64,000 nt of DNA, from contig NZ_JBGNYA010000001.1 of NCBI RefSeq assembly GCF_041477585.1, positions 186,001-250,000 on the forward strand, given 5' to 3'. Within the stretch, counting starts at the first letter, position 1, and each line of letters begins with the position of its first letter. The position numbers and the translations under genes were made by a program. This DNA is from Halobellus sp. MBLA0158 (GTDB lineage Archaea; Halobacteriota; Halobacteria; Halobacteriales; Haloferacaceae). Under the pieces are notes generated by a model. The model made no database searches and was not told where the DNA came from. It worked only from the letters and a program-made list of their open reading frames with translations. Shown piece after piece: positions 1 to 64,000 of this stretch.

Positions 1-903
1 GCGGACGCGACGCCATCGGCGCGGGAGAAGGCCGAGGCCGTCCGCGAGTCGCTGTCGGCCCGCGACGGCGTCCTCGTCGCCTTCTCCGGCGGCGTCGACT
101 CCGCGGTCGTCGCCGCGCTCGCAGACGATGCCCTCGGCGACGACGCCGTGGCCTGCACGGCGAAGTCCGAGACGCTGCCCGACGCCGAACTCGACGACGC
201 AAAGCGGGTCGCGTCCGAGATCGGCATCCGCCACGAGGTCGTCGAGTTCTCCGAGCTTGACGACCCCGACTTCGTGCGGAACGACGGCGAGCGGTGCTAT
301 CACTGCCGGACGATGCGGCTCGGCCGGATGTACGAGGCCGCCGCCGAACTGGGCATCGAGACGATCTGTGACGGCACCAACGCCTCCGATCCGGGCGAGG
401 GCCACCGCCCCGGGCTCCGCGCGGTCGAGGAACTGGAGGTGCGGTCGCCGCTCCTGGAGGCCGGCATCGAGAAGGAAGAAGTGAGAGCGATCGCCGACGA
501 CCTCGGGCTCTCGGTCGCGGACAAGCCCGCGATGGCGTGTCTCTCCTCGCGGATTCCGACCGGCCTCGAAGTGACGAACGAGCGGCTCACGCGGATCGAG
601 AAGGCAGAGCGCGTCCTCAGAGAGTGGGGCTTCTCGCAGTTCCGCGTCCGCGACCACGACGGCCTCGCGCGCATCGAGATCGACCCCGACGAACTCGACG
701 CGGCGCTGAATCACGACTTCGTCGTCGCCGCCCGCGAGCACCTCTCGGACCTGGGCTTCGAGCACGTGACGCTCGACCTCCACGGGTACCGGACGGGGAG
801 CGTCAGCCCCGAGGGAGACGAATCGGAGCCGGACGAAAGCAGCGAGAGGGACGCCGAGCCGGTCGTCGCCGACGTCTTCGACGCGGAGTACCCGACCCGG
901 TAG
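1..903 (+). CDS. larE: LarE-type ATP-dependent sacrificial sulfur transferase (5' end outside window)
   Basis: The reading frame is open from the first base, so the start lies upstream; 300 residues are visible. A PP-loop SGGVDS lies at visible residues 29-34, a CYHC motif at about 99-102, then DGTNASD and a CLSSRIPTG motif near residues 179-187, the set expected of the TIGR00268/LarE family. In bacteria LarE activates substrates with ATP and donates a cysteine sulfur to the nickel-pincer cofactor of lactate racemase. LarB and LarC are not in the window, so the acceptor cannot be told. The C-terminal 30 residues are acidic and probably disordered. The next gene converges on it 3 bases away. 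An NAD synthase or ThiI-like enzyme is less likely because of the CLSSR motif. Confidence 0.88.
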   Translation, partial: ADATPSAREKAEAVRESLSARDGVLVAFSGGVDSAVVAALADDALGDDAVACTAKSETLPDAELDDAKRVASEIGIRHEVVEFSELDDPDFVRNDGERCYHCRTMRLGRMYEAAAELGIETICDGTNASDPGEGHRPGLRAVEELEVRSPLLEAGIEKEEVRAIADDLGLSVADKPAMACLSSRIPTGLEVTNERLTRIEKAERVLREWGFSQFRVRDHDGLARIEIDPDELDAALNHDFVVAAREHLSDLGFEHVTLDLHGYRTGSVSPEGDESEPDESSERDAEPVVADVFDAEYPTR

Positions 904-906
904 GCG

Positions 907-2463
907 TCAGTTCCCGGAGCCGGTCCACCGGAGCGCGAGCAGCGTCCCCTCGAACAGGCCGATCATCGTCAGCGCGATGATGATCGGCGCCATCCCGGTC
1001 GGGTCCGGGGAGACGAGGAAGGCGAGCCCGAGGAACGTCCCCCAGAAGAGCAAGCGGCGCTCCTCCAGCCACGTCCGGGTGACGAGGTTCATCATAATCG
1101 CCAGCATCACGAAGAGGGGAATCTGGAAGATGATGGCGTTGTAGCCCATCAGGATCAGGATGAGGTTGAACGTCTCCTTGAGGCCGAACGCCACGAGCGC
1201 CGTCCCGGTCGTATAGGAGGTGAAGTACGCGAAGATCGCCGGCAGGACGATGAAGTGCGCGAAGGAGATGCCGATGAACGCCAACACGACGCTCGTCGGG
1301 ACGGCCGCGAGGTAGTACCGGCGCTCCTTCGGATAGAGGCCCGGCCGCATAAACAGGTACGTCTCGTAGACGAACACCGGGAGCGCGACGACGAGGCCGC
1401 CGAGCGCGGCCACCTTCAGTTCGGTGAGGAGGAGTTCGAGCGGCCCGTAGACCCGCGGCCGGCGGTCGACCATCTCGGGCGCGCCGGGGATGTGCTTGTT
1501 CCAGAGGAAGTCGATGACCTCCGTAGAGCTGACGAGATCCAGCCCGAACGCGGAGTTCACCAGGTCGGCGCCGGGGTACAGGAGCAGCGTGACGATGCCG
1601 CCGACGCCGAGGACGACCGCCAGCCGGCGGATCATCTCCTCGATGTGGTCCGCCAGCGGCATCTCCTCGTCGCTCTCGGGGCCCTCGGGCTCGAACCCCT
1701 CGTCGACGACGGGCGCGGGGTCGGCGACGCCGGTCTCGCCGGCGTTCACCGAGGCGCCGCCGTCGGTGCCGGCGACGATCTCCTCCGAGGAGGGGCCGAT
1801 CTCGGAGTCGGTGGCGGTGTCGGCGTCGAAGTCCGGGTCGGAGTCCGAATCCGAGTCCGAGTCCGAATCTTCCTCGTCGTCCGCTGTCTTCTTTGCGTCG
1901 TCGTCTGCGGCGTCGTCGTCTGCGGCGTCGGCCGCGACGTCGGCGACTGACGGCGCTTCGGGGTCGTCGGCCGTCTCGGAGTCGGCATCGGTGTCGGAGT
2001 CGGCATCGCCGCCCGAGTCAGGATCAGCATCGGTATCCGAATCAGCATCGGCGTCCGATTCCGTGTCGGCGTCCGAGGCGGGATCCTCCGACGACGACGA
2101 GCCGGCCGCGGCGGCGACGTCTTCGGCCCGCGGGTGGATGTCCGGCGTCTCCGTCGGCGGGTCGACGTCGGAGTCCGACCCCGACTCCGACCCCGACTCG
2201 GTGTTCGCGTTCCCGTCCGCATCCGTGTCCGTGTTCCCGTCCGGGTCCGTATCTGCATCTGCATCCGATTCGGGGCTCGACTCCCTATCCGGCTCGGAGT
2301 CCGAGTCAGGGTCGGGAGTCGCGTCGGGGTCGCGGTCGGGCGCCGAGTCCGCGTCGTCCGCGTCGTCCCCGGGACTGACGCCGGACGCGTCGCTGTCGGC
2401 GTGATCGCCCCCGGCTTCGTCGCCGTCGGGCGTCCGGTCCGGATCCTCCCCGTCGTCGGCCAT
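907..2463 (-). CDS. tatC: Sec-independent translocase subunit TatC with long acidic N-terminal extension
   Basis: A single TatC domain of about 250 residues (roughly residues 268-518, opening MPLADHIEEM) carries six predicted membrane segments and conserved TatC features such as the FVYETYLFMRPGL region. It forms the twin-arginine receptor that exports folded proteins, the main export route in haloarchaea. The first 267 residues are an Asp/Ser/Glu/Ala low-complexity tail with many DSDS and DADSD runs. I place the start at MADDGEDPD because a TATA-like CCTATAAGAA (2486-2495, minus strand) lies 24-32 bases upstream, which fits leaderless transcription; longer starts would run through that promoter. 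It is divergent from the fused double TatC. By organisation this is the TatCo-type protein of halophiles; that assignment is from memory of the family. Confidence 0.93.
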   Translation of the reverse strand: MADDGEDPDRTPDGDEAGGDHADSDASGVSPGDDADDADSAPDRDPDATPDPDSDSEPDRESSPESDADADTDPDGNTDTDADGNANTESGSESGSDSDVDPPTETPDIHPRAEDVAAAAGSSSSEDPASDADTESDADADSDTDADPDSGGDADSDTDADSETADDPEAPSVADVAADAADDDAADDDAKKTADDEEDSDSDSDSDSDPDFDADTATDSEIGPSSEEIVAGTDGGASVNAGETGVADPAPVVDEGFEPEGPESDEEMPLADHIEEMIRRLAVVLGVGGIVTLLLYPGADLVNSAFGLDLVSSTEVIDFLWNKHIPGAPEMVDRRPRVYGPLELLLTELKVAALGGLVVALPVFVYETYLFMRPGLYPKERRYYLAAVPTSVVLAFIGISFAHFIVLPAIFAYFTSYTTGTALVAFGLKETFNLILILMGYNAIIFQIPLFVMLAIMMNLVTRTWLEERRLLFWGTFLGLAFLVSPDPTGMAPIIIALTMIGLFEGTLLALRWTGSGN

Positions 2464-2631
2464 TCGTCTGAGATTGGCTGCCCGGTTCTTATAGGCCTTT
2501 CCGCATCGGCTCGCGGCCGTCCCCGACGATCGGAGTCGGGCCACGGCGACGCGGACGCGGGGCCCCCGGGCTGGCCCGGCCGAGAGCGCCGGTCGAAAAG
2601 ATTGATAACTGCGAGCGGGTTCACTTCGGGT
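2464..2631. promoter_or_regulatory. Divergent promoter region between the two tatC genes
   Basis: The 168 bases between the two tatC starts hold an outward TATA-like element on each side: TTCTTATAGG at 2486-2495 (read on the minus strand) for the single TatC and an AT-rich AAAAGATTGATAA at about 2597-2609 for the double TatC, both about 25-30 bases from the start codons. This suggests co-located but separately initiated, leaderless transcripts. Confidence 0.6.
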
Positions 2632-4848
2632 ATGTCCGGCGCGCTCGACGAGGATACGAGAGAGACGCTCGACGCCGGCCGGGAGACCGCCGGCGCGATG
2701 CTTCGAGCCGCGCAGAAGGACCTACAGAAGGTCTTCATCGTCTTCCTCGTCGGCTTCCTCGGGACGTTCTACGCGCTCCGCCTCTACGTCTGGGACTTCT
2801 TCAAGCGGGTGACCCGCGCGCGGATGTCCGCGCAGGTCAGCGGCGAGGTCTCCATCATCGCCCAGACGCCGTTCGACGTGATCCTCCTGCAGGCGAAGAT
2901 CGGCCTCGTTGTCGGGATCATCTTCGCGCTCCCGATATTCGTCTACTTCTCGCGGGACGCGCTCAAAGAGCGCGGGCTGTGGCCCTCCTCGCCGATCCCG
3001 GCCTGGCAGCTCGGACTCCTCGTCGGCACGATGGGGCTCCTCTTCGCCCTCGGCGTCGGCTACGGCTACTACGTCTTCTTCCCCTTCACCTTCGCGTTCC
3101 TGGCGCAGAACGCCCTCTCGGCGGGGTTCACGCCGACCTACTCCATCGTCAAGTGGGCGCAGTTCATCTTCCTGCTGACGGTCTCGTTCGGCCTCGCGAG
3201 CCAGCTCCCGCTCGCGATGACCGCGCTCTCCTACGGGGAGATCGTCCCCTACGAGACGTTCCGCGACAAGTGGCGCCACGCCGTCGTCGGCGTCTTCGCC
3301 GCCGGCGCGCTGTTCACGCCGCCGGACCCGTTCACCCAGATTATGTGGGCGATCCCGGTGATGACGCTGTACGGCGTCAGCCTCTACCTCGCGAAGGTCG
3401 TCACCGTCGCCCGCCGCGGCAGCGAGCAGATGGACGTCGTCGGGAGCGTCCGGGCGCACTGGAACGTCGTCGCGGGCGTCGGCGTCGTCGGCGGACTCGC
3501 GGTCTACGCCTTCTTCGAGCGCGGCGGCGTCGCGCTCTTCAACGCCGGGCTCGATCTGATCGGCAGCGACTACGCGGTGTTCGCGCCGGCGTCGACGGCC
3601 GTCCTGGCCGGCTACGTCCTGCTCGCGGGCGTCGCCGCCGCGGTCCTCGCCGTCGGCTACGTCGTCTACCGCGACATCGACGAGATGGCCGTCGTCGAGG
3701 CCGGCGTGGGCGACCCCTCGGCGATCGACCTCGCGGACCTCGACGCCGGCGGCGTGCGGGCGGCCCCGCCCGAGGTCTTCGCCGAGATGAGCGAGGACGA
3801 GGCGATGGCCGCCGCGGGCGACGCCCTCGACGCCGGGAACAAGGAGAAGGCCCAGGCGATCGTCGACCGGTTCGACGCCGACGGCGGGGCCGGCCAAGAG
3901 GGCGACGCGGACGGAGCCGCCGGCGCGGCCGCCGCGGGCGGCGCCGAGCAGGCGACTGGAGGAGGGATCGGCAGCCGGGCCCGCCGCGCCGGGAGCGCGT
4001 TCTTCGACGAGTACAGCGGCGACGACGCGACCGAGGAGAGCGACGAAACCGACGACGCAGACGACGACTTCGAGGGCTACTACACCGACGTCCAGTTCAT
4101 CCTCGACTCCCTGACCTCGAACGCGTTCCGCATCGTCGCGGTGTTCATGGCGGTGCTCGCGGTCACGTTCGGCTGGCTCTACACGGGCGGCATCAAGCGC
4201 GTCTACGAGGACTTCCTCTCGCGGCTGCCCGCGCAGGTCCGCCCGAACGAGGTGCTCGACGTGGTCGCGCTCCACCCGATGGAGGCGCTGATCTTCGAGG
4301 TGAAGTTCTCGACGATCATCGCGGTCATCGTGACGCTCCCGCTCGTGGCCTACTACGCGTGGCCGGCGCTCCGCGAGCGCAACGTCATCAGACAGCGCCG
4401 CCGCGCGGTCTTCCTGTGGACCGGCGCGCTCGCCGCGGGGCTGTTGGGCGGTTTCGCGCTCGGCTACACCACGATCGCGCCCTCGGTGATCTCCTGGCTC
4501 GTCAACGACACCGTCCGGGCGAACATGGTGATCGCCTACCGCATCACCAACTTCTTCTGGCTCATCTTCTTCACCACCGCCGGCATCGGCATCCTCGCCG
4601 ACGTCCCGATCCTGATGATCCTCCTCAACAGCGCGGGCGTCGGCTACGAGACGATGCGGAGCCGCTGGCGCGAGGTGACCGTCGGGGTGCTGGCGGTCGC
4701 GGCGCTCTTCACGCCGGCGGACGTCCTCACGATGTTCCTCGTGACGATCCCGCTGATGGCCGCCTATATGATCGGCCTAGGCGTCTTGTTCGTGCTCACG
4801 CTCGGCGGCCGTCGGGATCTGGCGCCGCCGCGGACGGCCGACGTCTAG
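2632..4848 (+). CDS. tatC2: Fused double TatC twin-arginine translocase protein (TatCt type)
   Basis: The protein has 738 residues and two TatC domains in tandem, about residues 25-255 and 490-735, separated by extra hydrophobic segments and an acidic, Ala/Gly/Asp-rich linker (about residues 355-490). Such fused TatC proteins with about 14 membrane segments are a halophile speciality and work with, or beside, the single TatC in twin-arginine export. The start ATG follows a TATA-like element by about 26 bases; longer in-frame starts upstream would run antisense through the other tatC. The C terminus ends in a short Arg-rich tail. The gene faces the sensor gene across a 54-base gap. Confidence 0.93.
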   Translation: MSGALDEDTRETLDAGRETAGAMLRAAQKDLQKVFIVFLVGFLGTFYALRLYVWDFFKRVTRARMSAQVSGEVSIIAQTPFDVILLQAKIGLVVGIIFALPIFVYFSRDALKERGLWPSSPIPAWQLGLLVGTMGLLFALGVGYGYYVFFPFTFAFLAQNALSAGFTPTYSIVKWAQFIFLLTVSFGLASQLPLAMTALSYGEIVPYETFRDKWRHAVVGVFAAGALFTPPDPFTQIMWAIPVMTLYGVSLYLAKVVTVARRGSEQMDVVGSVRAHWNVVAGVGVVGGLAVYAFFERGGVALFNAGLDLIGSDYAVFAPASTAVLAGYVLLAGVAAAVLAVGYVVYRDIDEMAVVEAGVGDPSAIDLADLDAGGVRAAPPEVFAEMSEDEAMAAAGDALDAGNKEKAQAIVDRFDADGGAGQEGDADGAAGAAAAGGAEQATGGGIGSRARRAGSAFFDEYSGDDATEESDETDDADDDFEGYYTDVQFILDSLTSNAFRIVAVFMAVLAVTFGWLYTGGIKRVYEDFLSRLPAQVRPNEVLDVVALHPMEALIFEVKFSTIIAVIVTLPLVAYYAWPALRERNVIRQRRRAVFLWTGALAAGLLGGFALGYTTIAPSVISWLVNDTVRANMVIAYRITNFFWLIFFTTAGIGILADVPILMILLNSAGVGYETMRSRWREVTVGVLAVAALFTPADVLTMFLVTIPLMAAYMIGLGVLFVLTLGGRRDLAPPRTADV

Positions 4849-4902
4849 AGCGGGCGGACGTGCGCTCACCGAGGCGGAGCGGTTCTCGAAGCACCGCGAG
4901 GA

Positions 4903-7104
4903 TCACCGCGACTCTCCGGAGTCAAAGAGATTCGCCAGTAGCGTGTCCTCCGCCTTCCGGAGGTGTCCTTGCAGCGTCGGCCGCGAGATGTCGAGCGTCT
5001 CGGCCACGTCTTCGGCCGAACTCTCGCGGGGCCACTCGAAGTAGCCGGCCCGATACGCCACTTCGAGCGCCTCCCGCTGTCTGTCTGTGAGTTCCTCGGC
5101 CGCCGTCTCGGCGAGCGCCGTCCCGCAGTCCAGCGACTGCGTCGGATCGCGCTGGCGTTTGGCTTCCAGTCGGGTCTCGGGAAACGCCCGCTGGAGTTCG
5201 TCGACCAGCGAGCGCATCTCGCGCTCGGACGGAACCTCGACGGAGCACTCGATGCGGTCCTCGGTGGCGGTCAGTCTGAGGACGTTGAGGCTGCGACCGG
5301 CGACGATTCCGATGAGGGATCGCTCCGGGACGGTCCACTCGATGAGGCCGCCCCGATCGTCGGTCTGAATGACTCTGCACCCGCCGTCGGACGCGCCTTC
5401 GAGCGCGTCCGCGACGCGGTTCGGGCGGTCGGTGGTCTCGACGTACGCGGTGTCGCCGCGGCCGCCGTCGGTGACGATGGCGCTGAGTTCCAGCCGAGAC
5501 CCCGTCTCCAGCGTCGCGTCCAGCAGCGGCGCGTCCTCGTCGCTGCTCCGAAGTTCGAGCTCGACGGTCGTCCCGTCGCTGAGCAGCTGGCGGTTCTCGA
5601 CGGCGTTGATCGCGTGACCGATCGTCAGGCCGAGTTCGGTGAGGACTTCGCGTTCGTGCGTCTCGGTCTCGGCGGAGAGCTCGCGATCAGCACGCAGTCC
5701 CAGTGCTCCGTAGACCGTCCGGCGGTAGACCAGCGGCACGACGGCCCAGCTCCCGGACCCGTCCGCGGTCGGGACGTCGATGGCGGACCGGCCCCCGTCC
5801 TGGATGTCGTCGCCGCTCAACAGGGCGGACAGCTTGTCGGGGTCGCACGGGTCGCCCGCGACCGTCCAGCGGTCGGCGTCGCCGCTCCACGTCGGAATGT
5901 CGGCGACGCAGGCTGTCTGATACAGGCCGCTCTCGGCCAGGTGATCGCACACGGCCCGCTCGATCTCCTCGCGGGAAGCCGCCGAGGCCAACACGCGGTT
6001 GACGCCGCGGATGACCGAGTTCAGCTCCTGGAGCCACTGGAGTTCGTCGCGCTGTCGTCTCAGTTGGCGCTCCCGGCGCTTGCGTTCCGTGACGTCCGAG
6101 ATCAGGAGCGTATGCCCCACGAGGTCGTCGCGTCGGTTCCGGATCGGCGACGTGCGCACCTCGTACACCGAGCCGTCGCGTTCGAACTTCGAGAGCGCGT
6201 CGTCGGTGTCGAAGTCGAGCGACTCCGCGTCGACGATCGAGCGGATCGACCGTCCCAGGACCTCATCCGGGGCGGCGTCCAACAGCTCCGAGGCCGCCGG
6301 ATTGCAGTAGATGACGCGTCGGTCGGTGTCGACGATGACGACGCCCTCTTCCAGGTCCTGTATGGCAGAGCGGCGCCCGAGCTGGCGGGTCGCGGGCACG
6401 ATGTCGAACAGCCGGTGTCGGAAGATCGCGTATCCGAACGTGGTCCCGGTGACGACGAAGGCGTACGGCGTCAGATCGAGCGTCGGATCCCGCAGCGGCG
6501 ACAGCCCGGAGACCGTCAACACGCTGGCGATCATCGGCGCGACGGCGCCGACGAAGAGGAGGATCGACTGGTCCAGATACAGCTGTTCGGACACCCAAGC
6601 GAGGCGTACGAGAAGCCCCGTTCCGGCGAGTATGAGCCCGTAGGTGTAGACGACGTATACCCAGAACCACGGCCCGAATTCCTGGTCGAGGAGCGCCAGG
6701 CCGGCGACCGGATCGAGCGCGTTGTGGACCCACATCAGACCGTGCCACGGATTGGTCCAGACCAGCAGGATCGTCAGCGCCGGCACGACCGACAGAAGCC
6801 CGACAGACGTCCGCGTGACCAGCTGTTCCGAGCCGGTGTACTCCATCGCGAACAGCAGCCAGAAGAGCGGCACGAGCGCGGTTCCGATCCACTGCACCTT
6901 GTCTATCAGTAGTCTGAACGGCTCGTGCAGCGTCAGCAGCCCGAGGAGATGCGCACCCGAGTAGATGGTGAACACCGCCATCAGCGCGGCGAACGACCGC
7001 GTCCCGTGCTCGGCCCGTCGCCAGGCGTACCCAGCGAGGACGGCTGTAACGACTGTCGTGGCGGCGAGCACGAGGACGTGGAACGCGACCACAGTATCGT
7101 TCAT
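4903..7104 (-). CDS. Membrane sensor regulator: 7TM, PAS, GAF-like, bat-type HTH
   Basis: The 733-residue protein begins with seven hydrophobic segments in the first 225 residues (7TM receptor type found before histidine kinases), followed by a PAS domain (about residues 245-350, with the typical VDTDRRVIYCNPAA and S-P-I-R-N-R-R-D-D PAC features), a GAF-like region (about 370-510), and a C-terminal bat-family regulator with an HTH_10 domain in the last 60 residues (LTDRQREALEVAYRAGYFEWP and DISRPTLQGHLRKAE). No kinase domain is present, so it should be a one-component signal-to-DNA regulator like bacterio-opsin activators. The start MNDTVV is chosen because AT-rich TATA candidates lie at 7156-7175; upstream in-frame starts at 7158 and 7257 are alternatives. 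It is divergent from the giant surface protein gene. Confidence 0.82.
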   Translation of the reverse strand: MNDTVVAFHVLVLAATTVVTAVLAGYAWRRAEHGTRSFAALMAVFTIYSGAHLLGLLTLHEPFRLLIDKVQWIGTALVPLFWLLFAMEYTGSEQLVTRTSVGLLSVVPALTILLVWTNPWHGLMWVHNALDPVAGLALLDQEFGPWFWVYVVYTYGLILAGTGLLVRLAWVSEQLYLDQSILLFVGAVAPMIASVLTVSGLSPLRDPTLDLTPYAFVVTGTTFGYAIFRHRLFDIVPATRQLGRRSAIQDLEEGVVIVDTDRRVIYCNPAASELLDAAPDEVLGRSIRSIVDAESLDFDTDDALSKFERDGSVYEVRTSPIRNRRDDLVGHTLLISDVTERKRRERQLRRQRDELQWLQELNSVIRGVNRVLASAASREEIERAVCDHLAESGLYQTACVADIPTWSGDADRWTVAGDPCDPDKLSALLSGDDIQDGGRSAIDVPTADGSGSWAVVPLVYRRTVYGALGLRADRELSAETETHEREVLTELGLTIGHAINAVENRQLLSDGTTVELELRSSDEDAPLLDATLETGSRLELSAIVTDGGRGDTAYVETTDRPNRVADALEGASDGGCRVIQTDDRGGLIEWTVPERSLIGIVAGRSLNVLRLTATEDRIECSVEVPSEREMRSLVDELQRAFPETRLEAKRQRDPTQSLDCGTALAETAAEELTDRQREALEVAYRAGYFEWPRESSAEDVAETLDISRPTLQGHLRKAEDTLLANLFDSGESR

Positions 7105-7696
7105 AGGACGTGCTGGCGCGTCGCGTGGTCCATCGGAAAGTGAGTGGAATGTTAGCATATATGAATAAAAATTTTGCTGTGATCGGAACGGCGCTCGGCA
7201 GGGAAATGTGGCTCTCGTGGCAGCGATTCGGGATCGATCGGTCGTTATATCGGACATTAACGCCCACGTCGCGTCGCTAATTTCCGATTAAGCGATCTGT
7301 CAACAGAGTCCGCTAGATTTCGGGTTACTGATTTCGACCCGTAGAGTACATCTCAGTCGGGTTTCTGAGCTCCGATCGGAGAGGCATCCCCTTCGGGATG
7401 GATTGCCATAGGAGAGACCACAGCAGGAAGAATCCACGGCGAGGAAACGACCCGAATCGGATTTCCGTGGGGCCCGGATGCGACCGCGTCGTCCGCGCTA
7501 GCGACGCTACCAGTGTAGCGAGTGGTTCTATTGAAGTCTGTCGACCAGTCGGGGCTATGACAATCCGTGGCAGGGGACCGCGTAGTGACGGGAGCGTACG
7601 GCGCGCGCCGTACGCTCCCGACCACAGCGGTCGCGGAGGGCATCGCTCGATCGCGGATCGACGACGGAGTCAGGAAACAGTGCGGGGCGGTCGCGT
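7105..7696. promoter_or_regulatory. Intergenic region rich in inverted repeats between sensor and giant surface protein
   Basis: This 592-base gap holds no convincing gene. The sensor promoter (AT-rich, 7156-7175) is at its left end. To the right are a 12-nt perfect palindrome CTCCGATCGGAG (7370-7381), a hairpin CATCCC-CTTC-GGGATG (7385-7400), a hairpin CGCTAC-CAGT-GTAGCG (7505-7520), and a perfect 32-nt palindrome (7589-7620). No clear TATA element about 26 bases from the ATG at 7697 is visible, so the surface-protein transcript may start further upstream and carry a structured leader. Confidence 0.6.
7589..7620. repeat. Perfect 32-nt palindrome upstream of the giant surface protein gene
   Basis: The left half is CGGGAGCGTACGGCGC and the right half is its exact reverse complement, with no spacer. 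It ends 77 bases before the ATG. It could be a dimeric regulator's operator, a cruciform or, in RNA, a long hairpin in the 5' leader. Confidence 0.9.
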
Positions 7697-10600
7697 ATGA
7701 ACCACGACTCGAAGGCGGGGCGTGCGGTAGTCCTCGCAGCGCTCGTAGTGATTTCGATGGTCGCTGCCGGGGTTGGTATCGCCGGGAGCGCAGCGGCGAG
7801 CGAATCCACCGGGGAGGGTGCGACCGGCCAGAGCGCAGCGCCTCTCGCGTCGGCGAACAGCATATCAGACGGCAGCGCGAGTGCTTCAGGCGATCTCTCC
7901 GGTGCCGCAGAGCCAAGAGACGAGGCCGCACAGGTCGCAGTCACTCCAAGTGATCTCTCGGGGAACGGAACCGCGGACGACCCGTACGTAATTACTAATG
8001 CCTCGCAGCTGCAGGCGATGGAAGACGACCTGGACGCTCACTACCGACTGGGCGACGACATCGACGCCTCGAACACCACCACGTGGAACGGTGGGAGGGG
8101 ATTCGATCCCGTTGGATCCAACACGACGTCGTTCACGGGAACGTTCGACGGAATGGGTCACGACATTACAGGGTTGACCATAGATCGGACTGAAAACAAC
8201 CTCTCCGCACCGGTGGGTCTTTTCACCCGAGTCGGATCATCGGCACGCATCGAGAATGTTGATTTAGAACAGGTGTCAATCGCTGCGAATCGTTCGCTCG
8301 GAAGTCACGGCTTTAGCGGGGATAATCTATATGGTGTAGGTGCGCTCGCTGGGGAGAGCGAGGGAACAGTTCAGGATGTTTCGGTAAGTGGTCAGGTGTC
8401 CGGAGCGTACGACGTAGGCGGATTGATCGGAATTAGTTCCGGCTCCGTCAGAAATGTCTCTGCCAGCGCCACGACCGTTGGGACCAACGGGGTGGGGGGA
8501 CTCATCGGAACGGTGGAGTCGGGCGGCACGGTCGCCGACGTGACGCTTCGTGACCCGACCGTACTGGTGTATCGAGCAGACCAAAATGACAGCCTTCGTT
8601 TCTATGGAATCGGTGGCCTCACCGGACGCCTCAACGATGGAAGTCGGATTGAGAACGTAACGGCAGAGGTGAATGTCACTGTGACTCGATCGTCGATTGC
8701 AAACCTCTCCGAGGGCTACTATGTAGGTGGATTGGTCGGTGCGAGTGGCGGCACAGTCACGGACGTTCACACGAGCGGCCGAGTGAGAGGATATCTCGAT
8801 GTGGGAGGGATAATTGGACTCCAAGAGGGGAACACCACGAATATATCGAGTAATGCCACTGTCGTCGGGATTGCCGACATCGGAGGGGTTACCGGACAGC
8901 TGAATGACGGAAGGCTCGTTAACGCAACGTCAAGCGGCTACATAGATGGATACCCGTACGACGGTGTCGACGAGGTGCAGTCGGAGGCCTCCGGACTTGG
9001 TGGACTCATTGGAGAGACGGCCGGCGGCACCGTTCGGAACGCTTCCAGCAGCGCGACGATCAACGCGTCGTACTCAAGTTCGTCGGGAGGTCTCGTCGGA
9101 TCGAACGGAGCAACGTTGATTGATGTCACGGCAAGTGGGTATGTGAATGCCACACCCTCGGGATCAGTACCGACGATCAACGAGGATATCGGGGGACTCG
9201 CTGGCACGAACAGCGGGACGATTCGAAACGCCACGGCCACCGGTCGCGTGGACGGGGCCTTTGGAGACAGTCGCTCGTTAGGCACTAACAGAATCGGCGG
9301 CCTCGTGGGCGATAATTCGGGGACGATCCGGAATGCCTCCGCGACTGGCCGAGTGACGGGTTCCGACAACGTCGGGGGGCTTGCTGGCGAAAGCTCCGGG
9401 ACGATTCGGATCGCAGCTGCGCGGGGCGACGTCAACGCTTCCAGGTATAGAGTCGGTGGGCTCGTCGGATTATACGAAGGTGATACGATCACGAACACGT
9501 CGGCGCGCGGGTCAGTGAATGGTTCGGAACGCGTCGGAGGGCTCGTCGGCGAGAGTCGTGGTAACGGGATCAATCACTCTTTCGCGGTCGGGAACGTCAC
9601 CGGTTCGAATCTGACAGGTGGAGTCGTGGGATCGAAAGCTGACGAGTTCGATGGCTCAATTCATTCGTATTGGGACATCGAAACGACCGGCCAGGACTCA
9701 TCCGCTGGCGAAAGAGATAGCTACCAAGATCCCGACGGACTCCAGACCAGCCAGATGACCGGAGAAGCCGCCGAGTCAAATATGACCGAACTGTCGTTTG
9801 GGACAGTTTGGTACACTAGGGCGAACGACTACCCAGTCCTCGCGGCGCGGACGGATCCGAGCACGCTGTTCTCGATCGCGAGCGCGAGCGTGGTTGACGC
9901 GACCGACGCGAACGGGAACGTCACGACGAACGATGCGATCGAAGTTCGAGCGGATATCGATGGTGTCGTCGACTCCGTCACAGCGAACACCTCATCGTTC
10001 GGCGGACCGGAGTCGCTATCCCTCTCCGACGGGGACGGCGACGGGACGTACAATGGCACGTTCACCGTCTCGGCGACGGGCCGAGACGACGACTACCGGA
10101 TCGAGATTACGGCAACGAATACAAACAGTGTCACATCAGCGGAGACGAATCAGATCCGACTGGATACGAGCCAGCCCGTGTTCAGGTTCGATACCGGCGA
10201 CGGCATCGTTGATCTCGAAAACAACGACGGAGAAGTCGGTGACGGAGATCGGGTCGGCGTCAATATCACCGCCTACGACACCGACTCCGGGCTAGCGACC
10301 CTCCAAGCGAGCGCGTCCGACTTCGGTGCCGGTTCGGTCACGCTGACCGAGTACCGAGACGGCAGTTACACCGGCACATTCACCGTCGACGCGGCGAACG
10401 CATCGTCGGACGGATCGTACGCCGTCAGTGGATCGGCCACGAACGGCGTCGGCCAAACGACGACCGCCACGTCCGACGACCTCGTGCTAAACACGTCGCG
10501 AACGCCTTCGGATTCGACCCCACCGGTGCTCACTAACGCGACCATCACCGACTTCGGGAATCCGTTCGCCGACTTCTACGTGAACGACGGCGACGAGGTG

Positions 10601-13600
10601 TTCATCAACGTCACAGTCACCGACTCGGGCGGCAGCGGTGTCGTGAGCGTCGAAGCCGACGCGAGCGGCTTCGGTGCTGGGACGGTGAATCTCACCGACG
10701 GGGATAACGATAGCGTCTACAACGCCACGTTCACCGTCAACGGCTCCAGGGTCTCCGGGGAAGACTTGATCATCAGGCCCGAGATCACCGCAACCGACGG
10801 TGCAGGGTACAGTAACAGTACAAAACCGGAAGACAAGGTCGGGAACAGAGTGTATCTGGACACGGTTCCACCAGAAGCGAACCTCACCGCCAATCGGACA
10901 ACTATCCAACCGGGAGACGCGATCAGGCTCAACGCCAGTGGATCGAGCGATGGCAGCTTCCGTGACCTCGAATCCATCCGCTGGGACTTCGACGGCGACG
11001 GCACCGTCGAACAGTCTGGGTCATTTTCGAGAAATTCGGAGGTCACATACCAGTACGTCTCGGCAGGCACGTATGCAGCCGAAGTCAACGTGAGTGACGA
11101 CGCCGGCAACACGAACACCACGTCGATCACCATCGACGTGAGCGAGACGAACCGGGCGCCGACGGCGACCGACGACGGCTACACCACCTCGGAAGATGTG
11201 CCGCTGACCGTCGACGCGTCCCGGGGCGTGTTAGCGAACGACACGGATCCGGACGGCGACTCGCTGACTGCGACGCTCGCGAGCGGGCCGACGAACGGGA
11301 CGCTCTCGCTGAATGCAAACGGGAGCTTCACCTACACCCCGGATCAGAACTTCGCCGGAACCGATTCGTTCACCTACAACGCCAGCGACGGCGAATTCAA
11401 CAGCACCGCGACGGTCACAGTAACGGTATCCCCGGTGAACGACGCGCCGGTCGCACGCGACAATAACTATACCGTCAGCGAGAGCACCGACCGCAGCGAC
11501 TCGGTGTTGAGCGTCTCGGAACCGGGAGTGCTGGGGAACGACTCCGATCCGGAGAATGACACGCTGGCCGCGGCGCTCGTGAGCGGCCCGACGAACGGGA
11601 GCCTCACGCTCTACGCGAACGGGAGCCTCCGCTACACGCCAGAGCAGGGCTTCGTCGGCACGGATTCCTTCACCTACAACGCCACCGACGGACGGGCGAA
11701 CGACACGGCCACAGTCACGATCAGCGTGACCGGGACGAACCAGGCGCCGACGGCGGACGACGACAGCTACACCACGACCGAGAACGAGACGCTGAACGTC
11801 ACGGATCCGGGCGTCCTGGACGACGATCAGGATCCGGACGACGGAGACACCCTCACCGCTGTCGTGGATACCGGCCCGGAGAACGGAACGCTGGATCTCA
11901 ACGCGACCGGCGGCTTCTCGTACGATCCGAACCCCGGCTTCAACGGCACGGATTCGTTCACCTACAACGCCAGCGACGGACAGGCGAACGACACCGCGAC
12001 CGTCACCATCACCGTCGAGCCGTCGGGGCCGAGTGATTCGACGCCCCCGGCGCTCTCGAATCCGACGCTGACCGACGCGAGCGACGGCGACGGCTACGTC
12101 GCCGACGACGACCGGATCGCCGCGGCGGTCACAGTCACCGACAGCGGCGGGAGCGGCCTCGACGGGGTCGGCGTCAACGCCGGCCGGTTCGGCGCCGGGA
12201 CCGTGAACCTCACCGACGCCAACGGCGACGACACCTACAACGCCACGTTCCGCGTCGACGACACCGACGCCGGAAACGACGGAACGGTCACGCCGCTCTT
12301 CCGCGCCGTCGACAACGCGAGCAACATAAACACCACGAGCGGGCCCTCGCTCACCCTGGACACCGAGCCGCCAACGGCGAGCGTCACCGCCAACCGAACG
12401 TCGATCGCGCCGGGAGAGACGGTTCGGTTCAACGCGAGCACCTCCACCGACAACCTCGCCGACGGACTCTCCCACCACCGATGGGACTTCGATTCCGACG
12501 GCGGGATCGACGCGAACAGGTCCTTCGATGACACCGCGACCGTCGCACACGCGTTCCAGTCGAACGGGACGTATGCGGTCGAACTCACCGTCTCGGACCG
12601 CGCCGAGAATACAAACACCACGTCGATCACCGTCGACGTGAAAGAAGCGAATCGGGCGCCGACGGCGGACGACGACGGGTACAACACGCCGGAGAATACC
12701 ACGCTGACCGTCGACGCGTCCCAAGGCGTGTTAGCGAACGACACGGATCCGGACGGCGACTCGCTGACCGCGACGCTCGTGAGTAGCCCCGCGAACGGAA
12801 GCCTCTCGCTGGATGCGAACGGGGGCTTCACTTACGTCCCGAACCAGAGCTTCGTCGGCACCGACTCCTTCACCTACAACGCCACCGACGGCGAATTCAA
12901 CAGTACCGCAACGGTCACGATCAGCGTCACGGCGACGAACAGCGCACCGATCGCGCGTAACGACAGTTACACTGCGAGCGAGAACACGACGCTGGGCGTT
13001 TCAGCACCGGGCGTCCTCTTCAACGACTCCGATCCGAACAACGATTCACTCGCGGTCGGCATAGTGGACGGTCCGGACAACGGAACGCTGATCCTCAACG
13101 CGAGCGGAAGCTTCGCGTACACGCCCGACTCTGGCTTCACCGGATCCGACTCCTTCACGTACGACGCCAGCGACGGACAGGCCAACGACACCGCGACCGC
13201 CACCATCACGGTCGAGCCGTCGGAGCCGGATGATTCAACGTCTCCGGCTCTCACAATTCCAACCCTCAGCGACCTGAGTGACGGCGACGGCTACGTCGCC
13301 GACGGGGATCTGATCGGTGCAGTGGTAACGGTCGACGACGCCGGCGACAGCGGGATCGCGAACGTCTGGATCAACGCGAGCCGGTTCGGCGCCGGAAACG
13401 TCACCCTCACCGACGGCAACGACGATAGCGTCTACAACGCCACGTTCGCCGTCGACGACTCGAACGCGGGGGGAGACGGGAGCGTTACCCCGACGTTCTA
13501 CGCTGCGGACGGTGCAGGCAACGACAATTCGACGTCCGGGCCCTCGCTGATCCTCGATACGACCGCTCCGGGCGTGTCGATCGACGCCAGCAATATGACC

Positions 13601-16600
13601 GTCGGAATCGGCGAGACGGTCGACTTCGCTGCGTTCGCGGGCGACCCGTCGTCGATCGAGAGCTACGACTGGCAGCTCGGTGACGGAACGGACGCCAGCG
13701 GACCGACGGTGAACCACTCATACGCCGCCGCGGGGACGTACACGGTCGAACTCACAGTCACCGACGGCGCGGGGAACACGGAGACCTCGACCACCATAAT
13801 AACGGTCGAAACCGAGGATCAGCCGGCGGCGCCACCATCGGAGCCGGTCGTCAGCGCGCCCGAAGACCAGCAATACGTGCCCAGCGTGGGCGGAACCCCA
13901 GAGATCAGCTACAACGCCACGGGCGTCATCGATCCCGCGGACGTCGGCCTCGTGGTGCGGAACGCGACCGCTGGCAACGACACCGTCGTCGCGAGCGCGA
14001 CGCCCGATAGCGACGAAGGGGTCGAAGAAGTGCGGATCCCCGGCGGCACGCTCTCGGGAGACGTCACGCTGAACGTCACGCTCGTGAACACAACTGAGGA
14101 GAGGGTCTACGCGTCTGATCTGGTGAACCTCACCGCGGTGACCGCACCGGCGATCCTCACGCCCGCGAACGGCACCTACGATCCGACGGCCGAGACCACG
14201 ATCGGAACGTTCCACGTCGCGGAGGGCGTCATCGCGTCCGGAGACGTCGGCATCCGCCTGCGGAACGTCACCGGGACCAACGACACCGTGGTCGCGAGGA
14301 ACACGTCCGTGCCGCCGATCGGGAACGCCAACACGACAGTCCCGTCCAGAGCACTCGCCGGCAACGTCACGCTGCGGGCCGAGTTGTACAACACCTCCAA
14401 CGGAAGCACGGCAGCCGCCGGGCTGGTGAACCTCACGACGACGACGACGGACGGGGACGACGAGGCGGACGGCGGCGTGGACGAGCCCGCACCGACCGTC
14501 CTCGTCCCGGGTGATAGCACGTACGACCCCACCGAGGAACTCAACGTCGGGATCGAGTACAACGCGACGGGATTCGTCGCGCCCGACGACATCGAGATTC
14601 GGTTCCGGAACGCGACCGCTGGCAACGGCACGGTCGTCGCGACAGCGACGCCCGAAAGCGCGAGCGGGAGCGCGGGAGTCACGATCCCCGCCGGCACGCT
14701 CGCCGGCGACGTCACCATCAACGTCACCCTCGCGAACGGCACGACAGACGTCGTCTACGCGTCCGGGCTGGTGACCTTCACCGCCGAGACGGTCGACGGC
14801 GGAGGTGGCGGAGGTGGCGGAGGTGGCGGAGGTGAGGGTAGCGCTCCGCCCGCGCCGGCGATCTTCGCGCCGGCGAACGACACCTACAATCCGGACGTCA
14901 CGTTCAATTTCACGGCGTTATACAACGCCACGGGCGTCATCGCACCGGCGGACGTCGGCGTCCGCCTCCGGAACGTCACTGACGGCAATTCGACTGTCGT
15001 GGCGAGAAACACCACCCTCTCGGATCTCGGCGAAGCCCGGCTGCGAGTCGAAGCCGGCGCGCTCGACGGCAACGTCACCGTGCGGACCGAGCTCTACAAC
15101 ACGACGAACCCCGGTACCACGGCGGCCGAGGGGATCACCAATCTGACCGTCGGCGCGGCCGACGCGGCGCCGACCGCCTTGCCGTCCGTCCCCTCGACGG
15201 CGAGCGTGAATCAGTCGGTCACGCTCGACGGACGGCCGTCCGTCGACGACGGCGCCATCGCGAACTACAACTGGACCGTCGTGGCGCCGAACGGGAACGT
15301 GACCGACCTCACGGGAGCGAGGGCGACGTTCGTCCCGAATCAGACCGGGACGTACAACGTCACTCTCACTGTCACTGACGACGCGGGCAAGACCGACAGC
15401 GAGAACCGAACCATCGAAGTCTCCGGCGGGCCGTTCGTCGTCGCGTCGAGCCTGAGCCACGTCGGCGGCGCACAGCCCGACTTGGCCAACGTCGGCCTGC
15501 GCGCGGAGTTCTCCAGCGGGCTCCTCCAAGTCCAGCTCAGAAACGAGTCCTACGTCGGCCGCGAAGCGGGCGAGCCGGGCGGCAACTACGAACTCGACGG
15601 ACTCGGCGTCACCGACTCCACCCGAATCCGGGTGAACGTCACCGTCGCGAATTTCACGCCGCGGGTCCTGATCGGCTCCGCCCGCAACGTGACTTGGTCG
15701 CGGACGCGCACCGCCGACGGCGACTGGCGGCTCTCGATCGCGGGATCGCCGGCGGAGGTCCACTCGTACTTCGAGAATGGAACCGGTCCGGAGGAGTGGA
15801 ACGGATCGCTGGTCGCGACGGAGTCACAGAATCGGACCATCTCCTACGCCGTCGACGGACTTTCGACGGTCTCGCCCGCGTACCGCGAGCGGCTGAACGG
15901 CAGCGTCTTCATCACCGACGCCCAGCGGTTCGGAGCGCCGACGTACAACGCCTCGGCGACCCCGGATCGGGTGGAACTGGAGGTCGCGGCGCCGCACTAC
16001 GAGACCGACGGCGAGACCGTCAATGAGGGCTTCTTCGAGGCGTACCTCCCCCCGTCGCTGCTCGACGAGTGGGGCGTGAGTACCTCGGATCTCGTCGGGA
16101 CGTTCAACGGATCGCGCCGGGATGCCACCGTCTCGGCCGTTTCGGGCGGGGGCGCGGCGATCGCGTTCAACGTCACCTACTCCGAGGGGACCGCCGCAGT
16201 GACGTACGACACGTCGAACGAGACAACCGACGCGCCGATCGCGAGCAACGACAGCTACGCCGTCAAGCGGAACGCGACCCTGTCGGTCGCCGAGCCGGGC
16301 GTGCTCGGCAACGACTCCGATCCGGCGGGCGATCTGAACGCGTCGGTCGTCGACGGGCCGGAAAACGGATCGCTCACCCTCTACGAGAACGGTTCGTTCG
16401 CCTACGATCCCGACGAGGCGTTCGTCGGCACCGACTCGTTCACCTACGAGGCGACGAACGAAAGCGGCGGGACGGACAACGCGACCGTGGTCGTCAGGGT
16501 CGTCGCTCCCCGGCCCGCTGACGTCGTTTCCGCGGTCGAGGTCGACGGTACGATCGAACTGGTGACCAACCGATCCGCCGCCGTCCGGCCGGGATCGCTG

Positions 16601-18064
16601 CGGGTTCGGCTCGATGGGACCGAGGTGTACAACGCCTCCGACAGATCGACTGCGGGGCCGGTCGGCGGAGTCACCGTCACGCCCGCGGCCGGGAACGCCA
16701 GCGCGCGTCACACCGTTGTGCTGACGAGCGGCGGCGACGCGGTCGAAGTCGATCCCGTCCGGAATCTGTCGGTGTCGCTGACGCTGAATGCGACGACGGC
16801 GGGCGTCACCGCCACGAGTCGGGTGTCCGAGGAGGTGACCGTCACCGGCGCGGTCGTCAAGGAAAGCGGCGGATTCGACAGCTCTGAGGATGCCCAGCGT
16901 ATCTACCAGGGGACTCCGCTGGCCGTGCAGTCGGACGTCTCCGGGCCGAACACGGTCCTGTACTTCGATACCACCGGACAGATGCTCTCGACCGGGCCGA
17001 ATAGTACCGTGCTGGCTCTGAACACGTCCGAATTCGGATTCAACGTCGGCGAGACGACGGGAGTCGAGTTCGCTGACGACGGCGGGAAGGTCGAGTACTT
17101 CGAGCTCGCCGACCTCGGCTGGTCGGTCGCCGTCGCCGACGCGACCGTCACCACCGATCAAGTCGTCGAGGCCACCGTCTCGGCCAACCGGGGCGGAGAA
17201 CCGTTCACCGCGACAGTGACCGACGCGAACGGCGACATCGTGGCGACGAAGCAACTGACACTGGACGGCGACGGTAGTACGACGGTGACGTTCGACCCGG
17301 CCACCGTCGACGGGCTCGACGCCGGCGGGACATACACCGTGACGGCGACCGACGATCGAACCGGCAACGTCGCCACGGACACGGTCGAGATCATCGAGCC
17401 GGCGTTCTTCGACGTCGCGATCGACTCGACGAACGCGCCGGTAGTCGCGGGCGAGAACCTCACCGTCGACGTGACCGTCTCCAACACGGGCGGCGAGGGC
17501 GGCAGTCGAACGATCTCCCTGCTCGTCGACGGCACGGAGCGAAACAACACGTCGGTCGAGGTCGCGGCGGACGGCTCCGAGTCCGTGTCCCTCGCGTGGA
17601 ACACGACCGGCGCCGACGCCGGCGACTACGTCGTCGAGGTCGCGAGCGAAGATGATACGACGACGGAGACCGTGACCGTGGAGGTCCCGGGGCCGAACAT
17701 CACCGTCGATTCCGCGTCGCTCTCGACGGGAACGATCACAGTCGGAGAGACACCTACTGTCACCGCGACGGTGACCAATAGGGGAGCAGTGGAAGCTACA
17801 GAGCGCATCGCACTGTCCGCAGACGAGACGCCGCTCGCGATTCAGGAAGTGACACTGGGAGCCAGCAACACGACCGAAATCACCTTCGCCGAGTACGGCG
17901 CGTCGCTCGATCCCGGCACCTACGAGATTCGCGTCGGGAATCAGAGTGCGGGAACGCTCACCGTCGAGGAGTCGTCGTCGGGGACCGGAGCGCCCGGGTT
18001 CGGCGTCGGCACCGCCGTCGGGGCGCTCGCCCTCGTCGTCCTGTGGACGCGGAGACGGCGCTGA
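7697..18064 (+). CDS. Giant cell-surface protein (3455 aa) with GLUG, PKD and cadherin-like repeats and PGF-CTERM
   Basis: A signal peptide (about residues 1-34) and a C-terminal PGFGVGTAVGALALVVLW-RRRR tail of PGF-CTERM type mark an archaeosortase-anchored surface protein. Order: GLUG-type GGLVG repeats (about 190-700, closing with a YWDIETTGQ segment); Ig-like strands (720-1060); three super-modules each opening with a DSTPP/DSTSP sandwich domain (residues 939, 1447, 1846) then a PKD domain, followed by 3, 2 and 0 cadherin-like Big_9 repeats with VLxNDxDP calcium-type motifs; four repeats of a 100-residue APANGTY...RLRNVT type (about 2050-2485) split by an 11-Gly linker; a fourth PKD; a unique region; a sixth cadherin-like repeat (about 2845-2935); an S-layer-like region (about 3055-3150); two CARDB domains; anchor. 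N-x-T/S sequons are abundant, implying heavy glycosylation. A role in adhesion or surface layering is inferred. Confidence 0.93.
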   Translation: MNHDSKAGRAVVLAALVVISMVAAGVGIAGSAAASESTGEGATGQSAAPLASANSISDGSASASGDLSGAAEPRDEAAQVAVTPSDLSGNGTADDPYVITNASQLQAMEDDLDAHYRLGDDIDASNTTTWNGGRGFDPVGSNTTSFTGTFDGMGHDITGLTIDRTENNLSAPVGLFTRVGSSARIENVDLEQVSIAANRSLGSHGFSGDNLYGVGALAGESEGTVQDVSVSGQVSGAYDVGGLIGISSGSVRNVSASATTVGTNGVGGLIGTVESGGTVADVTLRDPTVLVYRADQNDSLRFYGIGGLTGRLNDGSRIENVTAEVNVTVTRSSIANLSEGYYVGGLVGASGGTVTDVHTSGRVRGYLDVGGIIGLQEGNTTNISSNATVVGIADIGGVTGQLNDGRLVNATSSGYIDGYPYDGVDEVQSEASGLGGLIGETAGGTVRNASSSATINASYSSSSGGLVGSNGATLIDVTASGYVNATPSGSVPTINEDIGGLAGTNSGTIRNATATGRVDGAFGDSRSLGTNRIGGLVGDNSGTIRNASATGRVTGSDNVGGLAGESSGTIRIAAARGDVNASRYRVGGLVGLYEGDTITNTSARGSVNGSERVGGLVGESRGNGINHSFAVGNVTGSNLTGGVVGSKADEFDGSIHSYWDIETTGQDSSAGERDSYQDPDGLQTSQMTGEAAESNMTELSFGTVWYTRANDYPVLAARTDPSTLFSIASASVVDATDANGNVTTNDAIEVRADIDGVVDSVTANTSSFGGPESLSLSDGDGDGTYNGTFTVSATGRDDDYRIEITATNTNSVTSAETNQIRLDTSQPVFRFDTGDGIVDLENNDGEVGDGDRVGVNITAYDTDSGLATLQASASDFGAGSVTLTEYRDGSYTGTFTVDAANASSDGSYAVSGSATNGVGQTTTATSDDLVLNTSRTPSDSTPPVLTNATITDFGNPFADFYVNDGDEVFINVTVTDSGGSGVVSVEADASGFGAGTVNLTDGDNDSVYNATFTVNGSRVSGEDLIIRPEITATDGAGYSNSTKPEDKVGNRVYLDTVPPEANLTANRTTIQPGDAIRLNASGSSDGSFRDLESIRWDFDGDGTVEQSGSFSRNSEVTYQYVSAGTYAAEVNVSDDAGNTNTTSITIDVSETNRAPTATDDGYTTSEDVPLTVDASRGVLANDTDPDGDSLTATLASGPTNGTLSLNANGSFTYTPDQNFAGTDSFTYNASDGEFNSTATVTVTVSPVNDAPVARDNNYTVSESTDRSDSVLSVSEPGVLGNDSDPENDTLAAALVSGPTNGSLTLYANGSLRYTPEQGFVGTDSFTYNATDGRANDTATVTISVTGTNQAPTADDDSYTTTENETLNVTDPGVLDDDQDPDDGDTLTAVVDTGPENGTLDLNATGGFSYDPNPGFNGTDSFTYNASDGQANDTATVTITVEPSGPSDSTPPALSNPTLTDASDGDGYVADDDRIAAAVTVTDSGGSGLDGVGVNAGRFGAGTVNLTDANGDDTYNATFRVDDTDAGNDGTVTPLFRAVDNASNINTTSGPSLTLDTEPPTASVTANRTSIAPGETVRFNASTSTDNLADGLSHHRWDFDSDGGIDANRSFDDTATVAHAFQSNGTYAVELTVSDRAENTNTTSITVDVKEANRAPTADDDGYNTPENTTLTVDASQGVLANDTDPDGDSLTATLVSSPANGSLSLDANGGFTYVPNQSFVGTDSFTYNATDGEFNSTATVTISVTATNSAPIARNDSYTASENTTLGVSAPGVLFNDSDPNNDSLAVGIVDGPDNGTLILNASGSFAYTPDSGFTGSDSFTYDASDGQANDTATATITVEPSEPDDSTSPALTIPTLSDLSDGDGYVADGDLIGAVVTVDDAGDSGIANVWINASRFGAGNVTLTDGNDDSVYNATFAVDDSNAGGDGSVTPTFYAADGAGNDNSTSGPSLILDTTAPGVSIDASNMTVGIGETVDFAAFAGDPSSIESYDWQLGDGTDASGPTVNHSYAAAGTYTVELTVTDGAGNTETSTTIITVETEDQPAAPPSEPVVSAPEDQQYVPSVGGTPEISYNATGVIDPADVGLVVRNATAGNDTVVASATPDSDEGVEEVRIPGGTLSGDVTLNVTLVNTTEERVYASDLVNLTAVTAPAILTPANGTYDPTAETTIGTFHVAEGVIASGDVGIRLRNVTGTNDTVVARNTSVPPIGNANTTVPSRALAGNVTLRAELYNTSNGSTAAAGLVNLTTTTTDGDDEADGGVDEPAPTVLVPGDSTYDPTEELNVGIEYNATGFVAPDDIEIRFRNATAGNGTVVATATPESASGSAGVTIPAGTLAGDVTINVTLANGTTDVVYASGLVTFTAETVDGGGGGGGGGGGGEGSAPPAPAIFAPANDTYNPDVTFNFTALYNATGVIAPADVGVRLRNVTDGNSTVVARNTTLSDLGEARLRVEAGALDGNVTVRTELYNTTNPGTTAAEGITNLTVGAADAAPTALPSVPSTASVNQSVTLDGRPSVDDGAIANYNWTVVAPNGNVTDLTGARATFVPNQTGTYNVTLTVTDDAGKTDSENRTIEVSGGPFVVASSLSHVGGAQPDLANVGLRAEFSSGLLQVQLRNESYVGREAGEPGGNYELDGLGVTDSTRIRVNVTVANFTPRVLIGSARNVTWSRTRTADGDWRLSIAGSPAEVHSYFENGTGPEEWNGSLVATESQNRTISYAVDGLSTVSPAYRERLNGSVFITDAQRFGAPTYNASATPDRVELEVAAPHYETDGETVNEGFFEAYLPPSLLDEWGVSTSDLVGTFNGSRRDATVSAVSGGGAAIAFNVTYSEGTAAVTYDTSNETTDAPIASNDSYAVKRNATLSVAEPGVLGNDSDPAGDLNASVVDGPENGSLTLYENGSFAYDPDEAFVGTDSFTYEATNESGGTDNATVVVRVVAPRPADVVSAVEVDGTIELVTNRSAAVRPGSLRVRLDGTEVYNASDRSTAGPVGGVTVTPAAGNASARHTVVLTSGGDAVEVDPVRNLSVSLTLNATTAGVTATSRVSEEVTVTGAVVKESGGFDSSEDAQRIYQGTPLAVQSDVSGPNTVLYFDTTGQMLSTGPNSTVLALNTSEFGFNVGETTGVEFADDGGKVEYFELADLGWSVAVADATVTTDQVVEATVSANRGGEPFTATVTDANGDIVATKQLTLDGDGSTTVTFDPATVDGLDAGGTYTVTATDDRTGNVATDTVEIIEPAFFDVAIDSTNAPVVAGENLTVDVTVSNTGGEGGSRTISLLVDGTERNNTSVEVAADGSESVSLAWNTTGADAGDYVVEVASEDDTTTETVTVEVPGPNITVDSASLSTGTITVGETPTVTATVTNRGAVEATERIALSADETPLAIQEVTLGASNTTEITFAEYGASLDPGTYEIRVGNQSAGTLTVEESSSGTGAPGFGVGTAVGALALVVLWTRRRR
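14800..14835 (+). repeat. In-gene tandem 9-bp repeat encoding a poly-Gly linker
   Basis: About four copies of the unit GGAGGTGGC encode 11 consecutive glycines followed by Glu-Gly between two repeat domains of the giant surface protein. Unit changes keep the reading frame, so linker length could vary by replication slippage. Confidence 0.85.
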
Positions 18065-18083
18065 CGTCTCACGCCGTCATACG

Positions 18084-18512
18084 CTACAACAGGAGGTCTT
18101 CCCAGTCTTCGGGGTGCTCGCTCGGATCGAGCGTGACCGGCTCCAGGCGGCGCGCGCCCTTCACCGTTCGCGTGCCCGACACGCCGGGGGCCGCGAACCG
18201 CGGCTCGGCCTCCACGGCCCGGTCCTCGAACGCCAGGACGCCGTCGAGCGCGGCGCCGATCGGCACGCAGACGGTGAAGCCGTCGGCGCCCTCGACCTGG
18301 AGGTGGGTCGTCTCGTCGGGGACGTCGGCCGCGACGAGCAGCGAGCCGACCGCGAGGCCGCTCCAGCCGTCGGCGACGAGGTCGCCCGACGAACAGCGGA
18401 ATTGCCCCTCGATCGCGGTCGTCTCGTAGTCGTGGTCGGGCGGGAGCGGCACGGGAATCCGGACGGTGCTCTCGCCGGTCACCGTGACGTGCGCCTCAGC
18501 CGTCTCCATCAT
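18084..18512 (-). CDS. Conserved haloarchaeal protein of unknown function
   Basis: The 142-residue protein opens MMETAEAHVTVTGESTVRIP and looks like an all-beta soluble domain: alternating hydrophobic strands, no membrane segment, no cysteine cluster (single Cys residues only). A TVRIPVPLPPDHDYETT stretch and a closing EHPEDWEDLLL are its most distinctive parts. It lies tail-to-tail with the giant surface protein (19 bases) and head-to-head with a ribbon-helix-helix gene, with which it shares a 105-base promoter region. Two adjacent ATG codons at 18512 and 18509 are both possible starts. I do not recognise a named family. Confidence 0.75.
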   Translation of the reverse strand: MMETAEAHVTVTGESTVRIPVPLPPDHDYETTAIEGQFRCSSGDLVADGWSGLAVGSLLVAADVPDETTHLQVEGADGFTVCVPIGAALDGVLAFEDRAVEAEPRFAAPGVSGTRTVKGARRLEPVTLDPSEHPEDWEDLLL

Positions 18513-18590
18513 CTGTCGGCGGATCTTGGCAGTCCGCGGATTTAGTCCCTGCCCCCGCCGTCCGCCGCGCCGGCGCCGAGAGCGAACGCC

Positions 18591-18600
18591 TAAATATTCG
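18591..18600 (+). promoter_or_regulatory. TATA element of the RHH-transporter operon
   Basis: TAAATATTCG is centred about 25 bases before the ATG at 18618, so the transcript should be leaderless. Confidence 0.6.
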
Positions 18601-18617
18601 CGAGAGAATCCTCGGAT

Positions 18618-18791
18618 ATGGCCAAGATAAGCGTAGAGATCCCCGACGAGCTGCTCGCGGACCTCGACGAGCACGTCGGCGACGACGGGAAGTTCGTCAA
18701 CCGCAGCGACGCGGTCCGGGCCTCGATCCGCAAGACGCTGGATATGCTGGACGACATCGACGCCCGACACGGGCGGTTGGACGATGAGTGA
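18618..18791 (+). CDS. Ribbon-helix-helix (CopG/MetJ-type) DNA-binding protein
   Basis: A 57-residue protein: a beta strand (AKISVEIPDELL), then two helices with FVNRSDAVRASIRKTL, the classic RHH fold that dimerises and reads DNA with the paired strands. The stop overlaps the next gene by 8 bases (ATGAGTGA), so the two are surely co-translated. This makes it a candidate autoregulator of its own operon, which contains a queuosine-precursor-type transporter. It is close in style to NikR N-terminal domains but has no metal-binding ACT domain. Confidence 0.85.
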   Translation: MAKISVEIPDELLADLDEHVGDDGKFVNRSDAVRASIRKTLDMLDDIDARHGRLDDE

Positions 18792-19494
18792 GCGGTCCCA
18801 GGTCGGCTCGGTCGCGCTCGTCGCGCTGTTCGTGACGGCGCTGACGACGGCGCAGCTGACCGCCTCGAAGCTGCTCGCCTTTTCGCTGCCGGTCGAACTG
18901 CCGGTCACGGGCGCGATCATCATCCTCCCCGGAGCGGCGCTGGCGTACGCGCTGACCTTCTTCGCGTCGGACTGTTACTCCGAGCTGTACGGGCGCCGCG
19001 CCGCGCAGGTGATGGTCAACGTCGGCTTCGTGATGAACTTCGTCCTCCTGGCGCTGGTCTGGAGCACGATCCTCGCGCCGGCGGCCAACCCCGAGTCGGC
19101 CTCGCAGTTCCGCGCGGTGCTCGCGCCGGGGACGAACATCGTCCTCGGGAGCCTGCTGGCCTACGTCGTGAGCCAGAACTGGGACGTGCTCGTGTTCCAC
19201 CGCATCCGCGAGGCGACCGGCGAGTCGATGCTGTGGCTCCGGAACATCGGCTCGACCGCGACGAGCCAGGCGATCGACACGGTGATCTTCGTCGGCGTCG
19301 CGTTCTACGTCGCGCCGCGGGTGCTCGGCTTCGGCCCGCGGTTCGAGATTCCCGTGATCCTCTCGCTGATCGTCGGCCAGTACCTCCTGAAACTGCTCAT
19401 CGCGCTCGTGGACACGCCGTTCGTCTACGCCGTGGTCGCGGCGCTCGGCGGATCGCAGATCGGAGCGGACGACGAGGGCTGGGCGCCCGAGTGA
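18784..19494 (+). CDS. Queuosine precursor transporter-type membrane protein (YhhQ/VUT family)
   Basis: The 236-residue protein has about six membrane segments and family features (LTASKLLAF near the N terminus, ASDCYSELYGRRAA at about residues 58-71, and a central LRNIGSTATSQAIDTVIF segment). The family imports deazaguanine bases such as preQ0 or preQ1 in bacteria. Haloarchaea do not make queuosine but make archaeosine from preQ0, so a role in salvaging a deazaguanine for tRNA is reasonable but inferred. It is translationally coupled to an RHH regulator upstream and converges on rlmE 15 bases away. Confidence 0.85.
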   Translation: MSERSQVGSVALVALFVTALTTAQLTASKLLAFSLPVELPVTGAIIILPGAALAYALTFFASDCYSELYGRRAAQVMVNVGFVMNFVLLALVWSTILAPAANPESASQFRAVLAPGTNIVLGSLLAYVVSQNWDVLVFHRIREATGESMLWLRNIGSTATSQAIDTVIFVGVAFYVAPRVLGFGPRFEIPVILSLIVGQYLLKLLIALVDTPFVYAVVAALGGSQIGADDEGWAPE

Positions 19495-19509
19495 GCTCGG
19501 AACTTAGGC

Positions 19510-20295
19510 TTACGCCGCGTCGTCGCCGTTGAGAACCTCGGCGAAGCCGTAGTTCGCCTTGACGTCGTCGACGCGGATCCGGACCGACTCGCCGGTCTCG
19601 ACGCCCGGCACGAACAGCGTGTAGCCGTCGATCTTGACGACGCCGTCGCCCTCGCTGCCCACGTCGTCGACGACGACGTCCAGTTCGTCGCCTTCCGAGA
19701 CGGGCGCGGTGACGCGGTGTTTGCCGACGAGATACAGTTCCGACGAGGAGTCCCGCGAGGCGTCCGGACGGATCGTGCGGACGTACTCGAACTCCGCGTC
19801 GATGTCGTCTTTCAGCTCCTCCAGGTCGGGCCCGTCGAAGACCTTCGCGGCGAAGTCGCCGCCCGCGGGCAGGAGGTCGAGCGCGACCTCCAGGGCCTGG
19901 CGCGCGAGGTGGACGGACCGGGCGTGATCCAGCGAGTACTCGCCGGTCATATTCGGCGCCATATCCGAGACGACCGCGTCGGCGCCGTCGTCGCCGACGC
20001 GCTCTCTGAGCTCGGTTTTGGTCTCTTCGTCGGTCATATCGCCGCGGATCGTCTCGACGTTCGCCAGGTCGAGGTCGCGGATGCGCTGGAAGTCGACGCC
20101 GACGACGGTGCCCTCGGTCCCGACGGCCTCGCTCGCGACCTGGAGCCACCCACCGGGGGCGGCGCCGAGGTCGACGACGGTGTTGCCGGGGCCGAACAGC
20201 CCCGCCTGCCGGTCGAGCTGCTTCAGTTTGTACGCCGAGCGGGCGCGGTAGCCCTCCTGTTTGGCCTTGTTGTAGTATTCGTCCTTCCCCGCCAT
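19510..20295 (-). CDS. rlmE: 23S rRNA 2'-O-methyltransferase RlmE (FtsJ) with C-terminal TRAM domain
   Basis: The 261-residue protein begins MAGKDEYYNKAKQEGYRARS, with the FtsJ K-D-K-E tetrad context: AYKLKQLD early, SAM-binding VVDLGAAPGGWLQ at about residues 40-52, DMAPN near 111, and a C-terminal KVFDGPD segment near 150. The last 60 residues form a TRAM-like beta barrel, an RNA-binding addition usual in haloarchaeal homologues. It should methylate the A-loop uridine of 23S rRNA. A longer upstream reading frame is rejected because the family starts at MAGKDE. It is divergent from pcn. Confidence 0.95.
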   Translation of the reverse strand: MAGKDEYYNKAKQEGYRARSAYKLKQLDRQAGLFGPGNTVVDLGAAPGGWLQVASEAVGTEGTVVGVDFQRIRDLDLANVETIRGDMTDEETKTELRERVGDDGADAVVSDMAPNMTGEYSLDHARSVHLARQALEVALDLLPAGGDFAAKVFDGPDLEELKDDIDAEFEYVRTIRPDASRDSSSELYLVGKHRVTAPVSEGDELDVVVDDVGSEGDGVVKIDGYTLFVPGVETGESVRIRVDDVKANYGFAEVLNGDDAA

Positions 20296-20460
20296 CGTCA
20301 GGTCACCGGGGACCGTCGCGGCTCCCCGTCGCGTGAAATACCGGTCATAACCGTCTCCACGCCACCGACGCTGAAATGGGTGCCGACTCGACCGTGAATC
20401 GACCGTCCGGCGCGGAAGTCGGCCACTGCGCTCGCGTCGCGCGCGCGATGAACCAAGAGT

Positions 20461-20468
20461 ATTTTTAA
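20461..20468 (+). promoter_or_regulatory. TATA element of pcn
   Basis: ATTTTTAAG lies about 28 bases before the ATG of pcn at 20494, the spacing for a transcript with almost no leader. Confidence 0.65.
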
Positions 20469-20493
20469 GCCCGCTGTTCGTACCTCCGCGCAT

Positions 20494-21237
20494 ATGTTCA
20501 AGGCCATCGTGGGCGCGTCGACGCTGCAGGACGCGCTGGACTCGGTGAGCGTGCTGGTCGACGAGTGTAAGATCCGGCTGAACGAGGACGAACTGGCGAT
20601 CCGCGCGGTCGACCCCGCGAACGTCGGGATGGTGGATCTCTCGCTCGACGCGGCGGCGTTCGAGTCCTACGAGGCCGACGGCGGCGTGATCGGCGTCAAC
20701 CTCGCGAAGCTGGAGGACTTCGTCGGGATGGCCAGCGGCGACCAGCTCGTCGAGCTCGAACTCGACGAGGAGACCCGAAAGCTAAACATCCGAATGGACG
20801 GCCTCTCCTCGACGCTCGCGCTCATCGACCCCGACTCCATCCGCCAGGAGCCCGATATCCCGGATCTTGATCTCTCCGCGGAGATCGTCCTGGAGGGCGC
20901 CCAGCTGGACCGCGGGATCAAGGCCGCCGACATGGTCTCCGATCACGTCCGGCTCCGCGTGGACGCCGACGAGGAGGCCTTCCACATCGAGGCCCAGGGC
21001 GACACCGACGACGTCGACTTCGAGCTCGACGCCGACGACCTGATCGCGCTCACCGCCGGCGCGGCCGACTCGCTGTTCTCGCTGGACTACCTGAAGGACA
21101 TGAACAAGGCGATCCCGAAGGACGCCGAGGTGACGATCGAGCTCGGCGAGGAGTTCCCGGTGAAGATCCACTACGCGGTCGCGGAGGGCCAGGGCAACAT
21201 CACGTACATGCTCGCGCCCCGGATCCAGAGCGAATAG
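20494..21237 (+). CDS. pcn: DNA polymerase sliding clamp PCNA
   Basis: The 247-residue protein matches the length and fold of archaeal [28 protein letters not shown] at the start, a central inter-domain connecting segment ([14 protein letters not shown]), and the C-terminal APRIQSE tail next to the PIP-box pocket. It forms the trimeric ring that tethers polymerases, FEN1, ligase and RNase HII to DNA. The surface is strongly acidic, as in other halophile PCNAs. It is followed at a few bases by an opposite-strand zinc-finger gene and then by the primase large subunit, a replication neighbourhood typical of halophiles. Confidence 0.98.
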
Positions 21238-21243
21238 GTACGC

Positions 21244-21834
21244 TCACCCGCGGTGGCGGTCGATGACGCGCTTTGCCGCCTCGGCCTTCTCCTTCCAGCC
21301 GTATCCCGCCTCGTAGACGTGGCGCTTCGAGTCGACGAGCGCCGCGGGCGAGGGCTCCTCGAAGCCGCCGCGGGCCCACGCGCCGCTGTCTTCGAGCCAC
21401 TCGATCACGTTCTCGCGGGTCTCGGACCACGAGAGCCCGACCATCTCGTACCACGCGATCATCGCGAACACCGCGTTGTCGTGGCAGCCGGGGACGCTCC
21501 CTCTGGTGTACAGGGTCCGCATCGGCTCGCGGGTCGGCTCTGCGACCTGCTCGCGGAACTCCGCGGCGGTCCGGAGGCGGAGCACGTCGTTGTTCTCCGT
21601 CACCCGCTCGTCGCGCTTGAGGCGTTCGAGCGCCGAGCGGTGGAGCGCGCCCCACTCGCCGTCGACGGCGTCGTAGAGGTCCGCCTCCGCGACGGGGCCG
21701 GCCGAGAGCCGGGCGACGATGTCGGTGTAGGCCTTCTCGACGTCGGGCCAGGGCGTGCCCTCGAAGTCGCAGTCGGCGTCGTGGAGGCTGTTCGTGGCCC
21801 GGCAGTCGGGACACGGGTAGTCGAAGCGCGGCAC
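21244..21834 (-). CDS. Zinc-finger protein of unknown function between pcn and priL
   Basis: The protein starts with a probable zinc site, DYPCPDCRATNSLHDADCDF, and continues as an acidic, mostly helical 196-residue chain with a winged-helix-like look (YTDIVARLSAGPVAEADLYDAV, then ALERLKRDERVTENNDVLRL) and a HDNAVFAMIAWYEMVGLSWSE stretch. I choose the GTG at 21834 because TCTTAGG at 21858-21864 gives a minus-strand TATA-like element 26 bases upstream; a GTG at 21870 would add 12 residues. It sits between pcn and priL on the opposite strand. I recognise no named family; a role with DNA replication is suggested only by position and the zinc site. Confidence 0.8.
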   Translation of the reverse strand: MPRFDYPCPDCRATNSLHDADCDFEGTPWPDVEKAYTDIVARLSAGPVAEADLYDAVDGEWGALHRSALERLKRDERVTENNDVLRLRTAAEFREQVAEPTREPMRTLYTRGSVPGCHDNAVFAMIAWYEMVGLSWSETRENVIEWLEDSGAWARGGFEEPSPAALVDSKRHVYEAGYGWKEKAEAAKRVIDRHRG

Positions 21835-21956
21835 AGGGAAAGAAGGGCGGCGGCCGGTCTTAGGTGCCACGGTGTGGGCGATGCGTCCGCGGGCGGGCGA
21901 CGGAGAGAGGCGTCCGATCGTCGTGTTTATTCGGCGGCGGCCGAGATAGAAAGCCG

Positions 21957-23195
21957 ATGCCGATCGACCCGCTCTACGCCCGGTATCCCTTCTTCGAGGG
22001 CGCGCGCGAGGCCGTCCGCGAGGCGGACATCTCGCCGGCGGCGCTCGTCGTCGAGGACGCCCCGGCGGTCGAGCGCGGCCGCGAGCGGGTCGAACGCGCC
22101 CTGATGGAGGGAACGGTCGCCGCCGAGGAGCCGAAGCGGTGGGACCGCCGCGAGGAACTGCTCTCGTATCCGATCGCGCGGATCCTCGTCTCGCTGGTCG
22201 ACACGCCCGCCGCCGTCGACAAGTACGCCACCGCGGAGGCGTCGACGGCGCGGGAGCGTTTCGAGGCCGACTTCGGCGGCGCGGAGTTCCAGAGCACCGG
22301 CCGAGCGCGCGCGTCGTTGGACGAGGTCCTCCGCGAGTTCGACCTCGACGGCGACGTCCGCCCGGACCGCGGCGGCGACGGACCGGGACGGAGCGGCCCG
22401 TCGAGCCAGGCAGGCCGCGGCGGCGCGGGCCCCGGATCGGGCGGGGATGCGGGCCGCACCGCCTCCCACTACTGGGTCGCCCTGGGCCCCTATCTCGAAC
22501 TCGGCGAGGGAAGCTGGGGGAGTCGCTGGCGACTCGTCAACCGCGAGGTGCGCGACGGCGAGGTGCGCGTGGAGTCCGCGGAGCTGTCGCGGCTGCTTGA
22601 GGCGGCCGTCGAGCGCCGGGTGAGCGAGGGGCTCCCGTTCGAGGTGAGCGGGACCGACGGCGGCGACGCCATCGCCGACGCGCTCGATTCAGCCGTGGCC
22701 GACCTCCGCTCGCTCCTGAACGACCACGACGCCGGCACCGGGGAGGCGATCGAAGCCGTGGTGCCGGCGCTGTTCCCGCCGTGTATGAAGGCGCTCGTCC
22801 AGCGGGCCCGGAGCGGGGAGTCCCTGCCCGAGCACGCGGAGTTCTCGCTGGTGTCGTTCCTCGTCGCGCTCGGGATGGACGGCGAGGACGTCACGACGCT
22901 GCTCGGAGTCGCGGACCCGGAGAGCGACGGAGACGAAACAGGGGAAGGAAGCGAAGAGAGCGACGGCGATGACGAGCGTCCCGCCGAGCGGATCCGAACG
23001 CGCGTGGAGTACCTCTCGGATTCCGACAGGACCCAGTACCCGCCGCCGTCGTGTGCGACGATGCAGTCCTACGGGACCTGCGTCGACCCCGACGAGCGCT
23101 GTGAGAGGATCTCGCACCCGCTGTCGTACTACACGGACGCCCTCGCCAACGCCGGCGACGTCCGCGACTGGCGGGAGGCGACGAGCGGAGAGTGA
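21957..23195 (+). CDS. priL: DNA primase large (regulatory) subunit PriL
   Basis: The 412-residue protein starts MPIDPLYARYPFFEGAREAV, diagnostic of halophile PriL, and has the C-terminal iron-sulfur domain cysteines: PPCMKALVQ (about residue 280), then PPSCATMQSYGTC and the following ERCERISHPLSYY near residues 365-390, four cysteines in all. PriL binds the catalytic small subunit and positions the RNA primer. An acidic Gly/Asp-rich insert lies at about residues 135-165 and another at about 320-345, both probably halophilic linkers. TGTTTATT at 21924-21931 is a TATA element about 29 bases before the ATG, which decides this start over the longer frame from 21864. Confidence 0.95.
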   Translation: MPIDPLYARYPFFEGAREAVREADISPAALVVEDAPAVERGRERVERALMEGTVAAEEPKRWDRREELLSYPIARILVSLVDTPAAVDKYATAEASTARERFEADFGGAEFQSTGRARASLDEVLREFDLDGDVRPDRGGDGPGRSGPSSQAGRGGAGPGSGGDAGRTASHYWVALGPYLELGEGSWGSRWRLVNREVRDGEVRVESAELSRLLEAAVERRVSEGLPFEVSGTDGGDAIADALDSAVADLRSLLNDHDAGTGEAIEAVVPALFPPCMKALVQRARSGESLPEHAEFSLVSFLVALGMDGEDVTTLLGVADPESDGDETGEGSEESDGDDERPAERIRTRVEYLSDSDRTQYPPPSCATMQSYGTCVDPDERCERISHPLSYYTDALANAGDVRDWREATSGE

Positions 23196-23209
23196 TCACG
23201 ATGAGCCAG

Positions 23210-23404
23210 TCACTCGTCGAGGAAGACGCCCGTGAGCGCCATCACGACGATGAAGAGCGCGACCGCGCCCACGAGGGCGAGGCCGCCGTCGTTCCCGAGG
23301 TCGGGCCCGAAGGTCGCCCCGATGCCGACGAACACGGCGAAGAAAACGCCGACAGAGACGATGGAGACGACGATCTTCCGCCGCATCTCCGCGTCGATTT
23401 CCAT
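23210..23404 (-). CDS. Small two-TM membrane protein
   Basis: The 64-residue protein has two hydrophobic segments (about residues 10-29 and 40-60) joined by a short FGPDLGNDGG loop, with a charged MEIDAEMRRK start. It resembles small haloarchaeal conserved membrane proteins without known function. It converges with priL (15 bases) and is followed on the same strand by nothing close; hjc lies upstream on the same strand. Confidence 0.75.
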   Translation of the reverse strand: MEIDAEMRRKIVVSIVSVGVFFAVFVGIGATFGPDLGNDGGLALVGAVALFIVVMALTGVFLDE

Positions 23405-23494
23405 ACCTCCGCCTTCCGGTGGCCGTTCTAAAAGGGCTTCGATGCGGCGCTGACGCCGGTTCGCGGTCGTCGGCGTCGATCCGGCCGCGCGCGT

Positions 23495-23968
23495 TCAGGC
23501 GTCCGGCGCGTCGCCGTCGTCTGTGGGTCCGTCGGACGTCGCCTCCTCGACGTCGGTCAGCCGCGCCTGCGCCGGCCCGCCGACGAACGACTCGAAGGAC
23601 TCGCCCTCGGCGAGCGCGGTCTCCTTTTTCACTCGGTAGTTACCGCCGTCCGTCACGTGCAGGTCGCCGGGGTGGAAGAAGTACCACGACTCGCGGTCGA
23701 ACCGGACGCCGATCCGGGCCTTCGCGCCGAAGTTCCGCGCGAAGTAGATCAGCGCCTCCACCTCCTCGCCGGTGAGGTAGATCGGCCGCCCGGAGCTGGA
23801 TTTGGCCTCGATGGCGTAGAACACCTCGCCGTCGCCGGCGAGCACGTCCGGGAGCTCGCGGTCGGTCGCCGAGCCCGAGGCGGGAGCGCGCATCACCGCG
23901 AAGCCGGCCTCGTCGAGGCGGTTGACGAGTTCGCGCTCGCGGCGGTCGCCCTTCCGGTTCGAGGACAT
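23495..23968 (-). CDS. hjc: Holliday junction resolvase Hjc
   Basis: The 157-residue protein has the Hjc nuclease motifs: [13 protein letters not shown] at residues 6-18 (catalytic Glu), PDVL at 40-43 (metal-binding Asp) and the EAK of [10 protein letters not shown] at 54-56. It cuts four-way junctions as a dimer in archaeal recombination. The last 30 residues are an acidic halophile tail. A TTTAAGA-type TATA element about 26 bases upstream on the minus strand (near 23990-23997) supports this leaderless start. It fits the surrounding replication and repair genes (pcn, priL). Confidence 0.95.
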
Positions 23969-24039
23969 ACCCGCTCTCGGTCCGAGAGGGTCTTAAACCG
24001 GACGACACGGTCGCCGTGAGTCGGCCGCGAACCCGCGAG

Positions 24040-24049
24040 TATATATATC
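24040..24049 (+). promoter_or_regulatory. TATA element of the sulfatase-gtrA operon
   Basis: TATATATATC stands out in GC-rich DNA and predicts a start near 24070, leaving a leader of about 50 bases before the ATG at 24125, which is preceded by GGAG sequences. Confidence 0.55.
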
Positions 24050-24124
24050 GAAAACCCCATCAGTCGAGTACTACGCGCCTCCGGCCGGAGCGGAGCGTCG
24101 CTGGAGGCCGAGCTCGGGGACTAC

Positions 24125-25594
24125 ATGGACGCTGATACCGCGGTCTCGAACGTCGTGCTCGTCACGGTCGACTCGCTGCGAGCCGACGCGCTCGGCACCT
24201 ACGATTCGGACCGCCACACCCCCGTCTTCGACGGCCTGGCAGGTCGCGGCACCGTCTTCGAGCGGGCGTTCGCGACCGGGAACTGGACCCCGTTTTCCTT
24301 CCCGTCGATCCTGGCCTCGCGGCCGGTGTTCGCCGACTCCGGCCGGATCGGGGTCGACGGCGCGCCGACGCTGGCGTCGGTCCTCTCCGAGAGCGGCGTC
24401 GCGACCGGCGGCTTCAACGCCGCCAACGGCTTTCTCACCTCTCACTGGGGCTACGACGACGGCTTCGACGAGTTCGAGCCGTTCGTCGCGAGCGTCGGCG
24501 GCAGCCTCTACAGCCGCTACCTCGCGACCCATCCGACGGTCGAGGCGTGGCTCCAGCTCGCGGCCTCGCCCTTCCGACGGCTGCGTTCGCGGCTCGCGGG
24601 CGACGTCGACGACCGGCCCTTCCTCGACACCTCGCGGATGTTCGACGTCGAGCACGCCGCGACGGCGTTCCTCGAATCCGTCGAGGGGCCGTTCTTCCTC
24701 TGGATCCACTACATGGACGCCCACACGCCCTACGTCCCCGCGCCGCGGTACATCCGCGAGGTCTCCGACAGCCGCGTCGGTACCCACCGGATGCTCCACG
24801 CCCACACCCGGACCGGGCTCGGCTGGGAGGTCGGCGAGCGTACCCTCGCCGATCTCCGGACGCTCTATCAGGCGGCCGTCCGCCAGGTCGACGCCAGCGT
24901 CGGCCGGCTGCTCGACGCGCTCGACGCCGAGGGGCTCTCCGAGGAGACCGCCGTGGTGCTCGCGGGCGACCACGGCGAGGAGTTCCAGGAGCACGGCCAC
25001 CTGGCGCACTACCCCAAGCTGTACGACGAACTGATCCGCGTGCCGCTCATCGTCGACGTGCCGGGCGCGGAGAGCCGGCGGGTCGACGGCCAGGTCGGTC
25101 TCGATGCGGTCCCGCCGACCGTGACCGACCTGCTCGGCGTCGACGCCCCCGACGTCTGGACCGGCTCGTCGCTCCGGCCGACGGTCCGCGACGGCGCCGC
25201 GCCCCCGGACGAGCCGGTCGTCTCGGTCACCGTCCGCGACGAGGACGTGACCGCCCAGCCGATCCCGCGGGGCCTCGACGACGGCGACCTGCTCGTGAGT
25301 GTCCGGGACCGCGATTGGACCTACATTCGAAACGTCGACCGCGAGACCGAAGGACTGTACTTCCGTCCCGACGACCCCGACCAACAGATGGATCTCGCAG
25401 GGAACGTCGCGGACGGTCGCGGGGGCGACATCGGGGGAGAGGCGCGGACGGTCGTCGACCGCTTCCGGCCGCTCGTCGACGCGCACGTCGAACTCATCCG
25501 GGAACGAGACGGCGATGGCGAGGGCGAGTCGGAGCAGTCGGCGGAGATGGACGCGGACCTCGGCGCGCGGCTGGAGGCACTCGGGTACAAGTAG
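24125..25594 (+). CDS. Sulfatase-fold (alkaline phosphatase superfamily) enzyme with Thr at nucleophile site
   Basis: The 489-residue protein has the sulfatase core: VVLVTVDSLRADALGTY with metal Asp near residues 16-21, then TGNWTPFSFPSILAS at 51-65, and the second metal site GDHGEEFQEHGHLAH near residue 281. In true sulfatases a Cys/Ser-x-Pro-x-Arg motif is converted to formylglycine; here the site reads WTPFSFPS with Thr55, the arrangement of phosphatidylglycerol- or phosphoethanolamine-transferase-like members that use Thr. The substrate is unknown; cell-surface glycan or lipid headgroup chemistry is an inference. It has no signal peptide or membrane segment. It is followed 2 bases later by gtrA. 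Confidence 0.85.
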   Translation: MDADTAVSNVVLVTVDSLRADALGTYDSDRHTPVFDGLAGRGTVFERAFATGNWTPFSFPSILASRPVFADSGRIGVDGAPTLASVLSESGVATGGFNAANGFLTSHWGYDDGFDEFEPFVASVGGSLYSRYLATHPTVEAWLQLAASPFRRLRSRLAGDVDDRPFLDTSRMFDVEHAATAFLESVEGPFFLWIHYMDAHTPYVPAPRYIREVSDSRVGTHRMLHAHTRTGLGWEVGERTLADLRTLYQAAVRQVDASVGRLLDALDAEGLSEETAVVLAGDHGEEFQEHGHLAHYPKLYDELIRVPLIVDVPGAESRRVDGQVGLDAVPPTVTDLLGVDAPDVWTGSSLRPTVRDGAAPPDEPVVSVTVRDEDVTAQPIPRGLDDGDLLVSVRDRDWTYIRNVDRETEGLYFRPDDPDQQMDLAGNVADGRGGDIGGEARTVVDRFRPLVDAHVELIRERDGDGEGESEQSAEMDADLGARLEALGYK

Positions 25595-25596
25595 CG

Positions 25597-26019
25597 ATGC
25601 TCCGGCGCTTTCTTCGCAACCTCCATAGCGGTCCGCTCGCGCTCCAGCTGCGGCGGTTCGTCGTCGTCGGCGCCGTGACCGCCGGGATCCAGATGGTTCT
25701 GTTGTGGCTGTTCGTCGACGTCTCGGGGCTGTACTACCTCCTGGGCGCGGTGATCTCGATCGAGATCACGATCGTGCTCTCGTACGTGCTCAACAACGCC
25801 TGGACCTTCCAGGCGACGCCGAACACGGGGATGAACTACCTCTACGGCCTGCTGCGCACGAACGTCGTCCGCGGGACGGCGATCCCGATCCAGATCGGCG
25901 TGCTCTATGCGCTCGTCGAGTGGCTGTCGCTGTTCTACCTGCTCGCGAACGCCGTCGCCATCGTGATCAGCGGCGTCTACCGGTACGTGCTCGACGCGAA
26001 GTGGACGTGGGGGCAGTAA
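25597..26019 (+). CDS. GtrA-like four-TM membrane protein
   Basis: The 140-residue protein has four membrane segments and the GtrA/DPMS_2 pattern: LRRFVVVGAVTAGIQMVLLW at the start and a closing AIVISGVYRYVLDAKWTW. Members help translocate or use polyprenyl-linked sugars in surface glycan synthesis. Its start lies 2 bases after the sulfatase-fold gene, so the pair is one operon, which points to a shared role in surface glycan or lipid modification. A longer in-frame reading through the sulfatase gene is an out-of-frame shadow. Confidence 0.87.
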   Translation: MLRRFLRNLHSGPLALQLRRFVVVGAVTAGIQMVLLWLFVDVSGLYYLLGAVISIEITIVLSYVLNNAWTFQATPNTGMNYLYGLLRTNVVRGTAIPIQIGVLYALVEWLSLFYLLANAVAIVISGVYRYVLDAKWTWGQ

Positions 26020-26041
26020 GCGGCGCGGGGACGAACTCCGA

Positions 26042-27331
26042 TTACGTCCCGTGGCTCCAGCTGTCTATGTACTCCGCCTGCGCGTCCGAGAGGGAGTCGA
26101 TCTCGACGCCCTCGGCCGCCAGTTTGATCTCGGCGACCTCGCGGTCGAGGTCGTCGGGGACGTCGTGGACCCCGGCGTCGTAGGCGCCGCCGTTCTCGAC
26201 GAGCTCGCGGACACAGACCGCCTGGATGCCGAACGACTGGTCCATCACCTCCGCGGGGTGGCCGAGCGCGACCGGCGCGGCGAGGTTGACGAGGCGCCCT
26301 TCGGCGATGACGTTGAGGCGGCGGCCGTCGTCCATCTCGTAGGCGCGGACGCCGTCGCGGGCCTCGTACTCGTCGACCGCGAGGTCCGAGAGCGCGTCGA
26401 GATCGATCTCGATGTCGAAGTGGCCGGCGTTCGCGAGCAGGACGCCGTCTTTCATCTCCGCGAAGTCCTCGCGGGTGATGACGTCGCGGTTGCCGGTCGT
26501 GGTGACGAACACGTCGCCGACTGCGGCGGCCTCGTTCATCGGCATCACGTCGTAGCCCTCCATGTGCGCCTCCAGGGCGCGGCGGGGCTCGACCTCGGTG
26601 ACGATGACGTTCGCGTTCTGGCCCGCGGCCTTCTTCGCGACGCCCTTGCCGCAGTAGCCGTAGCCCGCGACGACGACGTTCTTGCCCGCAAAGGAGAGGT
26701 TCGTCGTCATCGCGATCGTCGCGAGCGAGGACTCGCCGGTGCCGTGGACGTTGTCGAAGAGCCGCTTCATCGGCGTGTCGTTGACGGCGAAGACGGGGTA
26801 TTTCAGCTCGCCGTCGTCGTCCATCGCGCGCAGGCGGTGGACGCCCGTGGTGGTCTCTTCGGCGCCGCCGACGATGGTGTCGATGAGTTCGGGGTGGTCC
26901 TCGTGGATGGCGTAGACCATATCCATCCCGTCGTCGACGGTGATCGTCGGCTCGTGGGCGACGACCGACTCGATCGCGGCGTAGTAGTCCTCGTCGTCGA
27001 CGCCGCGCTTCGCGTAGGAGGTGATGGCGTCGTGTTCGTCGAGCGCCGCGCTCACGTCGTCGTGGGTCGAGAGGGGGTTACAGCCCGTGATCGCGACCTC
27101 GGCGCCGCCGAGCGCCAGCAGTTCGACGAGGTTCGCCGTCTTGGCCTCGACGTGCATCGCCATCCCGATCGTCTGGCCCGCCAGCGGCTGTTCCTCGCGG
27201 AACTGCTCGCGGAGTTCCTGGAGGATGGGCATGTGTTGCAGCGCCCAGTCCATCTTCCGGCGGCCCTCGTCGCGAGCGGCCGCGACGTCGTCGAGGTGCT
27301 CGCTGATCGGTGGATACGTGCTCTTGCTCAT
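26042..27331 (-). CDS. ahcY: Adenosylhomocysteinase (or S-inosylhomocysteine hydrolase)
   Basis: The 429-residue protein shows the NAD-dependent SAH hydrolase plan: GQTIGMAMHVEAKTANLVE near residue 53, CNPLSTHDDVSAAL at 84-97, DDGMDM near 126, EETTTGVHRL, NDTPMKRLFDN, the Rossmann loop VVAGYGYCGKGVA at about 209-221 and GHFDIEID. It clears the inhibitor SAH made by all SAM-dependent methylations. Because an amidohydrolase of the SAH/5'-deoxyadenosine deaminase type is encoded 950 bases away on the same strand, the true substrate may be S-inosylhomocysteine, as described for Methanocaldococcus. The start MSKSTYPP is chosen from family convention; the longer frame is excluded by the intergenic hairpins it would cross. 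Confidence 0.95.
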   Translation of the reverse strand: MSKSTYPPISEHLDDVAAARDEGRRKMDWALQHMPILQELREQFREEQPLAGQTIGMAMHVEAKTANLVELLALGGAEVAITGCNPLSTHDDVSAALDEHDAITSYAKRGVDDEDYYAAIESVVAHEPTITVDDGMDMVYAIHEDHPELIDTIVGGAEETTTGVHRLRAMDDDGELKYPVFAVNDTPMKRLFDNVHGTGESSLATIAMTTNLSFAGKNVVVAGYGYCGKGVAKKAAGQNANVIVTEVEPRRALEAHMEGYDVMPMNEAAAVGDVFVTTTGNRDVITREDFAEMKDGVLLANAGHFDIEIDLDALSDLAVDEYEARDGVRAYEMDDGRRLNVIAEGRLVNLAAPVALGHPAEVMDQSFGIQAVCVRELVENGGAYDAGVHDVPDDLDREVAEIKLAAEGVEIDSLSDAQAEYIDSWSHGT

Positions 27332-27688
27332 ACCCCCGATTGCGACAGGTGAAAGAAAACGCTGCCGAACCACCTTTTTACTTCGTCGGGTGCGCAGAGC
27401 GCACCCTCCTCGCAAAAAGCTGGACCAAAAAGGATCCGCGAGGCTCGCTCTGCTCGCCTCGCGGTGCGCTCACTGGAGAGTACCACTGGAACGGATACTC
27501 CACGGACGATCAGAGATCGAAGCGAAGAGTAGAGGGGTCAGCTGTCGGCGCTACCGTGATTTTATATGCGAACACGGGACCAGCGCCCCCGTGACGTAGC
27601 GAATACCCCGCGTCGGGAAGCGGTTGTCCGGCACGTCGGCGCGGGAAGCGGCGGTGCCGGCTGTTCGCCAACGATCCAGCAGTGTGCC
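27332..27688. other. Intergenic region with paired hairpins, no clear gene
   Basis: This 357-base gap has the ahcY promoter at its left edge (GTAAAAAGG on the minus strand near 27370-27379). To the right is a structured block with two perfect hairpins (27388-27406 and 27436-27464) joined by an A-rich linker (GCAAAAAGC and ACCAAAAAGG). Several short frames cross it but none has a start signal or haloarchaeal codon use throughout. The rest (27470-27688) shows nothing I can assign. Confidence 0.55.
27388..27464. repeat. Two-hairpin element, candidate dispersed repeat or ncRNA
   Basis: Hairpin one is GGGTGCGC-AGA-GCGCACCC (27388-27406, 8-bp perfect stem). Hairpin two is CCGCGAGGC, an 11-nt loop, GCCTCGCGG (27436-27464, 9-bp perfect stem). 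The A-rich linker between them is unlike the surrounding DNA. Copy number in the genome is not visible here. Confidence 0.6.
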
Positions 27689-28276
27689 TCACTCGGGGAG
27701 TGAGAACTCCAGCACGTCGCCTTCGGTGATTCCGCGATCGGTCGTCCAGTCGTAGTTGACTTCGAGGACGTACTGCCCGCGACCCGGATAGCGCTGGTCT
27801 TCGCCGTCCTCGTCGGGGGCGGGTTCGGGCGCGTGGTGGATCCGGGTGATGGTGCCGTCGCCATCGGCGTAGACGATGTCGAGCCCGAAGTCCATCTCCC
27901 GCATCACGTAGGTGTGATTGCCGACGGCGTCGTAGACGAAGAACATCCCGCGGTCCGCCGGCAGAGAGTCGGTCTCGCTCAGACCGCGATAACGGAGCTG
28001 TCCGGTGTCGGCAATAGCCGCTGTGACGGACCCGAGCAGGTCGCCGTTCGGAGACCGGACTTCCACTACTGTCGTCTCGTAGCCGCGGAAGATCGGAGTA
28101 CCGGTGGTCATATCCGCCGTCGCCGTCGGGGACGTCTCGGTACCGGTCGCCGCGACATCCGAAGTCGTATCGGACGCCGGCGTCGGCTCGGTGCCGGAAT
28201 CCGACGGGGCGCCCGCGCATCCCGACGCCCCCACAGCGGCAGCGCCGAGCAGTCCGAGGTACGTGCGACGCCGCAT
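27689..28276 (-). CDS. DUF192 Tat lipoprotein
   Basis: The N terminus MRRRTYLGLLGAAAVGASGC is a twin-arginine signal with a lipobox ending in Cys, followed by a 60-residue Ser/Thr/Asp-rich linker and a DUF192 domain (about residues 75-195; features include YRGLSETDSLPADRGMFFVY, MREMDFGLDIVYAD and GQYVLEVN). DUF192 proteins are small beta domains of unknown function, common as exported proteins. An alternative GTG at 28282 overlaps the stop of the upstream amidohydrolase by four bases (GTGA), so translation is coupled either way. The operon link to SAH salvage is positional only. Confidence 0.87.
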   Translation of the reverse strand: MRRRTYLGLLGAAAVGASGCAGAPSDSGTEPTPASDTTSDVAATGTETSPTATADMTTGTPIFRGYETTVVEVRSPNGDLLGSVTAAIADTGQLRYRGLSETDSLPADRGMFFVYDAVGNHTYVMREMDFGLDIVYADGDGTITRIHHAPEPAPDEDGEDQRYPGRGQYVLEVNYDWTTDRGITEGDVLEFSLPE

Positions 28277-28278
28277 CG

Positions 28279-29586
28279 TCACTCCGCGCGGGCGACGAGG
28301 TCCACCGCGCGCTTTCGCGCCGTCTCGACGACGCGCTCCGCATCGAGCGTCAGGACCTCTCGGTCCCGCATCAGCACCTGCCCGTCGCAGACCGTGTGCC
28401 GGACGTCAGATCCACGGACGGCGTACGCCAAGTGGCTCACGAGGTCGTGGGCGGGCGCGAGGTGCGGCGCGTCGAGGTCGACGACCGCGAGGTCGGCCGC
28501 CGCGCCGGCTTCGATCCGCCCGCCAGGGAGCGACAGCGCCGCGGCGCCGCCTTCGGTCGCCATCCGGACAGCCGCCGCAGCGGGGACGGCCGCGGCGTCG
28601 TCGGCGCCGAGCTTGCCGAGCATCGCGGCGTCCCGGAGCTCGTCGAAGAGGTCGAGGTCGTTGTTGGAGGCGGCCCCGTCGGTGCCGAGCGCGACCGTCA
28701 CGCCGGCGTCGAGGAGGTCCTGAACGGGCGCGATGCCCGAGGCGAGCTTCATATTCGACGCCGGACAGTGGACGACCGCCGCGTCCTGCTCGGCGAGGAG
28801 GTCGATCTCGGCCTCGTCGACGTGGACGCCGTGAGCGAGGAACGAGGTCTCCGAGAGGAGGCCGACGTCGTCGGCGTATTCGAGCGGCCGCTCGCCGCGT
28901 TCGTCGACGATCGGCTCGACCTCCTCGCGCGTCTCGTTCGCGTGCGTATGCACCGGGACGCCGGCGTCGCGAGCGGCGTCGACGGCCTCGCGGAGGAGCG
29001 GCTCCGCGACGGTCGTGAGCGAGTGGGGCATCACCGCCGTCCGGACCCGGCCGTCGGCGGCGCCGTCGTACTCGCGAGCGACGTCGACGCTCTCTTCGAC
29101 GTCGGCGCGGGCCGCCTCGTCGTCTTTGCCGACGGTGACGACGCCGTGGCCGAGTCGGGCACGCAGGCCGGCGCGGTCGACCGCGTCGACGATCTCGGGG
29201 ACGTGGAAGTACATATCGGCGAAGGCGGTGGTGCCCGAGCGGATCATCTCGACGAGCCCGAGTTCGGCGCCGGCGCGGACGTCCTCCGGGCCGAGTTCGG
29301 CCTCGGCCGGCCAGATGTCCTCGCGGAGCCACGCATCGAGCGGCTTGTCGTCGGCGTAGCCCCGGAGAAGCGTCATCGCGACGTGCGTGTGCGCGTTCAC
29401 GAGCCCCGGGATCACGAGGCCGCCCGCGGCGTCGAGTGTCTCGTCGACCTCGTGGTCGACCGCGAGATCCGGCCCGACAGCGTCGATGACGCCGTCGTCG
29501 CGATCGATCACCACGTCCGCGTCCACGACCTCGAAGTCCGGCCTGAGGACTCGTCCGCCGGCGACCAGGAGCGTGTTCGATGACAT
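28279..29586 (-). CDS. dadD: Amidohydrolase, 5'-deoxyadenosine/SAH deaminase type
   Basis: The 435-residue protein has the metallo-dependent hydrolase features [21 protein letters not shown] (about residues 64-84), [50 protein letters not shown] and [12 protein letters not shown], i.e. the HxH, two His and the final Asp that bind zinc. The family deaminates 5'-deoxyadenosine, 5'-methylthioadenosine and SAH to the inosine forms. Close placement near ahcY (with one lipoprotein gene between) supports recycling of adenosyl by-products. The start MSSNTLL is set by family length; a much longer minus-strand frame upstream is antisense to the aIF1A and rio1 genes. Substrate is not decidable from sequence. 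Confidence 0.88.
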
Positions 29587-29739
29587 ACCGTGCGGTACCG
29601 ACGGCGCGGGTATCATACTGTCGTCTGGCGGCGGCAGAGCGCCGGCCGCGAGGCTCCCCGAACGGACCGGTACCGGGTCCCAGCGCCGGTCAGAGCCAGT
29701 CTCGCAGAACTTAAACCGGGGCGTGACGAACCTCCGCCT

Positions 29740-30030
29740 ATGAGCGACGACGAGAACGGGGGGCGACGAGACCTCCGGATGCCCGACGACGACGAGGTGT
29801 TCGCCGTCGTCACGAATATGCTCGGGGCGAACCGCGTGAAAGTCCGCTGTGCCGACGGCGTCGAGCGGACCGCGCGGATTCCCGGCCGGATGCAAAAGCG
29901 CATCTGGATCCGCGAGGACGACGTCGTCCTGGTCGAGCCCTGGGACTGGCAGGACGAGAAGGCCGACGTGGTGTGGCGCTACGAGAAGTCCGAGGCCGAC
30001 CAACTGCGCGAGGAAGGCCACATCCAGTGA
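29740..30030 (+). CDS. eif1a: Translation initiation factor aIF-1A
   Basis: A 96-residue OB-fold protein ([25 protein letters not shown], then [23 protein letters not shown]) with the standard IF1/eIF1A features. It binds the small ribosomal subunit A site and promotes start-site selection. GAACTTAAAC centred about 28 bases before the ATG gives a leaderless transcript. It heads an island with rio1 and the Dim2-like KH gene, an arrangement common in archaea. Confidence 0.96.
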
Positions 30031-30075
30031 CCGTGCCCCGAGCGCCCGCGGCCGGACCGACGAGAGACTGATTCG

Positions 30076-31029
30076 ATGACCGACCCCGAGCGCGGTTCCG
30101 ACCCCGATCCCGACCCGGATTTCGACGACGACGAGGACTTCGGCTTCTTGGCGCCCGACGAGGTAGAAGCGCCCGGCGACGAGTGGGAGGAGATCGACGT
30201 CACCGACACCGAGGCAGACCGGATCGCCCGGCGCCGCGATCGGGAGTTCGACGAGTTCCGGAAGCGGCTGAAGGACGCCGACCAGTTCAAGGTCGAGCAG
30301 TCGGTCTTCGACGACGCCACCTTCGCGGCGATCTACAAGCTCGTCCAGGACGGCCACATCGACGCCTTCGGCGGGCCGATCTCGACGGGGAAGGAGGCGA
30401 ACGTCTATGAGGCGCTGGGGAGCCACGACGGGAGCGAGCGGGACGTCGCGGTGAAGATCTACCGCATCAACGCCTCGAACTTCCGGCAGATGCGGGAGTA
30501 CCTGGAGGGCGACCCGCGCTTCGAGGGCCTCGGCAACGACAAGAAGCAGGTCGTCCTCGCGTGGACGCGCAAGGAGTTCGCGAACCTGAAGCGGGCGCGG
30601 GAGGCCGGCGTCCGCGTCCCCGAACCGATCGCCGTCGAGCGGAACGTCCTCGTGATGGAGCTGGTCGGGCTCGTCGAAGACCGGGCGCGGCGGCTCGCCG
30701 AGGTCGACGTCGAGAACCCCGAGACGGCCTACGACGTCGTCAGCGAGTATATGCGGCGGCTCTACTCCGCAGGCTTGGTCCACGGCGACCTCTCGGAGTA
30801 CAATATGATCATCCACGACGGCGAACTCGTCGTGATCGACCTCGGCCAGGCGGTGACGGTCCACCACCCCAACGCCGACGAGTTCCTCCGGCGCGACTGC
30901 CGGAACGTGGCCGCCTTCTTCGGCCGGCAGGGGCTCGACGCGAGCGGCGACGAGCTCTACGACTTCGTCACCGCGGTCGAGCCCGAGCCCGCCGGCGAGC
31001 CCGACGGGCCGGACGTCGCCGACGGATAA
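30076..31029 (+). CDS. rio1: RIO1-type atypical serine/threonine kinase
   Basis: The 317-residue protein has the RIO fold: glycine-rich STGKEANVYEA at residues 103-113, the ATP-binding Lys in VAVKIYRI near 127, the catalytic HGDLSEYN at 236-243 and the metal-binding IDLGQ with Asp255. The first 45 residues and the last 20 are acidic. Rio1 acts in late small-subunit maturation. It follows aIF1A by 45 bases and precedes a Dim2-like KH protein, its usual functional partner, which supports the role. Confidence 0.96.
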   Translation: MTDPERGSDPDPDPDFDDDEDFGFLAPDEVEAPGDEWEEIDVTDTEADRIARRRDREFDEFRKRLKDADQFKVEQSVFDDATFAAIYKLVQDGHIDAFGGPISTGKEANVYEALGSHDGSERDVAVKIYRINASNFRQMREYLEGDPRFEGLGNDKKQVVLAWTRKEFANLKRAREAGVRVPEPIAVERNVLVMELVGLVEDRARRLAEVDVENPETAYDVVSEYMRRLYSAGLVHGDLSEYNMIIHDGELVVIDLGQAVTVHHPNADEFLRRDCRNVAAFFGRQGLDASGDELYDFVTAVEPEPAGEPDGPDVADG

Positions 31030-31087
31030 CGCTTCCGCGCCGGGGTGCGAAGGAACGCTTAAACGGCTCCACCGGGTAGCGAGGCGT

Positions 31088-31630
31088 ATGCAACACGTGA
31101 AGGTACCGCAGGATCGGATCGGCGTCCTCATCGGCGAGGGCGGCGAGACGATGCGGGAGATCGAACGCCGGGCCGAGGTGCGCCTCGACATCGACTCCGA
31201 GAGCGGCGCCGTCGCTATCGACGACGTGGGCGACCCCGTGTTGGGGATGCTCGCGCCCGACGTCGTGCGGGCGATCGGTCGCGGCTTCACCCCCGAGGCC
31301 GCGCTCTCCATCCTCGACGACGAACTGCGGACGTTCGAGCTGGTCGACCTCGAATCGCACACCCGGAACAAGAACGACCTCCAGCGGCAGAAGGGCCGAC
31401 TCATCGGCGAGAACGGCCGGACGCGAGAGCTGATGGAAGAGCTCACCGGCGCCGAGGTCGTGATCAAGGGCACGACCCTCGGCGTGATCGGACAGCCCGA
31501 GGAGGTCGAGGCGGTGCGGCGCGCGGTGGGGATGATCCTCGACGGCGCGCCCCACGGAGCCGTCTACTCGTTCCTCGAACGGAAGCACAACGAACTGACC
31601 CAGGGCTTCGACGTCCGGCAGTCCGGCTGA
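31088..31630 (+). CDS. KH-domain ribosome biogenesis protein (Dim2/Pno1-like)
   Basis: The 180-residue protein has two KH domains: RIGVLIGEGGETMREIERRAEV at about 11-32 with GxxG, and GRLIGENGRTRELMEELTGA at about 106-126. It matches archaeal Dim2, which binds the 3' end region of 16S rRNA during small-subunit maturation. CGCTTAAAC at 31056-31064 gives its own leaderless promoter about 27 bases upstream, so it can be expressed apart from rio1. The next gene converges on it. Confidence 0.92.
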   Translation: MQHVKVPQDRIGVLIGEGGETMREIERRAEVRLDIDSESGAVAIDDVGDPVLGMLAPDVVRAIGRGFTPEAALSILDDELRTFELVDLESHTRNKNDLQRQKGRLIGENGRTRELMEELTGAEVVIKGTTLGVIGQPEEVEAVRRAVGMILDGAPHGAVYSFLERKHNELTQGFDVRQSG

Positions 31631-31690
31631 GTCGGCCGCGTCGGTCCCCGCGTCCGGGCTCGGCCCCGGAGTGGGTCGTCGTCTCCGTTC

Positions 31691-32464
31691 TCAGTTCGCG
31701 CCGTACCGCTCCGAGAGGTGTCGCCGGACCCGACGCGCCGCGTCGGCGTCGAGGGTCCAGACCCCGTCCCATTCGTCGCCGTCGTCGGTCACAGCGATGA
31801 GCGCCGCGCCCTCGCCGTCCCCGTCGGCGGGCGGCGTGAACACCACGAACCACCCGTTTCTGATCTCGGGGGCGTCGTCGTTGTGGACCGTGAGCGGCGA
31901 GGACACCACCCGCTTCGGGCTCCCGAGGCCGTAGACGTGGACATCGAGGTCGGTGTGGGAAAGCTGCCGATAGGCGCGTTCAGTGCCGCGTTCGTCCGCG
32001 ATGCGGGAGAGCCGCTGGAAGCCCGTGTGGAGTTCGCCCTCGCCGTGGCGGAGCGCCATCGCCTCGATGTACCGGGAGATCTCGATGAGGAGGAGCTTCC
32101 CCTTCGTACCGGCCGGGTAGCCGCGGACGCGGAACCGCGTGCCTTCGAGGTTGTGAACGACGTCGGGGGTCTGGATCTCCGAGAGGGGCCGGGCCCCCGT
32201 GATGTAGATGTCGGAGTTGACCGCGAGGACGGAGTCGCGGACGTCGGTGAACGGGGACTCGGCGACGACGCTGCCGTCGCGCCGCAGTTGGACGATGTCC
32301 GAGTCCGAGAGGATCCGGGTGGCCTCGGAGACCGACACGGGCTGGTCCGAAAAGAGCGAATCCAGCATCCGCGCGACCATCGGCGGCTGTTCGCTGTTAA
32401 CGATCGAAAGCGACGTCTCCCGCTCTCCGGATGCGAATTCCTCGATGAAGTCCCGGAGTGCCAT
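31691..32464 (-). CDS. TbsP-like transcriptional regulator (DUF5821)
   Basis: The 257-residue soluble protein begins MALRDFIEEFASGERETSLS and contains a degenerate HTH-like region (about residues 38-65) and a beta-rich remainder. I recall this as the haloarchaeal DUF5821 family including TbsP, which acts with TrmB on sugar-metabolism genes such as gapII in Haloferax; the match is from memory. A ribosome-binding GGAGGG lies 5 bases before the ATG, and a TAATAT element sits about 26 bases upstream, so both leadered and leaderless starts are conceivable. It is divergent from the thermosome gene. Confidence 0.7.
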   Translation of the reverse strand: MALRDFIEEFASGERETSLSIVNSEQPPMVARMLDSLFSDQPVSVSEATRILSDSDIVQLRRDGSVVAESPFTDVRDSVLAVNSDIYITGARPLSEIQTPDVVHNLEGTRFRVRGYPAGTKGKLLLIEISRYIEAMALRHGEGELHTGFQRLSRIADERGTERAYRQLSHTDLDVHVYGLGSPKRVVSSPLTVHNDDAPEIRNGWFVVFTPPADGDGEGAALIAVTDDGDEWDGVWTLDADAARRVRRHLSERYGAN

Positions 32465-32573
32465 TGCACCCTCCTAAGACCACTCCCGATATTAGCGCTT
32501 TGGCACGGTATCACGTTCGATAACCACCGATACGGGCTTCCGACGGATACGGGGCCCAGAACGGGAGAAAAAC

Positions 32574-32608
32574 AATATAAAAGCACTCGATGTGGTAGTC
32601 GTTACCAC
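32574..32608 (+). promoter_or_regulatory. Second TATA element with inverted repeat upstream of the thermosome gene
   Basis: AATATAAAAG (32574-32583) is followed by GTGGTA-GTCGT-TACCAC (32592-32608), an inverted repeat that covers the predicted start point near 32604. It lies about 80 bases upstream of the likely main thermosome promoter. Confidence 0.5.
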
Positions 32609-32651
32609 GGACATTCGCCCGTCGGAGGGCCTCTCCCGGACCGGTAGCGTT

Positions 32652-32663
32652 ACTTTTTTATAG
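32652..32663 (+). promoter_or_regulatory. Main TATA element of the thermosome gene
   Basis: CTTTTTTATAGA lies about 30 bases upstream of the ATG at 32689, a strong archaeal TATA match, giving a short leader. Confidence 0.7.
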
Positions 32664-32688
32664 AATCACAAACAATCAACGGGCGACT

Positions 32689-34368
32689 ATGTCTCAGCGA
32701 ATGCAGCAGGGCCAGCCCATGATCATTCTGGGCGAGGACTCCCAGCGCACACAGGGGAAGGACGCGCAGTCGATGAACATCTCGGCCGGCAAAGCCGTCG
32801 CCGAGTCCGTCCGGACCACGCTGGGTCCGAAAGGGATGGACAAGATGCTCGTCGACTCCGGCGGGTCCGTCGTCGTGACCAACGACGGCGTAACCATCCT
32901 CAAGGAGATGGACATCGACCACCCGGCGGCGAACATGATCGTCGAGGTCTCCGAGACCCAGGAGGACGAGGTCGGAGACGGAACGACGACCGCCGTCGTC
33001 GTGGCCGGTGAGCTCCTCGATCAGGCCGAAGAGCTCATCGAGCAGGACGTCCACGCGACCACCATCGCCCAGGGCTACCGCCAGGCTGCAGAGAAGGCCA
33101 AGGAGATCCTCGAGGAGAACGCCATCGAGGTCTCGAAGGAGGACCGCGAGACGCTCGTCAAGATCGCCGAGACGGCGATGACGGGCAAGGGCGCAGAGTC
33201 CTCGAAGGACCAGCTCGCCGAGCTCGTCGTCGACGCCGTGCTGGCGGTCGCCGACGAGAACTCCGTCGACACCGACAACGTCTCCGTCGAGAAGGTCGTC
33301 GGCGGCGCCATCGAGAACTCCGAGCTCGTCGAGGGCGTCATCGTGGACAAAGAGCGCGTCCACGAGAACATGCCCTTCGGCGTCGAGGACGCCGACGTCG
33401 CGCTGTTCGACGGCGCGCTGGAGGTCCGCGAGACGGAGATCGACGCCGAGGTCAACGTCACCGACCCCGACCAGCTCCAGCAGTTCCTCGACCAGGAAGA
33501 AGAACAGCTCAAGGAGATGGTCGACAAGCTCGTCGACGTCGGCGCCGACGTCGTCTTCGTCGGTGACGGCATCGACGACATGGCCCAGCACTACCTCGCG
33601 AAGGAGGGTATTCTGGCCGTTCGCCGCGCGAAGTCCTCCGACCTGAAGAAGCTCGCCCGCGCGACCGGCGGCAACGTCGTCGGCTCGCTCGACGACATCG
33701 AGGCCGACGACCTCGGCTTCGCCGGCTCCGTCGCCCAGAAGGACATCGGCGGCGACGAGCGCATCTTCGTCGAGGACGTCGAGGACGCCAAATCCGTCAC
33801 GCTCATCCTCCGCGGCGGCACCGAGCACGTCGTCGACGAGCTTGAACGCGCCATCGAGGACTCCCTGGGCGTCGTGAAGACGACCCTCAACGACGGCAAG
33901 GTCCTGCCCGGCGGCGGCGCGCCGGAGACCGAACTGTCGATGGAGCTCGGCGAGTTCGCCAGCTCCGTCGGCGGCCGCGAGCAGCTCGCGATCGAGGCGT
34001 TCACCGAGGCGCTCGACGTCATCCCGCGCACCCTCGCCGAGAACGCCGGCCTCGACCCCATCGAGTCGCTCGTCAACCTCCGCAAGGAGCACGCTGACGG
34101 CGATATCGGTGCGGGCCTGGACGCCTACACCGGCGAGATCGTCAACATGGAGGACGACGGCGTCGTCGAACCCCTCCGCGTCAAGACGCAGGCCATCGAG
34201 TCCGCCACCGAGGCGGCCGTGATGATCCTCCGCATCGACGACGTCATCGCCGCCGGCGACCTCAAGGGCGGCGGCAGCGACGACGGCGGCGACGAGGGCG
34301 GCGCGCCCGGCGGCGCCGGCGGTATGGGCGGCATGGGCGGCATGGGCGGTATGGGCGGCGCAATGTAA
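32689..34368 (+). CDS. thsA: Thermosome subunit (group II chaperonin)
   Basis: The 559-residue protein has all chaperonin landmarks: [17 protein letters not shown] near residue 44, [10 protein letters not shown], the ATPase motif [17 protein letters not shown] at about 90-106, [28 protein letters not shown] near residue 406 and a Gly-Met rich tail (GGMGGMGG repeats). It assembles into the eight-fold double ring that folds cytosolic proteins. The preceding TATA element is strong, and a second TATA with an inverted repeat lies further upstream, which could allow heat or stress control. Other subunits are not in this window. Confidence 0.97.
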
Positions 34369-34637
34369 GCGTCGGCTCCAGGCCAACACCCACCCCCCCA
34401 CCGACCGCAGTTCAGTACCGCCCGCCGAACGCCAGCGACCGATTTTCTTCGCGAACGGACCGCGTAGCGGTAGCGCCGTCGCTTGAGACGGCGTCGTCGA
34501 CGAGGAGTGTCCGGATTGCGGTCGCTCGCTGGCGCACAGCCGAGGCGACGAGTGAGGGGCAAGAGGGACCCGATCCGGAATGCGAAAGAGGGAAACGGAG
34601 AGCGAAGAACGAAAAGCGAGACGGCGAGCGGCGACGG

Positions 34638-34802
34638 TTACTCGGTCCGGTCGATGTCGATCTGCTCGCGGATCGCGGCCAGTTCCTCGGAGTCCGCGAG
34701 CGCTTCGACCTGCGTCCGGAAGTGCCGCTCACACAGCCCGACCTTGATTCCGTCCTTCTCCGCGGCGTACGCGGCATCCCGGTCGCAGTAGTGGCACTTC
34801 AT
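34638..34802 (-). CDS. Small zinc-finger protein, 54 residues
   Basis: This short gene reads MKCHYCDRDAAYAAEKDGIK, then VGLCERHF and an acidic, helical end (EALADSEELAAIREQIDID). CxxC plus CxxH make a zinc site. The start is supported by GTTAAAC on the minus strand (34826-34832), 26 bases upstream, giving a leaderless mRNA. I recall it as one of the haloarchaeal small zinc-finger families (DUF6757 type), but that is from memory. It is read away from the thermosome gene. Function unknown; small halophile zinc fingers often affect motility or biofilm, which is only a hint. Confidence 0.72.
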   Translation of the reverse strand: MKCHYCDRDAAYAAEKDGIKVGLCERHFRTQVEALADSEELAAIREQIDIDRTE

Positions 34803-34868
34803 ACGAGAGGCTTCGTTCTCGATGGGGTTTAACTCTATGCTCCCGGCTATCTCGGCCGAGAACGGGCG

Positions 34869-35699
34869 TCATACACCCGGCAGACGAGCGGCGAACGCGT
34901 CGAAGTCAGCCGCCGGCGGCCCGGCCACGCCGAGGGTCCGGTCGTGGGCGTCGGAGCCGCCGGTCCGGACGAGGTCGGCCTCCTCGGCCACGCGATCGAC
35001 CAGGGCGGGATCCTCGCGCTCGGCGCTCGATCCGCTGTAGGGGTAGTACCGCTCGACGGCGTCCAGATCGCGGGCCAGATCGAGCGCGGCGTCCGGGTCG
35101 GGATAGCGGAACGGGTGGGCGAGGCCGACGACCGCACACGACTCCCGGAGCACCTCGACGCCGGTCGCGGCGTCGGGGACGTAGCGTTCGACGTAGCAAG
35201 GGCCGTCGTCGCCGATCAGGTGCTCGAAGGCGCCTTTGTAGTCGTACGAGGCGTCGCTCTCGGCGATGGCGCGGGCGATGGTCGGCCGGCCGAGGCCCTC
35301 GCGGAGTTCGACGTCGAGCGTGACGTCAAGATGGGCTTCGACCTTCCGGACGATCTCGGCCCCGCGGCGCTTCCTGTCTTCTTGGATCCGGTCTGTGACC
35401 GACCGGAGCCCCCCGGTCGCCTCGACGCCGTAGCCCAGGAGGTCGAGCCGCTGGTCGCCGGCGTCGACGCGGAGTTCGATCCCGCGGATCACGGTCACGC
35501 CCTCTCGGGTCGTCACCGGGGCGTCCAGCTCCGGGTGAATCCGGTCGTGATCGGTGACCGCGACGACGTCGACGCCGCCCTCGCGCGCGGCGGCCGCGAG
35601 GTCCGGGACCGTCAGGACGCCGTCCGACGCCGTCGTGTGGACGTGGAGATCGGCCGACGGCGCCGGGCCGTCGGGATCGCCGTGTCGGTCGAGAGGCAC
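34869..35699 (-). CDS. PHP-domain phosphoesterase
   Basis: The 276-residue protein has the PHP metal motifs: DLHVHTTASDG at about residues 17-27, VTDHDRIHPE at 47-56, VIRGIEL, GLAHPFRYP near 193-201 and GGSDAHDRTLG near 247-257. These bind the trinuclear metal site of PHP phosphatases and of nucleases such as YciV/RNase AM. It resembles the latter group in length. The GTG at 35699 is chosen because AATAAAG on the minus strand about 26 bases upstream gives leaderless initiation there. A second PHP gene lies at 39.96 kb. Confidence 0.88.
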   Translation of the reverse strand: MPLDRHGDPDGPAPSADLHVHTTASDGVLTVPDLAAAAREGGVDVVAVTDHDRIHPELDAPVTTREGVTVIRGIELRVDAGDQRLDLLGYGVEATGGLRSVTDRIQEDRKRRGAEIVRKVEAHLDVTLDVELREGLGRPTIARAIAESDASYDYKGAFEHLIGDDGPCYVERYVPDAATGVEVLRESCAVVGLAHPFRYPDPDAALDLARDLDAVERYYPYSGSSAEREDPALVDRVAEEADLVRTGGSDAHDRTLGVAGPPAADFDAFAARLPGV

Positions 35700-35740
35700 A
35701 GTGGGGCGTCGGCGACGGAGCGCTTTATTCCTTGTGTGGT

Positions 35741-35825
35741 GAGCAAATTCATATTAGTGACGTAATATTTGATATTAGGATATATTACGTATTAATCTTC
35801 TACAAATACCATAACAGAAAACCAT
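35741..35825. promoter_or_regulatory. AT-rich intergenic stretch with 9-bp inverted repeat
   Basis: In a window of about 68 percent GC, this stretch is overwhelmingly A/T. ACGTAATAT (35760-35768) and its exact reverse complement ATATTACGT (35782-35790) are separated by 13 bases, and three ATATTA copies overlap. The block lies between the two divergent gene starts (35699 and 35857) and just before the CATTAAGA TATA-like element (35822-35830). Confidence 0.65.
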
Positions 35826-35856
35826 TAAGAACCTCCGGCATGCAGATACGGGTGCA

Positions 35857-36141
35857 ATGCGCTTGAACCGCACCGGCGAACTCATCGACGCTCACGAGTT
35901 CCCGGCGACGACCGAGGAACTCATCGAGGCGTACGGCGACCAGACTATCGAACTCCCCAACGGGTCCGCCCGCCTCGGAGACGTACTCGCCCGTGCGGGT
36001 TCGGAGACCTACACGGACGCCGACGACGCCCGCTCGGCCCTTCACTGCGGGCTCGGCCACGAGGCCATCGGCCGACGGTATTACAGCGACCGCGACGCCT
36101 ACGCGATGGGCGAGGACGGTCCACAGCAGGTCTCCTTCTGA
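35857..36141 (+). CDS. DUF5789-type small haloarchaeal protein
   Basis: The 94-residue protein MRLNRTGELIDAHEFPATTE matches my memory of the DUF5789 group, a small conserved halophile family without known function. It is acidic, has one short helix (TTEELIEAYGD) and a central ELPNGSARLGDVLARAG segment. Its expression is probably controlled by the AT-rich inverted repeat upstream. It converges on the DUF5784-type gene 19 bases away. Confidence 0.75.
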   Translation: MRLNRTGELIDAHEFPATTEELIEAYGDQTIELPNGSARLGDVLARAGSETYTDADDARSALHCGLGHEAIGRRYYSDRDAYAMGEDGPQQVSF

Positions 36142-36160
36142 AGCGACCGAAGCGAATTTC

Positions 36161-37150
36161 TTAGAACGGTAGTTCGAGGGGCACGCGCCCCTTCGTGTAC
36201 CCCTCCACCCGACCGGACGGTCTGAGTCGGAAGACCGCGGCCGGCCGGTGGTGGACCTCCGGCTGCTCGGCGAGGATCGCCCGCCACTCGTCGTCGGGGA
36301 ACGACGAGCAGTCGACGAAGAGGACGACGCCGCCGCCGTGTTCTTCCAGTTGGCCGTCGGACTTCGTCTCGGCGGTGTCGCGGACGGCGGCGATCGGCGT
36401 CCCGGCGCTCCGCCTGGCCGTCGGCGTCGGGCGCGTCACCTCGACGAGGATGGCGTCCTCGCCCTTTCCCGCCCGGTAATCGATGGCGTGGCCCGTCGAG
36501 ACGTCGATCTCCGGTTCGATCTCGTAGCCCGCCTTGACGAGGAGGTGGCCGACGTTGAACTCGCCCATCGCGGCGGTCATCCGCGTGAGATCGAGGTACT
36601 CGGAGGTGCCGAGCTTGCCGGCCATCACCTCCCGCCAGTCGTCGAGCGCGCGGGTGCGGAAGAACGACTCGTAGAACTCCAGGGCCTCGTCGCGGTCGGC
36701 GTCGGGAAAGCCCGCGGCATGGTCGCGGAAGAACTCCCGGGTCGTCTCGCGGCCGTCCTTCGAGAGGAAGACGGGGAGGAAGAACCACGAGAGGTGCGGG
36801 TACGGTTCGAGCCAGGGGCTCTCCTCGTGCAGTTGGGCGGTGAGTTCGCGCGTCGCCCACCGCGAGACGTCGCTCGGGACGTGCTCGAAGCTGTACTTGT
36901 CGGTGCGCCAGAGCGCCTCGGGCGTCTCGGTGTTGCCGAGCCAGTAGGCCTCGTCGTCGGACCACAGAAAGAGAGCGACGTCGCCGTTGTCCATCTCGAA
37001 GCGCTCGCCGGTGTAGCCCTCCGGGGGACGGAACCACGGGGAGCGGCGCGTCGCGCCGAGATTCCGGTCGAGATCGCGGTAGATCTGCCCGACCACCCGG
37101 TCTTCGGTCCAGCGACCAGGGGCGTATCGAAAGCGTAGGGGGCGTGCCAC
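36161..37150 (-). CDS. DUF5784-type haloarchaeal protein
   Basis: The 329-residue soluble protein begins MARPLRFRYAPGRWTEDRVV (GTG start) and is rich in aromatic residues, with a FNVGHLLVKAGYEIEPEIDVSTGH segment followed by IDYRAGKGEDAILVEVTRP (about residues 225-243), reminiscent of a restriction-endonuclease-like or PD-(D/E)XK fold (E and VEVT strand). This is only a suggestion. GTATAAAC on the minus strand at 37171-37178 is 26 bases upstream and supports the leaderless GTG start. I recall the family as DUF5784 from halophile annotation. Confidence 0.75.
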   Translation of the reverse strand: MARPLRFRYAPGRWTEDRVVGQIYRDLDRNLGATRRSPWFRPPEGYTGERFEMDNGDVALFLWSDDEAYWLGNTETPEALWRTDKYSFEHVPSDVSRWATRELTAQLHEESPWLEPYPHLSWFFLPVFLSKDGRETTREFFRDHAAGFPDADRDEALEFYESFFRTRALDDWREVMAGKLGTSEYLDLTRMTAAMGEFNVGHLLVKAGYEIEPEIDVSTGHAIDYRAGKGEDAILVEVTRPTPTARRSAGTPIAAVRDTAETKSDGQLEEHGGGVVLFVDCSSFPDDEWRAILAEQPEVHHRPAAVFRLRPSGRVEGYTKGRVPLELPF

Positions 37151-37266
37151 GGTCGTACTAACGCGTCGACCCGTTTATACTGTCGGCTCTGCGGCCCCAG
37201 AATCGGCACCGACGTACGGAGCGGCGACACATATATGTGGGTAACACTCTCACGGTATGGTGTATC

Positions 37267-37440
37267 ATGTCGATGGGCGCATACGACGATGACGAACACG
37301 AACGTCGTGAGCGGAAGAACGGTGCGGTCGATACGGACTTCTCCGACGACCGAACGGTGTATCGGGGATCCGTGGAGTACGAGGCCGGCGAGTCGGCGGA
37401 GGCGCTCCTCGACCAGTTCAAAGAGCTCAACGGGAGCTGA
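37267..37440 (+). CDS. DUF5786-type small acidic protein
   Basis: The 57-residue protein opens MSMGAYDDDEHERRERKNG and ends with SVEYEAGESAEALLDQFKEL. It matches a small halophile family I recall as DUF5786; function unknown. CATATATG at about 37230-37237 serves as TATA element, predicting a start a few bases before the ATG at 37267; a longer reading from 37237 would begin inside the promoter. Confidence 0.72.
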   Translation: MSMGAYDDDEHERRERKNGAVDTDFSDDRTVYRGSVEYEAGESAEALLDQFKELNGS

Positions 37441-37451
37441 ATCCGGCTCTT

Positions 37452-38171
37452 CTAGCCGCGCACGCGGAGCGTCGCCATCGCCGCCACGGAGACGACGGCG
37501 ACGGCGACGACGTGGCCGCCGACCGCGACGAGCAGCACCGGCCGGTCCAGGAGGAACGGCACCATCGCCAACTGGAAGAGGCCGAACGCGACGTTCGTCG
37601 CGTCGAGCCGGCGGAGCTGGCGGGCGGTCTCCGGGTCGACCTCGAACCGTAGCGAGCGCCACAGCGCGACGACGGCCGCCCACCACGAGGTCCCGATCCG
37701 GTAGCAGAGGTCCCAGAGGATCAACAGCGTGAGGTACACCGCGGGCACGGGCGGCTCGGGGCCGAACAGCCCTTCGAGGAGCCCCGGTCCGGCGGTCTGC
37801 GGGTCGAAGACGAATAGGTGCGTCACCAGGGCGACGAACGCGAGCACGCCGAGGACGACCTCGATGCTCGACCCGAAGAGGAGCCGTCGGTACGGCTCGG
37901 GCAGGTCGAGTCGTCGCGTCCGCCGCCCGAACCGCCGCATCACGACGCTGCCGGCGGCGGCGACCGCCACCGCGACCGTGCCCGGGAGGACGGCGTTCCA
38001 GAGGTCGTACGCCCACGCGAGGACGAGTACGCCGGTCTCGAAAAGCACGAGCTGGATCGCCATCGCCTGCAGGTCCGTGAGGTCGACGCCGGGGACCGCG
38101 CCGACGATGCTCTCGTAGACCCAGGTCTCGCCGTACGGCTCGGCCTCCGACCGGAGTTCGGGGCGGGCCAT
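37452..38171 (-). CDS. Haloarchaeal integral membrane protein, unknown function
   Basis: The 239-residue protein has five or six hydrophobic segments after a short N-terminal MARPELRSEAEPYGETW region. A segment LLLILWDLCYRIGTSWWAAVVALWRSL (split over a membrane boundary) and a FGRRTRRLDLPEPYRRLLFGSSIE loop are typical of a conserved halophile membrane family. Its ATG overlaps the stop of the upstream SDR-like gene by one base (TGATG), so the two are co-translated. Function is unknown; the pairing with an epimerase-like protein is the only clue. Confidence 0.75.
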   Translation of the reverse strand: MARPELRSEAEPYGETWVYESIVGAVPGVDLTDLQAMAIQLVLFETGVLVLAWAYDLWNAVLPGTVAVAVAAAGSVVMRRFGRRTRRLDLPEPYRRLLFGSSIEVVLGVLAFVALVTHLFVFDPQTAGPGLLEGLFGPEPPVPAVYLTLLILWDLCYRIGTSWWAAVVALWRSLRFEVDPETARQLRRLDATNVAFGLFQLAMVPFLLDRPVLLVAVGGHVVAVAVVSVAAMATLRVRG

Positions 38172-39097
38172 CAGCGACCGACCCGTCCCGAGGCGCCGGC
38201 GTCGGTCTCGCGGGGCGATTCGTCGCCGAGCGCCCGCGCCACGGCCTCGTCGAACGGCGTTCGGTCGACGTCGATCAGCGACTCGATGCGGTGGTCGCGG
38301 ACGACGACGGGGTTTTTCAGCCCCTCGATCAGCGGGCGCGCGACCGCGGCGGGGACGTCGGTGACGAGGTCGACCCACAGCGAGGACAGGCGCGTCGAGA
38401 GCACGGGCACCGGGAGGACGACCGGCCGCCGGCCGCGCTTGGCGCCGACCCGGAGCAGGATCTCACGGTAGGTGAGGACGTCCGGCCCGCCGATCTCGTA
38501 GGTCTCGCCCGCGGTCTCGGGGAGGGAAAGCACCCCCACGAGGTACGCGATGGCGTCGTCGACGAAGATGGGCTGGCACTTCGTGTCGACCCACCGCGGC
38601 GTCACCATCACCGGCAGCCGCGAGGAGAGTTGCCGGATCATCTCGAAACTCGCCGACCCCCGGCCGATCAGGATCGCGGCCCGGAGCGTCGTGAGCGCGT
38701 AGTCGGCGTCGCCGAGGATCCGCTCGACCTCGCGGCGCGAGCGCAGGTGCTCGGAGAGCCGGTCCCGGTCCTCGCCGAGGCCGCCGAGGTAGATCACGCG
38801 CTCGACCCCGGCCGCGGCGGCCGCGTCCGCGAAGTTCCGCGCCGCGCGGCGGTCGCGCGCCTCGAAGTCGGCGCCGGCGCGCATCGAGTGGACCAGGTAG
38901 TAGGCGGCGTCGACCTCCAGCGCCGCGTCGAAGCTCCCCGGCTCCAGCAGGTCGCCCTCGACGGTCCGAACGCCGTCGGGGGCGTCGTAGCGCCCGGCGT
39001 CGCGGACCAGGGCGGTCACGTCGTGGCCGGCGTCGAGGAGCGCCGGGACGAGCCGGCATCCGACGAACCCCGTCGCCCCCGTCACGAGCACGTCCAT
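38171..39097 (-). CDS. SDR-family NAD(P)-binding epimerase-like protein
   Basis: The 308-residue protein begins MDVLVTGATGFVGCRLVPAL with the GxxGxxG dinucleotide loop, has YYLVHSMRAG and GVERVIYLGGLGED (about residues 92-105) and a C-terminal VDDAIAYLVGVL strand, as in atypical SDRs of the complex I NDUFA9-like or NmrA-like group. The catalytic YxxxK is replaced (YLGG context), so reductase activity is doubtful and a nucleotide-binding or assembly role is possible. GTTAAC on the minus strand about 26 bases upstream gives a leaderless start. It is coupled to a membrane protein. Confidence 0.85.
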   Translation of the reverse strand: MDVLVTGATGFVGCRLVPALLDAGHDVTALVRDAGRYDAPDGVRTVEGDLLEPGSFDAALEVDAAYYLVHSMRAGADFEARDRRAARNFADAAAAAGVERVIYLGGLGEDRDRLSEHLRSRREVERILGDADYALTTLRAAILIGRGSASFEMIRQLSSRLPVMVTPRWVDTKCQPIFVDDAIAYLVGVLSLPETAGETYEIGGPDVLTYREILLRVGAKRGRRPVVLPVPVLSTRLSSLWVDLVTDVPAAVARPLIEGLKNPVVVRDHRIESLIDVDRTPFDEAVARALGDESPRETDAGASGRVGR

Positions 39098-39224
39098 AGC
39101 GGCGGGAGGGCCCCGAGCCTGTTAACGGTTCTCGCCGGGGGACGGATATACGGGTATATGGGCGTCAAAAGCACTCAATAGGGCTCTTAGTTACGCTCAT
39201 ACGGCGATCGGTCGACCGACCCGT

Positions 39225-39956
39225 ATGGACGCGCTCGCGGACGCACAGACCGAAGCGTCGCTCGCCGATCGGATCATCCCCTCCCGGGCCTCGATCCCCG
39301 AGGAGCCGCCCGCGGGGAACTACGTCGTCATCGACGTGACGCACTTTTCGACCACCGTGGTGGAACTGTTCGCCAACGGCGCGGAGTACGTCCACGTCAC
39401 CGAAGAGCGGGGCGACGAACACGCCTTCAAGGAGTCGACGCCGCGGGCGCGGATCGGCGGCGGCAGCAGCCCCGAGTACACGCCCGAGCCGGGCTATGAC
39501 TTCTTCAACTCCCCGAGCTACGTGCAGGACGTCGACGTCGAGGGGCGCCCCACGGCGATGACCTCGACGAACGGCGGCAACGCGGTCACCGACCTCAGAC
39601 GGCGCGGGGGCGACGACGTCTCGATCTACGTCGGCGGGCTGACGAACGCCGCCGCGGTCGCAGACCACCTCGACGGCGCCGAGCGGACGTACCTGGTCGC
39701 CGCCGGCTCGAAGGGCAAGCCCTCGCCGGAGGACACCGTGGGCGCGACCGTGATCGCGCGCCACCTCGACGGCGATCCCCCGAGCGCGGACGAGCAGGCC
39801 CTCTACGAGCAGATCGCCTACCTCGGCAAGGCCCACAAGTACGAGCGGAAGGCCGACGTCCGGATGACCGATCTGGTCGAGTACGACCTCCGCGCCAACT
39901 CCCGGGAGATCGTCCCGGAGCTTCGAGGACAGAAGCTCTACGACGCCGCGGAGTGA
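39225..39956 (+). CDS. ComB-type 2-phosphosulfolactate phosphatase family protein
   Basis: The 243-residue protein has the ComB family pattern: VVIDVTHFSTTVVELFANGAEYVHV at about 34-58, AMTSTNGGNAV near 108-118 and VAAGSKGKPSPEDTVGA near 158-174. In methanogens ComB makes sulfolactate on the way to coenzyme M. Haloarchaea do not make coenzyme M, so the substrate is likely different and the name should be taken as family only. Its stop overlaps the start of a PHP phosphatase gene, suggesting the two phosphatases act together. Confidence 0.85.
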   Translation: MDALADAQTEASLADRIIPSRASIPEEPPAGNYVVIDVTHFSTTVVELFANGAEYVHVTEERGDEHAFKESTPRARIGGGSSPEYTPEPGYDFFNSPSYVQDVDVEGRPTAMTSTNGGNAVTDLRRRGGDDVSIYVGGLTNAAAVADHLDGAERTYLVAAGSKGKPSPEDTVGATVIARHLDGDPPSADEQALYEQIAYLGKAHKYERKADVRMTDLVEYDLRANSREIVPELRGQKLYDAAE

Positions 39957-40729
39957 TGCGGGCGGACTGCCACGCGCACACGACCTACTCCGACGGGGCC
40001 GAGATGGGAGCGATGCTCGATGCGGCCGACCGGGCGGGTCTCGACGCCGTCGGCCTGACCGACCACTGCATCGTCGTCGACGACGACTTCGGCCGGCGGG
40101 AGCGGTACGACCTCGTCGAGACCTACGAGGAGCGCCGCGAGGAGATTCACCGCTACCGCGACCGGATCGACGTCGACGTGCTCGACGCCGCCGAAGTGAG
40201 CTACGTCGCCGACGCGGAGGCGGAGACGCGGCGGTTCCTCGATTCGGCGGATTTCGCGTACACCATCGGGAGCGTCCACTTCGCGGGCGAGTACGACTAC
40301 ACGAGCGGGTCGCAGTACGCGGCCGCGAGCGACGAGGAGCGGCGGGCGGCGGTCGAGCGGTACTACGACGCCGTCGTGTCCGCCGTCGACGCGGGGCTGT
40401 TCGACGTGCTCGGTCACCTCGACCTGCCCGAGCGCGTGCCGCAGCTCCGGGGGCACTCGGCGCGGCGCGACTACGAGCGCGTCGCCGCGGCGCTGGCCGA
40501 AAGCGACACCCTCCCGGAGATCAACGCCGGCCGCCTCCACGACTCGCTGGGACGAGTCCACCCCGATCCGGCGATGATCGAGTGCTTCCGCGCCGAGGGC
40601 GTCCCGTTCGTCGTCGGCTCCGACAGCCACGCGCCGGCGGAGCTCCGCGAGCGAGTGCCCGCGCTTCGGGCGTTTCTGGACGACGCCGACGTCTCGGTCG
40701 TCGACGTCGATGCGGTCGTCTCCGGGTGA
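39956..40729 (+). CDS. PHP-domain phosphatase (histidinol-phosphatase-like)
   Basis: The 257-residue protein has PHP motifs: MRADCHAHTTYSDGAEMG at the start, GLTDHCIVVDD near 32-42, ARA-free EVSYVADAEAE, YTIGSVHFAGEYDYTSG near 101-117, GHLDLPERVPQL and VVGSDSHAPAEL near 220-231. Length and order fit HisK-type histidinol phosphatases, but the family has many substrates. Its ATG overlaps the stop of the ComB-type gene (GTGATG; the GTG three bases upstream is an alternative start), so they form one operon. Confidence 0.85.
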   Translation: MRADCHAHTTYSDGAEMGAMLDAADRAGLDAVGLTDHCIVVDDDFGRRERYDLVETYEERREEIHRYRDRIDVDVLDAAEVSYVADAEAETRRFLDSADFAYTIGSVHFAGEYDYTSGSQYAAASDEERRAAVERYYDAVVSAVDAGLFDVLGHLDLPERVPQLRGHSARRDYERVAAALAESDTLPEINAGRLHDSLGRVHPDPAMIECFRAEGVPFVVGSDSHAPAELRERVPALRAFLDDADVSVVDVDAVVSG

Positions 40730-40745
40730 TCCGAGGGTCTACCCC

Positions 40746-41705
40746 TCAGAGGAACACCCACAGCGCCGCGACGAACAGCAGGGAACCGAAGACGAACGAG
40801 ACGTCCCGCGGCGCGAGCTGCATATGGCCGGTGCGGAGCCGGCGGCTGTCGGGATCGCCAAGGGAGCGGGAGAACCCCTTCGTCTCCATCGCTTCCACGG
40901 TCACCCGCGCGCGCTTGGCGACGTTGAAGATCAGCGGGTAGAACGCCTTCGCGGAGAGCTTCAGGAGGTACGCGAAGTACCGCCACTTCAGGAACCCCTT
41001 CTTCTCGGGGACCTTGCTCCGGAGGCGGAAGGAGTTGATGAGGTTGTGGTACTCCTCGACCAGCAGCGGCATCATCCGATAGCCGTACGTGATCGCGAAG
41101 GTGAGCTGGCGCGGCACGCCCAGCCGGAGCATCCCCTGGCTGATCTTCTTCGGACTCATCGCCGAGAAGACGGCCAGGCTGATGACGGAGATGATCGTGA
41201 GCTTCAGGAAGAACGGCACGACGGCGCCGACGGCGTCGATACCGACCTCCTGGCTGGTCAGGGCGGTGTGGACGCCGCGGCCGACGGCCGTCGCGACGAT
41301 GTCGGCGGACTCGGCGAACACGTCGGGGTTCAGCGTCACGACCGCGTCGGCGACGCGGGAGGCATTCGCGCCGACGTAGCCCACCGCCCGGACGAGGCCG
41401 CCGACGAAGGGGACCATCACGACGAAGAAGCCGACGTTCGTGAGCTGGCCGAAGAGCAAGAGCGCCAGGAGGTACTTGCTGACCTGCGAGAGCGCCGCCA
41501 GGACGAGCGCGGCCGCGAGCATCGCGACGAGCGGGAGCGTGTCGTAGAACAGCCACGGAATGATGACGAAGAGGACGCTCCAGACCAGCACGACGCGCGG
41601 ATCGAACGTGTTCAAGAGCGCGTCGTCGTTGTCGTAGGCCGTCCGCATCAGATCGACCTTGATGTCGTTGATCGAGATGTCCGAGAGGGCGTCGACGTAC
41701 TTCAC
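40746..41705 (-). CDS. ecfT: ECF transporter T component (EcfT)
   Basis: The 319-residue membrane protein has six or more hydrophobic segments and the EcfT signature region in the C-terminal third: FRLRSKVPEKKGFLKWRYF and a later ARVTVEAMETKGFS with the paired A-R/K-G coupling motifs. It carries the energy-coupling contact to the ATPases. The GTG start overlaps the stop of the ATPase gene by four bases (GTGA), which favours it over longer frames. It completes the S-A-T operon read leftwards. Confidence 0.9.
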   Translation of the reverse strand: MKYVDALSDISINDIKVDLMRTAYDNDDALLNTFDPRVVLVWSVLFVIIPWLFYDTLPLVAMLAAALVLAALSQVSKYLLALLLFGQLTNVGFFVVMVPFVGGLVRAVGYVGANASRVADAVVTLNPDVFAESADIVATAVGRGVHTALTSQEVGIDAVGAVVPFFLKLTIISVISLAVFSAMSPKKISQGMLRLGVPRQLTFAITYGYRMMPLLVEEYHNLINSFRLRSKVPEKKGFLKWRYFAYLLKLSAKAFYPLIFNVAKRARVTVEAMETKGFSRSLGDPDSRRLRTGHMQLAPRDVSFVFGSLLFVAALWVFL

Positions 41706-43435
41706 GAGGACCCCTCCGAGAGCACCTCGACCATCGCGTCGGTCGTCAGAGCCGGCGGGGCGACGTCCAGTTCGTCGCAGAGTTCGACCACCTGCGGCGG
41801 GCGGAGGTCGGTCTCGGCGAGGAGTTCGGGGTCGTCGAACACGCGCTCCGGCGGCGCGTCGGCGAGGATCCCGCCGTCGGCCATCACGATCACCCGATCG
41901 GCCCACGAGGCGACCAGTTCGAGGTCGTGGGAGGCGATGACGACCGTCTCGACGCGGCCCTCCGCCTTCCGGAGCATCCCGGTGACCTCGCGGCGACTCT
42001 GGAGGTCGAGGCTCCCGGTCGGCTCGTCGAGCAGCACGACCGTCGGGTCGGTGGCCAGGCCGATCCCGAGCGAGGCCCGGCGCTGCTGGCCGAGGCTCAT
42101 CAGCCGGCCGTCGCGGTCGGCCAGATCCTCCAGGTCCAGATACGCGATGATCTCCTCGACGCGCTCGTCGACGTCAGTCGCACCGCGGTTCCGCAGGTAG
42201 TACGCGACGTCCTTCCGGACCGTGTCCTCAACGAACATCTCCTCGGGGTTCTGGTGGATGTAGACGGTGTCGTCGGCCAGCTCCTCGGGGAGGCTCTCGC
42301 GCGTATCGTGGCCGAGGACCGTCACCGTTCCCTCGTCGGGCGATTCGAGGCCGGTGATGAGCCGCAGCAGCGTCGACTTGCCGGCGCCGTTCGCGCCGAC
42401 CAGGGCGACGCGGTCGCCGGCGTACAGCTCCAGGTCGAGGCCGTCGAGCACTCGGTTGTGACCCTCCCGGAGCGTCGGGTATCCGTGACCGACATCGTCA
42501 AGCGTGACGAGCGACTCGTCGGCCGCGTTCCTCATCCCTCCGCCCTCCGCGCCGCCGTCGGCCGCCGTCCGCGGCGGGCCGTGCGTCGCGCCGGCGTCGG
42601 GGAACGCCGCTCCCGCCTCCGCGACCGTGACCGGGTACCGGCCGTCGGGGAGGGTCCCCATCTCGGACGGCAAATCGGCCGCGATCTGGGTCACCTGCGG
42701 CGGGTGGATGTCGTGTTCGAGCAAGTCGTCGAGGCGGTTCAGCCCGACCTCGACCGGCTCCGTCCAGGCGACGCCGCCGTCGGAGACGAGCGCCATCCGG
42801 TCGCAGTAGTCCGCGATGAACTCGGAGTGGTGCTCGATGACGATGATCGTCTTCCCGTGTTCGTCGTGGAGTCGGCGGAGCTGCTCGTAGGTCGCGCGGG
42901 CGTTCTGCGGATCCAGCTGGGCGGCCGGCTCGTCGATCAGGATGTACTCGGGATCCATCGCGAGCACGCCCGCGAGCGCGACCAAGTGCTGTTGGCCGCC
43001 GCTCAGCTCCCAGACGAAGCGGTCCTCGTGGTCGAGCAGGCCGACGGTCTCCAGCGCCCGCGTGGCGCGCTCGGCGTAGTCGTCGAGGCCGTGATTCAGG
43101 GGGGCGAACTCCACGTCCTCGCGCACCGTCGACTGGACGAGCTGATTCTCGAAGTCCTGGAACACGTAGCCGACCTCGCGCGAGAGCTCGGCGACGTCTG
43201 ACTCGCGGGTGTCGGTTCCGTTGACGGTCACTCGGCCGTCGAAATCGCCCTCGAAGAAGTGCGGAATCAGCCCGTTGAACGTCTTGCACAGCGTCGTCTT
43301 CCCGCTGCCGTTGCCCCCGACGATCGCGGTGAACGAGCCGGACTCGATCGTGAGCGAGGCGTCGCGCAGGACGGGCTCGTCGCTGCCCGGATATCGAAAC
43401 GTCAGATCGGCTACCTCGATGCTGTTGTCGCTCAT
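41702..43435 (-). CDS. ecfA: ECF transporter fused double ATPase (EcfA-EcfA')
   Basis: Two ABC nucleotide-binding domains are fused in 577 residues. The first has Walker A GGNGSGKTT (about residues 40-48), Q-loop VFQDFENQLVQ, signature LSGGQQ and Walker B ILIDEPAAQLDP. The second has Walker A GANGAGKST (about 348-356), IHQNPEEMFVEDTV and Walker B VVLLDEPTGSLDLQS, but its signature reads SLGQQRR rather than LSGGQ. The S-component gene precedes it by 16 bases and T overlaps it by four. It energises vitamin or metal uptake together with the T and S proteins. The altered signature suggests that only one composite site may be fully active. Confidence 0.94.
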   Translation of the reverse strand: MSDNSIEVADLTFRYPGSDEPVLRDASLTIESGSFTAIVGGNGSGKTTLCKTFNGLIPHFFEGDFDGRVTVNGTDTRESDVAELSREVGYVFQDFENQLVQSTVREDVEFAPLNHGLDDYAERATRALETVGLLDHEDRFVWELSGGQQHLVALAGVLAMDPEYILIDEPAAQLDPQNARATYEQLRRLHDEHGKTIIVIEHHSEFIADYCDRMALVSDGGVAWTEPVEVGLNRLDDLLEHDIHPPQVTQIAADLPSEMGTLPDGRYPVTVAEAGAAFPDAGATHGPPRTAADGGAEGGGMRNAADESLVTLDDVGHGYPTLREGHNRVLDGLDLELYAGDRVALVGANGAGKSTLLRLITGLESPDEGTVTVLGHDTRESLPEELADDTVYIHQNPEEMFVEDTVRKDVAYYLRNRGATDVDERVEEIIAYLDLEDLADRDGRLMSLGQQRRASLGIGLATDPTVVLLDEPTGSLDLQSRREVTGMLRKAEGRVETVVIASHDLELVASWADRVIVMADGGILADAPPERVFDDPELLAETDLRPPQVVELCDELDVAPPALTTDAMVEVLSEGSS

Positions 43436-43451
43436 AAAAACGGGAGAGGAC

Positions 43452-44309
43452 TCAGACCTCGGTCTTCTGCTGTCGGTAGAACACGAGCCCGAAGGCCAGC
43501 AGCGCCGCGATGACGATCGGGACGAACAGGAACGACTGGCCGTAGGTCTCGACGAACTGCGGCTGGAACGTGATGAGCCCGCCGCTGGTCTCGCTGAGCG
43601 TCTCGAAGACGAACGCGACCGGCAGGAGGAGGACCCAGGCGACGAGCCGCTTCATCGCCGTCCGATCGAACATCGGGCCGTCACGACCGCTCAGCGGCTC
43701 CATCCCGAGGAGCGGCTCGATCTTCCCGCGGAGCCGCGGGTACAGGAAGTACGCCGGGACCGCGCCGAAGACGATCCCCGCGACGATGATCTGGACGAGC
43801 GCGCCCATCCCCTCGGTCGCCCAGACCGTCTCCGGGAGCCACTGGATCGCTTCGAGCTCCTCGACGCCGACGTAGAACTTCCCGACGTCGATGAGCCACG
43901 CGGCGAACTCCTCCATCGCCTTCGCGAGGAACCCGAGAGCGGCGATCTGCTTCGGGTCCGACGGGTCGGTCACGAGCGCCATCACGAAGAACCACGACGC
44001 CGTGATGACGACGAGGCCCTCGATCGCGCCCAGCGCGCTGAAGTCGCCGATCAGGATCTCCCCGAAGACGATCCCGCCGACCGGGATCGCCAGGCACGCC
44101 CAGAAGGACCGGAACAGCAGGACGACCGCCATCGCGACGAACCAGAAGGGGCCGATCGAGACCCCGAGACCGCCGATCGAGAACTCCGGGAGGAGTTCCG
44201 TGATCATACTCTGCAACCCGTGCAGGGACATCACCAGAATGAACACCATCATGTCCCTGTGGTCGAAGCTGAACACCCCGTCCGTACCGCTCGATGTATT
44301 CATCGCCAT
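43452..44309 (-). CDS. Probable ECF transporter S component, substrate unknown
   Basis: The 285-residue membrane protein has seven or eight hydrophobic segments, begins MAMNTSSGTDGVFSFDHRDM (44309; an ATG two codons later is also possible) and is the first gene of the ECF operon, immediately before the fused ATPase. It is longer than most S components (about 180-220 residues) and shows no motif I can tie to thiamine, biotin, riboflavin or cobalt. Position and topology make it the substrate-binding unit. GGTTAAG on the minus strand at about 44334-44340 is the TATA element, about 27 bases before the start. Confidence 0.72.
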   Translation of the reverse strand: MAMNTSSGTDGVFSFDHRDMMVFILVMSLHGLQSMITELLPEFSIGGLGVSIGPFWFVAMAVVLLFRSFWACLAIPVGGIVFGEILIGDFSALGAIEGLVVITASWFFVMALVTDPSDPKQIAALGFLAKAMEEFAAWLIDVGKFYVGVEELEAIQWLPETVWATEGMGALVQIIVAGIVFGAVPAYFLYPRLRGKIEPLLGMEPLSGRDGPMFDRTAMKRLVAWVLLLPVAFVFETLSETSGGLITFQPQFVETYGQSFLFVPIVIAALLAFGLVFYRQQKTEV

Positions 44310-44460
44310 CCACGCGGGAATCGAGAAACCGACTACTTAACCGATAATATGAGTGATATTTCCGGGTCGGTTCCCGCCCCGTACGGTCGGTAGCGTTGCA
44401 TACCGAACAGTAGTCTATAGACGGGTACGTTCCCGAAAGGTTCGTCGAGCCTCACCGCGC

Positions 44461-45339
44461 TCACTCCCCGACGGCGTCCCAGCCGGGCGTCTCCGGCGCG
44501 CCGCGGGCGACCTCGACGTCGTCGGCCGACGGCGGATCGGACGCGCGCGCTCCGACCTCGCTCGCGGCGTCGGCCCACGCCTCGACCGCGCGGCCGACCC
44601 ACGAGTCGGCGTCGAGGACGTCGGCGGTGGCGGCCGCGGCGCGGTCCTCGTCGACCGCGAGCGATCCCGGTCGGGAGCCGGCGGCGATGCCGACGAACGC
44701 GGCCCGGTCGGTGGCGGTGAGGCCGTCGTTCGAGAGGCGGTCGACGACGCCGGAGAGCTCCTCGGCGTCGGGGTAGGCGAACACCTTCGCGCCGACCGCC
44801 TGAGGGCCGAGCAGGGGCCCGGCGCCATCCTCGGGGTCGTCGTCGAGGAGGCGGTCGCCGCCGAACGCGGCCTCGACGCGCTCGCACTCGGACTCGACGT
44901 CGAGGTCGAGGTTCCGCCCGGGGTAGGTCGCGCACTCGTCGGGGTACAGGTCACCGCCGTGGATCCGACACTGGAGCGTCTCGGGATCGAGGAACGCGCA
45001 CGTTTCGAGCCAGCGCCGCTCGGTCCCGAACGGCGCGACCGGCTTCGGGACGTGGGCGAGCCCGACGAAGAACGCGGGCCGGCCGGCGATAGCGGCGAGG
45101 CGGACGCCGTCGACGACGACGCCCGGCGTGTCTTCGTCGACCCGCCAGAGCCGCGGTCGGAGGGCGTCGCCGAGGCCGCGCTCGACGAACCGCGCGACCT
45201 CGTCGCGGGTCAGGGGGACGAAGTTGTACGCGTCGTCGAGGGGCTCGCCAGGGCCGCGGCGCTCGTGGTCCGAGGGTTCCTCGGCGATCGGCCGCCAGTC
45301 CAGACAGCAGCCGGCACAGCCCTCGCAGTTCAGTTCCAT
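44461..45339 (-). CDS. YkgJ-type cysteine cluster protein
   Basis: The 292-residue soluble protein begins MELNCEGCAGCC and later has TCAFLDPETLQCRIHGGDLYPDECATYPG (interrupted here at residue boundaries), the CxxCxxCC and C-x-C-x-C set of the YkgJ/UPF0153 family, thought to bind zinc or an Fe-S cluster. The C-terminal 130 residues are acidic and helical. The ATG at 45339 begins the cysteine motif; a longer frame to 45504 would overlap the UspA gene. It lies downstream of a UspA and an APC transporter gene on the same strand with short gaps, so the three may be one unit. Function unknown. Confidence 0.85.
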   Translation of the reverse strand: MELNCEGCAGCCLDWRPIAEEPSDHERRGPGEPLDDAYNFVPLTRDEVARFVERGLGDALRPRLWRVDEDTPGVVVDGVRLAAIAGRPAFFVGLAHVPKPVAPFGTERRWLETCAFLDPETLQCRIHGGDLYPDECATYPGRNLDLDVESECERVEAAFGGDRLLDDDPEDGAGPLLGPQAVGAKVFAYPDAEELSGVVDRLSNDGLTATDRAAFVGIAAGSRPGSLAVDEDRAAAATADVLDADSWVGRAVEAWADAASEVGARASDPPSADDVEVARGAPETPGWDAVGE

Positions 45340-45346
45340 CGTGACG

Positions 45347-46147
45347 TCACGTCTCCGGCGGGTCGGCGTCCGGCCCCGGGTGGGTCGGTTCGGTCGCCGC
45401 GTCGACCGGCGGTCGGTCCCGGAGGACGAGCACGGGCGCGACCGCGCCGGTGGCGACCCGCTCGGCGTCATCACCCAGGAGCGCGCCCACGATCGACTCC
45501 GCACCCTCGCGCATCGCGATGACGTCGACCTCGGCGGACCGGTCGACGATGTCGCGGAGCGGCGCGTCCGTCACCGACGTCTCGGTCGCGAGCCGCGCCC
45601 CGTCGAAACCGCGGTCGCGGAGGCGCGCGGCCGCCCGCTCGACGGCGCGCTCGGGGTCGAACTCGCTTCCTTCGGTGGCGACTCCCCAGAGCGTCACGCG
45701 CGCGTCGCCCGCCGTCGAGAGGGTCGCGATCAGGTCCGCGAGGCGGCCGTCGTCGATCGACCCGCGGATCGGGACGAGCACCTCCTCGATGGCGCCGGTC
45801 GGGTTCGGGATGAGGACCGCCGTCGCGCCCACCTCGTCGGCGACGCGGTCGATCGTCTGCCGGCGGTCGTGGGTGAACACCACCCGGGTCTCGGGGTCGC
45901 CGCCGGCGCCCCGGAACGTCTCGGCGACGTCGTCGACGGCCTCCCGAGCGCGGTCCTCGAACTGGAGGCTCGCCTGTTCCGTCGGCGTCTGCTCGGGGAG
46001 GACGTGGTAGCCGAGGACGATCACCTCCGCCGGCGCCAAGTACGCCGCGAGCGGCTCGGGGACCGTCTGGCCCTCCAGGACCGCGAGCGGCAGGAGCACC
46101 ACGGGCGGTTCGCGGATCGCGAGGTCGTCGGGCTGCGTGTCGGGCAT
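45347..46147 (-). CDS. Universal stress protein (UspA) domain protein
   Basis: The 266-residue protein has a UspA-like alpha/beta fold, with a first strand PVVLLPLAVLEGQTVPEPL, VTLWGVATEG and a C-terminal VVATGAVAPVLVLRD-type nucleotide strand. Two half-domains are likely, as the second (about residues 130-250) repeats the topology. It follows the APC transporter by 2 bases and, as in many halophiles, may gate or modulate the transporter by binding a nucleotide. A 10-nt palindrome GTGACGTCAC spans 45341-45350 at its end. Confidence 0.85.
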   Translation of the reverse strand: MPDTQPDDLAIREPPVVLLPLAVLEGQTVPEPLAAYLAPAEVIVLGYHVLPEQTPTEQASLQFEDRAREAVDDVAETFRGAGGDPETRVVFTHDRRQTIDRVADEVGATAVLIPNPTGAIEEVLVPIRGSIDDGRLADLIATLSTAGDARVTLWGVATEGSEFDPERAVERAAARLRDRGFDGARLATETSVTDAPLRDIVDRSAEVDVIAMREGAESIVGALLGDDAERVATGAVAPVLVLRDRPPVDAATEPTHPGPDADPPET

Positions 46148-46149
46148 CG

Positions 46150-47592
46150 TCAGAGCGCCCCCTTGAGTCGGACGTCGTCGGCGTAGTACTTGTACCACCC
46201 GGCGGCCGCGAGCATTATCGCGAGCCCGATGAGCTGAGATTCCAGCTGCATAAACAGGATCAGGCCCGCGCTCGCGACCGCGCCCAGCCCCGCGACGAGC
46301 CGATAGGCGGGGACGCGGAACGCGGGGTCGTACCACGCGGGCTCGTCGCGCCGCATCGCGATGAGGGCGACGCACATCAGGCAGTACATCACCAGGTGGA
46401 GGAACGAGGCGACCTCCGCGAGCACCTCGACCTCGCCGAGCGCGACGAGCACGAGCACCGGCCCGCCCGCCATCGACAGCGCGACGTGCGGCGTCCCGTA
46501 GCGGAGGTTCATCCGCCCGGCGACGCCGGGGATGAGCGCGTCCTTGCTCACCGCGAACACGGCCCGCGAGGTCGAGAGGATCGACGCGTTCGCGCTCGAA
46601 ACGGTGGCGAGCAGGCCGGCGACGAGGATCGCGATCGCGCCCGCCGCGCCGACGAAGTCACGGGCGACCTCCACGATCGCGGTCTCGCCGAACGACGCCA
46701 GTTCGGCGCTGGTGAAGGCGCTCGTCGCGACGAAGATGGTCGCGACGTAGAGGACGCCGACGATGACGACCGAGGCGACCATCGCCAGCGGGAGGTTGCG
46801 GCCGGGCTGTTTGATGTCGCCCGCGACGGTCGCGACCTGGGCGAAACCGAGGTACGAGGTGAAGACGAGCGCCGCGGTCGTGAACACCGGCGTCAGGCCG
46901 AACGGCGCGAACGTCTCCGGCGTGCTGGCGCGGCCGAACACGCCGACGGCGTCGAGGCCGCCGTAGCCGAGGAAGAAGACCAAGATGGCGAGCAGGAGGC
47001 CGACGACGTAGTTCTGGAGCGCCGCGGCGTTTTCGGTCCCGAAGAGGTTCAGCGCGGTGAGGAAGACGCCGAAGACGAGCGCCAGCGGGACCACGACGGG
47101 CACGCCGCCGACGGCGACGCCGGCCTCCGCGAGCACGGCGGCCGCGTAGTTGCCGAAGCCGACGAGGTAGAACGCGGTCGCGAACACGAGGCCGAGCCAG
47201 ATGCTGATCCCCACGACCGCGCCCGGAAGCGCCCCGAGCGCCCGGGAGATGAAGTAGTAGCCCCCGCCGGACTTCGGCATCGCGGTCGCCAGCTCGGACG
47301 CCGGGAGCGCGACGAGCAGGGCGATCACCGCCCCGAGGCCGAACGAGAGCGCCGCGGCGGGCCCCGCGCGGCCGGCCGCCAGCCCCGGGAAGACGAAGAT
47401 GCCCGCGCCGATCATCGTCCCGACGCCGATCGCGATGCCGCCCGAGAGACCGATCGTCCGCTCCAGTTCGGTGCCCGCCTCGGTGACCGACGGCTCGTCC
47501 GCCCCCTCGGCGGTCGTCACCGCCACCGTCTGCGGCGCCTCCCCGTCGCGGTTCTCCCCCTCGGGGGGCCTCGCAGGCTCCGAAGCTGTCAT
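46150..47592 (-). CDS. APC-family amino acid/polyamine permease
   Basis: The 480-residue protein has a soluble acidic head (residues 1-45) and about twelve membrane segments starting [22 protein letters not shown] (about 49-70), the substrate-carrying broken helix of the APC family, then [12 protein letters not shown] and [10 protein letters not shown] motifs. It imports amino acids or related cations. The gene leads a row with UspA and a cysteine-cluster protein, 2 and 7 bases apart. The substrate cannot be told. A longer frame extending to 48889 is an antisense shadow of the helicase. Confidence 0.9.
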
Positions 47593-47705
47593 TCGATCGA
47601 TCGTTCGACGTGGGGGTAGTAGAAACCCCGGGCCGACGGGTCGGGGGCGGAGCGGGATCGTTCCGCGCCGGAGGACGTTTCACTCCCGGACGCCCAGAAT
47701 CGAGT

Positions 47706-47909
47706 ATGACGAGCGAACCCTGCGAGGCCTGCGGCCGGTCGGTCCGGATCGCCGGCGGCATCGGCGACTTCTGGTCGTTCGAGGGGCAATCGAGCGGCGG
47801 GATGACGCTGGAGCTCGACGACGGCGGCGAGTACTTCCTGTGTCTGGACTGCATCGACCGCCTGCCGGACGACCGGGAAGTGACGAGCGAGGACGTCGAG
47901 TCGCTGTGA
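47706..47909 (+). CDS. Small zinc-ribbon protein, 67 residues
   Basis: The protein opens MTSEPCEACGRSVRIAGGIG, then EYFLCLDCIDRLPD: two CxxC pairs about 45 residues apart form a zinc ribbon. It is acidic and ends DVESL. It belongs to a halophile-conserved group without known function. The start at 47706 is preferred to an upstream in-frame ATG at 47610 because the longer version crosses the APC promoter region and has no zinc motif. It precedes the helicase gene. Confidence 0.75.
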   Translation: MTSEPCEACGRSVRIAGGIGDFWSFEGQSSGGMTLELDDGGEYFLCLDCIDRLPDDREVTSEDVESL

Positions 47910-47989
47910 AGAAGCGGGGCAGTGACGTCCCGACGGCGTGACCGCCCGCCGTCTGAAGGGTTTTTATCCGCGTGCGGCACAGGGTCGGT

Positions 47990-49876
47990 GTGGACCCCGA
48001 TCGGATCCCCGAGTCGTTCCCCGCCCCGAGCTTCCGCGGCACGCAAGAGCAAGCGCTCGCGGACATCCGCGACGCCTTCGCCGCGGGCAACGACGTCGTC
48101 CTCGTGCGCGCGCCGACCGGGAGCGGCAAGTCGCTCCTCGCGCGGGCGATAGCGGGCGCGGCCGCGACGACCGACGACGTGACGCCCGCCGAGGCGACAG
48201 ACGCCTACTACACGACGCCGCAGGTCTCCCAGCTCGACGACGTCGCCGCCGACCCCCTGCTCGACGACCTGAACGTCATCCGGGGCAAGTCGAACTACAC
48301 CTGCATCCTCAACGGCGAGACCGACACGCCCGTCGACCGGGCGCCCTGCGTCCGACAGTCGGGGTTCGACTGCTCGGTCCGGCACCGCTGTCCGTACTTC
48401 TCCGATCGCGCGATCGCCTCGAACCGCCGGATCGCCGCGATGACGCTGGCGTACTTCATGCAGACCGCCGGCTCCGACGTGTTCCGCAAGCGGGACGTCG
48501 TCGTGATCGACGAGGCCCACGGCCTCGCGGAGTGGGCCGAGATGTACGCGACCGTCGACCTGAACCCCCGGACGGTCCCCGTCTGGGACGACGTCGGCGT
48601 CCCGGACGTCGCCGGCGCCACCGACACCCTCGAACGGACGGTGCGCTTCGCCGAGACGCTCGCGGGCGTCTGCGAGCGCGCGAAGGACGACCTCCTGCGG
48701 AAGCCGGAACTGACGCCGGACGAGGCGGCGCGGCGGGACCGCCTCCAGGAACTGCGGTCCGAACTCCAGTGGTTCGTCGAGGACTACCGCGACCCCGAGA
48801 GCCCGACCACCTGGGTCGTCGACCAGCCCGACGGCGAGGGCGGCCCGATCACGATCAAGCCGCTCGATCCCGCCCGGTACCTCCACCACACGGTCTGGGA
48901 CCGCGGCAACAAATTTGCCCTTCTATCGGCGACGATCCTCAACAAGGCGGCCTTCTGCCGCGGCGTCGGCCTCGACCCCGCGAACGTCGCCCTCGTCGAC
49001 GTCGAGCACACCTTCCCGGTCGAGAACCGCCCGCTGTACGACGTCACCCAGGGGAAGATGACCTACGAGGAGCGCGACGAGACCCTACCCAAGATCGCGC
49101 GGACGCTCGTTCGGATTATGGCGAAGCACAGCGACGAGAAGGGGCTCGTCCACTGCCACTCCTACGCGATCCAGTCCGAACTCCGGAAGCGACTCGCCCA
49201 GCTCGGCCTCGGGGGTCGCGTCCGAGCGCACGACCGCGAGGACCGCGACGCCGAACTCGAATCCTGGAAGGCGACCGACGACCCCGACGTCTTCCTCTCG
49301 GTGAAGATGGAGGAGGCGCTCGACCTCGCGGGCGATCTCTGCCGCTGGCAGGTCGTCTGCAAGGCGCCGTATCTCAACACCAACGACTCCCGCGTGGCCC
49401 GCCGGCTGGAGGAGGGCCAGTGGTCCTGGTATCGACGGACCGCCCTCCGGACGGTGATTCAGGCCTGCGGGCGCGTCGTCCGCGCCCCCGACGACTACGG
49501 CGCGACGTACCTCGCGGACTCCTCCCTGCTCGATCTCTTCGAGCGCACGCGGGGCGATATGCCGGCGTGGTTCCGCGACCAGGTCGATCGGCTCTCGACG
49601 CCCGACCTCCCCGCGTTCGACCAGGTCGCGGCCGGCGGCCGCGGCGGACCGTCCCGATCGAACCGCGGGAACACAGGGGACGGAGGCCGGCAGGGCGCGC
49701 GGTCCCGCGGCAGGTCCGCGTCGCGCTCGGCGCGGTCCGGAGCGAACGGCAGTCAGCGCGACCGGAGCGACCGAAGCAGCGGCACCGACGGCGGAAGCGG
49801 GAGCGGGAGTGAGAGCGGGAGTGGCGGCGACGACCGATCGGATCACCCGCTCTCTGACGTCTGGGGCGATCGGTAG
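47990..49876 (+). CDS. Fe-S superfamily 2 DNA helicase (Rad3/DinG/XPD-like)
   Basis: The 628-residue protein has Walker A APTGSGKSL with Lys47, an iron-sulfur region with four Cys (YTC, APC, FDC and HRC, about residues 100-133), DEAH in VVIDEAHGL near 168, SATI near 315, and motifs V-VI with QACGRVVRAPDDYG near 490. It unwinds DNA 5' to 3'. The Gly/Ser/Arg-rich tail (about 555-628) is low complexity. I choose the GTG at 47990 because TTTTTATCC at about 47960-47968 is 26 bases upstream, so transcription should begin at or next to it; the ATG at 47972 would lie between TATA and start. Confidence 0.9.
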   Translation: MDPDRIPESFPAPSFRGTQEQALADIRDAFAAGNDVVLVRAPTGSGKSLLARAIAGAAATTDDVTPAEATDAYYTTPQVSQLDDVAADPLLDDLNVIRGKSNYTCILNGETDTPVDRAPCVRQSGFDCSVRHRCPYFSDRAIASNRRIAAMTLAYFMQTAGSDVFRKRDVVVIDEAHGLAEWAEMYATVDLNPRTVPVWDDVGVPDVAGATDTLERTVRFAETLAGVCERAKDDLLRKPELTPDEAARRDRLQELRSELQWFVEDYRDPESPTTWVVDQPDGEGGPITIKPLDPARYLHHTVWDRGNKFALLSATILNKAAFCRGVGLDPANVALVDVEHTFPVENRPLYDVTQGKMTYEERDETLPKIARTLVRIMAKHSDEKGLVHCHSYAIQSELRKRLAQLGLGGRVRAHDREDRDAELESWKATDDPDVFLSVKMEEALDLAGDLCRWQVVCKAPYLNTNDSRVARRLEEGQWSWYRRTALRTVIQACGRVVRAPDDYGATYLADSSLLDLFERTRGDMPAWFRDQVDRLSTPDLPAFDQVAAGGRGGPSRSNRGNTGDGGRQGARSRGRSASRSARSGANGSQRDRSDRSSGTDGGSGSGSESGSGGDDRSDHPLSDVWGDR

Positions 49877-49888
49877 CGTCCGGCCGGC

Positions 49889-49975
49889 TCAGAACAGCAG
49901 CGCGGCGCCGTACGCGAACGACGACCCGACCATCAGGAGAACGAGGACGAGCGCGAGCAGTTGCTGGCGGTCCAT
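49889..49975 (-). CDS. 28-residue membrane peptide
   Basis: A short minus-strand frame reads MDRQQLLALVLVLLMVGSSF then AYGAALLF. It is a single hydrophobic helix with a charged start, ends at a TGA, and has a TATA-like AGTATTGA at about 50001-50009, 26-32 bases upstream, the halophile leaderless spacing. It is too short for standard gene callers. It may be a micro-membrane protein or a leader; haloarchaeal codon bias in the frame supports coding. Confidence 0.6.
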   Translation of the reverse strand: MDRQQLLALVLVLLMVGSSFAYGAALLF

Positions 49976-50079
49976 ACCCCCGGTAGCGGCCGCACCGATT
50001 CAATACTTTCGGCGCTCTCCGACCCCGTCGGATTGTGAGAGTACACGGGAATCGAACGAATTGCGAAACAGATACGTAA

Positions 50080-50138
50080 TGAACGTTAATTTATGTTTAC
50101 ATCAGCAAACCGAATACGCGAGTAATCAACTGAACGTT
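50080..50138. repeat. Two TGAACGTT direct repeats in AT-rich intergenic DNA
   Basis: TGAACGTT occurs at 50080-50087 and 50131-50138, start-to-start spacing 51 bases, close to five helical turns. They lie between the 28-residue peptide and the HTH-like gene, outside any gene. Confidence 0.5.
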
Positions 50139-50225
50139 TTGCATTATAGCGGATCGATATGTGTTTGGGACGGTATATCACAGAATACTTAACATCCCTA
50201 GTCGCGTTGGGTCAGGTGTCCCGCA

Positions 50226-50432
50226 ATGTATACCCACGGGCTGAACACGGCGATGACGCTATACCAGACCGGCACACTGACACTCTCGCAGGCGGCGGCC
50301 CGCGCGGGTCGCTCGACGGAGGCGTTCGCGACGGCGCTCGAACGCCACGGGATCACGATCCGCGAAAAGCAGCTCCGGCCGGGACCGGCGAGCGGACCGG
50401 CACCGACCGACGGACCGACCCGGGCGGACTGA
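50226..50432 (+). CDS. Small HTH-like protein (UPF0175/DUF7317 type)
   Basis: The 68-residue protein starts MYTHGLNTAMTLYQTGTLTL and continues SQAAARAGRSTEAFATALERHG, a helix-turn-helix of the UPF0175 kind. Comparable halophile genes are short antitoxin-like or regulatory proteins, but no toxin gene is adjacent here. TATA candidate ACTTAACA lies near 50189-50196, about 30 bases upstream. The C terminus is Pro/Gly-rich. The upstream 250 bases are AT-rich with two TGAACGTT copies, which it may bind. Confidence 0.7.
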   Translation: MYTHGLNTAMTLYQTGTLTLSQAAARAGRSTEAFATALERHGITIREKQLRPGPASGPAPTDGPTRAD

Positions 50433-50454
50433 CCGAAGGCCCGTTCTCCGGCTC

Positions 50455-51588
50455 TCAGGACGCGTCCGCGTCGTCAGTGTCCACCGCGTCCGCCGGGAGG
50501 ACGTGGAGGCCCGCGCGGCTCTTTATCACGGGAACGGTATCGGCGTCGCCGTCGACGTACGACGGCCGTGCGATCGTTTTTGACTCGTAGGTCTCGGGGT
50601 CGAGCACCTGGATCGCGTACTCGTCTTCGACGGCGACGACGGTGGTCTCCGAAGCGTCCCCGACCGTGCCGAGCCGTCGCGCGTCGGGCGTCTCGCCCTC
50701 CTCGAAGGACGCCTCGTAGGGGTCACCGGTGGCGAGGCGGACCCCCTTGAGGTTGCCGCGGACGCTCCGGACGAGGACCGGACCGTCATCGTCGTCGGGG
50801 TCGATGACGTCGCCGGGCGTGAACTTGGGGAGGCGGACGGCGTAGGTCACGCGGTAGACCTCGTTGCCGTCGCTGTCTTCGGTCACGAGCGTCGGGTACT
50901 CCTCGACGTGGCCGCCGAGTTCGCGGACGATCCGCTTTGCGACCCCGCCGCCGATCTGGTTCGTCGAGAGCTTGATGTCGGTGCCGTCGCCCGTCTCTGT
51001 GACCTCCGAGACGAACGCGTTGCGGTCGCCGGTCGCCTCGCGCTCGGCGACGTACGCTTCGGCGATCTCGACCGCGCGCTGTTCTTCCTCGGCCGTGGGC
51101 GTCCGCTCGTCGGCCCGGATCTGGACGATGCTGGCGTAGTAGCCGCCGGCGATCCGGCCGCAGCGATCGCAGGTCTGCCGGGAGATGAAGACCGGGACGG
51201 TCACCTGCTCCTCGCGGTAGGTGTCGCGGACGATCCCCGAGAAGGTGCAGTGCATCCGGATGGTGTTTTCGTCCACCTGTTCGGGCTCGACGCCCCAGCG
51301 GACGTCCTCGGCCTTCAGGTGGACGCCGAGCGCCTCGGTCACCTGCTCGACCGCGACGTCGGTGTAGTCGCGGGCGCCGACGTCGACCCAGCGGTTGCCC
51401 TCGTGGACCGCCCCGCACTGGGAGCACACCCGGACCTCGATCCGGTCGGGGGCGTCGACGAGGTCGAAGTCCGCGAAGTAGCAGTCGTCACAGAGGACGG
51501 CGTCGCGCTCGCGGGGCTCGCCCGGGAGGGGCTCCTCGCGCTCCGGCACCGGATCCCCGCACCGCGGACAGAAGTCGCCCGAACTCAT
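50455..51588 (-). CDS. nmd3: NMD3-family protein (60S-related RNA surveillance factor)
   Basis: The 377-residue protein begins MSSGDFCPRCGDPVPEREEP with zinc pairs CPRC and, later, CDDCYF, CSQCGAVHEG and CDRCGRIAGGYY (about residues 7, 33, 53 and 141), the N-terminal zinc domain of NMD3. The C-terminal half is OB/SH3-like with acidic loops (about residues 245-265 DPDDDDG). Archaeal NMD3 probably binds the large subunit. GCTTAACC-type TATA element on the minus strand lies about 26 bases upstream of this start; the frame is longer but the family begins at the zinc motif. Confidence 0.9.
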   Translation of the reverse strand: MSSGDFCPRCGDPVPEREEPLPGEPRERDAVLCDDCYFADFDLVDAPDRIEVRVCSQCGAVHEGNRWVDVGARDYTDVAVEQVTEALGVHLKAEDVRWGVEPEQVDENTIRMHCTFSGIVRDTYREEQVTVPVFISRQTCDRCGRIAGGYYASIVQIRADERTPTAEEEQRAVEIAEAYVAEREATGDRNAFVSEVTETGDGTDIKLSTNQIGGGVAKRIVRELGGHVEEYPTLVTEDSDGNEVYRVTYAVRLPKFTPGDVIDPDDDDGPVLVRSVRGNLKGVRLATGDPYEASFEEGETPDARRLGTVGDASETTVVAVEDEYAIQVLDPETYESKTIARPSYVDGDADTVPVIKSRAGLHVLPADAVDTDDADAS

Positions 51589-51715
51589 CGTCACACGTAG
51601 ACGACCGAGGCGGTTAAGCGCGACGAAGCGGGGCGGTCGACGGCGACGGCGACACGAATCGGGCGCGTCCGTCGGCCCCAACACCGTTTATTAGCCCGAA
51701 GCCGTAGACGCGGGT

Positions 51716-52585
51716 ATGGAGTGGAAATCCGACTGGGGACTCCGGGGCCGGATGGTCCTGACGATGTTCCTGCTCTTTGCCCTCTACATCGTGTTCGTCG
51801 GCGCGCTGTGGTGGACGGACTCGTTCGTCTTCCTCCCGCTTATGGGCGCGTTCGTCCTCGCGCAGTTCTTCTTCAGCGACCGGCTCGCGCTCTACAGCAT
51901 GGGCGCGAAGACGGTCACAGAAGAGGAGTATCCCGAACTCCACGCGACCGTCTCGCGGCTCAGCCAGCAGGCGGACCTGCCGAAGCCGACCGTCGCCGTC
52001 GCCGATTCACGGGTGCCGAACGCCTTCGCGGCCGGGCGGTCCCAGAAGAAGGCGACCGTTTGTGTGACGACCGGGCTGCTGCGGACGCTCGACCGCGACG
52101 AGCTCGAAGGCGTGATCGCCCACGAACTCGCCCACGTGAAGAACCGCGACGTGATGGTGATGACGATCGCGTCGTTCCTCTCGACGGTCGCGTTCATGAT
52201 CGTCCGGATGGGCTTTTGGTTCGGCGGCGGCCGCGACCGCCAGGGCGGGGGCGGGATCATCGTCGCGATCGTGGCCTCGCTCGTCGTCTGGATCGTCTCG
52301 TTCTTCCTGATCCGGGCGCTGTCGCGCTACCGCGAGTTCGCCGCCGACCGGGGCGGCGCGCTCATCACCGGCCAGCCCTCGGCGCTGGCGTCGGCGCTCT
52401 TGACGATCGACGGCCGGATGGACCGAGTGCCCAGGGAGGACCTCCGCGAGCAGTCCGAGATGAACGCGTTCTTCATCGTTCCCCTGAAGAGCGACTTCAT
52501 CGGGAAACTGTTCAGCACGCACCCCGCGACCGAAAAGCGCGTCGAGCGCCTCCGCGAACTGGAACGGGAGATGGAGACCCAGTAA
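51716..52585 (+). CDS. htpX: Membrane metalloprotease HtpX (M48)
   Basis: The 289-residue protein has two N-terminal membrane segments, the zinc motif HELAH at residues 136-140, two further membrane segments near 145-200 and the third ligand in SRYREFAAD with Glu207. It degrades damaged membrane proteins from the cytoplasmic side. CCGTTTATTAG about 28 bases upstream is the TATA element. It is followed 3 bases later by pspAB, a partner gene conserved in halophiles that links it to envelope-stress response. Confidence 0.96.
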   Translation: MEWKSDWGLRGRMVLTMFLLFALYIVFVGALWWTDSFVFLPLMGAFVLAQFFFSDRLALYSMGAKTVTEEEYPELHATVSRLSQQADLPKPTVAVADSRVPNAFAAGRSQKKATVCVTTGLLRTLDRDELEGVIAHELAHVKNRDVMVMTIASFLSTVAFMIVRMGFWFGGGRDRQGGGGIIVAIVASLVVWIVSFFLIRALSRYREFAADRGGALITGQPSALASALLTIDGRMDRVPREDLREQSEMNAFFIVPLKSDFIGKLFSTHPATEKRVERLRELEREMETQ

Positions 52586-52588
52586 CGG

Positions 52589-53200
52589 ATGGGCCTCTTC
52601 GACACCATCAGGGCCGTCCTCGGCACGAGCGCCGAGGCGGACGCGACCCGCGACGCCGACCCCGAGGACCTCTTCGGGATAAGCACCGCCTACGTCACGA
52701 TGGAGGCCGACCTCGGCTTTCGTTCCGTGGGCGCGGCGGCGCTCTGCTTTTCGGGCGTCGACAGCACCGACTTCGAGGCGACTGTCGACGACGTCGAGGC
52801 GATCCTCCGCGCCGGCGAGGAAGAGACCGGGACCACCTTCGACGTCCGCGAGGACAGCCACGGCTGGGAGTGGGTCGTCCTCCGCGACGACGACCCCGAG
52901 GACCTCGTCACCTCGGTCCACTTCGCGGCCGACGAGTTCCGCGAGCGCGGCTACGGCTCGCGCCTGCTCGCGGCCGTGTTCGGGTTCGAGCGCGAGGGCG
53001 ACGGCGACCGCGCCTACTGGATCTACTCGTTCCGGCGCGGGGCGTACTACCCGTTCGCGCCCGAGCGGGGCAAAGAGCGGAATCAGCGCCTCGAATTCAA
53101 GCTCGAATCCGTCCTCGACGGAGAACTGGAACTCGAAGGCGACGAGTCCTACTGGTACCCGATGTGGCCCGACCGCGACGGCGGCCACCCCTGGGACTGA
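52589..53200 (+). CDS. pspAB: PspA-associated protein PspAB
   Basis: The 203-residue soluble protein (MGLFDTIRAVLGTSAEADA at the start; VGAAALCFSGVD, WEWVVLRDDDPEDLVTSVHF and YWIYSFRRGAYYPF later) matches the family named PspAB, found next to htpX or pspA genes. It starts 3 bases after the HtpX stop and is surely co-translated. It is probably a cytosolic accessory of membrane-stress proteolysis, inferred from this context. Confidence 0.88.
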   Translation: MGLFDTIRAVLGTSAEADATRDADPEDLFGISTAYVTMEADLGFRSVGAAALCFSGVDSTDFEATVDDVEAILRAGEEETGTTFDVREDSHGWEWVVLRDDDPEDLVTSVHFAADEFRERGYGSRLLAAVFGFEREGDGDRAYWIYSFRRGAYYPFAPERGKERNQRLEFKLESVLDGELELEGDESYWYPMWPDRDGGHPWD

Positions 53201-53272
53201 CAGGCAGGGTCGCTGAAAGAGCCGACTGAGTCTCCGCGGGCTATTTACCCGTCGGACCGGTGGACAGAAGCG

Positions 53273-53932
53273 ATGCCCTCCAGACAACAGCCGACGCGCC
53301 GCCGGCTGCTCGCCGCGGCCGGGTCCCTCCTCGGCGCGACTGCGCTCGCGGGCTGCGGCGGCAGCGGCTCGGCGTCGGGGTCCTCCCGGGTCGCGCCCGG
53401 ATCCGACCCGCCCGAGGACGCGCTCGTCGACCCGCCGCACGTCAGCCTCCGGAACGGCGACAGAGAACCGATCGTGTGGAGCGAGACGCCGAGCGAGACC
53501 GAGTCCGCCGGCGCCGGCGGCGAAACGCCCGAGATCGACAGCTGGACGCATCACGTCGTCGCCAGCGACGAGGCCGCCGCGGCCCTCACCTTCGCCGACG
53601 TCGACGGCGTCGACGAGGCGCGGGCGTTCCTCGACGAGACGGACTTCGGCTCGGAGACGGTCTACGTCGAGCGGCACCTCGTCGGCGAGTGTTACCACCA
53701 CCGGCTCTGTTGGGTCCGCTGGACCGACTCGGAGATCGAGACCGACTACGCGCGGGTGCTCCGCGACGCCGACGTCGCCTGCGAGGCCGACGCCCGCGAC
53801 GTGGTGACGAACCTGATCCGCCTCCCCGCGACGCTGGAGCCGGGCCAGATCAACAGTTACGGTTCGAGCGGCGGCGGAGGCCGGTGCCGCCGGCCCGAGG
53901 GCGGCGAACCGACGGAGGTGGACGCGTCGTGA
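53273..53932 (+). CDS. Tat lipoprotein of unknown function (219 aa)
   Basis: MPSRQQPTRRRLLAAAGSLL then GATALAGC gives a twin-arginine signal and a lipobox with lipid-modified Cys near residue 28. The mature part has a Ser/Gly linker, an all-beta-like domain with WTHHVVASDEAAAALTF and LVGECYHHRLCWVRWTDS, where paired Cys may form a disulfide, and a Gly-rich end. It is the first of two lipoproteins joined by a GTGA overlap. ATTTACC-like TATA element is near 53246. I do not recognise a family. Confidence 0.87.
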   Translation: MPSRQQPTRRRLLAAAGSLLGATALAGCGGSGSASGSSRVAPGSDPPEDALVDPPHVSLRNGDREPIVWSETPSETESAGAGGETPEIDSWTHHVVASDEAAAALTFADVDGVDEARAFLDETDFGSETVYVERHLVGECYHHRLCWVRWTDSEIETDYARVLRDADVACEADARDVVTNLIRLPATLEPGQINSYGSSGGGGRCRRPEGGEPTEVDAS

Positions 53933-55275
53933 GCCGGGAGCGTTCGGCGATCGGCCGGCGGCGACTCCTGGCGATCTCCGGCACGGGCGCGCTCGCGGCG
54001 CTCGCCGGCTGTTCGGGCTTTCTGTCCGGGGAGAGCGAGCCGACCGTCGACGCCGACGCGCTGGCCGAGGCGGTGAGCAGCGACGCGCCGGCGGTCCCGG
54101 AGACAGTCCCTATCGACATCGAGGCGTCGTTCGTCGACGAACAGGAGTCGATCGCGCGCTCGGCGCTCGACGGCGTGCCCGCGCCGTTCGACCGCGAGGA
54201 GATCCCCAACGGCGTGATCCGCGAGCGGCTGAACGGCGTCTACGAGTCCGCGACCGAGTCGATCGACCGGGTCGACGAGGCGCTGACGCCGTACGACCGC
54301 CTCGACCGGGCGAACGGCGCCCGCGTCGACGCTCACGAGGTCCAAGCGGCGTGGCGCGCGATCGATACGGACCTGACGGTCTCGGAACTCACAGCCGAGG
54401 CGCCGGCCATCGCGGGGAGCGTCGACGAGGTCGACGCGCGGTGGTCCTACGTCGGCGACGATCCGGTCCGGGCGGTGGTCGTCCACGACGAGATCGGCAC
54501 CGAGATCCGCGCCGCGCGGAACTGGCTCGACTCCCGGCACCGCCGCACCGCCCACGACGGCGGCACGGCGCTCGAAGTCGGGGCGCTCGCCTCGGACCAC
54601 GAGCGCGCCCGGACGAGCGTCGCGGTCGCGTCGTACCTCTTCGATCGGTTCCGGGCGAGCCTCGACGCCAGCGCCGACCTGCGCCCGCGCTTCGAGGCGG
54701 CCCGCGCGACGCTCCGGACGCGAGTGCTCGACCGGATGGAGTCGCTGCCGCCCCGGGACGTCGACGAGCCGACGTCGCTCGTCGATCGGGACGTCGGCGA
54801 GACGGCGGGCGTGCGGGCGCTCGCCAGCCTGGGCTCGGACGCCCGGTTCCGCGCCGACAGCGTCGCCGACGCCGAAAGCGACGAGGGGCCCTCTCCCGCG
54901 AGCGACGTCCTCTCGCTGGCCGACGTCCTGGTGTACGTCCGCGCGTTCGCGTCCCTCCGCGAGCGGATCGAGGACGGCGACGACATCGCCGTCGAGGGCG
55001 TCGAGGACGTGGCCGCGGTCCGCGAATCGGCGATCGACGCCGTCGCCGAGGCTCGCGACGCGGACCGCGGAGCGCTCCTCGTCGACGCGATGCTCCCCGG
55101 GTTCGCCAGCGAGATCCGCTGGGCCGACGACCGCATGGGGCGGGCCTCGGGCACCGTCAGGGTCGATTCGGTCGCCTACGACGCCATCGACTACGTGGTC
55201 GCTGGCGCGACCTGTCGGGCGCTCCCGCCGGTGTGTGCCGAGGCCGCGACCGCGCTCCGGAACGGCTCCTCCTGA
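53929..55275 (+). CDS. Second Tat lipoprotein of unknown function (448 aa)
   Basis: The protein starts with a GTG that overlaps the preceding stop (GTGA) and reads SRERSAIGRRRLLAISGTGA then ALAALAGC, a Tat signal with lipobox. The mature part is helical and acidic, with repeated DARR/ERAR helix stretches and no Cys pairs except a C-terminal CRALPPVCAEAA. It is co-translated with the first lipoprotein; together they are probably one exported complex anchored in the membrane. Function unknown. Starts upstream in this frame would run through the other gene. Confidence 0.85.
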   Translation: MSRERSAIGRRRLLAISGTGALAALAGCSGFLSGESEPTVDADALAEAVSSDAPAVPETVPIDIEASFVDEQESIARSALDGVPAPFDREEIPNGVIRERLNGVYESATESIDRVDEALTPYDRLDRANGARVDAHEVQAAWRAIDTDLTVSELTAEAPAIAGSVDEVDARWSYVGDDPVRAVVVHDEIGTEIRAARNWLDSRHRRTAHDGGTALEVGALASDHERARTSVAVASYLFDRFRASLDASADLRPRFEAARATLRTRVLDRMESLPPRDVDEPTSLVDRDVGETAGVRALASLGSDARFRADSVADAESDEGPSPASDVLSLADVLVYVRAFASLRERIEDGDDIAVEGVEDVAAVRESAIDAVAEARDADRGALLVDAMLPGFASEIRWADDRMGRASGTVRVDSVAYDAIDYVVAGATCRALPPVCAEAATALRNGSS

Positions 55276-55406
55276 GTCTCGACCGCGCTTTTCACCGATA
55301 AACGTTCGCGCCCGCGATCGAGTCGCGTCGCCCGCGTCCGGCGCTTTCACTTTCACCACGGTGTTAACGAGGGTTTATGTGGGCGTGGGCCTCAGAGGAG
55401 GGTACG

Positions 55407-56438
55407 ATGCCAGAAGACGATCTCGAGAGTCTCCCGGGAGTCGGCCCAGCGACAGCGGACAAACTCGTCGAAGCGGGATTCGAGAGCTACCAGGCGATCG
55501 CGGTCGCGAGCCCGGGCGAGATGTCGAACACGGCGGACGTGGGGGAGTCGACCGCCGCGGACATCATCAACGCCGCGCGCGAGGCCGCCGACATCGGCGG
55601 CTTCGAGACGGGCGCGGCGGTGCTGGAGCGACGCGAGCAGATCGGCAAGCTCTCCTGGCGGATCCCCGAGGTCGACGAGCTGCTCGGCGGCGGGATCGAG
55701 ACCCAGTCCATCACCGAGGTCTACGGGGAGTTCGGGGCCGGCAAGTCCCAGGTGACCCACCAGATGGCCGTTAACGTCCAACTGCCCCCCGAACACGGCG
55801 GGCTCGGCGGCTCCTGTATCTTCATCGACTCCGAGGACACCTTCCGCCCCGAGCGGATCGACGACATGGTCCGCGGCCTCGACGACGAGGTCATCGAGGA
55901 CCTGCTCGAACGCCGCGAGATCGAGGGCACTCCGGGCGACGACGAGACGATGTCGGACCTGCTCGATTCGTTCCTGGACCACATCCACGTCGCGAAGGCG
56001 TTCAACTCCAACCACCAGATCCTCCTCGCCGAGAAGGCCAAGGAGCTCGCCCGCGACAACGAGGAGGCGGAGTTCCCCGTCCGCCTGCTCTGTGTCGACT
56101 CGCTGACCGCGCACTTCCGCGCGGAGTACGTCGGCCGGGGCGAACTCGCCGAGCGCCAGCAGAAGCTCAACAAGCACCTCCACGACCTGATGCGGATCGG
56201 CGACCTCTACAACACCGCCGTCCTGGTGACGAACCAGGTCGCCTCCAACCCGGACTCGTACTTCGGCGACCCGACCCAGCCGATCGGCGGCAACATCCTG
56301 GGCCACACCTCGACGTTCCGGATGTACCTCCGGAAGTCGAAGGGCGACAAGCGGATCGTCCGCCTCGTGGACGCGCCGAACCTCGCCGACGGCGAGGCCG
56401 TGATGCGCGTCCAAGACGAGGGGCTCAAGCCCGAGTAA
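55407..56438 (+). CDS. radA: DNA repair and recombination protein RadA
   Basis: The 343-residue protein has an N-terminal helix-hairpin-helix ([21 protein letters not shown]), Walker [10 protein letters not shown] at residues 107-115, Walker B in [11 protein letters not shown] near 225 and the DNA-binding L2 region with [21 protein letters not shown]. It is the archaeal RecA/Rad51 that forms the strand-exchange filament. GAGGAGGG 8 bases before the ATG is a strong ribosome-binding site, and a TTTATG element lies about 30 bases upstream. The frame runs upstream to 55377 but the family begins at MPEDDLE. Confidence 0.98.
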
Positions 56439-56493
56439 CCGACCGGCGCACACCCACACGGGTCGTTGCAGAGCCGCGACAATCGGCGTCAGA

Positions 56494-56523
56494 ATTTTAT
56501 GATCATTATATTTATTTCCAAAT
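56494..56523 (+). promoter_or_regulatory. AT-rich promoter with ATGATCAT palindrome before the LigM-like gene
   Basis: TTTTATGATCATTATATTTA (56494-56513) contains a TATA element centred 26 bases before the ATG at 56524 and an 8-nt palindrome ATGATCAT (56499-56506) overlapping it. The base composition is unlike the surrounding DNA. Confidence 0.6.
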
Positions 56524-57927
56524 ATGTCGCCCGAGAACCTACAGGAGATGGTGGATGGCACCGATGACCTCGTAGGGACGTTCAGAGACCGGGACCTGGA
56601 GGCTTCGATCTGGGACTACCCGGACAAGCCCTACGACTTCCCGGCGGAGTTCAGCAACTGGATCCGCGAGCAGAAGGCCTGGCGCGAGCAGTGCGCCGTC
56701 ATCGATCAGTCCTTCCACATGACCCACTTCAGGGTCACCGGAGACGACGACGAGGCCCAGGACCTCTTCGAGACGGTCGGGATCAACAGCTTCGCCGACT
56801 GGCGCGACGGCGAGCCGCCGCGGGCCAAGCAGTTCGTCGCGCTCAACCCCGACGGCTACGTGATCGGCGACTGCATCCTCTTTTGGCTCGAAGAGGGCCA
56901 CTACCTGTTCGTCGGCGAAGAGCCCGTCAGCAACTGGACGACCTATCAGGCCGAGAAGGGGGGCTACGACGTCGACTGCGAGATGATCTACAATCCGCTC
57001 GGGCCGCGGGATCCGGAGTACTTCCGGTTCGAGATTATGGGCCCGAACGCGATCGACCTGATGGCCGAGGCCGTCGACGGCGACCTCCCCGAGATCCCGT
57101 TCTTCCAGATGGACGAGCTCTCGATCCAGGGCGTCGACGCGTACGCCCTGGGCCACCAGATGACGAGCGAGCGCGGGATCGAGATCTTCGGCGACTACGA
57201 GCACCACGACGAGGTGCTGGACCACATCTTCGCGGTCGGCGAGGACTACGGCCTCCGGCAGGTCGGCAACAAGGCCTACATCACCACCGGGATCGAACTG
57301 GGGTGGATCCCGCTCCCGCTGCCGGCGGTGTACGACAGCCCCGAGATGGAGGCGTACCGCGAGTGGCTCCCGATGGAGTCGATGGAGGCGAACTTCGTCC
57401 TCGGCGGGAGCTACGTCTCCGAGGACATCTCGGACTACTACGCGACCCTCGGCGGACTCGGATACGACCACATCGCGAAGTTCGACCACGACTTCATCGG
57501 CCGCGAGGCGCTCGAAGAAAACGAGGCGCTCCTCGACGGCGAACAGAAGGTGACCTTCATCATCGACGACGAAGACATTATGAAGGTCTGGGGCTCGCTG
57601 CTGGAAGAAGGCGAGACCTACAAGTTCCTGACGATGCCCGAAGTGCCGTACCGCTCGGAGCTCTCCCGGTACGACGAGATCCTAAAGGACGGCGAGACCG
57701 TCGGGATGGCGAAGCACATGGACTACAGCTACAACGAGCGTGAGTTCGCCGCCCTCGGGTGGATCGACACGGAGTACGCCGAGCCCGGCACGCGGGTCAC
57801 GATGCGCTGGGGCGAGCCCGACACCGAGAAGTCCCAGATCGAACCGCACGCGATGACCGAACTCAGGGCGACCGTCGCCCCGGCGCCGTACATGAAGAAG
57901 GACCGCGAGAAGGCGTTCGCGGACTGA
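56524..57927 (+). CDS. LigM-like aminomethyltransferase-fold enzyme (probable folate-dependent demethylase)
   Basis: The 467-residue protein has the GcvT/DmdA-type fold and closely follows the order of LigM, the bacterial tetrahydrofolate-dependent O-demethylase of vanillate: EFSNWIREQKAWREQC near residue 40, AKQFVALNPDGYVIGDCILF near 100, GHYLFVGEEPVSNWTTYQAEKGG, GWIPLPLPAVY near 260, AYREWLPMESMEA and a KFDHDFIGREALEENEA segment near 319. LigM is about 470 residues, the same size. It should transfer a methyl group from a small methoxylated or N/S-methylated compound to folate or a folate-like carrier. Haloarchaea use tetrahydrofolate, so this is feasible. An ordinary GcvT is much shorter and lacks these features. 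The substrate is not decidable. Confidence 0.82.
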   Translation: MSPENLQEMVDGTDDLVGTFRDRDLEASIWDYPDKPYDFPAEFSNWIREQKAWREQCAVIDQSFHMTHFRVTGDDDEAQDLFETVGINSFADWRDGEPPRAKQFVALNPDGYVIGDCILFWLEEGHYLFVGEEPVSNWTTYQAEKGGYDVDCEMIYNPLGPRDPEYFRFEIMGPNAIDLMAEAVDGDLPEIPFFQMDELSIQGVDAYALGHQMTSERGIEIFGDYEHHDEVLDHIFAVGEDYGLRQVGNKAYITTGIELGWIPLPLPAVYDSPEMEAYREWLPMESMEANFVLGGSYVSEDISDYYATLGGLGYDHIAKFDHDFIGREALEENEALLDGEQKVTFIIDDEDIMKVWGSLLEEGETYKFLTMPEVPYRSELSRYDEILKDGETVGMAKHMDYSYNEREFAALGWIDTEYAEPGTRVTMRWGEPDTEKSQIEPHAMTELRATVAPAPYMKKDREKAFAD

Positions 57928-57983
57928 TTCGAGCCGTTTCGAGTCTCCTGCGCACGGGTTTCCGTTTTTCGTCCGAGGCCGAC

Positions 57984-58004
57984 GAATCAGGAATCAGGAA
58001 TCAG
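57984..58004 (+). repeat. Three tandem copies of GAATCAG
   Basis: The 7-base unit occurs three times without gaps at 57984-58004, just downstream of the LigM-like gene. It may be part of the 3' untranslated region. Confidence 0.7.
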
Positions 58005-58143
58005 CCGATCGGCCGCCGTTTGAACCTCCGAAGTTGAATAGGGAACTTCTATGAGAGATAGAGAAACATACATTTAGAAATACGATACTTACTGATCTAT
58101 ACACACAGAAATTTTATGAATACCTGGACGTATGATATACTGT

Positions 58144-58413
58144 ATGACGCCGCTATCCAGCCTCGGCGTGTTCGTCGCACTCGCCGTCGCCGGGACCGCG
58201 ATCGCAGCACACCGGGGACACGTCCCGCCGGCGAAGCAGACCCACCTCTTCGAGACGCCCGACGGCGAGCGGGCCAATCCGCTCGCGGACGTCGTGGCCG
58301 GCGCGAAGATGGCGACGGAGACCGGCCTGTGTCACCGGTGCGGCGCCACGCTCGGCGGCCCCTACGAGTACTGCGTCACCTGTCGCCCGAACGGGGCGGT
58401 CCACGCGGACTGA
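58144..58413 (+). CDS. Small membrane protein with C-terminal zinc ribbon
   Basis: The 89-residue protein has one membrane segment (MTPLSSLGVFVALAVAGTAI) and ends with CHRCGATLGGPYEYCVTC, a CxxC-CxxC zinc ribbon. Together this resembles small halophile membrane-anchored zinc proteins of unknown role. TATA-like AATTTTATGAA about 30 bases upstream supports the ATG at 58144 over 58132. The preceding 200 bases are AT-rich and hold no gene. Confidence 0.72.
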   Translation: MTPLSSLGVFVALAVAGTAIAAHRGHVPPAKQTHLFETPDGERANPLADVVAGAKMATETGLCHRCGATLGGPYEYCVTCRPNGAVHAD

Positions 58414-58534
58414 GCGCCCGCTCGTCGGGCCCTCCGACCGCGAGATCCGTCGAAAACGAACCGACGCTACCGAGCGATCGGAGACCGACACCGCCCGAAT
58501 CCGAGCGGTGAACGCCGCCGACCGCGCCGACGCG

Positions 58535-58957
58535 TCAGTCCTCTTCGGTCGTCGTCCGGTCGATCTCGATGTCGCCGCGGTGGATGGCCGCGCCGTCCTG
58601 GGCCACCTGCCGGGCGAGGACGGCGCATTTGATCCGCATCGGCGAGATGTCGACGCCGAGCATCTCGGTGACGTCGTCGGTGTCCATCGCGTCGAGTTCC
58701 GACAGCGTCATCCCGCGGAGCTTCTCCGAGAGCATACTCGCAGAGGCCTGACTGATCGCACAGCCGTTCCCGGTGAACGTCACGAATTCGATGGTCTCGC
58801 CGTCGTCTTCGAGGCTGACGTTCACCGTGATCGTGTCGCCGCAGGAGGGGTTCTCCCCGGTGTGGGAGAAGTCCGGATCCGACATCTCCCCCTTGTTCCG
58901 GGGGTTCTTGTAGTGATCCAGAATCTGCTGGCGATACATATCCGAGCCCAGTCCCAT
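58535..58957 (-). CDS. sufU: Iron-sulfur scaffold SufU/IscU-like protein
   Basis: The 140-residue protein begins MGLGSDMYRQQILDHYKNPR and has the zinc/cluster ligands Cys39, Asp41 (NPSCGD), Cys66 (GNGCAISQASASML) and Cys111 (RIKCAVLA). The Cys66-Cys111 gap of 45 residues is the IscU spacing and lacks the insert of Bacillus-type SufU. It takes sulfur from SufS, encoded 1.7 kb upstream on the same strand, for Fe-S assembly. Two unrelated genes (a secreted protein and an MscS channel) separate them. Confidence 0.94.
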   Translation of the reverse strand: MGLGSDMYRQQILDHYKNPRNKGEMSDPDFSHTGENPSCGDTITVNVSLEDDGETIEFVTFTGNGCAISQASASMLSEKLRGMTLSELDAMDTDDVTEMLGVDISPMRIKCAVLARQVAQDGAAIHRGDIEIDRTTTEED

Positions 58958-59015
58958 TGTTGGGAGAGCGTACGACAGTCTCGCGCAAAAGGGTTCCGCC
59001 GGCCGGCGCGGGCGG

Positions 59016-59525
59016 TCAGAAGAGCCCGAAGCTCCGAGCGAGGTCCGCGACGGTGTTGATGACGACCCACTTCACGGCGTTGGTCGTGCCGACCCCGGAG
59101 AGCCGGATGTCGCCGGCGGCGACCGCGTCACGGAAGACGACCGCGGGGTTGTCGGCGGCGATGATCTCGTCGAACGTCTCACGGTCGAGCGACATCCGCA
59201 GGGTCGCGTCCGAGCGGGCGCCCTGGTCGAGTTCGGTCATCCGGAGTTGGCCGTCGAGGCGGAACGAGAACGTCGCCGTCGCGCCGTCGGCGTCGGTGAC
59301 GACGAGGTTCACGCGCTCGTTCTCCAGTTGGTCGCCCGCGACGCCGAGGTCGACCGCCGTGATAGACTCGTTGTAGACGGCGACCATCCCCCCGAACTCC
59401 GCGAACGCCTCGTCGGCCCACTCGGGCTGGTCCGACTGGCCGACGGCGAGTCCGCTCGTGACGACGAGGAGCGCGAGGAGCGTCGCGAGCCACCGGAGAG
59501 AACCGACCGAACGTGCGGAATTCAT
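59016..59525 (-). CDS. Exported SCP2-like protein
   Basis: The 169-residue protein has a Sec-type signal peptide (MNSARSVGSLRWLATLLALL and VVTSGLAVG) and a mature domain with alternating strands and the SCP2-like FSFRLDGQLRMTELDQGARSDATL pattern, ending in NAVKWVVINTVADLARSF. SCP2 domains bind lipids; the exported form might bind a lipid at the cell surface. GCTTTATTG-type TATA element on the minus strand lies about 26 bases upstream. It sits between sufU and mscS. Confidence 0.7.
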   Translation of the reverse strand: MNSARSVGSLRWLATLLALLVVTSGLAVGQSDQPEWADEAFAEFGGMVAVYNESITAVDLGVAGDQLENERVNLVVTDADGATATFSFRLDGQLRMTELDQGARSDATLRMSLDRETFDEIIAADNPAVVFRDAVAAGDIRLSGVGTTNAVKWVVINTVADLARSFGLF

Positions 59526-59585
59526 ACCCTCGGTACGCGAGCGACGGCAATAAAGCGGTAGTGAGCGGTGTTAGCACGAGACCCC

Positions 59586-60158
59586 TCAGGCGGGGGCCTC
59601 GGCGGCGTCGTCCGCGGCGAGGCGCGTCCACTTCTTCTCGACGTCGCGGTTCGCGACGACGACGACGTCGCCGTCGGTGTTCCGGAACCGGGTCTTCCGG
59701 AGTTCGATCGACTCCACGGTCCCAGTGACGGGGTCGGCCTTCACCTCGTCGCCGGGGTTGAAGTCAGGGTCACGGAGGAGATACACCCCGGCGACGGTGT
59801 CGGCGATCATGTTCGACAGGGCGTAGGAGACGCCGAGCGCGACGAAGCCGGCGGCGGTGCCGAGGCTCGCGGCGATCTCGCCCATCCCGAAGATGTTCAA
59901 GAGCGCCAGGGCGACGCCGAACCACAGGAACACGCTCGCGATCGTCACCCCGAGGTCGACGACGAGCCCCTGGTCCGCGGGGTAGACGGCGTCGAGCGTG
60001 CGCCGGAGCGCGCGCGTGAGCAGTTTGATCCCGACGTAGGCGATCGCGAGAAAGACGAGACCGGTGAGGAGCTTCGGGACGGCCGCCTGAATCCCGGTCG
60101 CGAACTCGCCGAGCGTCCGCTCGATCGTCTCGAAGAGGAATCGGGTCACGGTGGGCAT
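59586..60158 (-). CDS. mscS: Small-conductance mechanosensitive channel (MscS)
   Basis: The 190-residue protein has three hydrophobic segments and the MscS pore helix ASLGTAAGFVALGVSYALSNMIADTVAGVYLL (shown here in parts: ASLGTAAGFVALGVSYAL then SNMIADTVAGVYLL), followed by DPDFNPGDEV and the GTVESIELRKTRFRN beta domain start. It is a truncated MscS lacking the large C-terminal vestibule. It opens on membrane tension to release osmolytes, sensible in a halophile. Confidence 0.92.
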   Translation of the reverse strand: MPTVTRFLFETIERTLGEFATGIQAAVPKLLTGLVFLAIAYVGIKLLTRALRRTLDAVYPADQGLVVDLGVTIASVFLWFGVALALLNIFGMGEIAASLGTAAGFVALGVSYALSNMIADTVAGVYLLRDPDFNPGDEVKADPVTGTVESIELRKTRFRNTDGDVVVVANRDVEKKWTRLAADDAAEAPA

Positions 60159-60219
60159 CGCTGCCGGGAGGTCGGCGGTGAGCCACTAAGGGTTTCGGGA
60201 GGCCGAGAGAGAACGCCGC

Positions 60220-61497
60220 TCAGGCGAAGAGCTGCCGGGCGTCGTCGACGGCGTCGACGAGGGCGTCGATCTCCTTGGTCGTGTTGTAGATGTAGAACGA
60301 CGCGCGGGTGGAGGCGGGCACCCCGAGCTTGTCGTGCAGCGGCTGGGTGCAGTGGTCGCCCGCGCGGATCGCCACGCCGTGGTCGTTGAGGATGCTGGAG
60401 AGGTCGTGGGCGTGGACGCCCTCCAGATTGAACGCGACGAGCCCGCCGCGGTCGTCGCCCGGCGGCCCGTAGATCTCGATGTCGTCGAACGCCGAGAGCC
60501 GGTCGTAGGCGTACTCCGCGAGCAGGTCCTCGTGGGCCTGGACGTTCTCCATCCCCACCGAATCGAGGTAGTCGATCGCGGCCTCCAGGGCGATGCCCTG
60601 GGCGATCACGGGCGTGCCGGCCTCGAACTTCCAGGGGAGGTCCTCCCAGGTCGAGTCCTCGTAGGTGACGCTCCGGATCATCTCGCCGCCGTAGAGGTAC
60701 GGCTGCATCTCTTCGAGGAGGTGTTCCTTCCCGTAGAGCACGCCGATCCCGGTCGGGCCGAGCATCTTGTGGCCCGAGAAGGCGAGGAAGTCGGCGTCGA
60801 TCTCGCCGACGTCGACCGGGCGGGTCGGGACCGACTGTGCGCCGTCGACGAAGATGTGCGCGTCGTGGTCGTGGGCGAGGTCGGCCAGGTCGGCCACGGG
60901 CACGACCGTCCCGAGCGTGTTCGAGACGTGGACGACAGAGACCATCGCCGTCGAGTCGTCGATGAGTTCGGCGGCGTGGTCCATATCCAGGCGGCCGTCC
61001 TCGTCGACGCGGACGTACTCGACGCTCGCGCCGGTCTTCTTGGCGATCTGCTGCCAGGTGACAAGCGAGGCGTGGTGCTCCATCTCGGTCAGGACGACCG
61101 TGTCGCCGGGGCCGAGTTCGGCGAGGCCCCACGCGTAGGCGACGAGGTTCATCGCCTCGGTGGTGTTCTTCGTGAAGACGATCTCCTCGCGGCCCTCGGC
61201 GCCGATGAACTCCGCGACGCGGTCGTGGGCCTCCTCGTAGGCGACGGAGGCCTCCTGGCTCAGATGGTGGATGCCGCGGTGGACGTTGGAGTTGTAGCCG
61301 CGGTAGTAGTCGACGATGCTGTCGACGACGGGCTCGGGGGTGTGGCTCGTCGCCGCGTTGTCGAGGTAGACGAGCGGCCGGGTGTCGTCGGGGCCCTCGC
61401 CCGGCGTCTCGATGTCGCCGCCGACCTTCCGGTCGAGGATCGGGAAGTCCTCCCGGATCGAGGCGACGTCGATCGGATACGATTCCTGAGTTCCCAT
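60220..61497 (-). CDS. sufS: Cysteine desulfurase SufS
   Basis: The 425-residue protein is a group II cysteine desulfurase: YLDNAATSHTPEPVVDSI near 44-61, HASLVTW at 142-148, the PLP lysine in FSGHKM at Lys244, and the catalytic Cys383 in RAGDHCTQPLH (usual RAGHHC has His where this has Asp). An acidic insert (about residues 24-40) is haloarchaeal. It supplies sulfane sulfur to SufU. It is encoded on the same strand as sufU but with mscS and a secreted protein between, so co-transcription is likely but not certain. Confidence 0.96.
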   Translation of the reverse strand: MGTQESYPIDVASIREDFPILDRKVGGDIETPGEGPDDTRPLVYLDNAATSHTPEPVVDSIVDYYRGYNSNVHRGIHHLSQEASVAYEEAHDRVAEFIGAEGREEIVFTKNTTEAMNLVAYAWGLAELGPGDTVVLTEMEHHASLVTWQQIAKKTGASVEYVRVDEDGRLDMDHAAELIDDSTAMVSVVHVSNTLGTVVPVADLADLAHDHDAHIFVDGAQSVPTRPVDVGEIDADFLAFSGHKMLGPTGIGVLYGKEHLLEEMQPYLYGGEMIRSVTYEDSTWEDLPWKFEAGTPVIAQGIALEAAIDYLDSVGMENVQAHEDLLAEYAYDRLSAFDDIEIYGPPGDDRGGLVAFNLEGVHAHDLSSILNDHGVAIRAGDHCTQPLHDKLGVPASTRASFYIYNTTKEIDALVDAVDDARQLFA

Positions 61498-61620
61498 TGG
61501 GGAGGCGTAACGGCCGCAGGACTAACACGGCTTCGGTATTGGCAGGAACGACGTCGAGCGACGACGCGGCGAGCGGGACGACGCTCCCCGCCGACTGCCT
61601 GTGTACCGGTCCGCCGTCGG

Positions 61621-62853
61621 TCAATCGTCGAAGAGGTGCGCGTCGTAGGCGTCGCTGGACTCCCGGACCAGCCGCTCCGTGCCGTCGTGGTCCGCCAGTT
61701 CGCCGTCGTCGAGGCCGGCGTTGATCTCCTCGATGGTGTCGGCGGTCACCTTCTCTGTGACCTCGAACTCCTCGACGGGGCGGAGGAGCCCCCACATCGC
61801 CCCCACGGAGTGGAGGACGACGGCCACGGGCGTGAGCACGAGGTACAGCGGCCACAGCACCGGATGCTTCTTGTAGGCGACGACGCCGAACAGCATATAC
61901 ACGAACAGAATGCCGAGAAGCCCCGTCGAGAGCAGGCTGTAGAGGTCCATCCCGGGTGCGGTTCCGGGCAGGAGGTACGAGGCGGCCACGAGCAGGGGGA
62001 CGAACGGCGAGAACGACCACGCGACGACGCGGGTGAAGTACAGCGGCCGGTACCACGGCGGCAAGAGATGGTCGTCGCCGATCGTGCCCGACATCCACCG
62101 TCGCCGCTGCTTGAACATCGCCCACAGCGACGGCGGCGCCTGATTGCGGAAGCGCTTGTCGACCAGCTGATACTCCAGGTCGTACCTGTCCGCGGCGCGC
62201 CAGATGAGGTTCGTGTCCTCGGTGATCGTCGCCACGTTCCAGCCGAGTTCCTCCTCTATTTCGCGACGGATCGCGAAGCCGCCGCCCCACGCGTAGAGCG
62301 GGTAGCTCAGCCGGTGGAAGCCGAGCTGTTCGAACTGATAGCCCGTCCGGAAGATCTCACAGAGGTAGGTGAGCCGCGAGCCGGTGTAGATCGGCTTTTC
62401 TGTGAACTGCACGAAGTCGGCGTCCGGCAGCCCGGTCAGCCCGGTCACGAGCGTGTCCTCGTCGAGATAGAGGATGTACTCCGTGTCGCAGGCGACGTGT
62501 CGCCGCGCCCACTCGACGGCCCGGCCCTTGTTCGTCGCCTTGCAGTCGAACTCCTCGGGGACGACGTGGACGGTCGCGCCCTCGACGTCGATGTCGCGCT
62601 CGGCGACCACCCGAACGTCGGCGATCCCCTCCGGGAGCGCGTCGACGGTCTGCTGGACGACCGCGGCCGCGTCGATCGTGAGAATCCGGACCTGAATGTC
62701 GTCGAGCCCCCACGCCTCGTCGGTGGCGGGCGCCCAGTTCCGCGAGAGGAGCGCGGTCTCGACGAGCCACCAGATCGCGGAGAGACCGTAGACGGCGAGA
62801 GCGGCCCACAGGAGCACCGAGAGGACGGTCTGTGGCGACGTGAGATCGACCAC
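61621..62853 (-). CDS. Family 2 membrane glycosyltransferase
   Basis: The 410-residue protein has two N-terminal membrane segments, a cellulose-synthase-like GT2 core with LYLDEDTLV (metal DxD near residue 128), WGGGFAIRRE, TEDTNLIWRA and QRRRWMSGT (QxxRW near 253), and four or so C-terminal membrane segments. It should polymerise or transfer sugars across the membrane from a nucleotide donor. The order of features rules out dolichyl-phosphate mannosyl transferase. It precedes a DUF424 gene on the same strand. Confidence 0.92.
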   Translation of the reverse strand: MVDLTSPQTVLSVLLWAALAVYGLSAIWWLVETALLSRNWAPATDEAWGLDDIQVRILTIDAAAVVQQTVDALPEGIADVRVVAERDIDVEGATVHVVPEEFDCKATNKGRAVEWARRHVACDTEYILYLDEDTLVTGLTGLPDADFVQFTEKPIYTGSRLTYLCEIFRTGYQFEQLGFHRLSYPLYAWGGGFAIRREIEEELGWNVATITEDTNLIWRAADRYDLEYQLVDKRFRNQAPPSLWAMFKQRRRWMSGTIGDDHLLPPWYRPLYFTRVVAWSFSPFVPLLVAASYLLPGTAPGMDLYSLLSTGLLGILFVYMLFGVVAYKKHPVLWPLYLVLTPVAVVLHSVGAMWGLLRPVEEFEVTEKVTADTIEEINAGLDDGELADHDGTERLVRESSDAYDAHLFDD

Positions 62854-62910
62854 GTTCCGACTCGCCCCCGGACCGAAAAAGGTCTGTCCGTTCGATCGCT
62901 CCGGCCCCGC

Positions 62911-63210
62911 CTACATCCAGAGCAGCTGCGCGTGGTAGGTGCCGTCGACGACGAGCACGCGCTCCTCGTCGACGATGCCGGCCTCGACCGCGACGCCCAC
63001 CGCGCGCTCGCCGACGATGTTGGCGACGCTGGCGCGGGTGAGGCTGTCGATCACGGTCTCCGCGTCGGCCTCGGCGGCCTCCTCGCCGCCGTAGAAGTCC
63101 TCTGTGACCTCCAGGGAGACGTCGCCGTCGACGTAGGTCTCGCCGAGGCACTCGGGGTCGCAGACCGAGACGAGCAGGCCCTCAGGCGTCTGTCGCTCGC
63201 GGAGTAACAT
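62911..63210 (-). CDS. DUF424 family protein
   Basis: The 99-residue protein begins MLLRERQTPEGLLVSVCDPE and has the DUF424 pattern of ETYVDGDVSLEVTEDFYGGEE and IVGERAVGVAVEAGIVDEERVL; the fold is a small alpha-beta domain found in archaea, function unknown. Its ATG overlaps the stop of the TPR gene by one base (TGATG); a GTG three bases upstream is an alternative. The two are therefore co-translated. Confidence 0.9.
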   Translation of the reverse strand: MLLRERQTPEGLLVSVCDPECLGETYVDGDVSLEVTEDFYGGEEAAEADAETVIDSLTRASVANIVGERAVGVAVEAGIVDEERVLVVDGTYHAQLLWM

Positions 63211-64000
63211 CACCGCTCTCGCTGTCTGTCGAGGGGCTCCTGGGCGTCCTCGACCAGGTCACCCAGGCCCTGCGGCTGGCCGCCCTGCTCTGGCTGGCCG
63301 CCCTGACCCTGCTCCAGCAGCTCCTGTTCGCGCTCCTCGCGCAGTTCGTCGGCCTGCTGTTGGGTCCGTTCGGCCTCCTCGTCGCGGCCGAGCTCTTCGA
63401 GCGCGCGGGCTTTCTCTTCGAGGACGTCGGCGGTGCGCATCCCCAGGCGGATGGCGTTGTCGAAGGCGTTGACCGCGTCCTCGTTGAGGCCGCGCTCGTG
63501 GAGGAAGAAGCCGCGGTTGTACCACGCCTGCGGGAAGCGCGGGTCGATCTCGACCGCGCGCTCGGCGTGGTGGAGCGCCTCCTCGACCTCGCCGGCGTTC
63601 CAGAGCGCGTACGCGAGGTTGGTCTCCGCGGAGGCGGCGTGCTCGGAGTCGTCGTCGATGCGGAGCGCCTCGCGGTAGGCGCCGATGGCCTCGTCCCACT
63701 CCTCCAGTTCGGCGTGGGCCGCGCCCTTGTTGACCCAGGCCTCCTGGGCCTCCAGGGAGTCCTCGTCGCCGAACCGCGCCGCGCGCTCGAAGGTCTCTGT
63801 CGCCTCCTCGAAGCGGTTGATCTGCATATACGAGAGCCCGACGTCGATGAGCTTCTCGACGTCGACCTGGTCGGAGGCGATGTTCCGTCGGTCGAGTTCG
63901 TCGGTGACGACGCGGGAGTCCACGGGGTCGACTTTCGTCGGGTCGACCTTCAGCTCCGGCGGGTCGAGGGTGAACTCCTCGTAGTCCTCGTCGAACCCCT
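63210..64000 (-). CDS. TPR-repeat protein (5' end outside window)
   Basis: The reading frame is open to the window edge, so the true start lies beyond 64000; a GTG at 63923 is internal. The visible 263 residues start FDEDYEEFTLDPPELKVDPT and contain at least four TPR motifs (about residues 60-215: NRFEEATETFERAARF, AWVNKGAAHAELEEWDEAI, TNLAYALWNAGEVEEALHH and AWYNRGFFLHERGLNEDAV), with a Gln/Gly-rich disordered tail. It is a protein-interaction scaffold, upstream and coupled to DUF424. The role is unknown. Confidence 0.9.
   Translation of the reverse strand, partial: GFDEDYEEFTLDPPELKVDPTKVDPVDSRVVTDELDRRNIASDQVDVEKLIDVGLSYMQINRFEEATETFERAARFGDEDSLEAQEAWVNKGAAHAELEEWDEAIGAYREALRIDDDSEHAASAETNLAYALWNAGEVEEALHHAERAVEIDPRFPQAWYNRGFFLHERGLNEDAVNAFDNAIRLGMRTADVLEEKARALEELGRDEEAERTQQQADELREEREQELLEQGQGGQPEQGGQPQGLGDLVEDAQEPLDRQRER

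Follow-up and report, generated by a model that had tools for sequence, protein, structure and literature searches.

Locus and insertion site

The window, i.e., the whole stretch of 64,000 nucleotides of Halobellus sp. MBLA0158 DNA that was analysed, carries a gene between radA and sufU that is predicted to encode a tetrahydrofolate (THF)-dependent demethylase (Table 1). The reading frame is intact from ATG to TGA, and its GC3 of 93% is similar to that of the adjoining genes. The gene stands alone, with no catabolic or folate gene adjoining.

Table 1. Features of the demethylase gene and its surroundings, in positions of the window.
Feature	Position	Strand	Basis
Species-specific insert, radA stop to sufU stop	56439..58534	.	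congener comparison
AT-rich promoter with TTTTAT box (56495-56500), probably leaderless	56490..56523	+	sequence; box assignment inferred
ATGATCAT palindrome overlapping the TTTTAT box	56499..56506	+	sequence
Putative LigM/DesA-type THF-dependent demethylase gene, 467 aa, GCV_T and GCV_T_C	56524..57927	+	ORF, domain, profile, PDB, and fold searches
His65 codon, equivalent to LigM His60	56716..56718	+	alignment
Glu132 codon, aligned with LigM Arg122 (presumed ligand of the substrate carboxylate), opposite charge	56917..56919	+	alignment
Glu220 codon, equivalent to LigM Glu215 (presumed folate ligand)	57181..57183	+	alignment
Tyr252 codon, equivalent to LigM Tyr247 (catalytic tyrosine)	57277..57279	+	alignment
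Trp261 codon, equivalent to LigM Trp256	57304..57306	+	alignment

The demethylase gene and a small unassigned ORF (58144-58413) make up the content of the 2.1 kb insert. Of the 14 congener regions examined, 13 retain the radA-sufU neighbourhood, and in the stretch from the remaining one (G048) no sufU was found. The demethylase gene was absent from all 14 regions. In the nearest congener, which has a 97% identical RadA, radA and sufU are separated by 70 bp, and in the second nearest by 138 bp. A GcvT-family gene of another kind occupies the site in two further congeners, and a counterpart of that gene (92% identical) lies at 855 kb in the window's genome. Among Halobellus species, the junction was found in three states, i.e., near-empty, with the LigM-type gene, or with the other GcvT-family gene (regions L202-L215), and by sequence comparison it looks like a recurrent insertion site. 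The search for direct repeats marking the insertion gave short, mostly coding near-repeats, and nothing convincing.

It is reasonable to ask if the gene is non-catalytic or decaying cargo of this variable site, because it is isolated, occurs in one species among the congeners compared, and occupies a place that holds other genes elsewhere. However, the frame is intact and its coding bias matches the neighbours, the active-site residues are retained despite only 62% identity to the nearest relative, and a plausible promoter of its own precedes it. A non-catalytic or decaying gene is thus very unlikely.

The 60 bp before the ATG have a GC content of 38%, the second lowest among the 50 genes in the window. 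The TTTTAT box is placed 24-29 nt ahead of the ATG, which would suit a leaderless haloarchaeal transcript. The AT-rich upstream stretch and the palindrome over the TATA-like box, both pointed out in the preliminary description, are real. The tight control read from the palindrome did not hold up. A perfect 8-bp palindrome occurs within 60 bp upstream of 15 of the 50 window genes, and neither the Halococcus orthologue nor the inspected paralogues show ATGATCAT in their upstream stretch. On these two grounds, the palindrome was ruled out as an operator.

Elsewhere, positions 9782-18064 of the window encode a giant surface protein of 2760 aa with many bacterial Ig/cadherin-like and PKD domains. 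The stretch upstream of it is lower in GC.

Family, fold and active site

The Pfam search recognized GCV_T (1e-35) and, weakly, GCV_T_C. In the PDB sequence search, residues 3-462 were matched to LigM of Sphingobium SYK-6 (5x1i/5tl4) with an E value of 4e-95 and 39% identity. LigM is a vanillate/3-O-methylgallate O-demethylase, represented by PDB entries 5x1i-5x1n and 5tl4. The AlphaFold model, made without rows from plasmid records, had a pLDDT of 90.5. The top matches of this model in the structure search were 16 LigM chains (TM 0.84-0.90), whereas GcvT, DMGDH, and DmdA gave TM values of 0.54-0.62 (DmdA 0.58). The likeness to LigM along the whole length, claimed earlier from the letters of the gene, was borne out by these searches.

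In the NCBIfam ranking, the syringate O-demethylase DesA (NF047633) came first with 430 bits over the full length, followed by LigM (NF047885, 386 bits), two GcvT models (66 and 41 bits), and DmdA (23 bits). The equivalog cut-offs of DesA (800 bits) and LigM (580 bits) were both missed by a wide margin. The GcvT scores were below their cut-offs of 300 and 236 bits, and the DmdA score was far below 410 bits. True family members clear the cut-offs, i.e., a Rhizobium copy scored 785 bits with the LigM model, and the plasmid-borne Sphingobium TomTYG64 protein scored 901 bits with the DesA model and has Arg at the LigM 122 position. DmdA, GcvT, and DMGDH share the GCV_T superfamily and a folate-binding domain with the 467-aa protein, but a grouping with DmdA or GcvT was not seen in the scores, and structure and tree agree. 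Full-length homology, fold, residues, and tree place the protein in the LigM/DesA family in the broad sense.

For the residues, LigM numbering was set so that Tyr247 falls in GSRAYPS. This residue is the catalytic tyrosine of LigM. In the 2017 LigM structure papers, Arg122 is reportedly the ligand of the vanillate carboxylate, and Glu215 and Trp256 are presumed folate residues. The equivalents of His60, Glu215, Tyr247, and Trp256 are all present in the 467-aa protein. In the tree set, they were kept in all 84 bacterial rows and in 53-55 of 55 haloarchaeal rows. At the position of LigM Arg122, 74 of the 84 bacterial rows and none of the 55 haloarchaeal rows have Arg, and the 467-aa protein and its Halococcus relative have Glu. 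From the alignment, the chemistry appears conserved, but the substrate anchoring does not. Because of the pocket change from Arg122 to Glu132, a free aryl carboxylate held in the manner of vanillate is an improbable substrate. Possible substrates are a neutral phenol, a cationic compound, or an acid that is already in the form of a CoA thioester. The protein is a genuine, and probably active, LigM-type demethylase from a haloarchaeal sub-branch whose pocket has changed.

The preliminary description had pointed to lignin-type demethylation. An enzyme with the function of LigM or DesA, i.e., a true O-demethylase of vanillate, syringate, or 3-O-methylgallate gained for the use of lignin monomers, would agree with the full-length match, the fold, and the kept catalytic residues. 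However, both equivalog cut-offs were missed while true members pass them, Arg122 is replaced by Glu, and the protein is placed outside the bacterial LigM/DesA clade. In addition, no ring-cleavage dioxygenase of the LigB type (LigAB) or the intradiol type (Dioxygenase_C), the families for protocatechuate and gallate, was found in the window's genome, in which a gentisate-dioxygenase-like gene scored below the cut-off. Demethylation of vanillate or syringate as such is hence unlikely.

Plant or synthetic aromatics of the SesA, BrdA, and dicamba demethylase kind are also taken by GcvT-related THF enzymes (PMC5547118, PMC9404685). A THF-dependent demethylenase or demethylase of this kind would be in line with a haloarchaeal pocket unlike that of LigM. 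BrdA is, however, approximately 27% identical to LigM and DesA, compared with 39% between the 467-aa protein and LigM, and such a function is given a similarly low probability. The assignment to a haloarchaeal LigM-type branch is preferred.

Descent and genomic distribution

Two trees were constructed. Tree 1 had 143 rows, and tree 2 had 83, was computed under a mixture model, and covered bacteria more widely. The bacterial rows were picked by likeness to the query, the supports are SH-aLRT values from a short search, and no deep branching order is claimed. GcvT and other GCV_T proteins served as outgroups, DmdA was compared by score and fold only, and the trees were made without Dmt, BrdA, and SesA sequences.

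In both trees, the 467-aa protein was paired (support 100) with a Halococcus dombrowskii plasmid protein, WP_244706592, annotated as aminomethyl transferase family protein. This is the closest relative found, 62% identical over the full length. The pair was placed inside an all-haloarchaeal clade of 12-13 rows (support 99-100). The bacterial LigM/DesA rows, including SYK-6 LigM, formed one clade (support 100) without haloarchaea. The GcvT-type outgroups were distant and separated from the 467-aa protein. By sequence, the placement is with LigM/DesA, not with GcvT or DmdA. A recent bacterial import of the window gene was ruled out, because all sampled bacterial LigM/DesA are in one clade lacking it. 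Of the earlier suggestion of transfer, horizontal acquisition stands, since the gene is found in one Halobellus species only and the closest copy is on a Halococcus plasmid, but acquisition directly from bacteria does not. The gene was probably gained in this Halobellus species from another haloarchaeon.

A further subfamily groups with bacterial proteins, and its haloarchaeal members are devoid of the catalytic Tyr. Among these members is a divergent paralogue at 375 kb in the window's genome. In this subfamily (L040, 8457-9749; L054, 13402-14715), Ser or Ala is found at the catalytic Tyr position. Relatives are carried on plasmids of Rhizobium, Agrobacterium, and Rhodococcus, and some adjoin purU or MTHFR. 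A different methyl or methylene transfer chemistry is possible for these proteins.

In the window's genome, 13 GCV_T genes were counted, and the 467-aa protein has eight matches there at E < 1e-60, including its own gene and one partial frame on the second contig. By alignment scan, LigM-type genes were located in 11 of 17 Halobellus genomes, with up to 14 in one and none in six. Among 292 sampled genomes of the class, strong LigM-type matches were found in 13, and eight of these are Halobellus.

The gene that comes after the Halococcus copy, on the same strand, encodes a FAD_binding_3 monooxygenase, a type common in aromatic hydroxylation. No orthologue of this FAD-dependent monooxygenase was found in the window's genome, where the best match is 29% identical. 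Genes for CoA ligase, enoyl-CoA hydratase, CoA transferase, acyl-CoA dehydrogenase, TPP enzyme, IclR, and TctA adjoin the clade-mates. At 2.25 Mb in the window's genome (L044, 9913-18844), two paralogues were found in a cluster, i.e., CoA ligase, LigM-type, hydroxyacid dehydrogenase, IclR-like (by eye), thioesterase, LigM-type, MTHFR, and ABC transporter genes. The order is the same in Halobellus limi (L104) and partly kept in Halosolutus (L103). This cluster is the best candidate pathway for the use of methoxy compounds in haloarchaea.

MTHFR linkage and proposed function

Folate-dependent O-demethylation is known from bacteria. In SYK-6, LigM forms a one-carbon module with MTHFR running in the oxidative direction (PMC12585457). 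Haloarchaeal LigM-type genes likewise often adjoin a bacterial-type MTHFR gene, i.e., at a distance of 0.2-1.1 kb in 8 of 10 genomes measured. Unlike in the SYK-6 module, the window gene is unlinked, and the haloarchaeal MTHFRs share only approximately 30% identity with the bacterial MTHFRs that adjoin LigM-type genes. All 13 genomes with LigM-type genes encode bacterial-type MTHFR, compared with 71 of 292 haloarchaeal genomes overall. The hypergeometric probability of this co-occurrence is 4e-9 when kinship is ignored, and counted by genus it is 5 of 5 (p 0.002). For the family, the linkage is evidence for the folate side of the mechanism, and by extension this would apply to the lone window gene. 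The folate-dependent methyl transfer of LigM type proposed in the preliminary description agrees with sequence, predicted fold, conserved residues, and this linkage, and is kept as a prediction.

THF is used by haloarchaea, and for Haloferax volcanii the F420-type Mer was proposed for methylene-THF reduction (PMC8305020). A Mer homologue, two bacterial-type MTHFRs, and two FolD-family genes were found in the window's genome. The second MTHFR is 74% identical to the LigM-linked one. It lies in a separate cluster (L047, 7321-16516; L048, 224-5029) with two FAD-GCV_T proteins of the dimethylglycine/sarcosine dehydrogenase type, a GlyA-like gene (by eye), and a GCV_T protein. This cluster is probably for osmolyte demethylation.

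The presence of that cluster has to be weighed for the window gene itself, which could act in the manner of DmdA or GcvT on a small osmolyte or amine such as DMSP, glycine betaine, dimethylglycine, or sarcosine. Osmolyte demethylation is probably present in the cell, the superfamily is the same, and a cationic group could be accommodated by Glu at the Arg122 position. However, the match to DmdA is poor in score and fold (23 bits, TM 0.58), the osmolyte-type genes are in a distant, different branch, with two such GCV_T proteins as tree outgroup, and the LigM tyrosine and the folate-site signature are retained. This function is rather improbable, and for DMSP or betaine, which had been named as possible substrates, no positive evidence was obtained.

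The explanation that we regard as fairly probable is a haloarchaeal LigM/DesA branch moving the methyl group of a methoxylated, probably aromatic, substrate to THF. The most likely substrate class is a methoxylated aromatic or its CoA ester. In the proposed mechanism, the methyl group would be passed to THF as the haloarchaeal C1 carrier, with Tyr252 for catalysis and Glu220 and Trp261 holding the folate. The demethylated product would enter catabolism. The 5-methyl-THF may be used for methionine, or be oxidised to methylene-THF by the bacterial-type MTHFR that is encoded elsewhere beside a paralogue.

A broader proposal is more tentative, and we give it somewhat less than even weight. Halobellus may run an undescribed and greatly expanded set of THF-dependent demethylases (as many as 14 in one genome) that have a reshaped pocket and are coupled to the bacterial-type MTHFR in the oxidative direction. 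C1 units and carbon would then be obtained from methoxylated compounds, perhaps as CoA thioesters, by an archaeal folate O-demethylation without corrinoid. In the literature searched, of which the coverage was partial, no report of LigM-type demethylation in haloarchaea, including the present branch, was found. If the proposal is true, saltern archaea would be able to use methoxylated plant or algal compounds, and they would be a source of salt-stable demethylases. Because the public records examined label these genes only as aminomethyltransferase family or hypothetical, such a capacity would be missed.

A LigM-type gene was also found on a Halalkalicoccus plasmid (L102, 7001-12986), a few kb from a tryptophan 7-halogenase gene and transposases.
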